Origin: Plebeiibacterium marinum
GTDB taxonomy: Bacteria > Bacteroidota > Bacteroidia > Bacteroidales > Marinilabiliaceae
Reading direction: 5' to 3'
Assembly (NCBI RefSeq): GCF_026013615.1
Contig: NZ_JAPDPI010000053.1
Span: 1-32,035 of the forward strand
Length of the DNA stretch: 32,035 nucleotides
Part shown: positions 1 to 32,035 of the stretch, piece after piece
Layout: each line of letters begins with the position of its first letter
Numbering within the stretch: the stretch's first letter is position 1
The notes under the pieces: generated by a model
Told to the model about the DNA's origin: nothing
Databases searched by the model: none
Seen by the model: the letters and a program-made list of their open reading frames with translations, nothing else
Position numbers and translations under genes: made by a program

Positions 1-48
1 TATGAGTTCCCCGTCTGTCTGGCGACTGCCGGACAGGGAATCTCGTAG
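1..48 (+). CDS. possible 3' end of an upstream gene (partial)
   Basis: Frame 1 is open from the window edge and ends in TAG at 46-48, giving the tail YEFPVCLATAGQGIS. A rho-independent terminator starts about 30 bases later, which fits a gene ending here. Frame 2 is also open across this stretch, so the frame is not certain. The tail is too short to assign a family. Confidence 0.25.
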   Translation, partial: YEFPVCLATAGQGIS

Positions 49-79
49 GGGTCACACGATACAATATGTCAATTGTGTT

Positions 80-116
80 AAAAGCGCTTGGGGCTATGGT
101 TCCAGGCGCTTTTTTT
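80..116 (+). terminator. rho-independent terminator
   Basis: The arm AAAAGCGCTTGG (80-91) pairs with CCAGGCGCTTTT (102-113) through 12 positions with one G-U wobble, and the 3' arm runs into a T tract. It probably ends the gene that lies to the left of the window. Confidence 0.8.
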
Positions 117-394
117 AGTTGATAGAATTAAAAACTATGGAGGAAAGAGAAGAAATATGGTTTGTTTATTGGCAGAAAATGTATTTATCTAAAACTGGAT
201 TTTTTTAATTTTTATTACCTTGGGGGACGTTTTTTGGCAAATAAACATATTATAAATTTTAGACATTGTGTTTATGCATAAAAACTATGGTATAAATACA
301 GTGTGTTTATGAATTATATAATGGATATAAAGTCAATGAATTTAGCGAAATGTTAGGTTTCATGCTAAAAAACGTCTCTACAAAATAATAGCAC
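117..394. other. gene-free leader before the ApeA-like gene, with a cassette-like core site
   Basis: No convincing gene is seen here. The 12-mer TAAAAACTATGG occurs at 129-140 and again at 279-290, and TGTGTTTATG occurs twice near 267-276 and 302-311. GTTAGGT at 352-358 fits the integron core GTTRRRY. It is the exact reverse complement of ACCTAAC at 1688-1694, just after the following gene. No promoter was assigned. Confidence 0.4.
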
Positions 395-1678
395 ATGGAA
401 TATAAAGGATTTTGGTTTTTGCCAGGACAAACAGACAAGCAGATTGCAGGAGTATTGACTGTAAAAAAGGATATTTCATATAAGCTAGAATTAATTGGTG
501 GATTTGATGAAGACTTACAATCATTAATTTCCTCTGAAAAAAAAGATGTGATTTTCGGGGAAGTTTATAACGCAGATAATAATATTAGAAAAATAACTCT
601 AATAAATTGTTATCATTCTTTTAATATTAATTTTTCCGCAAAGCATCCAATAACACACTATAATTGTTCAGTTGTTATTGATGGATTACATGTAAATAGC
701 TTGGAATCAAATTTATGTATTGAGATTAGAGCGGATTTATCTTCCTTATATAATTGGAAAAATACAGGAATTATTAAACGAACATTTCAATTTCCCAAAG
801 AACCAGAATCAATAAGTAAACCGGAAAGTATCTCTATTGATTTAAATCTTAAAGACTATTGGGAAATACCTGTAGAAATTAATGACATAACTAAACTTGT
901 ATTGTATGCTGATAGTAATTATGACACTTCCTCAGATTATAAGAAGTCAACTATTCAACAATTTACTAGAGTTCGAATTGAAACTAAAACTGCGACATCA
1001 ATAAACAATTTATATCGAAAATTATATCTCTTTCAACAATTCTTATCATTTGCTGCTTTAAACACTGTTTGCATAAATAAATTATGGGTTTATAGCAATG
1101 ACTATTATGAAGAAATAAAAGGAGAAAAGATAAATAACCCTGCGTACATTTATTTAAAGCCTGATGAAAAATGCAATAAAGAATCAGAAACTAAGAAGTC
1201 AGACTTTTTATTCAAATTTTCAGACATTAGTGACAATTTTGAATTTATTATAAAAAAATGGTTTGAGGTTAGTGACGAGGTTGCTCCAATAAGAAATCAT
1301 TTAATTGAATCTATTAAACCGATTAGAAAATTTTCTAGTGTGAACTTTTTAATCGTTATTCAAGCACTTGAAGGTTTTCATCGTAAATTTAGGGTTCAAG
1401 AGTGGAAAAAACTACGAGTAAGATTGAAAAGTTTGGTTGATGAATTCTCGAATATTGATGAGATTAAAAAAATATCTGAACTTGACATAAAACAAACAGT
1501 AGCTTCAAGAGATTATTACTCTCATTTTTTAATTGATAAAGAAGACGTGTTGGAAGGAGTTGAATTGTATTACCTTACACTGAGAATAAAAAACTTATTA
1601 ATTTGTTGCGTATTAAATCTTGTCGGTTTTGACAATGAAAAAATAAATAAACTCTTAAAGAAAAATAATAGAATATAA
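395..1678 (+). CDS. apeA: ApeA-like HEPN anti-phage defence protein
   Basis: Likely a single-gene abortive-infection protein. The N-terminus (MEYKGFWFLPGQ, then a beta-rich region to about residue 200) resembles the ApeA N-terminal domain 1. The C-terminal part is helical and carries the HEPN ribonuclease signature R-x4-H as R372-DYYS-H377. The length of 427 residues suits the family. ApeA proteins are known to restrict phage, and their HEPN domain is thought to cleave RNA after infection is sensed. The gene stands alone, is very AT-rich, and lies between complementary cassette-type cores (352-358 and 1688-1694), which suggests it arrived by transfer. No Shine-Dalgarno is visible before the ATG. 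A different HEPN-type Abi protein is possible. The RNase signature itself is clear. Confidence 0.75.
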   Translation: MEYKGFWFLPGQTDKQIAGVLTVKKDISYKLELIGGFDEDLQSLISSEKKDVIFGEVYNADNNIRKITLINCYHSFNINFSAKHPITHYNCSVVIDGLHVNSLESNLCIEIRADLSSLYNWKNTGIIKRTFQFPKEPESISKPESISIDLNLKDYWEIPVEINDITKLVLYADSNYDTSSDYKKSTIQQFTRVRIETKTATSINNLYRKLYLFQQFLSFAALNTVCINKLWVYSNDYYEEIKGEKINNPAYIYLKPDEKCNKESETKKSDFLFKFSDISDNFEFIIKKWFEVSDEVAPIRNHLIESIKPIRKFSSVNFLIVIQALEGFHRKFRVQEWKKLRVRLKSLVDEFSNIDEIKKISELDIKQTVASRDYYSHFLIDKEDVLEGVELYYLTLRIKNLLICCVLNLVGFDNEKINKLLKKNNRI

Positions 1679-1687
1679 AGCACGAAA

Positions 1688-1817
1688 ACCTAACAATGTA
1701 TAAAAATAATAGCCGAAACTGTAGCAAAATTAGAGGTTGTAGCTCGCATCAACTTTTATGTAACTTGACAGGGAAGTGCCCCGCAGCCGGCTACTATTCT
1801 TATACTAAACGTTTACC
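1688..1817 (+). repeat. attC-like recombination site (imperfect inverted repeat)
   Basis: The site opens with ACCTAAC (RYYYAAC type, 1688-1694) followed by AATG, and closes with AAAC and GTTTACC (1811-1817). Between them, 1698-1715 and 1788-1805 are inverted repeats matching at 16 of 18 positions. Opening AAC and closing GTT around an imperfect hairpin of about 130 bases is the plan of an integron attC site. ACCTAAC is the perfect complement of the GTTAGGT that precedes the ApeA gene, as expected for one cassette. The closing core GTTTACC deviates from GTTRRRY, and no integrase is in the window. Confidence 0.5.
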
Positions 1818-1897
1818 CTCAATTGAGAAAAATATTACGCAAGAAAAATAATTTACGGAAAATAAATAAAAATATAGAAAATGCTTAATTTTGACAT

Positions 1898-2215
1898 ATG
1901 GGCAAGGATGAGACTATAAAACAGAAGATTAAGCAGATTGTAAAAGAAAAAGCTCCAAGAGCAGAAGTCTACTTATATGGTTCAAGAGCGAGAGGAACAA
2001 GTACTCCTGAATCAGACTGGGATATTCTTATTTTATTGATAAGTTCCAAAATAACAGATACGGAAGAAAAAGAAATAACCTATCCATTATATGATTTAGA
2101 AATAGATACAGGAGAAGTAATTAGTCCAATGATTTATACAGAAGAAGAATGGAATAATAAATACAGTGTTACTCCATTTTATCATAACGTAATGCGAGAA
2201 AGACAACAAATATAA
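1898..2215 (+). CDS. minimal nucleotidyltransferase (MNT) of an MNT/HEPN toxin-antitoxin type
   Basis: This is a 105-residue protein with the DNA polymerase beta-like nucleotidyltransferase signature GSRARG (about 28-33) followed by SDWD (about 39-42). The two aspartates of the second motif would bind the catalytic metal. Small MNT proteins pair with a HEPN ribonuclease, and in characterised pairs the MNT partner modifies (AMPylates) the HEPN toxin and neutralises it. The stop codon overlaps the next ATG (TAATG at 2213-2217), as is usual in such pairs. The HEPN partner here is only a 37-residue stub, so this may be an orphan antitoxin. The third acidic residue expected on a later strand is probably in the DLEID segment. 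Confidence 0.8.
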   Translation: MGKDETIKQKIKQIVKEKAPRAEVYLYGSRARGTSTPESDWDILILLISSKITDTEEKEITYPLYDLEIDTGEVISPMIYTEEEWNNKYSVTPFYHNVMRERQQI

Positions 2216-2328
2216 TGGATTACAGACCTGAAGATTATTCAAATTATAGACTTCAAAGAGCAAAGGAAACAATAAAAGAACTTATCGAAGAAATTTCAAA
2301 ATTTATAGAAATAAATTATGAAAGTTAA
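2215..2328 (+). pseudogene. truncated HEPN partner of the MNT gene
   Basis: The reading frame starts at the ATG that overlaps the MNT stop and encodes 37 residues: MDYRPEDYSNYRLQRAKETI, then a charged helix and a stop. YRLQRAKETIKEL matches the first helix of HEPN proteins that partner MNT, which normally run to about 110-140 residues. The rest, including the R-x4-6-H catalytic motif, is absent. The frame runs into the next gene, whose ATG (2318) lies inside it. That suggests a deletion or recombination fused two genes at this point. Identification rests on position and a short helix, so it is an inference. Confidence 0.55.
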
Positions 2329-2920
2329 ATTATTAATTGTTTCAATCATTCTTTTGAGTTTTACCACAAAAAAAGATATAGAACCAATAGGCACGGTAAA
2401 ATGCAATGGTGTGTATATTGATAAATATGAAACGACTATTTCTGATTATAAGGAATTTCTAAACTTTATCAGTTCGGATGCTTTTTTTTCACAGGATTAC
2501 ATCCAGAATGCACAATTGGACAGTTCTTTGAATATAATTTATTCAGGGCCCCATAGAAAAGAAGAACTTATAACTCCAATTGTTGGAATCACAACACTTC
2601 AAGCAAACGAATATTGTAAATGGCGATCTGAAATGGTTACTTTTGCTGTTAATTATCCAGATTTTGTTCCACAATGTAGAGGGAAAAAATGTGACATACC
2701 GCCTACATATACTGAAATATTAGAAAAAAATAAAGAGGCTAAGACAGTTATTGTATATAGAATCCCAACGCAGGAAGAATTAGAAATAACTAAAAATCGA
2801 ATAAAGAAGAGAAACAAGAGTTTAAAATTACTAACTCAAGGGCCTATCAATATTATAGAAAATGTAGGATTAAGATGTGTAGCTGAGATTGAATTAAATC
2901 ATGACATAAACCCTAATTAA
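2318..2920 (+). CDS. exported protein with a degenerate formylglycine-generating-enzyme (SUMF1-like) domain
   Basis: The product is 200 residues with an N-terminal hydrophobic export signal (MKVKLLIVSIILLSF) and no lipobox cysteine. It has scattered landmarks of the FGE-sulfatase fold: DKYETTISDYKEFL near residues 30-43, TPIVGITTLQANEYCKWRSE near 87-106, YRIPTQEELE near 147-156, and GLRCVAE close to the end. Known relatives are either sulfatase-activating enzymes or non-catalytic lipoproteins such as the Bacteroidota gliding proteins GldJ and GldK. This copy is shorter than a normal domain and is missing much of the middle after the LPT-like motif. It is more likely a decayed or structural relative than an active enzyme. 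Its start overlaps the HEPN stub, and a broken Fic gene follows directly. Confidence 0.55.
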   Translation: MKVKLLIVSIILLSFTTKKDIEPIGTVKCNGVYIDKYETTISDYKEFLNFISSDAFFSQDYIQNAQLDSSLNIIYSGPHRKEELITPIVGITTLQANEYCKWRSEMVTFAVNYPDFVPQCRGKKCDIPPTYTEILEKNKEAKTVIVYRIPTQEELEITKNRIKKRNKSLKLLTQGPINIIENVGLRCVAEIELNHDINPN

Positions 2921-3171
2921 AAACAAACCTGATTATTTTCGTTATTTACAAAAAAGTCAGAGACAAAAGCTTATGGGAAGATCAGGTTTTGTCCATGCTT
3001 AAAGGAGTTGAGCAGACTTCAAGGGAAATAATTGAATTTGTTGTAAATGATTTGGGAGTTTCAAGACTAACTGCGGCAAACTATCTGAATAAATTGGCTG
3101 ACGATAAAATGTTGCGAAAGGACAAATTGGGAATCGGGAATTGTTATGTTAATGAAGAACTCTATTGGTAA
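2913..3171 (+). pseudogene. frameshifted, internally deleted Fic-family remnant
   Basis: The frame from 2913 encodes LIKNKPDYFRYLQK up to 2954. In the next frame, VRDKSLWEDQVLSMLKGVEQ continues from 2956. Joined across the A-run at 2950-2955, this reads as the segment of Fic (AMP-transferring) proteins around the DYY-LQ-VR-dW-W-MLKGVE-T block. After it comes a winged-helix end, VSRLTAANYLNKLADD and a final VNEELYW, typical of the C-terminus of Bacteroidota Fic proteins. The HPFxxGNGR catalytic loop, which lies upstream in the family, is absent, as is the stretch between the two parts. A 60-residue frame from a TTG at 2989 is open, but it is best read as debris rather than a gene. Confidence 0.65.
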
Positions 3172-3231
3172 ACCATATGAGGGAATACTTTAAGCTCCCT
3201 AAGCCCAGAATAATCCACTATAATGTTTAGA
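3167..3231 (+). repeat. possible second cassette end (attC-like core pair)
   Basis: GGTAAAC at 3167-3173 is the exact complement of GTTTACC at 1811-1817, where the putative second cassette would begin, and it lies on the stop codon of the Fic remnant. A small stem AGGGA/TCCCT (3180-3184 and 3196-3200) and GTTTAGA (3225-3231) follow. The hairpin is weak and a 7-mer match in 2 kb is not rare, so this is tentative. Confidence 0.3.
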
Positions 3232-3263
3232 TTTATGCTACAGATAATAAAATATTAACTAAG

Positions 3264-3297
3264 GAGCCGGATACGGGAATTCTGTACGTCCGGATTT
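3264..3297 (+). ncRNA. group II intron domain V remnant
   Basis: Bases 3264-3297 match the domain V pattern: GAGCCGGATAC at the 5' side with the catalytic AGC triad, and GTACGTCCGGATT at the 3' side with a two-base bulge. The usual U-A pair next to GAGCCG is replaced by G-C on both strands of the helix, which is a compensatory change. A G-rich joiner and a small hairpin (GTGGA/TCCAC, 3309-3322) follow, where domain VI would lie. No reverse transcriptase or 5' intron end is present, so this is a 3' relic. The terminal loop is not a clean GNRA tetraloop. Confidence 0.55.
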
Positions 3298-3389
3298 TTG
3301 GGGGGTATGTGGAGCAATCCACCATTCTATCCTGATTAGCGGTTGTTGTGAAATGAATAAACAGCACATTATAAAGTAAAGAGAAAGAT

Positions 3390-3830
3390 ATGTATTTAAT
3401 CAGTTCTTGTTTGGTTGGAGTTAATTGTAGATATAATGGTACTAGTACTTGTGAGGCTTTTTTGAAAAAATTAATAGACGAAGGCAAAGCTATATCTGTC
3501 TGTCCTGAAGTCTTAGCAGGACTTCCAACACCCAGAGAATCTTGTGAGATTATTACTGAATCCCCAAGTGTTAAAGTTAAGTCTAAAACAGGTTCTGATT
3601 TTACAAAAGAATTTAAAACTGGAGCTAGTAAAGTTTTAGAAATATGCAAACAATATAAGGTTACAACTGCAATTTTACAATCAAGAAGCCCTTCGTGTGG
3701 TTTCGGCAAAATATATAGTGGAGAATTTGATGGTAAATTAATAGAAGGAAATGGGGTTACTGCAGACCTATTGTTTGAGAATAGTATAAAGATATATAAT
3801 GAATCAAACTGGGAATTAAAAGAGGGATAA
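3390..3830 (+). CDS. DUF523 family protein
   Basis: The product is 146 residues and covers the whole DUF523 domain (YbbK-like). Conserved features are SSCLVGVNCRYNG near residues 5-17, the CPE-LAGLPTPR block near 37-50, SRSPSCGFGKIYSG near 98-111 and a final GVTADLL. The invariant cysteines at the N-terminus and in CPE and SCG suggest metal or cofactor binding. The biochemical role of the family is not established. It starts at the ATG after AAAGAGAAAGAT, stands alone between the intron relic and an attC-like site, and looks intact. It may itself be a cassette passenger. Confidence 0.85.
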   Translation: MYLISSCLVGVNCRYNGTSTCEAFLKKLIDEGKAISVCPEVLAGLPTPRESCEIITESPSVKVKSKTGSDFTKEFKTGASKVLEICKQYKVTTAILQSRSPSCGFGKIYSGEFDGKLIEGNGVTADLLFENSIKIYNESNWELKEG

Positions 3831-4013
3831 ATACACAAAATCAGACAGGTACAAAGGCGATTGGCGTCGGAAAAAATAGATTGTTAGGCAGGTGAGAATG
3901 TAATAATATTATTAATAAGTATTCTATTTGGGATTCCATCTACTGCAGAATGAATGAATATCTTGAAAGAAGATATAAAGAACGAGAAAATAAACAAACA
4001 ACAAATGCACTAT

Positions 4014-4130
4014 GTTATTTAGTGGCAGGTAGTTGTAGTTAGGGAGCTCAGCTCCCGCAGGTTGTCTTTGTCCTGCCGGAAAAAAGACGCAGTGCGCAGA
4101 CTGCCACAGAATTAATAACAAACGTTGCCA
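4014..4130 (+). repeat. second attC-like inverted repeat
   Basis: The arm GTTATTTAGTGGCAG (4014-4028) pairs imperfectly with CTGCCACAGAATTAATAAC (4101-4119). Inside are a GGGAGC/GCTCCC hairpin (4042-4056) and GGCAGG/CCTGCC. The 3' side ends TAACAAACGTTGCCA, close in layout to the TACTAAACGTTTACC end of the site at 1688-1817. A GTTAGGC core lies upstream at 3879-3885. I read this as a second cassette-type site, but a plain intergenic palindrome is possible. Confidence 0.4.
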
Positions 4131-4309
4131 ACAATACGGCGAGTTGTACTAAAATAGAATTAGAGAAATTTTATGAGAATATAGTAGCCAATAATAAAAA
4201 TCTAAAACTATAACTTTTGATTCACTGATGGTAAGCAAGAATATATATGGCTTTTTTTGTTTTATTATTTGTTAGCATAGGTATTCTTTATTGTCGTTTT
4301 TCGGTGTTT

Positions 4310-4500
4310 TTATGACATTTCTTTGCATAGGCTTTGCATTTCTATGCTATGGCTTTGCTATTTCTATGCATAGTCATTGCTAATCCTATGCATGCTTGTT
4401 GCTATTTCTTTGTATTGTGGTTGTATTGTGGTTGTGTTGACTATGCACATTCTTTGATTGTTCTTTGCTTCGGCATTGCTTCTAAGGAACCGAAGAATAA
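4310..4500. repeat. low-complexity stretch rich in TTTGC and CTATGCAT words
   Basis: Short words (CTTTGCAT, CTATGCAT, TTGCTATTTCT, TTGTATTGTGG twice in tandem) recur irregularly with a spacing of about 9-15 bases. Frames on both strands are open for about 65-78 codons, but the translations are low-complexity (rich in C, Y, F, L) and have no start signal. It is probably a decayed repeat tract, not a gene. Confidence 0.5.
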
Positions 4501-4579
4501 CTATAAAATCTCCGTAAAAATACCAAAGTAAGTACGTCGTCATATGCTTGTCATACCATAGGAAGACAGAACAAACAGA

Positions 4580-4604
4580 AATAAAGGATGCTGTTGGCAT
4601 CCAA
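4580..4604 (-). terminator. terminator-like hairpin after the PepSY gene
   Basis: GGATGC (4586-4591) pairs with GCATCC (4597-4602) around a five-base loop. On the minus strand it is followed by TTTATTTCTGTTT. It lies about 20 bases past the stop of the last gene of the uptake operon. The stem is short and the T tract interrupted. Confidence 0.5.
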
Positions 4605-4624
4605 CGTTTATAGAATAAAATACG

Positions 4625-5776
4625 TTAATGTTTCTGCCTAAGGTTGTATCTGTTCAGCCAGATAATTAAACCTGTAACAGGCAGGCTGGCACATATCAAA
4701 CCAACTAAAAATACGATGATTTTACCGGCAAATCCCCAAATGGCCCCGGTATGTATATCATAATACATCATGTTCAACTTTTCGGCAAAAATAGCATCGT
4801 CGTAGCGATCGCCTTTGACGCGTATGGGTTCAAGGGTGTATCTGTCGTAAAAATAGGAGTTGTGGTGATAGAATTTTCCTTTGTGTTTATACATTATAAT
4901 TTCACAGGCATCATCATCATCCTTTAAGGTAGGTGTAATAAAAATACGCTCTGGATTTGCTTGATTGGATAATGCTTTATAAAAGGCTTTGTCTATTGCC
5001 GGAATTGAATCGCTAATAGTTTCTTTGACATTAGATACATTGGAATGGGGATGGTGATGTTCAGCTTTAGTTTCGCCACCCGAAAGGGTATAAAATACGG
5101 CATGGTCGAACCAGCTAAAACTCCAGGTTAATCCGGTTAGCGCAATAATTAGTGCAAAAACCAATGCATACATCCCCAGTGAATGGTGCAAATCGTATTT
5201 TAATCGTTTAAAATTTGTCGATAAATTAAGCGACAACCTACGCTTGAGGATTGTTAAAGTCCATTGGTTTGGCCACCATATTATTAATCCGGAAATCAGC
5301 ATTAAAACAAAAATAATTACCGAAATACCCACCACCGGTTTGCCTATTTTTTCGGGTAACCATAGCCGAGTATGACCTCTTTCAATAAATTCAAAAAAGT
5401 TAAAATTTCCTTTTGCTAATGGTTCCTGCAACTTAATAAATTCAGCAGAATAAGGATTCATAAACACGACCTTAAAATCCATGCTACTATTATTCGGGAT
5501 CCAAAAGCCAACTGCAGCAGCTCCTTTTTTGCCATCAAAGGTTAATCCGGTAGGTTCTGCCCCCGGGACATAAGTTTTAGCTGTATCTATTAATTGAGAA
5601 GGAGGAGCATAATTGGCATCGCGTGCCTCAACAAAACGCCAGGGTTCCAGAGCATCCTTAATTTCATTTTTAAATACATAAATGCTTCCGGTTATACTAA
5701 TAACAAAAACAATAATACCTGTAGCAATTCCCATCCACAAGTGCAACCAATAAATAAATGCTTTTACCTTACCCAT
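4625..5776 (-). CDS. PepSY-associated transmembrane protein (iron-regulated membrane protein)
   Basis: The 383-residue inner-membrane protein of the PepSY_TM family has four clear hydrophobic segments: near 7-33 (YWLHLWMGIATGIIVFVI), near 150-170, near 198-222 (LHHSLGMYALVFALIIALTG) and near 355-377. The histidines in LHLWMG, LHHSLG and YDIHTGAIWG are conserved, and known relatives act in siderophore-iron reduction or release at the inner membrane. A periplasmic loop contains an unusual HHHPHS cluster near residue 242, which could bind metal. The start has a strong Shine-Dalgarno (AGGAGGAG). It is the third gene of an operon with a DUF4374 lipoprotein and a TonB receptor, which supports a role in metal-chelate import. 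Confidence 0.85.
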   Translation of the reverse strand: MGKVKAFIYWLHLWMGIATGIIVFVISITGSIYVFKNEIKDALEPWRFVEARDANYAPPSQLIDTAKTYVPGAEPTGLTFDGKKGAAAVGFWIPNNSSMDFKVVFMNPYSAEFIKLQEPLAKGNFNFFEFIERGHTRLWLPEKIGKPVVGISVIIFVLMLISGLIIWWPNQWTLTILKRRLSLNLSTNFKRLKYDLHHSLGMYALVFALIIALTGLTWSFSWFDHAVFYTLSGGETKAEHHHPHSNVSNVKETISDSIPAIDKAFYKALSNQANPERIFITPTLKDDDDACEIIMYKHKGKFYHHNSYFYDRYTLEPIRVKGDRYDDAIFAEKLNMMYYDIHTGAIWGFAGKIIVFLVGLICASLPVTGLIIWLNRYNLRQKH

Positions 5777-5800
5777 TATGCTCCTCCTTATTTGTGTTTT

Positions 5801-7048
5801 TTATTTTAAACGAAATGTTCCTGCAACAAAACTGGCATCAATTGCAGCGCCTTTTTTAACCGACATATCTGAAGGGTTCAATATGTAAACGAATAAGCCA
5901 TCATCGGTAGCTAATGGAGCGTAAATAACACCATTGGTATAGGTCGCAATAGATTCCAGCTTGCGCCCTTGAGCTGCGCTGTTGTGTTGTGGACAGTCTT
6001 CAAAATAAGTCACTGCCTGCTCCTCTAAATCTATGATAGCTGATTTTAACGGGCCATCAGACCAGGCTACCTGTTCGTCTCGGCTGGCTGTGTTCATTTC
6101 GGCAAAAGCTTTGTTGGCTCCCATGTATAAAGCATTTGCCGTAGTATAGCCATTGCCGGTTGCAGTTAAATCGAAAAAGTAATTACTGTCGAACGTGGTT
6201 TCATTATAGTTGATGCGTAAAAAGCCTGCTGTTTCGTTCGATTGGCTATAGCCATTAGCTATGTTTGTATGCGATACAGCATAAACGTTGCCCGATTCAT
6301 CTAAAAATAAGCCACTGTTGGTTCCCCATCCACCAATAGGGCCGGTGCGCTCATCGGTGATGGTTTTTACATATTCTAATCCAGGATATGTAAAAACAGC
6401 TACTTCGGCATGGCTCACATCGGGTGTAGTATAAGATGATGTTAAAGCCATATACGAAACATAGACATAGTTGCCACTTTGTGCCAGCCCTGTATTTACC
6501 GGGAGGGCTGTATCGCTGATAATTGTGCTTGAAATATTGTTGCACGGAGTAGTTACTGATGTTTCAATTTCGTTTGTTTGGCTGTTTATTAAATGAAGCA
6601 CAACAACATCGGAGCTTGAACTCATTTCAATAGCAACAATCTTGTTATCATGGGTAATAACCATATCCTGAATGGCATTGATAAAGTTTACGCCAAAAGG
6701 GGCTTCTTCCAGGTTGCCATTATCGTCACGTGTTATAGCCGATACATCTGTGTAGGTTAATCCTCCCAAGCTGTATAATGTTTCGTCAATTTGCGAGTAC
6801 TCATAATAACCTACCTGGGTAATGTCGCCGGTTCCCTGAGCAGATAAGGTAAGGTTGTTTTCAGCAATGCTTTCGTACTGAACAGAATAGTAGCTGTAGT
6901 CATAACCTTCGGCCGGGGCATATGCCAATACCATTACAAAAGGATTATCACCACTGAAATCATCCGTAGTTTTATCGTCTTCACATGAAGTTAAACCAAT
7001 ACAGGTAAATAGCATTAGCAACATGAATAGTTTGAAATTATTTTTCAT
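5801..7048 (-). CDS. DUF4374 lipoprotein
   Basis: The 415-residue protein has a lipoprotein signal (MKNNFKLFMLLMLFTCIGLTSC), with the lipidated cysteine at 22 in the LTSC lipobox and EDD following. The rest is beta-rich, with repeated short blocks such as GGWGTNSGLFLDESGNVYAVS that suggest a beta-propeller. It aligns in character with the DUF4374 family, which is confined to Bacteroidota and is usually coded beside TonB receptors and PepSY proteins. The likely site is the outer-membrane or periplasmic face. A role in capture or sensing of the receptor's substrate is inferred from context only. Gaps of 34 bases to the receptor gene and 24 to the PepSY gene indicate one transcript. Confidence 0.85.
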   Translation of the reverse strand: MKNNFKLFMLLMLFTCIGLTSCEDDKTTDDFSGDNPFVMVLAYAPAEGYDYSYYSVQYESIAENNLTLSAQGTGDITQVGYYEYSQIDETLYSLGGLTYTDVSAITRDDNGNLEEAPFGVNFINAIQDMVITHDNKIVAIEMSSSSDVVVLHLINSQTNEIETSVTTPCNNISSTIISDTALPVNTGLAQSGNYVYVSYMALTSSYTTPDVSHAEVAVFTYPGLEYVKTITDERTGPIGGWGTNSGLFLDESGNVYAVSHTNIANGYSQSNETAGFLRINYNETTFDSNYFFDLTATGNGYTTANALYMGANKAFAEMNTASRDEQVAWSDGPLKSAIIDLEEQAVTYFEDCPQHNSAAQGRKLESIATYTNGVIYAPLATDDGLFVYILNPSDMSVKKGAAIDASFVAGTFRLK

Positions 7049-7082
7049 AACAGAATAATTATAGTTTATTAATATTTATTTT

Positions 7083-9512
7083 CTAAAGTGAAATCCGAAG
7101 CTTTATATTAAACGCACGCCCCGGTTTTTGTAAGTAATACTTATCGTATAGTAAGGCATCAAACAGGTTGGCACACATGGCCGATAGGTTATACCTGCCG
7201 TTTTGGAAACTGTAACTTAGCTGAATATCATGCGACCATTGCCGCGGGATGATATATTTGCTGTTATTGGTTCCCATTTCAACCCAGGTTAGATAGTATT
7301 GCTCCGTGAAATTCAGGAAATAGTCGAAAGTAAGGTTGGTATCTTCTTTTAGCCAGTCTTTAAAACTAAAACCTGAATTCAGGTTTCCAAACAAGTACGG
7401 ACGGTTGGGTAAACGGAACCCATAACTGTAATTGGTTTGCCAATAATCGCCCGAAGCTTGTTTTATCAATACTTTTTTAGCGCGGTCGGTAATATCTTGA
7501 TAAGTAATGTTTGCACTTAAATGATACCATTCTTTATAGTTGTACTGCAAATTGCCTTCTGTTCCCAGAAAACGGATTTTTAAGGAATTGGCATACGACG
7601 ATTCGGGGCTTCCGGGACTTATTTTTGCATAGATCAGATCTTTTGCATTGCGGTATAAAAAGCCTGTGCCAAATTTTATCCGATGGTTCAAGGCAATTGT
7701 TTCGGTAAAGTCAAAACTGAAATTTAAGTTGTCGCTGGATTCGGGTTTTAAATCAGGATTTGGATTTACAAACAAACCATTACCAAACATTTCGAGTGGT
7801 GTTGGCATGCGATAAGCTTTTTCGTAAGATGCTTTTAGTTGTAATTGGGGCACAACAAAGAAAGTTGATGCCAATCCGTAGCCTATATTGTTTCTTTTAT
7901 TTGCCAATTTTTCAATTCTTTCGTTAGCAAGGAATTGGTCGTAGCGTTTGGATGTTTGGGCCTTTAGGTTGTAATGTTTTGTAAATATGGTGGTTGTGTG
8001 GTGTTGTGCCCATTTGTATTGGTATGATAAGCCCAGGGTTTGTTTCTGCATATCTTTAGGGAAAAAATTGTATTCGTTTTCGGGGTTCAGGCTATCGCTA
8101 ACGCTCCGGTGATAATCTGAAATGGCATAATTAAACGATACTTTGTTGTGGTTTCCCAACGAATAGCTTGCATTGAACTGCCCGGTAAGTTCTTTAATAT
8201 TAAAAATGGTAAAGGTACGGTCGCCAATTTCACCATCGTTTGATCCGGGTGTAATGATAGCTTCTCCACTCCAGTCGTAGCTGGTTCCGCGTAAGGTGTC
8301 AACTGCATGCGATTTGTTATGGGTATATGCTCCGTAAAAACTAATGTCAAGTCCTTGTGTAAAGAGGTTTTTTTTATTGTATTTCAGGGTGCTGATCAGA
8401 GATTGGCTTTCAGAAAGTACTCCTCCATAAACTTTAGCCATGGTAGCTCCGGTTTGCTGTTGTTTGTTGTTTCCTGTTAAAATAAATCCCACTAATAGGT
8501 TGTCTGCATATTTTTTATTGGTTACACCCATTTCCAGTTTGCCTGTGGCTGATTTATACCTGTCGTGAAAACGAGGATACCATTTTTTCTCTGTATCGCC
8601 ATTTCCTTTAACTACATATACTTTGTAGTTGTTATCAGAATAATTATAAAAGAAATTTCCTCGTATAGTAAAGCCATTTTTCCACGATCGTGCGCCATTC
8701 AAGGATGTCCTGTGGGTATTAAACGAACCAATGGCATACGATATATCTAAATAGTTTGCCGTATTGTGGGTTGTGATATTTACCGCACCACCCAATGCAT
8801 CGTTTCCCAGCCATACCGGAACAACCCCTTTATATACTTCAATATGCTTAATCATATTTACGGGTAAATCGCCAATACCAAGAGATGATCCAAAGTTATC
8901 CATGGGAATGCCATCGAGGAAAAACTTCACCTGACTACCTGAGAAACCATTCAGGGAAAAGGTTGAGTTAGATCCCATACCACCGTCTTCGGCTATGCGC
9001 ACTCCCGAAATATTATTAAGTATTGTTTTTGCATCGCTAACTGAATTTTCGAGCCCTTTTGTGGCAATAGCCTCTACTTCGTAGGATTGTTCCCTGATGC
9101 GTGTAGTTGTTGATTTGGCAGTAACCTGAACATCCTTTATGTCAAAACTCTCATCTTCTAATTTTATATTACAGAGTGTTGGTTCTTTATTTGAAACGGT
9201 AACCATAACCTCAAAAGGTTTATAGCCTAAATAAGAGGCCTTAAGTTTATAGCTCCCCATATTTAGTGATTCAAGTTTATATGAACCGTCATTTTGGGTG
9301 GCGGTTCCTGTGAAACCCTGGGATAATTCAATTGTAATATTTACCCCAATCAGTGGGGCACCTGCTTTATCAGTTACCTTACCATAAACGTAATTATTTC
9401 CATTTGGCTGTGCACCTAGCTTAGCTAATAGCAGTAAAAGTACTGCTGTTACCATGGTGTATTTTAAATGAAGGTTACACCAATTTACTTTTTTCACTTT
9501 TTCTTCCCGCAT
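7083..9512 (-). CDS. TonB-dependent outer-membrane receptor with carboxypeptidase-regulatory-like domain
   Basis: This is an outer-membrane gated channel for a scarce ligand, probably a metal chelate. After a signal peptide ending near KLGAQ come a carboxypeptidase-regulatory-like domain (YVYGKVTDKAGAPLIGVNI), a plug domain (SDAKTILNNISGVRI, VKFFLDGIPMDNFG, IEVYKGVVPVWLGNDALGGAVNI) and a long beta-barrel. I chose the ATG at 9512 (809 residues). A longer frame reaches a TTG at 9548, but the ATG leaves a normal signal peptide. The barrel ends in a leucine rather than the more usual phenylalanine. Being first in an operon with DUF4374 and PepSY genes, its substrate is most likely iron or another metal in complexed form. 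The divergent Crp/Fnr-type gene may regulate it. Confidence 0.9.
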   Translation of the reverse strand: MREEKVKKVNWCNLHLKYTMVTAVLLLLLAKLGAQPNGNNYVYGKVTDKAGAPLIGVNITIELSQGFTGTATQNDGSYKLESLNMGSYKLKASYLGYKPFEVMVTVSNKEPTLCNIKLEDESFDIKDVQVTAKSTTTRIREQSYEVEAIATKGLENSVSDAKTILNNISGVRIAEDGGMGSNSTFSLNGFSGSQVKFFLDGIPMDNFGSSLGIGDLPVNMIKHIEVYKGVVPVWLGNDALGGAVNITTHNTANYLDISYAIGSFNTHRTSLNGARSWKNGFTIRGNFFYNYSDNNYKVYVVKGNGDTEKKWYPRFHDRYKSATGKLEMGVTNKKYADNLLVGFILTGNNKQQQTGATMAKVYGGVLSESQSLISTLKYNKKNLFTQGLDISFYGAYTHNKSHAVDTLRGTSYDWSGEAIITPGSNDGEIGDRTFTIFNIKELTGQFNASYSLGNHNKVSFNYAISDYHRSVSDSLNPENEYNFFPKDMQKQTLGLSYQYKWAQHHTTTIFTKHYNLKAQTSKRYDQFLANERIEKLANKRNNIGYGLASTFFVVPQLQLKASYEKAYRMPTPLEMFGNGLFVNPNPDLKPESSDNLNFSFDFTETIALNHRIKFGTGFLYRNAKDLIYAKISPGSPESSYANSLKIRFLGTEGNLQYNYKEWYHLSANITYQDITDRAKKVLIKQASGDYWQTNYSYGFRLPNRPYLFGNLNSGFSFKDWLKEDTNLTFDYFLNFTEQYYLTWVEMGTNNSKYIIPRQWSHDIQLSYSFQNGRYNLSAMCANLFDALLYDKYYLQKPGRAFNIKLRISL

Positions 9513-9561
9513 CCCTTGTTCTAATTTAGGGTGCAATTTTATGTACAATGAAAAGTTTAGT

Positions 9562-9577
9562 CAACCCCAAAAGGTTG
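9562..9577. promoter_or_regulatory. palindrome in the divergent receptor/regulator interval
   Basis: CAACC (9562-9566) and GGTTG (9573-9577) form an inverted repeat with a six-base spacer, about 50 bases upstream of the receptor ATG and 76 before the Crp/Fnr ATG. Position and symmetry suit an operator for the divergent regulator. This is an inference from a single copy. Confidence 0.35.
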
Positions 9578-9652
9578 GTATTTTGTATGGAAAAATAATT
9601 GCTTTAAAAAGAATGGCTTATTTTGTAATTAAAATTGAATTAAATTAGATAG

Positions 9653-10225
9653 ATGCAAATTTCGTTAGTAGACCATTTTAGCAGGTATGTAACAATTAGT
9701 GATGCCGATATTGAAATTATTAATAAATATATTAAGCGAAATACGTTTAATAAGAAAGAAGAGCTGCTAAGGAATGGACAAGTGTGTAAGTCTCTGTATT
9801 TTGTTGAACAAGGTTGCTTGAGAATGTTTTACATTAACTCAAAATCTACAGAACAAATTACACAATTTGCCCTTGATGGTTGGTGGATGGCCGATTTCTT
9901 TAGCTTTATGGATCAGCTTGAGTCTGAATATTTCATACAAGCAGTTGAGGCTTCTAAGGTGGTAACTATAGAATTCCAGTCTTTTGAGGTTTTATTAAAA
10001 GAAGTGCCACAACTTGAGCGATATTTTAGAATAATTATGCAAAAAAAAATAGCAGCCTCACAATTAAGAATGAAATATTTGTACGAGATGTCTAAAGAAG
10101 AATTCTATTACCATTTCGTAAACTCGTTTCCTGAATTTGTGCAACGAGTACCTCAGTATATGATTGCATCTTATCTTGGGTTAACACCAGAATATGTTAG
10201 TGAACTAAGAAAAAAGAATCAGTAA
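9653..10225 (+). CDS. Crp/Fnr-family transcriptional regulator
   Basis: The 190-residue protein has a cyclic-nucleotide-binding-type beta barrel (about residues 15-120, with ELLRNGQVCKSLYFVEQGCLRMF) and a C-terminal helix-turn-helix (VPQYMIASYLGLTPEYVSELRKK). The barrel lacks the GE-R-AS cAMP-binding signature, so the ligand is unknown, as in many Bacteroidota members. The WWMADFFSF segment is common in this subgroup. It is divergent from the TonB receptor operon across a 140-base interval that contains a palindrome, so it may control metal uptake. That link is by position only. Confidence 0.85.
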   Translation: MQISLVDHFSRYVTISDADIEIINKYIKRNTFNKKEELLRNGQVCKSLYFVEQGCLRMFYINSKSTEQITQFALDGWWMADFFSFMDQLESEYFIQAVEASKVVTIEFQSFEVLLKEVPQLERYFRIIMQKKIAASQLRMKYLYEMSKEEFYYHFVNSFPEFVQRVPQYMIASYLGLTPEYVSELRKKNQ

Positions 10226-10270
10226 ATTGTTTTATTAAACCAGTTTAATTTTTTTGAGACATAGCTACAG

Positions 10271-10278
10271 TATCTTTG
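10271..10278 (+). promoter_or_regulatory. candidate Bacteroidota -7 promoter element
   Basis: TATCTTTG fits the TAnnTTTG element and lies 39 bases before the ATG of the 58-residue gene. No well-spaced -33 TTTG was found (the nearest is only 14 bases away). Confidence 0.4.
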
Positions 10279-10316
10279 AAGAGTAGAAATAGAAAGAACT
10301 TAAAAACAAAAAGAAT

Positions 10317-10493
10317 ATGGACGCAAAAGAACAAGTATTGGCAGCAATGAAAAAAGAAGGAACGCCTTTAAATGCCGGGAAAATTGTTGAATTAACAGGT
10401 CTTGATCGTAAGGTGGTGGATAAAGCGATGGCTCAACTGAAAAAGGAAGAAGCTATTGTTTCGCCCAAGCGTTGTTATTGGCAGGCAAAATAG
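10317..10493 (+). CDS. small winged-helix protein (58 residues)
   Basis: The short frame [20 protein letters not shown]... has a helix-turn-helix pattern. [20 protein letters not shown] forms the recognition part, followed by a wing ending in PKRCYWQAK. Similar stand-alone winged-helix proteins of about 58 residues occur in Bacteroidota and are annotated as transcriptional regulators of unknown target. It has its own candidate -7 element upstream. The close fit to a full domain and the good codon pattern make it a real gene despite its size. Its partner or target is unknown. The CYW near the end could be a metal- or redox-sensitive point, but this is speculation. Confidence 0.75.
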
Positions 10494-10582
10494 AGTTTTT
10501 AATATAAGTAAAGAGCATTAACTATATTGATTACCAATAGCACACAGGATTAGATGTAAAAATTTACATAAAAGTATTTTGT

Positions 10583-10780
10583 ATGAATAGAGAGATTACA
10601 ATTTCGGTAGGTAGTAAAAATGTATCAGGTTATAAAGATTACCCAGGAACTGGATTTATTGTAAAAGGTACAGCTGGATTTATAGATTCAGGTGATGAAT
10701 TTCAGATGATGAAAGACAAATTTTCGTTTTTAAATCGTGTTTTGGAAGTGAACGTTACTAAAGCAAAACAGATGTTGTAG
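10583..10780 (+). CDS. small hypothetical protein, possibly a split-barrel (PNPOx-like) fragment
   Basis: The 65-residue protein starts at an ATG after an AT-rich leader. The stretch GTGFIVKGTAGFIDSGDEFQ followed by LEVNVTKAKQML resembles the last strands of pyridoxamine-5'-phosphate-oxidase-like split-barrel flavoproteins (a KGTA-x-SGEEF-V-V pattern). A complete domain is about 130 residues, and no N-terminal half is found upstream. It may be a shortened relative or a remnant. The open frame is followed by a good terminator, so it is probably transcribed. Function is unknown. Confidence 0.5.
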   Translation: MNREITISVGSKNVSGYKDYPGTGFIVKGTAGFIDSGDEFQMMKDKFSFLNRVLEVNVTKAKQML

Positions 10781-10843
10781 ATTATTTAAAGTAGTTTTAA
10801 TATCTTTTTTGCTTACAGTAATTAGATTAAAGATATTTTGAGG

Positions 10844-10876
10844 AAGGAAGGCATTGAGGTGCTTTCCTTTTTTTTT
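10844..10876 (+). terminator. rho-independent terminator
   Basis: GGAAGGC (10846-10852) pairs with GCTTTCC (10861-10867) with one wobble, around an eight-base loop, and nine T follow. Confidence 0.75.
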
Positions 10877-10927
10877 GTTGCAGACTTGGTATATCATTTT
10901 TTCTTTTTAGAGATGTGAAAAATAGTA

Positions 10928-10935
10928 TAATTTTG
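10928..10935 (+). promoter_or_regulatory. candidate -7 promoter element for the thioesterase gene
   Basis: TAATTTTG fits TAnnTTTG and lies 44 bases before the chosen ATG. A T-rich stretch near 10901-10907 is the only candidate for the -33 region. Confidence 0.4.
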
Positions 10936-10978
10936 GATTTCATTATTAATACCTGTCTTGATACTAATTTTTAAACAG

Positions 10979-11737
10979 ATGGAAACAAACAAACTGGTTC
11001 TCGAAAAAGAATATTCAATTAATAGTCTGTTGATAAACTCAAACCAGCGACTGGGTTTGTATGGGTTGTTGGGGTTGATGCAGGATATAGCATATAATCA
11101 TGCTGCTATTTTAGGGTATGGATACGAGGATATGGTGCGTGACAAATGCTTCTGGGTTTTGATTCGTCAGAAATTGAAGATGAAGAGATGGCCGGGGTGG
11201 CAGGAAGAAATAATGATCCGGACCTATCCCAAGCCGATAAAAGGAGCGTTTGCCGACAGAAATTTTGAAGTTTATCATAACGGAGAAAGGATAGGGGAGT
11301 GTGCTACTTCATGGATGATTTTGGATGCCAAAACCCGAAGACCCCATTTGCACCATGGATTTGACAGGACCTTTGATCCGGGTGAGGAGTATGCCTTGCC
11401 TTTTGTGGCAGATAAGTTGATTGCTCCTAAAGATTTGGAGAAAGTAAAATCTGTGGTGGTAAAGAATAGTGATCTGGATTTAAGCAACCATGTCAATAAT
11501 TTTAAATACTCACAATGGATTTTGGATTTGATTCCAATCCAATATCACAAAACTTATTTGTTAACAGAGTATGATATTAATTTTTTAGGTGAAGCCTTTT
11601 TAGATGATGAGGTTGAGTGCTTTAGTAATATATTTCAAGTTGCACCGGATCAAAAGAATGAATTGTTTTTTAAAGGGGTGAAAAAAGAAAACTCAAAAAC
11701 TGTATTTTTGGCCAGAATTATAGCTTGTAGCTTATAG
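10979..11737 (+). CDS. acyl-ACP thioesterase (FatA/FatB-like)
   Basis: The 252-residue enzyme would release fatty acids from acyl carrier protein in the cytoplasm. It has two hot-dog domains. The first contains YGLLGLMQDIAYNHAAILGYG and the FWVLIRQKLKMKRWP strand. The second contains LDLSNHVNNFKYSQWILD, which holds the Asp-x-Asn-x-His-type catalytic motif of acyl-ACP thioesterases. I chose the ATG at 10979 over the in-frame TTG at 10958, because METNKLVLEKEYSI is a natural start. The last four codons (ACSL) and the stop lie inside a heptamer repeat tract, so the C-terminus has been shaped by repeat growth. Confidence 0.88.
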   Translation: METNKLVLEKEYSINSLLINSNQRLGLYGLLGLMQDIAYNHAAILGYGYEDMVRDKCFWVLIRQKLKMKRWPGWQEEIMIRTYPKPIKGAFADRNFEVYHNGERIGECATSWMILDAKTRRPHLHHGFDRTFDPGEEYALPFVADKLIAPKDLEKVKSVVVKNSDLDLSNHVNNFKYSQWILDLIPIQYHKTYLLTEYDINFLGEAFLDDEVECFSNIFQVAPDQKNELFFKGVKKENSKTVFLARIIACSL

Positions 11738-11815
11738 CTGATAGCTATAAGCTACAAGCTATAAGCTACAAGCTATCAGCTATCAGCTATCAGCTATCAG
11801 CTATCAGCTATCAGC
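11721..11815. repeat. heptamer tandem repeat tract (NAGCTNN), overlapping a gene end
   Basis: There are about 13.5 seven-base units in register. TAGCTTG, TAGCTTA, TAGCTGA and TAGCTAT come first, then AAGCTAC and AAGCTAT alternate, then five CAGCTAT. Every unit keeps AGCT. The first units are inverted relative to the middle ones, so AGCTTGTAGCTTATAGCT and AGCTATAAGCTACAAGCT can pair as a hairpin. The thioesterase stop codon (11735-11737) lies inside the tract. Confidence 0.9.
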
Positions 11816-11841
11816 ACAAACATCTAATTTTTAAAGATAAT

Positions 11842-12102
11842 ATGCATAAAGTTACAATTTGGGTCGATTTTGAGAATCAGGTGTCGGTAGATGATATGTC
11901 GAACAAAGCTAATATCAAATTAACCATTGAAGGAGATTCAAAAAAAATAGATATTGTTTCACAACTGGATCTTAAATCGGGTTATGAATTTGAATTTGAC
12001 TATTATGGGGAGTTTTGTCTCTCGTTGGAAAGTGAGGAGTTGAATTACAAAGAGAATTTTGTGTTTGCAGATGGGTTGGACGATTTGGAGATTGTGATAT
12101 AA
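11842..12102 (+). CDS. hypothetical protein of 86 residues
   Basis: I do not recognise this acidic, mostly beta-strand protein. It starts MHKVTIWVDFENQVSVDD and ends LDDLEIVI, with no signal peptide or membrane segment. Alternating hydrophobic residues suggest a small beta-sandwich. It begins right after the heptamer tract and lies 104 bases past the thioesterase gene, in the same direction. The frame has a normal codon pattern and a plausible ATG, so I take it as real. No function is offered. Confidence 0.55.
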   Translation: MHKVTIWVDFENQVSVDDMSNKANIKLTIEGDSKKIDIVSQLDLKSGYEFEFDYYGEFCLSLESEELNYKENFVFADGLDDLEIVI

Positions 12103-12120
12103 TTAGATTCAGTAAGTAAA

Positions 12121-12222
12121 CAGCTTTTTTATAGTGAACCCGCCGCTCATCCCTCGTTCCCGGAAGTCAAAAACTCTTGCACCGTGTGGGTTAGGGTGAA
12201 ATCGAGTTTTCTGGCAAGCACT
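12121..12222 (-). mobile_element. MITE-like repeat, copy 1 (reverse orientation)
   Basis: Read on the minus strand, it runs from AGTGCTTGCCAGAAAACTCGAT to GGTTCACTATAAAA, matching the copies at 15766 and 22561. The far terminal inverted repeat is lost. It lies in the gap 12103-12427, which otherwise holds only a candidate promoter. Confidence 0.7.
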
Positions 12223-12400
12223 GTGTAATAATATTTAATAATACAAGAAGTTCATATCGTGATACTAGATACTTCTGGTTTATCCAGTTTAAGGAGGCTG
12301 GGTGCGTAGGAGAAAAGTAGACTGTATTGATAGAAAAAGCCATTAAGTCTTTTTAACAAATGTTACAACATTATTTAATCGTTGCCAGCAAGAAAACATT

Positions 12401-12408
12401 TACATTTG
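12401..12408 (+). promoter_or_regulatory. candidate -7 promoter element for the 105-residue gene
   Basis: TACATTTG followed by C fits TAnnTTTG, 20 bases before the ATG at 12428. GTTG at 12381-12384 could be the -33 word, but the spacing of 16 is short. Confidence 0.45.
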
Positions 12409-12427
12409 CGCTTTCTTAAAAACTCAG

Positions 12428-12745
12428 ATGGGAAAGTTACTTTACATCATAGTAAGTATATTGTTGTTTAATTCCTTACAAGGCTATTGTTTTGAAAGGA
12501 GTTATTGCTATGGTATTGAATGTGGTGACTGTCTGTTGGTTGAGGATTTAGATAATGATGCCCATGATGGTATTAATAATTTTATACAAGATATTGAGGA
12601 TGTAGAAGAAAATGTTTCGTTCGGCCTTGATATACTATATTTTGATTTCCCCCTATTTGAGATCGTTTTACATAAATCGACTAACGTTTTAAAAAGAGCA
12701 AGTCTCATTCTTTTTGAGGCTGATACTTCGCCTCCTTTGTTGTAA
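12428..12745 (+). CDS. small exported hypothetical protein upstream of nhaD
   Basis: The 105-residue product begins with a hydrophobic export signal (MGKLLYIIVSILLFNSLQGYCF), probably cleaved near residues 19-22. The mature part is acidic, with four cysteines in the SYCYGIECGDCLL region that could form disulfides or bind metal. I do not recognise a family. It lies 92 bases before the Na+/H+ antiporter gene and after a candidate promoter, so it may be co-transcribed with the ion-transport genes. No function is claimed. Confidence 0.5.
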   Translation: MGKLLYIIVSILLFNSLQGYCFERSYCYGIECGDCLLVEDLDNDAHDGINNFIQDIEDVEENVSFGLDILYFDFPLFEIVLHKSTNVLKRASLILFEADTSPPLL

Positions 12746-12837
12746 GTGATTGATGCCTTGTTTAAAGGCTTTGTTTTTATGCGCTAAAATACTGCTTGCG
12801 CAATATTATTCTATTTTTTTATATTAAAACGGACAAG

Positions 12838-14214
12838 ATGTTTTATTTGATGTTGTTCATATTCCTGGTGGGGTATGGATTTATTGTGTTTGAACATGTA
12901 AATCATATTAATAAAGCGGCTACAGCTTTGTTGATGAGCTCATTGTTATGGGCTATTTTTTCATTGGGGGGTGAAGGTATTTTAGGTTTGGGATTTAGTT
13001 CTGCCTGGAAAAATTACGTTGGTGAGTTAGGCCCGTTGGCCGAAATAAAAGAGTTTATTACGCACCATGCGTTACTGGAAAACCTTTCCGAAACCTCCTC
13101 GATATTGTTTTTTTTAGTGGGAGCAATGACTATTGTGGATTTGGTGGACCGCTATCAGGGTTTCAGGATCATTACCAACAAAATTAACAGTACCAACCCA
13201 ACCAGGTTGTTATGGATTATTAGTCTCCTTACATTTTTTATGTCAGCGGTGCTGGATAACCTTACTACAACTATTGTGATTATTACAGTGCTCAGGAAGT
13301 TGTTGTCTGGTAAAGAGAATCGTTGGATTTTTGCCAGTATGGTAATTATTTCTGCTAATGCCGGAGGGGCATGGTCGCCCATAGGTGATGTTACTACCAT
13401 TATGTTATGGATCGGAGCGCAATTGACCGCAGGTCATATTGTTATGAGTGTTATATTGCCTAGTTTGGTCAATATGGTCGTGAGTACTTTTTTAGTTTCG
13501 TTTTTGACTAAAGGACAAACTTTGCGCCCTGTTTTGGATGAGGATGAAACAAGGGAATTTACAACACACCAGGAAAGGATGTTTATGTTGGTTGTGGGTA
13601 CGCTGGCCCTTATATCAGTTCCAATTTTTAAAACCATAACACATCTGCCTCCTTATTTGGGTATGTTGCTTGGTTTAGGGGTGTTGTGGGTTATGAACGA
13701 CAGATACCTTCGGAAGCGTTCTGTTGAGGATAAGCGTAAGTTAACAGTAACTTCAGTTATAAAGTCAATAGATATTCCCACAGTGCTTTTCTTTTTAGGG
13801 ATATTAAGTGCAGTTGGCGCTTTGCAATCTGCCGGCCATTTGGATATCATGGCAGAGTACCTGGATGAACATGTGAAAAATATTTACGCCATCAACTTTA
13901 TTATCGGGGTTATTTCATCCATCGTAGATAATGTTCCGTTGGTGGCAGCATCAATGGGAATGTACAATATTGCAGGAACAGGCGCTACCGGATATATGGC
14001 AAATTTTGTTCAGGATGGTAGTTTCTGGTCGTTTTTGGCCTATTGTGCCGGTACCGGAGGTAGTATATTAATAATAGGTTCAGCGGCGGGTGTTGCAGCA
14101 ATGGGACTGGAAAAGATCGATTTTATGTGGTATATGAAAAAGATAAGTTTAATTGCTTTTGCCGGATATCTGGCTGGAGCTGTAGTTTTTTGGTTACAAG
14201 GTTTTATAATGTAA
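12838..14214 (+). CDS. nhaD: Na+/H+ antiporter NhaD
   Basis: The 458-residue protein exports sodium in exchange for protons across the inner membrane. It belongs to the NhaD branch of the ion transporter superfamily and has about 12 hydrophobic segments. The two pore motifs are visible as SAVLDNLTTTIVIITVL in the first half and SSIVDNVPLVAASMGMYN in the second, each with a DN pair on a broken helix. Other landmarks are NAGGAWSPIGDVTTIMLW and the GTGGSILIIGSAAGVAAMG segment. A TTG start at 12796 would add 14 residues, but the ATG at 12838 gives the usual MFYLMLFIFLVGY beginning. The gene is followed after three bases by a TrkH gene, so Na+ export and K+ uptake are coupled in expression. Confidence 0.92.
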   Translation: MFYLMLFIFLVGYGFIVFEHVNHINKAATALLMSSLLWAIFSLGGEGILGLGFSSAWKNYVGELGPLAEIKEFITHHALLENLSETSSILFFLVGAMTIVDLVDRYQGFRIITNKINSTNPTRLLWIISLLTFFMSAVLDNLTTTIVIITVLRKLLSGKENRWIFASMVIISANAGGAWSPIGDVTTIMLWIGAQLTAGHIVMSVILPSLVNMVVSTFLVSFLTKGQTLRPVLDEDETREFTTHQERMFMLVVGTLALISVPIFKTITHLPPYLGMLLGLGVLWVMNDRYLRKRSVEDKRKLTVTSVIKSIDIPTVLFFLGILSAVGALQSAGHLDIMAEYLDEHVKNIYAINFIIGVISSIVDNVPLVAASMGMYNIAGTGATGYMANFVQDGSFWSFLAYCAGTGGSILIIGSAAGVAAMGLEKIDFMWYMKKISLIAFAGYLAGAVVFWLQGFIM

Positions 14215-14217
14215 ATA

Positions 14218-15666
14218 ATGCTTAATAAGAGGTTCATATTTAATGCGTTGGGGCGGATTCTTATTTTCGAGAGTCTGTTTATGTTGTTGTGTGCGTGTGT
14301 TTCTGCTTGTTATGGCGAAGATGATATAGTGTCGTTTTTGTTATCCTTTGCCATTACTTTTGGAGTGGGAGGGATGTTTTGGATGTTTGGCAGAAATGTG
14401 GTGAAGGATCAGTTAAAGCGGGAAAGCTTTATTATTGTTACGGCTGTGTGGATTGTAATGTCGCTATTTGGAAGTTTGCCATATGTGCTTAGCGGTGCAA
14501 TCCCATCTTTTACAAATGCTTTCTTTGAAACTATTTCGGGCTTTACAACAACGGGAGCATCGATATTGAACGATATAGAGGCATTGCCCCATGGTATACT
14601 TTTTTGGCGTAGCGTAACCCATTTGATTGGTGGGATGGGAATTGTTGTTTTGGCGGTTGCAATTTTACCATTTTTTGGATTTGGGGGTATGCAATTGTAT
14701 AATGCTGAAGCGGCAGGGGTTACAAACGATAAGTTGCATCCCCGTATTACAAAAACAGCAAAGAGCCTTTGGGGTATTTATATGGGATTAATTGGGCTGG
14801 AAACCATCTTTTTATTATTGGGTGGTATGCCTTTGTTTGATGCTTTGTGCCATAGTTTTGGTACTATTGCATCAGGCGGTTTTTCTACTAAAAATGCCAG
14901 TATAGCTGAGTATTCTCCATATATACAATATGTAATTGTTCTGTTTATGATTTTTGCGGGTACCAACTTTGCATTGTTCTTTTTTGTGATTAAAGGAAAC
15001 GGGAAAAGGCTATTTACAAACAGCGAGTTCAGGGTGTTTTTGAGTGTGATCCTTATTGCTTCCCTTACTATTGGGGGTACTTTGTTTTTCCGTACCGATA
15101 TGTCATTTGAGCAGTCGTTCCGCGATGCCTTGTTTCAGGTAACAAGCGTTGTTACCAGTACGGGTTTTGTAACAGCTGATTATACCCTTTGGCATCCCTA
15201 TCTTACCTTTATTGTTTTTGGTTTAATGTTTAGTGGAGCCTGTGTAGGAAGTACTTCCGGGGGAATCAAGTTGTTTCGTCATATGATTTTGGTGAAAAAC
15301 CTAAAAATAGAATTCAGGAGGATGAGTCATCCCAATGCGGTTATTCCCCTTAAAATTGGGAAGAAGATGGTTTCTCAGGAAATAATATATAAGGTGCTGG
15401 CTTTTTTAGTGCTATATATTTCTGTGTTTATTATCGGAACCCTGTTTATGACAGTTGTTGGACTGGATATGGACTCTGCTTTTGGTGCTGTGGCCACAAC
15501 AATGGGAGGTATTGGTCCCGGACTGGGAGTGGTTGGTCCGATGAATAACTTTTTTGCAATACCGGGAGCCGGAAAATGGATTCTATCTGTTTTGATGCTT
15601 TTAGGGCGTTTGGAATTGTTTTCGGTATTAATACTTTTTGCACCAAGTTTTTGGAAAAATAAGTGA
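14218..15666 (+). CDS. trkH: TrkH-family potassium uptake channel subunit
   Basis: The 482-residue membrane protein imports K+ and may cotransport another cation. The four selectivity-filter loops of the Trk/Ktr/HKT fold are all present: SGFTTTGAS, GTIASGGFST, SVVTSTGFVT and CVGSTSGGIK. The length and the conserved middle (FWRSVTHLIGGMGIVVLAVAILP) are typical of TrkH. The start lies three bases after the nhaD stop. TrkH normally needs a cytosolic TrkA (NAD-binding) partner, which is not in this window. A good terminator follows, so the operon ends here. Confidence 0.93.
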   Translation: MLNKRFIFNALGRILIFESLFMLLCACVSACYGEDDIVSFLLSFAITFGVGGMFWMFGRNVVKDQLKRESFIIVTAVWIVMSLFGSLPYVLSGAIPSFTNAFFETISGFTTTGASILNDIEALPHGILFWRSVTHLIGGMGIVVLAVAILPFFGFGGMQLYNAEAAGVTNDKLHPRITKTAKSLWGIYMGLIGLETIFLLLGGMPLFDALCHSFGTIASGGFSTKNASIAEYSPYIQYVIVLFMIFAGTNFALFFFVIKGNGKRLFTNSEFRVFLSVILIASLTIGGTLFFRTDMSFEQSFRDALFQVTSVVTSTGFVTADYTLWHPYLTFIVFGLMFSGACVGSTSGGIKLFRHMILVKNLKIEFRRMSHPNAVIPLKIGKKMVSQEIIYKVLAFLVLYISVFIIGTLFMTVVGLDMDSAFGAVATTMGGIGPGLGVVGPMNNFFAIPGAGKWILSVLMLLGRLELFSVLILFAPSFWKNK

Positions 15667-15686
15667 TATCTATGTTTTAAGCTTGT

Positions 15687-15729
15687 AAAAGCGGTCCGGA
15701 TTGCAGTTGCATGATGGGCCGCTTTTTTT
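15687..15729 (+). terminator. rho-independent terminator after trkH
   Basis: AAAAGCGGTCC (15687-15697) pairs with the arm ending GGGCCGCTTTT from 15716, with one G-U wobble, and then a T run. Confidence 0.85.
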
Positions 15730-15765
15730 GTTGACATTATCCTGCCTTTCTTCGTAACTTAAAGA

Positions 15766-15881
15766 GTGCTTGAGAAAACTCGATTTTATCCCAACCTGCA
15801 CATTGCGAGAGGTTTTCCCTTCTGGGGATGAGGCGTGAGCGGTGGGACTTACTATAAAACTGGAGTTTTTTTACAGAGACT
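15766..15881 (+). mobile_element. MITE-like repeat, copy 2
   Basis: It begins GTGCTTGAGAAAACTCGATT and ends ACTATAAAACTGGAG, TTTTTTTACAGAGACT. Ends and inner words (GCGAGAGG, GGTGGG) match the copy at 22561. The terminal inverted repeats have decayed. Confidence 0.75.
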
Positions 15882-15922
15882 AAATACCAAGGTTGATTAA
15901 TTTATTATAGGGAGGATGAGTT

Positions 15923-16360
15923 ATGGATAAAAAGGAAGTTATTGAATTTGCCAACGCCAATCCGGTGTGTTATTTGGCAACAATCGAAAACAACAGGCCG
16001 CATGTGCGTGCTATGTTAATGTGGTATGCTGATAAGTCAGGATTTTATTTTGAAACCCTTTCACCTAAAGAAATGAGTAAGCAACTACATTTAAACCGTC
16101 ATGTGGAAGTGTGCTTTTATAATAATCCTGATGATGTTTTGGATGCTAAGGAACTTCGTATTTCAGGAGAGATTGAGTTTATTGAAGATCCTGCTGTAAT
16201 TGATAAGGCGTTGGAGAACAGGGCGTATCTTGAAGATTTGGCAGGTCAGCCAATACGGAAATATATGGAGGTGTTTAGGATTGCCCATGGAAATGCTCAT
16301 TTTTGGAACCTGAAAACGGATGTGCTAAAAGAGCATCGGTTAATGCACCTGGCATTTTAA
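15923..16360 (+). CDS. pyridoxamine-5'-phosphate-oxidase-like split-barrel protein
   Basis: The 145-residue protein has a complete flavin-binding split-barrel fold: VIEFANANPVCYLATIENNRPHVRAMLMWYAD, then FYFETLSPKEMSKQLHLNRHVEVCFYNN and ELRISGEIEFIED. Relatives bind FMN or F420 and reduce small molecules, or act as general stress proteins. The true substrate cannot be read from sequence. It has a strong Shine-Dalgarno (GGGAGG) 8 bases before the ATG, which is unusual here and supports good expression. It stands alone between a MITE copy and a repeat-rich gap. Confidence 0.85.
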   Translation: MDKKEVIEFANANPVCYLATIENNRPHVRAMLMWYADKSGFYFETLSPKEMSKQLHLNRHVEVCFYNNPDDVLDAKELRISGEIEFIEDPAVIDKALENRAYLEDLAGQPIRKYMEVFRIAHGNAHFWNLKTDVLKEHRLMHLAF

Positions 16361-16753
16361 GCGTGCTTTTGAAAACATTAATTCGTTAAGTTTTTGCAAG
16401 TGTTTAATCTTTGGAATTTCAACATTAATAAAGAATTTTATATAACATTAGTTCGTTAATTTTTATAATGTACTGATTCTAAATACATTGAATAATTTAT
16501 GACAAAATTATTATCTTATTGATTTTAAGCGAATTGTAAATCAGTCTAATGTCTATTATCTAAAATCTAACGATCTATTGATATAAGATATTGGAATCTA
16601 GATTATTGTCAAATAAACTAATGGCCAATGATTAAAAACTATCGAACTATTGTGAAAAGTATTGTTATATTGCCATCCAAATTTTTAAATAGTGATAAGT
16701 TATGGGAATAAGTCTCTTATCTCTTATCTAAAAATCTCTTATCTAAAAAATAA
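16361..16753. repeat. gene-free repeat-rich interval with heptamer tract before exonuclease III
   Basis: AACATTAATTCGTTAAGTTTTT (16374-16395) recurs, slightly changed, at 16444-16464. Further on, words such as ATCTAAA and AATCTAAC are scattered. At 16712-16747 a clear heptamer series occurs: GTCTCTT, ATCTCTT, ATCTAAA, one extra A, ATCTCTT, ATCTAAA. The series ends six bases before the start codon of the next gene and takes the place of a normal ribosome-binding site. Confidence 0.7.
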
Positions 16754-17518
16754 ATGAAGATAATATCATGGAATGTAAATGGCTTGCGGGCCGTGGCAAA
16801 AAAGGATTTTTTCAAGGATTTTAAAGAAATAGACGCAGATATCTTTTGTCTGCAGGAAACCAAGGCGCAGTGCAATCAGGTTGCTGAGGTTCTAAAAGAA
16901 ATGGATGGGTATCATATTTACTCCAACTCGGCCGAAAAGAAAGGTTATTCGGGAACTGCTGTTTTATCAAAACAAGAGCCATTAAAGGTTACTCAGGATA
17001 TTGGTATTGCAGAACATGATACAGAGGGAAGGGTACTTACCCTGGAATATGACAGATTCTATTTGGTTAATGTATATGTTCCCAATTCGGGAAGTGAATT
17101 AAAGCGTTTGGATTATCGTCAGCAATGGGATAAAGATTTTTTTGAGTATTTAAAGAAATTGGAGAATGGTAAGCCGGTATTGGTTTGTGGTGATTTTAAT
17201 GTGGCTCATACCGAAATAGATTTGGCACGGCCCAAGCCAAATTATAACAAGTCGGCTGGTTTTATGCAGGAAGAAATTGATGGTATGGATCGGTATACCC
17301 AAGGTGGACTAAAGGATACCTTCCGTCATTTTTATCCAGGCCAGACGGATGTTTATAGCTGGTGGAGTTACAGAGCCGGGGCACGCGGTAAGAATGTAGG
17401 CTGGAGAATCGATTATTTTTTGGCTAGTGAATCTTTTCTTCCGGAACTAAAAGATGCCTTTATTATGAATGAAATAATGGGATCTGACCATTGTCCTGTA
17501 GGGATATTGGTACAATAA
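16754..17518 (+). CDS. xth: exodeoxyribonuclease III (AP endonuclease)
   Basis: The 254-residue cytoplasmic enzyme cleaves DNA at abasic sites and acts as a 3'-5' exonuclease in base-excision repair. All catalytic blocks of the ExoA/Xth family are present: ISWNVNGLRA, FCLQETKA (metal-binding Glu), VYVPNSG, CGDFNVAHTEIDLARPK (catalytic Asp and Asn), WWSYRAGAR-NVGWRIDYF and the C-terminal GSDHCPVG (Asp-His pair). The length is standard. It stands alone. A heptamer repeat tract lies directly before its ATG and a terminator follows about 90 bases after it. Confidence 0.96.
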   Translation: MKIISWNVNGLRAVAKKDFFKDFKEIDADIFCLQETKAQCNQVAEVLKEMDGYHIYSNSAEKKGYSGTAVLSKQEPLKVTQDIGIAEHDTEGRVLTLEYDRFYLVNVYVPNSGSELKRLDYRQQWDKDFFEYLKKLENGKPVLVCGDFNVAHTEIDLARPKPNYNKSAGFMQEEIDGMDRYTQGGLKDTFRHFYPGQTDVYSWWSYRAGARGKNVGWRIDYFLASESFLPELKDAFIMNEIMGSDHCPVGILVQ

Positions 17519-17608
17519 GACTATGTTGGCTTTAGGTGTATCGCAATCAAAAGCTAATGTTTATTTCAGGTGAGATTACTGACGAAACTTTAGTAATACT
17601 TTATTTTT

Positions 17609-17638
17609 AAAAGCATTCCATTTTGGGATGCTTTTTTT
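17609..17638 (+). terminator. rho-independent terminator after xth
   Basis: AAAAGCATTCC (17609-17619) pairs with GGGATGCTTTT (17625-17635), with one wobble and a short ATTTT loop, and the T run continues. Confidence 0.85.
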
Positions 17639-17813
17639 ATTTTGTTTTTGCAGCAACAGTCAATTGTTGCAATAAGAGAGTGCAGAGCCAAGCTTATATT
17701 GGTTGTGCCGAACGAAGCAATAATCTTTTAAAAAGAAATGAAAAGCCTGGTTGACTTGATAATATTAATAGTGTAAATCATTGTTGGGTTGAATAACAGG
17801 TTTTTATACAAAT

Positions 17814-17858
17814 AACTTAAAAATAAGTTGACAAACTTAAAAATAAGTTATATGTTTG
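17814..17858 (+). promoter_or_regulatory. promoter of the blaI-type gene with two tandem palindromic operators
   Basis: AACTTAAAAATAAGTT occurs at 17814-17829 and 17834-17849. Each copy is a palindrome (AACTTA/TAAGTT), and the centres are 20 bases apart, which is two helical turns. A -33 word GTTG (17827-17830) and a -7 word TATGTTTG (17851-17858) with a 20-base spacer make a good Bacteroidota promoter. The second operator fills the spacer exactly, so binding would block the polymerase. Autorepression by the BlaI-type protein is inferred. Confidence 0.7.
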
Positions 17859-17887
17859 TATTGCTGATTAACTAACTTAGTAATACG

Positions 17888-18262
17888 ATGGTAACTTTAA
17901 CAAAAGCAGAAGAAAAAATAATGAAGCTATTATGGGAACTGGAGAAAGGTTTTATTAAGGACATAATTGAAAAGATGCCCGATCCAAAACCTCCGTATAA
18001 TAGTGTTTCAACCATTGTTCGGGTTTTGGTTAAAAAAGAAATTGTGGGGTTTAAAAAGTATGGAGGAACATATGAGTATTACCCATTGATTTCGAAGGAT
18101 GATTACAGCAAAGGACAAATGGGCAGCCTGATAAAAGGGTATTTTAATAATTCGTTTTCTCAGGTAGTTAGTTTTTTCTCTGAAAATAAAAACTTAAAAA
18201 TAGAAGAAGTAAATGAAGCAATAAAGATGTTGGAAGAACTCAAAAAGCAACAAAATGGCTAA
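17888..18262 (+). CDS. BlaI/MecI/CopY-family transcriptional repressor
   Basis: The 124-residue protein has an N-terminal winged helix (LTKAEEKIMKLLWELEKGFIKDII, then PPYNSVSTIVRVLVKKEIVGFKKYGGTYEYYPL) and a C-terminal dimerisation helix region. In known systems the repressor binds palindromes as a dimer and is cleaved when an M56-type sensor protease is triggered. Here the gene overlaps the M56 gene by eight bases and has two perfect palindromes in its promoter, which fits that logic. No beta-lactamase or penicillin-binding protein gene is adjacent, so the regulon lies elsewhere or is only this operon. Confidence 0.88.
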   Translation: MVTLTKAEEKIMKLLWELEKGFIKDIIEKMPDPKPPYNSVSTIVRVLVKKEIVGFKKYGGTYEYYPLISKDDYSKGQMGSLIKGYFNNSFSQVVSFFSENKNLKIEEVNEAIKMLEELKKQQNG

Positions 18263-19988
18263 GTTTCTGATATATTTATTTGAGTCAGGTTTGTGTTTGA
18301 CTCTGTTTTATCTGGGGTATGTAATTTTCTTTCGTAAAGAAACTTATTTTACTTTTAACAGAATATACTTAATCGGAGCTATGGTGTTGTCTTTGATGAT
18401 GCCTTTAAGTTCTGTTTCTATTGAATCCATCCGCTCCAATGTGTTATCAGAAACAATTATTAGAGTGGGGCATTTTAGAAACTATTACGAAGAACTTATT
18501 TTATTAACAGATCCTGATTATTCAGTATCCCATGAAGAAAATAAGGCAAGTGCTACGATTGTTGGAGACCAAAATAAATCAGGTTTCCGGCAAATTCAGG
18601 ACAAATCTTCCTATAATCTTGTAAAGATCTTATTTTATATTTATTTAATAGGCTTGCTCTTTTTTATACTGAGGCTGGTTGTTCATATTTTTCAGCTGGC
18701 TCATTTGGTCCATAAAAACAAAGCTATAAAGGAAAAGGCTTATACACTGGTTCTGTTATCAGATGAAGTGCCGAGTTTTTCTTTTTTGAGATGGATATTT
18801 ATTAATAAAGAAGCCTTAACAAATAGTGAATTTGAACAAGTGTTGGAGCATGAAAAGATTCATGTGAAACAGAAACATACCGTGGATTTACTGCTGGCAC
18901 ATATCATTATTGCATTCCAGTGGTTTAATCCCCTGACATGGCGCATACAGAAATCGATTAAATCGTGTCATGAGTATATTGCCGACAGGCATGTGCTTAA
19001 CAATGGACATAAATTATTCGATTATCAGTCTCTTCTACTGAGTCAGTTAATCAGCATTCGCTCAGTTGAGCTGGTAAATAACTTTAATTTATTATCGATT
19101 AAAAAACGAATAGCCATGATGAATAAAATAAAATCAGGACGGATAGCTAAATTGAAAGCTATTATCGTACTTCCGTTACTAGCAGTTGCATTTTTGTTTT
19201 TTGCTAATATGACTAAGGGAAAGTTAATGCCCGAAAATGTTAACCCGGAAATAAAAGTAAGTGACAATTTAAATGGTACAATAGATTTGCCAAGTGCAAA
19301 GGAGGTTAAGCCTTACGATGAGGATTTTATTCTTTGCAGAATAAAAATTGAAGATAAGCAGCTTTTTGTTGATGGAGTAAAGAAAGATTTTAATCAACTG
19401 GATCAAGTCTTGAATTCAGTAAAAGCAAACGCCGACCAAAAGAAGTTGTATAAAATGACTACTTTGTTAATTGTTGACAAGGCTGTGAAAATGGAATTTG
19501 TTGATAAAGTAAGGATGGCATTGCGAAACATTGATCTTTTAAAAATAGGTTATGTTGTAAATCCAATAGGTAATGATTTTGAAGGAAAAGAAGTGGCTTT
19601 GTTCGCATTGCTTCCTCCTAAAGATGCCATTTGGGTAGATGAAGATAAAATTGATTTTTTATATACAATTACAGATGCGGATGCAAGTAATATTGAAAAA
19701 GTAAAAAGCGACCTGGGTAACTATATTAAGGGCCACAAAAAATATGTGATGTTATATAAGTATGATAACAATACTTTGTATAATGATTATATGAAAACAA
19801 TGGATGCCGTGTGGAGTACTGTTATTGGTTTAAGAAAAGAATATGTGTTTTTTAAAAACCAAAATTATAATGAGTTAACAAAAGAGGAGGAAGCAGAAGT
19901 TCGGAAAAGATATCCTATTACTTTAACTTTTAAAAATATTGATGTGGATGAAGTTGAAAAAAAGGGGAGGTCGATACGTTATTTTTAA
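18255..19988 (+). CDS. BlaR1-like M56 membrane metalloprotease
   Basis: This 577-residue integral membrane protein is a candidate sensor protease that cleaves its BlaI-type partner. Hydrophobic segments lie near residues 3-25, 35-52, 120-146 and 294-312. The zinc motif is H199-E-K-I-H203, with the third ligand in E240YIAD. This is the M56 arrangement (BlaR1, MecR1). The C-terminal half (about 313-577), placed after the last membrane segment, has no penicillin-binding, TonB or carboxypeptidase-like domain that I can recognise. It contains two similar-looking blocks with LFVDGVKKDFNQLDQVLNSV and VDEDKIDFLYTI, and may be a ligand sensor. The input signal is unknown. Confidence 0.85.
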   Translation: MAKFLIYLFESGLCLTLFYLGYVIFFRKETYFTFNRIYLIGAMVLSLMMPLSSVSIESIRSNVLSETIIRVGHFRNYYEELILLTDPDYSVSHEENKASATIVGDQNKSGFRQIQDKSSYNLVKILFYIYLIGLLFFILRLVVHIFQLAHLVHKNKAIKEKAYTLVLLSDEVPSFSFLRWIFINKEALTNSEFEQVLEHEKIHVKQKHTVDLLLAHIIIAFQWFNPLTWRIQKSIKSCHEYIADRHVLNNGHKLFDYQSLLLSQLISIRSVELVNNFNLLSIKKRIAMMNKIKSGRIAKLKAIIVLPLLAVAFLFFANMTKGKLMPENVNPEIKVSDNLNGTIDLPSAKEVKPYDEDFILCRIKIEDKQLFVDGVKKDFNQLDQVLNSVKANADQKKLYKMTTLLIVDKAVKMEFVDKVRMALRNIDLLKIGYVVNPIGNDFEGKEVALFALLPPKDAIWVDEDKIDFLYTITDADASNIEKVKSDLGNYIKGHKKYVMLYKYDNNTLYNDYMKTMDAVWSTVIGLRKEYVFFKNQNYNELTKEEEAEVRKRYPITLTFKNIDVDEVEKKGRSIRYF

Positions 19989-20010
19989 TGATAAATATTT
20001 AGATATTATT

Positions 20011-20033
20011 AGCGCGAGCATCATGCTCGCGCT
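20011..20033. terminator. near-perfect hairpin between convergent genes
   Basis: AGCGCGAGCAT and ATGCTCGCGCT flank a single C, giving an 11-base inverted repeat (20011-20021 and 20023-20033) that is GC-rich in an AT-rich gap. It lies between the M56 gene (+) and the dipeptidase gene (-). The plus side is followed by TTTATG and the minus side by AATAATATCT, so it could stop transcription both ways, though neither T tract is strong. Confidence 0.5.
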
Positions 20034-20102
20034 TTATGTATAACCATTATCAGGATAACTTGTGTTTTAAATATAATTCATTTAAACTCTCTCCATACTC
20101 AT

Positions 20103-20165
20103 TTTCCACTTTCAACTCTTAACTTTCCACTTTCAACTCTTAACTTTTAACTCTCAACTCTCTGC
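20103..20165. repeat. heptamer tandem repeat tract touching the dipeptidase stop codon
   Basis: Nine seven-base units are in register: TTTCCAC, TTTCAAC, TCTTAAC, the same three again, then TTTTAAC, TCTCAAC and TCTCTGC. The first two triplets are an exact 21-base repeat. The minus-strand stop of the M19 gene (20154-20156) lies inside the tract, as with the tract at 11721. Confidence 0.85.
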
Positions 20166-21359
20166 TACTCTTTCTACTTCCTTAAATACCCTCAAAAAAT
20201 TACCTCCCCATATTTTGGCAATCTCTTCGCGTGTATATCCCCTGTTTAAAAGTTCAAGGGTTATTTTAGGAAAATCTGCTACGCTGGTACAGTCGGCCAA
20301 TCCACCTCCACCATCAAAATCAGAACCTATGCCTACATGATCTACACCAACCAGATTTACCACGTAATCGATATGGTCAACAGCATCGGCAATGGTCGGT
20401 AAAACAGGAGGATATTTTTCATTGATCTCATGCCATTCTGCCCATGCTTTTTTGCGTTCTTCGTCGTTTTTATATTGGTAATTGTTGTATTTCTTTCTTA
20501 ACTCCTCAAGTTTGATGTAATTAACGGATGTGGTATCGGGTGCTTTAATATAGTCGCCCAGGATGCATATCTGGATTACGCCATTATTTTTGGCCAGCGT
20601 TCTAATCATATCGTCGCTCATGTTTCTGGGGTGGTTACAAACCGACCGCACACTGGAGTGAGAGGCAATCACCGGTGCTTTGCTCAGGCGTATGACATCG
20701 TAAAACGAAGAATCTGAAATGTGTGATATATCTATGATCATGCCCAGTTTGTTCATGTTGCCCACAACTTCTTCTCCAAATGTGCTGAGTCCGTTGTGTT
20801 CCGGCCCAACAGGATCAGTAGAAGAATCGCATATGTCGTTATTGGCAGTATGGCAAAGTGTAAGGTAGCGAATACCTTTTTTATAAAATTCCTTTACGCG
20901 TTTTATGTCTGTTGCTATGGGAAAACCGTTTTCCATTCCCAGGCAAATGGCCCTTTTTGATTCTTTTTCAAGATTGGTGATGTCGTTGGCATAAAGAGCC
21001 AGGCCAGAGCTTTTTTTATTGGCTTTTAAACTAACCATGGTAGAATCTATCATCTGATTGGCTAAGTCGTATGCTTCAACATAGTTTGCCTCGGTACGTT
21101 TTTTCTGGCTGGTGAATATGGCAAAGAAAATAGCATCAAGCCCGCCTTGCTCCATTCTGGGTATGTCAACTCTGCTCGAAGGGGCTTCGTGGTTTTTGCT
21201 GATGTCAAAGCCATTGTTCACGAACTTCATTGGTGTATCGCAATGTGTATCTATAGTGGTTACAGAATTGTGTACATCAATGGCTTCTTTTAATGAATAA
21301 TTCTTTGGGATAAACAGACTTAGTGTCAGTAGAACAATGGAAGTTTTAAAGAGTGCCAT
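20154..21359 (-). CDS. M19 (renal-type) membrane dipeptidase
   Basis: The 401-residue zinc dipeptidase has a signal peptide (MALFKTSIVLLTLSLFIPKNYS) for export. The M19 landmarks are complete: TIDTHCDTP near 36-44 (first His-x-Asp), a metal-bridging Glu probably in GMENGFP, IDISHISDSSFYDV, the ASHSSVRSVCNHPRN block (second His) and GIGSDFDGGGG. Family members hydrolyse L,L- and L,D-dipeptides, so it may take part in cell-wall peptide turnover. Its promoter was not identified. The 3' end has been rebuilt by a heptamer repeat, which supplies the stop codon. A fragmentary link with the epimerase operon 3.5 kb away is possible, since both act on dipeptides. Confidence 0.93.
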   Translation of the reverse strand: MALFKTSIVLLTLSLFIPKNYSLKEAIDVHNSVTTIDTHCDTPMKFVNNGFDISKNHEAPSSRVDIPRMEQGGLDAIFFAIFTSQKKRTEANYVEAYDLANQMIDSTMVSLKANKKSSGLALYANDITNLEKESKRAICLGMENGFPIATDIKRVKEFYKKGIRYLTLCHTANNDICDSSTDPVGPEHNGLSTFGEEVVGNMNKLGMIIDISHISDSSFYDVIRLSKAPVIASHSSVRSVCNHPRNMSDDMIRTLAKNNGVIQICILGDYIKAPDTTSVNYIKLEELRKKYNNYQYKNDEERKKAWAEWHEINEKYPPVLPTIADAVDHIDYVVNLVGVDHVGIGSDFDGGGGLADCTSVADFPKITLELLNRGYTREEIAKIWGGNFLRVFKEVERVAES

Positions 21360-21489
21360 AATAGTTTTTTTTGAGGGGCAAAGATATAAAAAATATGTTT
21401 TTTGTTTTCGGGGTGGCTAGTTGCACAGGAAAATAGCCTTTCACTTTAATAATGCGATGAATAAAATAATGCTGAATGGCATACTTTAT

Positions 21490-21523
21490 TTTGTTTCAAT
21501 GCATTTATAAACAATTAAATTTG
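21490..21523 (+). promoter_or_regulatory. candidate promoter of the DMT gene
   Basis: TTTG at 21490-21493 and TAAATTTG at 21516-21523 fit the -33/-7 pair of Bacteroidota, with a 22-base spacer (consensus about 19-21). The ATG is 59 bases downstream. Confidence 0.5.
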
Positions 21524-21582
21524 CAGCTTTTAAACAACGAAGCCCGCAAAAGAGATTGTGGGTCGGTTATTTTTTGGGAGAT

Positions 21583-22488
21583 ATGGGTAAAAACACCAAT
21601 ATAAATCATGTTATTCAGCTCAATGTGGCATTTGTTTTTATGGCCACGGCAGGAACACTGGCTCGGTATATTGATATGCCGGTGCCTTTTTTAATTGGAT
21701 TCAGGGCTATTGTAGCCGGGTTTATTATTTTTTTGTTTTGTAAATGGAAAGGTATTGAATTAAGGATCCCCAAAGCGGATCGGGGCGTCGTTTTTTTGAG
21801 TGGCGTGTTAATGGGTGTGCATTGGATTACCTATTTTTATTCGCTGCGCTTGTCGAATGTGGCAGTGGGTATGATTTCTTTATTTACATTTCCGGTTATT
21901 ACTGCTTTTTTAGAACCGGTAATATTAAAGCATAAGTTCCGGAAAATTCAAATTGTGCTTGGGCTTATAGTTTTATTGGGGGTGTATTTCCTTGTTCCGG
22001 AACTCGATTTCAAGAACAGTTATTTTATTGCCATATGTGTGGGTGTTTTCTCTGCTCTGCTATTTTCGTTGCGAAACATTATTTCTAAAGGCAGGTTGGG
22101 GCATTATAATGGTTCGGTAATTATGATGTATCAAATGGTAGTGGTGGCCGTGTTTTTAGGTCCTACATATTTCTTATATGATGACATCGATATAATAGGG
22201 CAGTTGCCTGCCGGTTTAACCCTTGCTTTGCTCACAACAGCACTTGGCCATACCATGTTTTTGACTAGTTTAAAGCATTTTTCGGTTACTTCTGTCAGTA
22301 TTGTAAGCAGTACGCAGCTTGTGTACGGAATATTGATTGCCCTTTTCTTTTTAAAGGAATACCCCGACTCAAATGCAGTAGTTGGCGGGGCTATAATATT
22401 ATTGTCGGTTGTTTTGGAAAGCTTAGGGTCTGCCCGTAAGGATATCCTGAATTACTTCATTAAAGCAAAGAAGATTACCGGTAAATGA
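21583..22488 (+). CDS. DMT-superfamily permease with two EamA domains
   Basis: The 301-residue inner-membrane protein has ten predicted helices in two EamA halves. The first half has the motif RAIVAGFIIFLF and MGVHWITYFYSLRLSNVAVGMI. The second has LGHTMFLTSLKHFSVTSVSIVSSTQLVYGIL. Such proteins export or exchange amino acids, nucleotides or related metabolites, and the substrate cannot be told. I chose the ATG at 21583 because GGGAG lies just before it, although the frame reaches back to a TTG at 21556. It stands alone, after a candidate promoter and before a MITE copy. Confidence 0.88.
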   Translation: MGKNTNINHVIQLNVAFVFMATAGTLARYIDMPVPFLIGFRAIVAGFIIFLFCKWKGIELRIPKADRGVVFLSGVLMGVHWITYFYSLRLSNVAVGMISLFTFPVITAFLEPVILKHKFRKIQIVLGLIVLLGVYFLVPELDFKNSYFIAICVGVFSALLFSLRNIISKGRLGHYNGSVIMMYQMVVVAVFLGPTYFLYDDIDIIGQLPAGLTLALLTTALGHTMFLTSLKHFSVTSVSIVSSTQLVYGILIALFFLKEYPDSNAVVGGAIILLSVVLESLGSARKDILNYFIKAKKITGK

Positions 22489-22560
22489 CAGGTGTAATCT
22501 GTTTGTTTTATTTTAAAAGTTCAGAATAAAAAAAACGTCTATCTTTAGTTTTTAATTAAT

Positions 22561-22737
22561 GCTTGCAAGAAAACTCGATTATATTCCTGCCCACACCCTC
22601 CAACTCTCCCGAATACAAGTTCGGGACAGGCTCTAAAGGGAGAGTCTCAACCCGCACAGTGCGAGAGGCTTCCCCTTTAGGGGAGGAGGGGTTAACGGTG
22701 GGGTTCACTATAAAACAGGAGTTTTCTTGCAGAGACT
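22561..22737 (+). mobile_element. MITE-like repeat, copy 3 (most complete)
   Basis: It has perfect 13-base terminal inverted repeats: TGCAAGAAAACTC (22564-22576) and GAGTTTTCTTGCA (22719-22731). Inside is a stem CCCGAA/TTCGGG and other GC-rich palindromes. It has no coding capacity. The 270-base gap here is otherwise empty. Confidence 0.85.
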
Positions 22738-22757
22738 AATAATTTATAGTACGCTCT

Positions 22758-23918
22758 ATGACAACTCAAACTCCAATTAAAAACCGTATCGAAGTAGTCG
22801 ACTTTATCCGTGGTTTTGCCATTATGGCCATAATGTTGTTGCATAATATCGAAAGGTTTAATCTATATGTATTTCCCGGAGGATGGGATGGGATGAGTAA
22901 TGTGGATAGGGGAGTGTGGGATACCTTGTTTTTTATGTTCGGAGGAAAAACATATTCGTTATTTGCCTTGCTATTTGGTTTTACATTTTACATTATGTAC
23001 TCTAAAGCTAAAGAAAAAGGCAATGATTTTGGGGGCAGGTTTTTATGGCGTTTGTTGCTGTTGGCCTGTTTTGCTTGTGTTAATGCTGCCTTTTTTCCGG
23101 GGGAAGTCTTGATGTTGTATGCGGTAGTAGGAATTTTTCTGTTTGTGTTCAGAAAGGCTAATGATACAGTGCTGCTGATAGCTTCAGTGTTTTTTCTTTT
23201 ACAGCCCATGGAACTTTATTATTTTTTTAGAGACGTTTTTGACAGTGCCTTCGAAATCCCAAAGCAGATAAACTGGGGTATGCATGGTCAGGTAAAAGAG
23301 TATGTAAATGAAGGGTCGTTTGGTGCGCTGGTTAAAGGGAATACAACTGTAGGTCAGGTTTGGAGTATGATGTGGGCGGTTGAAAACGGAAGGTTTTTGC
23401 AGACTGCCGGTCTGTTTTTAATGGGTTTGTTTATAGGAAGAAAAGGTTGGTATAAACCTGAACCGTCGAATACGAAAATTTGGATACGGATTATAGTGCT
23501 GGCATTGCTGGGGGCTATAGTTATGTATTTTATGCAAAAGGAGTTTTATCTCAATCGCGATTTTGAATTCCGTAGATCTATTGGCGTAGCCATTGATATG
23601 TGGTTTAAGTTGGCTTGCACTTTTGTTTGGTTGAGCCAGTTTGTGCTGTTATACAAAACCAGCTTTTTCCGAAAAATGACCAAACCCTTTTTGTTTTATG
23701 GAAAAATGAGTTTGACCAATTATGTTACCCAATCTATTGTAGGCTCTCTGTTATACTTTCCGTATGCTTTTAACCTGGCTCCTAAAATTAGTGTTAGCGA
23801 GAGTTTGTTGCTGGGAGTGGTGTTGTTTGTTTTGCAAATTACGTTTTGTAACTGGTGGATTAAAAAATATAAGCAGGGGCCACTTGAAAAACTTTGGCAT
23901 AGATTAACGTGGATTTAG
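22758..23918 (+). CDS. DUF418 membrane protein
   Basis: The 386-residue protein has about eight to ten hydrophobic segments and the DUF418 pattern: VVDFIRGFAIMAIMLLHNIE at the start, KTYSLFALLFGFTFYIMYSK, GLFLMGLFIGRKGWY and a C-terminal YGKMSLTNYVTQSIVGSLLYF block. DUF418 proteins resemble acyltransferase-3 membrane enzymes in topology, but their substrate is not known. It starts at the first ATG after the MITE copy, and no promoter is obvious. Context gives no functional hint. Confidence 0.88.
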   Translation: MTTQTPIKNRIEVVDFIRGFAIMAIMLLHNIERFNLYVFPGGWDGMSNVDRGVWDTLFFMFGGKTYSLFALLFGFTFYIMYSKAKEKGNDFGGRFLWRLLLLACFACVNAAFFPGEVLMLYAVVGIFLFVFRKANDTVLLIASVFFLLQPMELYYFFRDVFDSAFEIPKQINWGMHGQVKEYVNEGSFGALVKGNTTVGQVWSMMWAVENGRFLQTAGLFLMGLFIGRKGWYKPEPSNTKIWIRIIVLALLGAIVMYFMQKEFYLNRDFEFRRSIGVAIDMWFKLACTFVWLSQFVLLYKTSFFRKMTKPFLFYGKMSLTNYVTQSIVGSLLYFPYAFNLAPKISVSESLLLGVVLFVLQITFCNWWIKKYKQGPLEKLWHRLTWI

Positions 23919-24852
23919 TGAGTGTATAACTACTCTGTACATTGGTTGTTGTTGAGAAGTAGAGCGCGTTTTTGTGTGACTTATTTTTTTGATGTTTATG
24001 TATTCTCCGGGAGGGTATATCTTGCAAAAAAAAATGATAAAAAAATGTATATTAATTTGTTTGTGAACAAGAATGAATTAATATTGCATCTGTTAACCCA
24101 ATAAATATATGGGGATTAATATTGCTTGCTTTTGTTATTGTTTTATAGATATTTGCAATGAAATGTGACAATATATCATGCCTGATTTTTGATGTTGGAG
24201 CAGCCTTGTGTGAGGCGTTTTGCAGCAGGTGGCTCCGGACTACCCTCAATTGTTTTGGTACCAAGCCAAAATTCTGATTGATCAAACAGATACTTCTTAA
24301 TATATATCAGGAAAACACTATGGAATAAACTCCTTTGCTGATACTTTGCCATATAGGATGGCTGATCAGAAGATGCTAAAAATTATTAGTAGATAGATTA
24401 AGTAATATGCATGAATTAAACAATTATCTGGTTCCTGCAAGAAAACTCATGATTCCTACGCTCACCCCTCAGTCCTCCCGAACTTGTATTCGGGAGGACT
24501 GAGGGGTGTGGGTGGGCTAACAAAAATTTCAGCAGTTTTTTTGCCAACACTATCTGGTTGCATGATGTGACGCAGGTTGTTGAATAAGATGCTTGTGGTA
24601 AAGGTTGTTTATTGATGTTATTACTACCTGTTCAGTATAAGATTCCATTTATTAAAGCTTGGAGCAAAAGCTAATTTTCAGACTTCAAATCCTCTTGATA
24701 AAAGGTTTTTTATGGCTAACTTGAATACGGTATCAAAGTAGGGTTGTGGATGGGTGCAAACTGACCAAAGGTGAGAACTGTAGCAGTCTTGAAACTTTTG
24801 CTTTGGATGCGGTATAATCTTAATTAAACTCACAAAAAAAAATAACAACCAA
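23919..24852. other. 934-base gap without a recognised gene
   Basis: Apart from the MITE-like copy at 24436-24545, I see no gene, no riboswitch I can name and no tRNA. Frames of 60-100 codons are open but have no supporting start or family signal. AT-rich blocks (24030-24180) and a T/A-balanced stretch near 24820 probably carry the promoter of the PLP operon. TATAAT at 24812-24817 is a weak candidate. A structured RNA cannot be ruled out. Confidence 0.5.
24436..24545 (+). mobile_element. MITE-like repeat, copy 4, with a 19-base perfect hairpin
   Basis: The left end is TGCAAGAAAACTC (24436-24448) and the right end a decayed GTTTTTTTGCCA. The centre is a perfect inverted repeat of 19 bases at 24464-24482 and 24489-24507 with the loop CTTGTA. 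The right part (CTGAAATTTTTGTTA in reverse) is shared with the partial copy at 31884. Confidence 0.75.
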
Positions 24853-25914
24853 ATGAATATTCTTGATGGCGTAAAATCAGCAGAAATAAGAATTACAAAA
24901 GAGGTAAGCAAATTGAGTGATATGGTAAAGGATAAGGACTTGTCGATTGTTGACAGAATAGAATCCTTAGAAGATATCATTTCTCTTGAAATAGGAGATA
25001 CTTCATTGAACAGGGCAAAAAACCTTGAGCGCGAAATGAATCTCAGGCAACTATATATTAAATATGAGGGGGAAAATCCTACCGGTACTCAAAAAGACCG
25101 GATTGCTTTTGCGCAAGTGCATGATGCTTTTAGAAGGGGGTTTGATATTATATCAGTAGCTACTTGTGGAAATTATGGTGTGGCAGTGGCATTTGCCGCT
25201 TATCTGGCAGGAGTACATTGTAAGATTTTTATCCCGGAAACTTACCATACCGAGCGAGTAAAGGAGATGGAACGTTTCGATGCTGAAATTATTAGGTTGC
25301 CGGGTACATATGAAGATGCTGTTTCTGAATCTAGCAGGCTTGCTTTGGTAAACGATTGGTACGATGCCAATCCGGGTGGTGCTAATACTTCCTTGCAAAT
25401 ATCAGCCTATGCTGAAATTGCCAAAGAAATTTATGACCAGCTAAGGGATGCGCCAAAGTATGTTGCTGCGCCAGTTTCTAATGGAACCTTGCTGGCCGGG
25501 GTTTATAGGGGGTTTGTGAGTTTGTATAAAAGGGGTAAAACATCCAGGATACCCATTTTTATTGCAGGATCTTCAGCCTACAAAAACCCTATTATTATGT
25601 CATTTAAATCTGGTTTGGATGCATGCGTTGATATTGATCCTAAGTTGATAAAGGAAACCGTGGTCAATGAACCCCTGATTAACTGGCACAGTTTTGATGG
25701 CAATGAAGCTCTTTTTGCCTTGAGACAATCAGATGGGGAGGCGCATCATATCAGTGATAAGAAGATGAAGGACATGAGTGTTTTTTTACATAAAAAGGAA
25801 GGCTACAGGATTTTGCCTGCTTCAACTTCCGGATTGATTGCCTTGCTCCAAAAGCATGAAAAGGAAAATCTGATTAATGATAGGTATGTGGCTATTTTAA
25901 CAGGAAAATACTAA
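24853..25914 (+). CDS. threonine-synthase-like PLP-dependent enzyme
   Basis: The 353-residue cytoplasmic enzyme belongs to fold-type II (threonine synthase, cysteate synthase, diaminopropionate-forming enzymes). The PLP lysine is K81 in NPTGTQKDR, and the phosphate loop is near TCGNYGVAVAFAAYLAG. Other conserved parts are FIPETYHTERVKEMERFDAEIIRLPGTYEDAV and a final ILPASTSGLIALL. Likely chemistry is beta- or gamma-replacement or elimination on an amino acid such as O-phosphohomoserine, phosphoserine or threonine. It opens the operon with the DUF1611 gene 109 bases on. It is shorter than true threonine synthase (over 400), so a specialised role is more likely. The substrate is unknown. Confidence 0.82.
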   Translation: MNILDGVKSAEIRITKEVSKLSDMVKDKDLSIVDRIESLEDIISLEIGDTSLNRAKNLEREMNLRQLYIKYEGENPTGTQKDRIAFAQVHDAFRRGFDIISVATCGNYGVAVAFAAYLAGVHCKIFIPETYHTERVKEMERFDAEIIRLPGTYEDAVSESSRLALVNDWYDANPGGANTSLQISAYAEIAKEIYDQLRDAPKYVAAPVSNGTLLAGVYRGFVSLYKRGKTSRIPIFIAGSSAYKNPIIMSFKSGLDACVDIDPKLIKETVVNEPLINWHSFDGNEALFALRQSDGEAHHISDKKMKDMSVFLHKKEGYRILPASTSGLIALLQKHEKENLINDRYVAILTGKY

Positions 25915-26023
25915 TATGGATATATGAACAGGTAACCTTGGGGACATGCAGGCTGAGAATATAATGAATGCTTATAAAGGCTTGTGGTTTTTAGGTTGCT
26001 GGTGTTATGCAAAAATGTAACAA

Positions 26024-27094
26024 ATGAAAAAGTCAATAGATGGAAAAGCCCTGGTATATGCAGGAGGGGCTTATAATACGCCCAATGGTAAAACAGCTCA
26101 TGGATTGGTGCGTTTTACCGAACGGTATGATATAGTTGGTGTTATTGATGCTGAATATGCAGGACAGGATGCAGGAATGGTACTGGATGGAAAACCTTGT
26201 GGTATTCCAATATTTGGCGATTTTAACACAGCTATGGATGTATTGGGAGACCAATATAGACCAGATACATTGGTTGTTGGTCTTGCTCCGGATGGAGGGA
26301 GACTGCCTCAGGAAGCTAAAGATGTGATAGCTGAAGCTTTGAATAAAGGGATGAATGTTGATAGTGGGTTGCACGACTTTTTGTATAAAAATGAAGAGCT
26401 TATGGCAACGGCTATTAAAAATAATTGCCGTATTCGGGATATTCGTCGTACACCAGATCGTGATGAACTGCATTTCTTCAGTGGCAAGATTGAGGAAGTA
26501 GATTGTTTAAAAATAGCTGTGTTGGGTACAGATTCTGCCATAGGAAAGCGAACAACGGCGTGGATTATTGTTCATTCATTTCGTGAGGCCGGGTTGAAAG
26601 CTGAAATGATTGGTACTGGACAAACAGCCTGGATGCAAGGAGCGAAATATTCTATGGTAATGGATAGTTGTATCAATGATTTTGTGTCGGGTGAAATTGA
26701 ACATGCCGTACATGAAGCATGGAAAAATGAGTCGCCAGACTTAATCGTGATTGAAGGTCAGGGTAGTTTAATGAATCCCGCTTACCCCGGAGGTTTTGAA
26801 ATACTTGCAGCAGGGAGACCTGATTATGTTGTTTTGCAGCATGCCCCCAAAAGGGTTGAATATGATGGTTTTCCAGGATATAAACTGCATGGGCTTAAAG
26901 AACAGGTTGCTGCTATTGAAACTATTTCGGGTAAAAAGGTAATAGCCATTACCGTAAACCATGAAGATATGGAAAAGGACGAAATTATTCCGGCTTGTGA
27001 TAATATAACCAGAGAAACCGGTTTGCCGGCATTTGATGTATTAGAATACGGTGCATATGAATTGGTAAAACTTCTTAAATCCTATTTAAAGTGA
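26024..27094 (+). CDS. DUF1611 P-loop protein (DgcN-like N-acyltransferase family)
   Basis: The 356-residue protein has a Rossmann-like N-terminal half (KALVYAGGAYNTPNGKTAHGL, then VIDAEYAGQDAG) and a P-loop C-terminal half. The Walker-A-like motif is G168-TDSAIGKR-T177, and LIVIEGQGSLMNPAYPG follows. The DUF1611 family includes DgcN, reported to N-acetylate D-glutamate, which works with the racemase DgcA of the enolase superfamily. An enolase-superfamily epimerase lies three genes downstream here. An ATP-dependent reaction is also compatible with the P-loop. Its stop overlaps the next gene's GTG by four bases (GTGA), so the two are translationally coupled. The family assignment is firm, the substrate not. 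Confidence 0.85.
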   Translation: MKKSIDGKALVYAGGAYNTPNGKTAHGLVRFTERYDIVGVIDAEYAGQDAGMVLDGKPCGIPIFGDFNTAMDVLGDQYRPDTLVVGLAPDGGRLPQEAKDVIAEALNKGMNVDSGLHDFLYKNEELMATAIKNNCRIRDIRRTPDRDELHFFSGKIEEVDCLKIAVLGTDSAIGKRTTAWIIVHSFREAGLKAEMIGTGQTAWMQGAKYSMVMDSCINDFVSGEIEHAVHEAWKNESPDLIVIEGQGSLMNPAYPGGFEILAAGRPDYVVLQHAPKRVEYDGFPGYKLHGLKEQVAAIETISGKKVIAITVNHEDMEKDEIIPACDNITRETGLPAFDVLEYGAYELVKLLKSYLK

Positions 27095-28608
27095 TTACTA
27101 TAGAATCTTTTGTCGTTATCAAAAAACTATCAGTTGTTGATATTCGGATAGAACCCAAAAAAGTTAAGGCTAGTTATGTAGTTGAAAAGTTTGATGGAAA
27201 TGGGGTGTCGTATGATCTGGTGTATACATATGATAATGAATATTTTGATAAAAATTCTTATGATGATGTGAACCTTGCCTCAATGATGCTTGTACAAGTG
27301 GCTTTGAATTATGGCTTGTTTTGTAAAGTAATTGAATTTGATGGTTTGTTTGATAAGGTGGATCAGCGATTTATCAGGGATATGATGGAAAACACATCCC
27401 GTGAGGTTTTTACAAACAAGCTGCTTGTGAAAAATGAGTTTTTAAAACCGCCTTTTGATAGTCTTCGACCAGAAAAAAGGGAGGTTTATACCTTGGCAAG
27501 CCTTGTTTTTTCCAACACTCAATTCACAAACTTGCATAAGAATAAAGCTGGCACATCAACTGATTTGAATAAATATGCCATATTAAGCAGCGGGGGCAAA
27601 GATAGTTTATTAACCTACGGTATTGTTAAGGAGTTGGGGGAGGCTTATCCTGTTTTCATAAATGAAGCAGGGAGGCACTGGTATACAGCCTATAATTCTT
27701 ACCATCATTTTGCTGATGCGGAACCAAATACTGAAAAGCCATGGTGTAACAGTGACCGGGTTTTTAATTGGATGCTTAAGCATTTGCCTTTTATTAAAGA
27801 TAATTATGCCAATATAAGAGCTGATATTTATCCTGTAAGGTTATGGACTGTTGCTGTGTTTTTATTTGGAGTGTTGCCTGTTGTCCGGAAAAAAGGAATC
27901 GGTAATGTTCTGATTGGAGATGAATATGATACAACAGTTAAGGGGAACATGGATGGCATTTCTCATTATAATGGGTTGTATGATCAAAGTAAATATTTTG
28001 ATAATGCTTTAACCCGGTACTATTTTAAAAAAGGCTGGAACATTTATCAATATTCCTTGCTGCGTAGCTTGTCGGAAATGTTGATTATGAAAATTCTGGT
28101 AAAAAGGTATCCTGATCTTCAAAAGCACCAGGTGTCCTGTCATGCAGCTCATAAAAAAGGGGAGCACATGCATCCCTGTGGTAATTGCGAAAAATGTCGT
28201 AGGATTATTGGTATGCTCAAAGCCCTGGATGAAAACCCCGAACATTGTGGTTATGATCCCGGGCAAATAGACAGGGGGCTAAAAGCATTAGGGTTTAAAT
28301 CGGTAAAACAGATAGGGAGCGATGCGGCACATTTATATTATATGTTGCAGGAAAAGAACCTTTTGGTTGATAACGAATTTACTCGTAAAGCAGCCAAAAA
28401 GCATCCGGAAATTATGAAGTTGAGGTTTGATACGGAAAGGAGTTGTCTCGACGACCTGCCTGAACATATCCGTAAACCTTTGTTTACTATACTTATGCAA
28501 TATTCCAGCGGAGCAGTGCAGCGTGTGAATGGAAAGTGGATAGATGTAGATGTTGATGATGATTTTTTAAACATGGGTAATTATAAATATGATGAAGGAT
28601 CAAAGTAA
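27091..28608 (+). CDS. QueC-like PP-loop ATPase with zinc-type cysteine cluster
   Basis: The 505-residue protein starts at a GTG overlapping the DUF1611 stop. The PP-loop of N-type ATP pyrophosphatases, S167-GGKDS172, is followed by a long central region and a cysteine cluster: C350-H, then C363-GN-C366-EK-C369-R. QueC (7-cyano-7-deazaguanine synthase) has the same SCH/Y...CGxCxxCxxR zinc layout. PP-loop enzymes activate a carboxylate or amide with ATP for attack by ammonia, an amine or sulfur. The N-terminal 160 residues (about 25-145 beta-alpha mixed) and the C-terminal 100 are extra compared with QueC (about 230). It may form an amide, nitrile or peptide bond on the operon's substrate. The acceptor is unknown. 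Confidence 0.72.
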   Translation: MITIESFVVIKKLSVVDIRIEPKKVKASYVVEKFDGNGVSYDLVYTYDNEYFDKNSYDDVNLASMMLVQVALNYGLFCKVIEFDGLFDKVDQRFIRDMMENTSREVFTNKLLVKNEFLKPPFDSLRPEKREVYTLASLVFSNTQFTNLHKNKAGTSTDLNKYAILSSGGKDSLLTYGIVKELGEAYPVFINEAGRHWYTAYNSYHHFADAEPNTEKPWCNSDRVFNWMLKHLPFIKDNYANIRADIYPVRLWTVAVFLFGVLPVVRKKGIGNVLIGDEYDTTVKGNMDGISHYNGLYDQSKYFDNALTRYYFKKGWNIYQYSLLRSLSEMLIMKILVKRYPDLQKHQVSCHAAHKKGEHMHPCGNCEKCRRIIGMLKALDENPEHCGYDPGQIDRGLKALGFKSVKQIGSDAAHLYYMLQEKNLLVDNEFTRKAAKKHPEIMKLRFDTERSCLDDLPEHIRKPLFTILMQYSSGAVQRVNGKWIDVDVDDDFLNMGNYKYDEGSK

Positions 28609-29392
28609 ATATCCTGATTATATGTGGGCCACATTGTCATGGCCTCAAATTCAGGAAAGGTTGAAAATTGTGGATACTGCAATTTTGCCTTGTGGGGCAA
28701 TAGAACAGCATGGGCCACACCTGCCCCTTGATGTGGACTTTTTTGATGCTGAGTATCTCGCCAAAGAAGTAGCCCGGCATTGTAATGACCCTAAGCCATT
28801 TGTTTTGCCGGCTATTCCTTATGGGGTATCTTATCATCATAGTGATTTCAAAGGTACTTTATCGGTAACTAATAATGCATTGTCGGCAATTATATATGAT
28901 ATAGGCATGAGCTTGGCACATAATGGGATAAAAAAAATTGTGTTGCTGAATGGGCATGGTGATAATGCTCCCACATTAGCCTATGCAGCTCAAATGATCA
29001 ATCGTGATGCGCGTATTTTTGTTTGTGTTGAAACAGGAGAAACCAGTGACGTAGATTTATACCGGCTCATTGATACATCCAATGATATTCATGCAGGAGA
29101 AATAGAAACCAGTACCACGCTTGCCATCAGACCTGAATTGGTTGATATGGACAAAGCGGTTGATGATACTCTTGACCTGGATAATGTATATTTGGATTAT
29201 ACATCAGAAAGAGGTGTGAACTGGTATGTGCATACAGAAAAACTTACCAGCTCTGGTGTTATGGGGGATGCAACCAAGGCAACAGTTGAAAAGGGCAAAA
29301 AGATGTGGGATATCATGATTAAAAAGATGGTGGATTTTGTTGAAACAATAAAAAATACGCCTTCAGATAAACTGTTTCGGAATCGGTATTAA
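28589..29392 (+). CDS. creatininase-family metal amidohydrolase
   Basis: The 267-residue cytoplasmic hydrolase has the creatininase metal site: E39-QHGPHLPL-D48, N121-GHGDN126 and H168-AGEIETS175, giving acidic and histidine ligands for two metal ions. Family members open amide bonds in creatinine, in formamidopyrimidines, or in the mycofactocin peptide. The gene overlaps the PP-loop gene by 20 bases and begins either at 28589 or at the second ATG (28592). It could deacylate or split the product of the epimerase and DUF1611 proteins. The Asn-Asp in NGHGDN replaces the usual GG-N of some relatives. The substrate is unknown. Confidence 0.85.
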   Translation: MMKDQSKYPDYMWATLSWPQIQERLKIVDTAILPCGAIEQHGPHLPLDVDFFDAEYLAKEVARHCNDPKPFVLPAIPYGVSYHHSDFKGTLSVTNNALSAIIYDIGMSLAHNGIKKIVLLNGHGDNAPTLAYAAQMINRDARIFVCVETGETSDVDLYRLIDTSNDIHAGEIETSTTLAIRPELVDMDKAVDDTLDLDNVYLDYTSERGVNWYVHTEKLTSSGVMGDATKATVEKGKKMWDIMIKKMVDFVETIKNTPSDKLFRNRY

Positions 29393-29409
29393 AAGAAAAT
29401 ATAAAGCAT

Positions 29410-30474
29410 ATGAAAATTACCAAAGTAGAGTATTACAGGTTTGATATGCCTCTTGCTGTTCCCTACACTATAGCTTATGAAACAATAAGTAAAACAACCA
29501 ATATAATACTAAAGCTATCAACGGATAAAGGTATTACCGGATGGGGTTGTGCAGCACCAGATGTGGAAGTGACAAGGGAAACTCCGGAAGAAGTGGTGCG
29601 GAACATTGAGACTGTGATAATTGGTTTATTGCAAGGGGAATCTCCATTTCAGTTATCACGCATTACCCATTATTTAAAACAGGTATGCCCCAAGGCTTCC
29701 TCTACTATAGCCATGGTTGATATGGCACTGTATGATTTGCTTGCGCGTAAGGCAAAGTTACCCCTTTATCAGCTGTTGGGTGGTTTTCGTGAAATGATAC
29801 CAACCAGTATCACCATAGGGATATTATCTGTAAAAGAAACGATGGAGCAAGCCGGGTATTATTTAAAGCAGGGGTTTACTATCCTAAAACTAAAAGGCGG
29901 AGCAAACCTGGATGAAGATGTTGAAAAATTGATGAAATTAAGGGAGCGGTTTGGGGATGATTTCGTCCTGCGTTTTGATGCCAACCAAGGGTATTCTCCC
30001 GAAGAGGCAATTGAGTTGATTGAGAAAACGAGAAATGCAAATATTGAAATATTAGAGCAGCCAACAAAACAAACTCATGAAGAACATTTGGGTGAGGTTA
30101 CCCAAAATATCGATATTCCGGTAATGGCTGACGAGAGTATAAAAACTTTAAAGGACGCTTTTAGGCTTGCAAGTAATGAATTGATTGATATGGTTAATAT
30201 TAAAATAATGAAGGTGGGTGGTATTCTGGAATCCCAACATATTAACTCGGTGGCAAAAGCCGCTGGATTGCAGGTTATGGTTGGCTGTATTGATGAATGT
30301 GCTTTGGGTATATCTGCAGGGCTTCATTTTGCTTTGAGCAGGCCAAATATTGAATATGCAGATCTGGATGGTCATCTGGATCTGCTGGACGATCCCTTCT
30401 ATGATCTTTTTACCCTTAAAAATGGGATTTTATACCCTTCAAAAGAGTATGGATTGGGAAAGGTAAGGTTATAG
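29410..30474 (+). CDS. dipeptide epimerase (enolase superfamily, AEE-like)
   Basis: The 354-residue enzyme would invert an alpha-carbon of a dipeptide or N-acyl amino acid. The catalytic lysines K160 and K162 (KLK-GG) and K265, and the metal ligands D190, E216 and D241, are all present. A DxD pair (D318, D320 in ADLDGH), used by L-Ala-D/L-Glu epimerases to hold the free amino end, is also there. The spacings between these residues (24 from D241 to K265, 77 to D318) agree with the Bacillus subtilis enzyme as I remember it. An N-acetyl-D-glutamate racemase (DgcA) role is the main alternative. It starts 17 bases after the creatininase stop and ends the operon. Confidence 0.88.
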   Translation: MKITKVEYYRFDMPLAVPYTIAYETISKTTNIILKLSTDKGITGWGCAAPDVEVTRETPEEVVRNIETVIIGLLQGESPFQLSRITHYLKQVCPKASSTIAMVDMALYDLLARKAKLPLYQLLGGFREMIPTSITIGILSVKETMEQAGYYLKQGFTILKLKGGANLDEDVEKLMKLRERFGDDFVLRFDANQGYSPEEAIELIEKTRNANIEILEQPTKQTHEEHLGEVTQNIDIPVMADESIKTLKDAFRLASNELIDMVNIKIMKVGGILESQHINSVAKAAGLQVMVGCIDECALGISAGLHFALSRPNIEYADLDGHLDLLDDPFYDLFTLKNGILYPSKEYGLGKVRL

Positions 30475-30690
30475 GCGCTTGTGAAATCGTAAAGTCAAGA
30501 ATTTTATTATTGATTATTTAAAATAAGTGTTGAAGGTAAATATCTCTCTGTAGTTAAAGTCTGGTTAATGTTAGGTTAAACGAGGGTTGAATTTTTGTAT
30601 TGTTTTATGTTGTTGATACATTGGTGATTCATTGTCGATTGTGGCAATGGAAATGTAGTTAAACAGTTTAAAAATTTAAAACGAAACGTA

Positions 30691-31788
30691 ATGAGAAAAT
30701 TTACTTTTTTAACCCTTTGCTTTTTTGTGTCTTTATGTTCTTGTTCCGGTACCAACGGACCGTTAAAAATAACTGCGGATATCCAGGGGTACCCTGACGG
30801 GACTATGGTGGTATTAAGGAATTTGGAAACCAATAAAATACTAGACACTACCTATATTAAAAAATACAAATTTGATTTTGATGTTTTAAATACAAAAGCA
30901 GCGCCACATGGCATATTTATAGGAAAAGGGCGGGAAACAGAGTACTTAGCTCTTTTTGTGGAAAATGTTGATATAACGATATCTGGTAAAAAGGGGGAGG
31001 TGAAATATGCCAGTGTTAAAGGGGGTGAGATACAAAGTCAACATAACCGGTATTTTAATTCCAGGCTGTCTTTGGAGCTTCAACTCGATAGTCTGACGAA
31101 CGTTTTAATGGGGGCAATGCAGGTCCAGGATATGGAGAAGGTTCAGGCCATATCAGAACGGCAAAGAAACCTGATTCAGGAAGGGTTTGTGTTTGGCGCA
31201 AAATATATAAAAGAGAATTCTGATCAGATTTATAGCGCCTTTACCTTAAAAAACTTAATTGGTGGACTTCAAAAATCCGAAGTCTGCTCTTTGTACGATA
31301 ACTTATCCCCTGAAGTGAAAGATTCTGAATATGCAAAAACAATTTTAAAATGGCTCGAGCTTAACAAAGATGTTAAAATTGGGGATGTGGCCGAGGGCTT
31401 TACCTTGCCGGATATTAAAGGGGGAAAAGTCTGTTTTAAAGATTTTCAGGGAAGGTATATTCTTTTGGAGTTTTGGAAACCCGGTTGTCCGGGCTGTGTG
31501 CGTGAAAATGAAAACATTTTGAAAGTGTATAATAAATACAAGGAAAAGAACCTGGAGGTTATAAGCATTGCAAATGTCAAAAATATGGATAACCTGATCA
31601 AAGCCTCGGATAAGTATTTTATTAAATGGTGCTCCTTGCAGGATATAGATTCTAAAGACGGAAATGTTGCTGCCCGATATAATGTTACAGTTGTTCCTTC
31701 AAACTTTTTAATTGATCCCTCTGGCAGGATTATCGCAAAAGATTTAAAAGGAGACGAATTGGAAAAAACACTTAAAGGCTTGTTGTAA
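30691..31788 (+). CDS. TlpA/ResA-like thioredoxin lipoprotein with DUF4369 domain
   Basis: The 365-residue lipoprotein has a signal (MRKFTFLTLCFFVSLCSC) with the lipidated cysteine probably at 18 and SGTNG after it. The N-terminal DUF4369 part (LKITADIQGYPDGTMVVLRNLE) covers about 25-120. The C-terminal AhpC/TlpA thioredoxin fold includes VGDVAEGFTLPDIKGG and a CPGC redox site in FWKPGCPGCVRE. The cis-proline VVPSNFLIDPSG is intact. Family members reduce periplasmic disulfides, often for cytochrome c. It lies 216 bases past the epimerase gene with no obvious shared transcript. CPGC is a rare active-site dipeptide, which would alter the redox potential. The target is unknown. Confidence 0.88.
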   Translation: MRKFTFLTLCFFVSLCSCSGTNGPLKITADIQGYPDGTMVVLRNLETNKILDTTYIKKYKFDFDVLNTKAAPHGIFIGKGRETEYLALFVENVDITISGKKGEVKYASVKGGEIQSQHNRYFNSRLSLELQLDSLTNVLMGAMQVQDMEKVQAISERQRNLIQEGFVFGAKYIKENSDQIYSAFTLKNLIGGLQKSEVCSLYDNLSPEVKDSEYAKTILKWLELNKDVKIGDVAEGFTLPDIKGGKVCFKDFQGRYILLEFWKPGCPGCVRENENILKVYNKYKEKNLEVISIANVKNMDNLIKASDKYFIKWCSLQDIDSKDGNVAARYNVTVVPSNFLIDPSGRIIAKDLKGDELEKTLKGLL

Positions 31789-31883
31789 AGAGCTGTTTCT
31801 GCCTAATCATCAGTACTATCTTTGAAAGATACCGTTTCTTTTTGTTTTTAATAAATTCGCAATACAAGCAATTAAATAGTACT

Positions 31884-31910
31884 TGCAAGAAAACTCCTGA
31901 AATTTTTGTT
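31884..31910 (-). mobile_element. MITE-like repeat, copy 5 (partial, reverse orientation)
   Basis: TGCAAGAAAACTC followed by CTGAAATTTTTGTTA matches the reverse of the right end of copy 4, then the similarity stops. It lies in the gap after the thioredoxin lipoprotein gene. Confidence 0.6.
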
Positions 31911-31939
31911 ATGATAGTAGTAGAACAGACTGGAATTAA

Positions 31940-32035
31940 ATCGTGCTGAAAGCACAGTTCAAAAATGAATGAGCTGTCCCTACAGGACGTTGATTACCTC
32001 CTTACATAACCCCATGCGTTGCATGGGGCTAGGAT
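31940..32035 (+). repeat. REP-like palindromic repeat at the window edge
   Basis: CCCCATGC (32010-32017) and GCATGGGG (32021-32028) form an eight-base stem with a GTT loop, preceded by GTGCTGAAAGCAC (palindromic) and CCCTACAGGACG. Comparable REP-type modules are scattered through many Bacteroidota genomes, often beside IS200-like transposases. None is in the window. Confidence 0.5.

Follow-up and report, generated by a model that had tools for sequence, protein, structure and literature searches.

The analysis of a 32,035-nucleotide stretch of Plebeiibacterium marinum DNA (assembly GCF_026013615.1, contig NZ_JAPDPI010000053.1, positions 1 to 32,035 of the forward strand; hereafter the window) points to a five-gene operon whose products seem to work as a team that switches an amino acid or small peptide from one mirror-image form to the other. 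We tentatively propose, as a possibility that we favor without regarding it as probable, that these enzymes constitute a conserved, self-contained stereo-inversion pathway whose substrate, an amino acid or dipeptide, bears a side chain that is not acidic and may be cationic. The genes lie on the + strand in the order P–D–L–C–E, respectively encoding a PLP enzyme, a DUF1611 protein, a PP-loop protein, a creatininase, and a dipeptide-epimerase-type enzyme.

A recurrent and modular operon

Within the window, 109 bases separate P from D, D and L overlap by 4 bases, L and C overlap by 20, and 17 bases lie between C and E, so that the gene set, shared direction, overlaps, and 17-base gap given by an earlier sequence-only reading agree with the open reading frame coordinates. 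Among relatives with complete flanks, the five genes share a strand in 55 of 71, and a single polypeptide combines L and C in 33 of 87 loci, which argues that the gene set is not accidental. The five genes are thus widely found together, in accordance with the co-occurrence on which the sequence-only reading had made its case depend. Moreover, pairwise distances agree from one of the five proteins to another, with r values of 0.70–0.89, versus at most 0.27 in 300 permutations. The same order is repeated in many lineages, from Bacteroidota to Desulfobacterota, Acidobacteria, and Gemmatimonadota, and about ten phylum-level names carry the gene set (80 of 190 relatives), mostly as metagenome bins; the patchiness of this spread suggests transfer between lineages.

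The operon is also modular, with P–D–E as a core and L–C as an option. Indeed, P, D, and E are found together without L and C in all six of the D-without-L genomes examined, out of nine such genomes, and D is present in 11 of 11 sampled genomes with L (this genome-wide look for P and D leaves out L048, L054, L056, L057, and L063, and, for D, also L066 and L105). E is missing from some of the relatives' operons, D–E pairs are also found alone elsewhere, and an Orr-like racemase gene replaces E beside one DUF1611 gene. The earlier picture of a single five-gene unit is therefore right as regards a recurring operon but has to be relaxed to the extent that P–D–E can stand without L–C.

No sixth conserved gene accompanies the operon: no neighbor family exceeds 11 of the 87 loci, and therefore no partner protein is evident. 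The commonest family, as named by Pfam on ten representatives, is beta-lactamase-like (11/87 loci, at least 7 of the 11 being in Maribacter, Muriicola, and Eudoraea), alongside sigma-factor-like (7 loci) and CorA-like (6 loci) families. Across the 87 loci, the operon has neither a transporter nor a peptidase family as a constant neighbor, which extends to the relatives the absence of a transporter previously remarked upon. In the window, the operon is flanked by genes for DUF418 and thioredoxin-like proteins, with no Mur ligase; the other genomes of the genus match the thioredoxin-like gene, which lies downstream, at no more than 35%. No riboswitch reached the gathering score in the window or in the nine loci scanned out of nineteen, which returned one tRNA only, and the six sub-threshold RNA matches were to miRNA models, all on one hairpin.

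The PP-loop protein between MurL and QueC

L (27091..28608, + strand, 505 aa, GTG start) is a predicted PP-loop ATP enzyme and a distant homolog of MurL, as judged from sequence comparison, the QueC/QatC fold of its structural model, and a four-Cys metal-site motif. Neither Pfam nor NCBIfam provides a match to it at 1e-3; PF06508 (QueC) is not among the matches listed for the window protein at E values up to 10, and two of its relatives score 14 bits (L018) and 11.3 bits (L019), below the PF06508 cut-off of 22. SGGKDS and the four Cys are conserved, each residue in 83–85 of 85 L proteins. Both the PxR motif of QueC and its four-Cys motif, a putative metal site in L, are kept, with a Cys spacing of C-x12-C-x2-C-x2-C versus C-x8-C-x2-C-x2-C in canonical QueC.

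In sequence, L is closer to MurL, an epimerase that depends on ATP and acts in Xanthomonas peptidoglycan synthesis, than to QueC, whereas its predicted fold matches QatC/QueC. MurL consumes ATP, releases AMP, and works in the L-to-D direction only (PMC8788868). In blastp, the MurL set outscores QueC for every one of the 85 L proteins, 65 of which reach E<1e-3 with MurL and 0 with QueC, and hhalign gives 96.7% for MurL (E 4.5e-10, 196 columns) versus 48% for QueC (1.8e-4). The count of conserved columns does not separate the two families (same residue in 16/29 for MurL vs 17/31 for QueC), and the closest solved folds to the L model are QatC, QueC, and Cap9. The label “QueC-like” given to L from the sequence alone hence applies to its fold, although QueC is not the family closest to it in sequence. 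The MurL reference set comprised five proteins, two of which are well supported: L145, which is annotated as murL and adjoins murD, and a copy that overlaps a MurD homolog in G073, a genome that gives no match to MurI. When the G073 protein was used to search for further MurL, the usable hits among the matches listed were its own copy and the L gene of G352, the 120 genomes counted being mostly an artefact of a 41-residue false N-terminal extension that, by eye, runs through a tRNA. A C-terminal ECVG is present in all five MurL-like proteins and in none of the 85 L proteins, and PDB sequence searches returned no MurL structure and no useful match to L.

According to PMC13279940, QueC and Cap9 use ATP to activate a carboxylate, which an amine or ammonia then attacks, and a Tyr-x-Asp of QueC binds deazaguanine. 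The deazaguanine-stacking Tyr is found in 22 of 22 QueC but gives way to Leu in 83 of the 85 L proteins, the Asp being kept in 85 of 85, which implies that the substrate of L differs from that of QueC. Membership of L in the QueC family was rejected on the basis of this substitution together with the PF06508 score and the blastp and hhalign comparisons. A QatC-like defense role was set aside, as PADLOC was silent for 6 of 7 L and MurL-like proteins, with one 13-bit match, and no qat genes are named among the annotated neighbors of relatives.

On the basis of its fold, L could nonetheless be an ATP-dependent amide former of the QueC/Cap9 kind, which would adenylate a carboxylate made by the operon and join it to an amine, while C would trim or proof-read; the product would then be a modified dipeptide or amide, with the handedness of one residue set by E. 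This scenario has in its favor the closest solved folds, the chemistry of QueC and Cap9, the retention of the PxR and four-Cys motifs, and an L–C fusion that fits opposed or sequential amide chemistry. We consider it somewhat unlikely, given the higher MurL scores of all the L proteins, the replacement of the QueC Tyr by Leu, and the lack of an evident partner protein.

The core enzymes and the creatininase

P (24853..25914, + strand, 353 aa) is a threonine-synthase-like PLP enzyme of fold-type II that matches PALP PF00291 at 2e-50 and scores 416.5 bits with the threonine synthase model NF004996, reaching its equivalog cut-off of 266. Lys81, within NPTGTQKDR, is found in 75 of 75 homologs, and a TCGNYG loop is near-invariant among them. 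However, where the threonine synthases compared have the Arg of an R-x-EGQK segment, which presumably binds the substrate phosphate, P has Gln182 (75/75). A separate thrC is found elsewhere in the genome, at C143 (293.5 bits), and P also shows weak profile matches to lyases.

C (28589..29392, + strand, 267 aa) belongs to the creatininase-family amidohydrolases, an assignment backed by PF02633 (7e-71, 238.8 bits vs a gathering cut-off of 31.3), its motifs, and the fusion to L in many relatives. The exact strings EQHGPHL (76/81), NGHG (80/81), and HAGE (80/81), which we take to be metal ligands, are well kept, and C stays below both creatininase TIGR04448 (122.8 vs 235 bits) and MftE TIGR03964 (144.4 vs 172 bits).

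D (26024..27094, + strand, 356 aa) matches PF07755 (7e-65) and PF17396 (7e-24) and forms one clade with other P-linked homologs, and the P-loop GTDSAxGK is kept in 74 of 76 D proteins; as a relative of DgcN, it scores 152.5 bits with NF041892, short of the equivalog cut-off of 480. E (29410..30474, + strand, 354 aa) is an enolase-superfamily enzyme matching the MR_MLE families PF13378 (1e-46) and PF02746 (1e-18), and it reaches the cut-offs neither of DgcA (NF042940, 142.4 vs 400 bits) nor of L-Ala-D/L-Glu epimerases (NF041118, 235.7 vs 500 bits; NF011708, 95.7 vs 343 bits). Its catalytic Lys162 and Lys268, whose roles in L-Ala-D/L-Glu epimerase are described in PMC5808125, and its metal ligands are invariant (66/66). 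Alignment counts thereby confirm, for all five proteins, the catalytic motifs that had been called intact. At the specificity positions, E has Glu24 in 63 of 66 (Gln in 2, Asp in 1), Asp51 in 62 of 66, and Asp295 in 66 of 66, where the epimerase 3RIT, whose entry title reports a structure solved with L-Arg-D-Lys, is described as having R24, E51, and D296 (PMC3965090). “Dipeptide epimerase” thus holds for the family and catalytic residues of E, but the Arg24 of YkfB is absent.

DgcN and DgcA together turn D-Glu into L-Glu (PMC12363236, PMC10845958). Their superfamilies are also those of D and E, which supports the link to this type of chemistry that had been drawn from the sequence, while neither protein falls squarely within DgcN or DgcA. 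The operon could accordingly be imagined as a catabolic or salvage one, a wider version of this route in which D-amino acids or D-dipeptides would be acylated by D, epimerized to L by E and L, hydrolyzed by C, and degraded by P; the hydrolase family of C and the weak lyase matches of P would fit. Such a role is unlikely, since D and E fall far short of the DgcN and DgcA cut-offs, the operon lacks a transporter or peptidase family as a constant neighbor, and a MurL relative that drives inversion with ATP should work from L to D.

A putative stereo-inversion pathway and the systems it resembles

In the pathway that we favor, D and E would form an N-acylation/racemization pair related to DgcN–DgcA, and L and C, through ATP use and amide hydrolysis, a coupled accessory pair working on the same stereocenter. 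P would make or consume the amino acid, and D, by analogy with DgcN, would acylate or aminoacylate the amine of this amino acid. Consistent with the chemistry of its family and its conserved residues, E would then exchange the alpha-proton reversibly between its two lysines with the carboxylate bound to metal. L, if it behaves like MurL, would activate the same carboxylate with ATP for a one-way inversion, and C, judging from its family and from the fusion, would hydrolyze the amide, freeing the inverted amino acid and preventing the back-reaction. P–D–E would thus be the core and L–C an optional ratchet. The earlier argument for biosynthesis, drawn from ATP use and the absence of a transporter, is plausible.

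In its boldest form, which we hold to be unlikely, the fusion of a MurL-type epimerase with a creatininase-type amidohydrolase would serve as a ratchet, turning irreversibly a cationic amino acid that is N-acylated or bound in a dipeptide; it would adjoin an ordinary reversible epimerase and yield a free D-amino acid or D-containing dipeptide in widespread environmental bacteria. Such a pathway would be the first to invert an amino acid with ATP outside the synthesis of peptidoglycan. That the operon instead serves the cell wall by providing peptidoglycan precursors with an unusual D residue, as MurL–MurD2, is very improbable: L is homologous to MurL, and in the P–D–E loci L225 and L226 a candidate murA, identified by eye, is encoded on the opposite strand some 0.9 kb upstream of P, but the window operon has no Mur ligase at its flanks, the window genome (G000) encodes MurI, so that L is not needed for D-Glu, and L is absent from all 8 other genomes of the genus and hence dispensable in it.

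No paper on the five-gene combination was found in the open literature, most subscription journals being outside the search, so the whole set of metabolic steps seems undescribed within the literature covered; the sequence-only reading had not recognized the combination as a described pathway either. If L were an ATP-driven epimerase, MurL chemistry would extend beyond the cell wall and offer a testable route to one-way D-amino acid production; if it were a ligase, the QueC/QatC fold would gain another small-molecule branch. Under either reading, the natural variants P–D–E, P–D–L–C, and P–D–L–C–E are ready-made subtractions for biochemistry.

With regard to known systems, the stereo-inversion pathway proposed here recalls DgcN–DgcA in pairing a DUF1611 protein with an enolase-superfamily racemase but adds three further enzymes, and D and E score well below the two cut-offs. 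YkfB (1JPM) and the M. capsulatus epimerase (3RIT) have Arg24 where E has Glu24. L differs from QueC, QatC, and Cap9 by its sub-threshold PF06508 scores, its Leu in place of the deazaguanine Tyr, and, for the window protein, the lack of a PADLOC match. It departs from MurL in that the window gene lacks an adjoining MurD, the protein lacks ECVG, the genome has MurI, and L is coupled or fused to a creatininase, whereas the two share a homologous PP-loop core, in which both have GGxDS, the four-Cys motif, and a Glu that comes after S-x-L.

The five genes and their families

The five genes lie in a row on the forward strand at 24853-30474, where the ORFs match exactly the coordinates and overlaps described in the sequence-only reading: a PLP enzyme (P, 24853-25914), a DUF1611 protein (D, 26024-27094), a PP-loop protein (L, 27091-28608), a creatininase-family protein (C, 28589-29392) and a dipeptide-epimerase-type enzyme (E, 29410-30474), with gaps of 109 bases between P and D and of 17 between C and E, and overlaps of 4 bases between D and L and of 20 between L and C. 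The homologies are established, and Pfam backs the names proposed for P (PALP), D (DUF1611, both domains), C (creatininase) and E (MR_MLE). L had no match at 1e-3 in Pfam or NCBIfam, its best weak match being DUF6395 (0.0028, below the cut-off). C carries the creatininase family motifs and falls below the NCBIfam cut-offs for creatininase proper and for MftE. P scores above the NCBI cut-off for one threonine synthase model; Gln182 (75 of 75 cases) stands at the site of the Arg in R-x-EGQK of threonine synthases, and a thrC with a stronger score is present elsewhere in the window genome. A 28-nt inverted repeat (24455-24516; 89% complementary, 6-nt loop) separates the operon from a DUF418 gene; the window has a single copy of its core pattern, and among 269 loci the pattern is confined to L111, which is this same place.

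Spread and joint inheritance of the operon

Counting the window genome each time, L was found in 11 of 395 sampled genomes of the phylum, and 3 of 119 relatives match the L query, the match in G073, from the window's own order, being a MurL (the ATP-dependent epimerase of Xanthomonas peptidoglycan) and not L; L is absent from all 8 other genomes of the genus. At L024 (5791-8576) this MurL-like G073 gene overlaps a MurD homologue in a genome with no match for MurI, and its phylum is not among the MurL taxa listed in the part of PMC8788868 available to us. MurL-like proteins annotated as hypothetical also occur on Pseudonocardia plasmids (L146, L147, L148), each adjoining a large opposite-strand gene, with no Mur ligase annotated in the 6 kb examined.

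A scan of 84,980 species, one genome each, found 190 relatives, of which the best 80 belong by record title to Bacteroidota, Calditrichaeota, Deltaproteobacteria/Desulfobacterales, Gemmatimonadota, Latescibacterota, Zixibacteriota, KSB1, Aminicenantes, Acidobacteria and SAR324, mostly as metagenome bins for which single names may be wrong. With 11 loci from the 119 relatives and the phylum sample, less 4 duplicates, these gave 87 unique loci, the window apart. That the five genes might travel together beyond the window was borne out in several phyla: all are on one strand in 55 of the 71 flank-complete loci (at least 2.6 kb before L and 1.3 or 2.3 kb after), the other 16 holding P-D-L-C (6), L-C-E (3), L-C (2), P-D-L (2), P-L-C (2) or D-L (1); in L030, E is possibly missing just through a contig end shortly past C. 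Of 91 loci (duplicates still in), 67 have the five genes arranged as P, D, L, C, E, and the fusion of L and C into a single polypeptide is established in 33 of 87. Pairwise protein distances correlate across the 55 complete sets (r 0.70-0.89; the highest value from 300 permutations was 0.27), which shows joint inheritance of the five proteins, not function, because the permutation controls leave shared ancestry in. There is no constant sixth gene, the commonest neighbour family occurring in just 11 of the 87 loci. A fused GNAT/carbon-nitrogen-hydrolase family lies near the operon in seven (L018, L032, L054, L057, L060, L063, L065); the L054 protein best matches N-carbamoylputrescine amidase in NCBIfam, far below the cut-off.

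Modular variants

The modular variants are established as well. Of 390 sampled genomes, 20 have a D orthologue (at least 60% identity), including all 11 with L (hypergeometric 2e-16, taking 395 genomes as the total); in the wider set, L048, L054, L056, L057, L063, L066 and L105 are without D at the L locus itself. Six of the nine D-without-L genomes were inspected over about 17 kb each: P, D and E are consecutive in four, P adjoins D-E on the opposite strand in the other two, and neither L nor C was seen in any of these stretches. In the D tree, the P-linked proteins form a single clade of 82 (support 0.875). The P-D-E cases nest within its L-containing part, a group of 28 tips (support 0.94) of which 22 come from L loci, and one of these cases adjoins Maribacter; repeated loss, or relocation, of L-C is therefore probable. 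More distant D-E pairs occur alone. Among side observations, two P-D-E loci (L225, L226) have a putative murA, judged by eye, on the opposite strand upstream of P; D-E pairs of a different subclass directly follow a class II DAHP synthase gene (L231, by NCBIfam; L232, by eye); and a genome with the five-gene operon (G463) has a second DUF1611 gene outside it, overlapping an ornithine-racemase-like PLP gene (L235, 6837-9031; 404.6 bits, below the model cut-off of 480).

E was sought in 14 genomes of unstated completeness: 11 chosen for having no E in the locus, and those of L054, L057 and L063, which served as positives. With 50% identity as the lower limit, an E relative is absent from nine, lies on another or a split contig in two and is part of the operon in three. 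The best matches in the nine reach 34-40% identity; seven are dipeptide-epimerase-like, with Lys (6) or Val (1) at position 24, and five of these have a DUF1611 gene within the short stretch examined. L-C stands without P-D-E at L048 (9707-11017) and L056 (9902-11302); the protein encoded next has, by eye, a twin-arginine-like start, and in L048 its scores with enolase-superfamily dehydratase models stay under the cut-offs.

A putative stereo-inversion pathway

The sequence-only reading knew of no described pathway with this combination, and our search of the open-access literature likewise found no description of the set; the 2026 QueC family survey covers PF06508 clusters, and its main text is without the words MurL, creatininase and epimerase (PMC13329287). 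We infer the reactions, the substrate and the direction of the pathway. D would acylate or aminoacylate an amino acid, E would equilibrate the stereocentre of that amino acid, and ATP spent by L would make the inversion one-way; C would cleave the amide, and P would supply or drain the pathway. Among readings that draw on the L-C fusion, the gene losses and the homologies, such a stereo-inversion scheme is the most economical. L may instead be a ligase, and the operon may also be a D-amino-acid catabolic route. The strongest argument against stereo-inversion, and the reason why L may be a ligase, is that in the PP-loop proteins QueC and Cap9 the fold of L makes amides.
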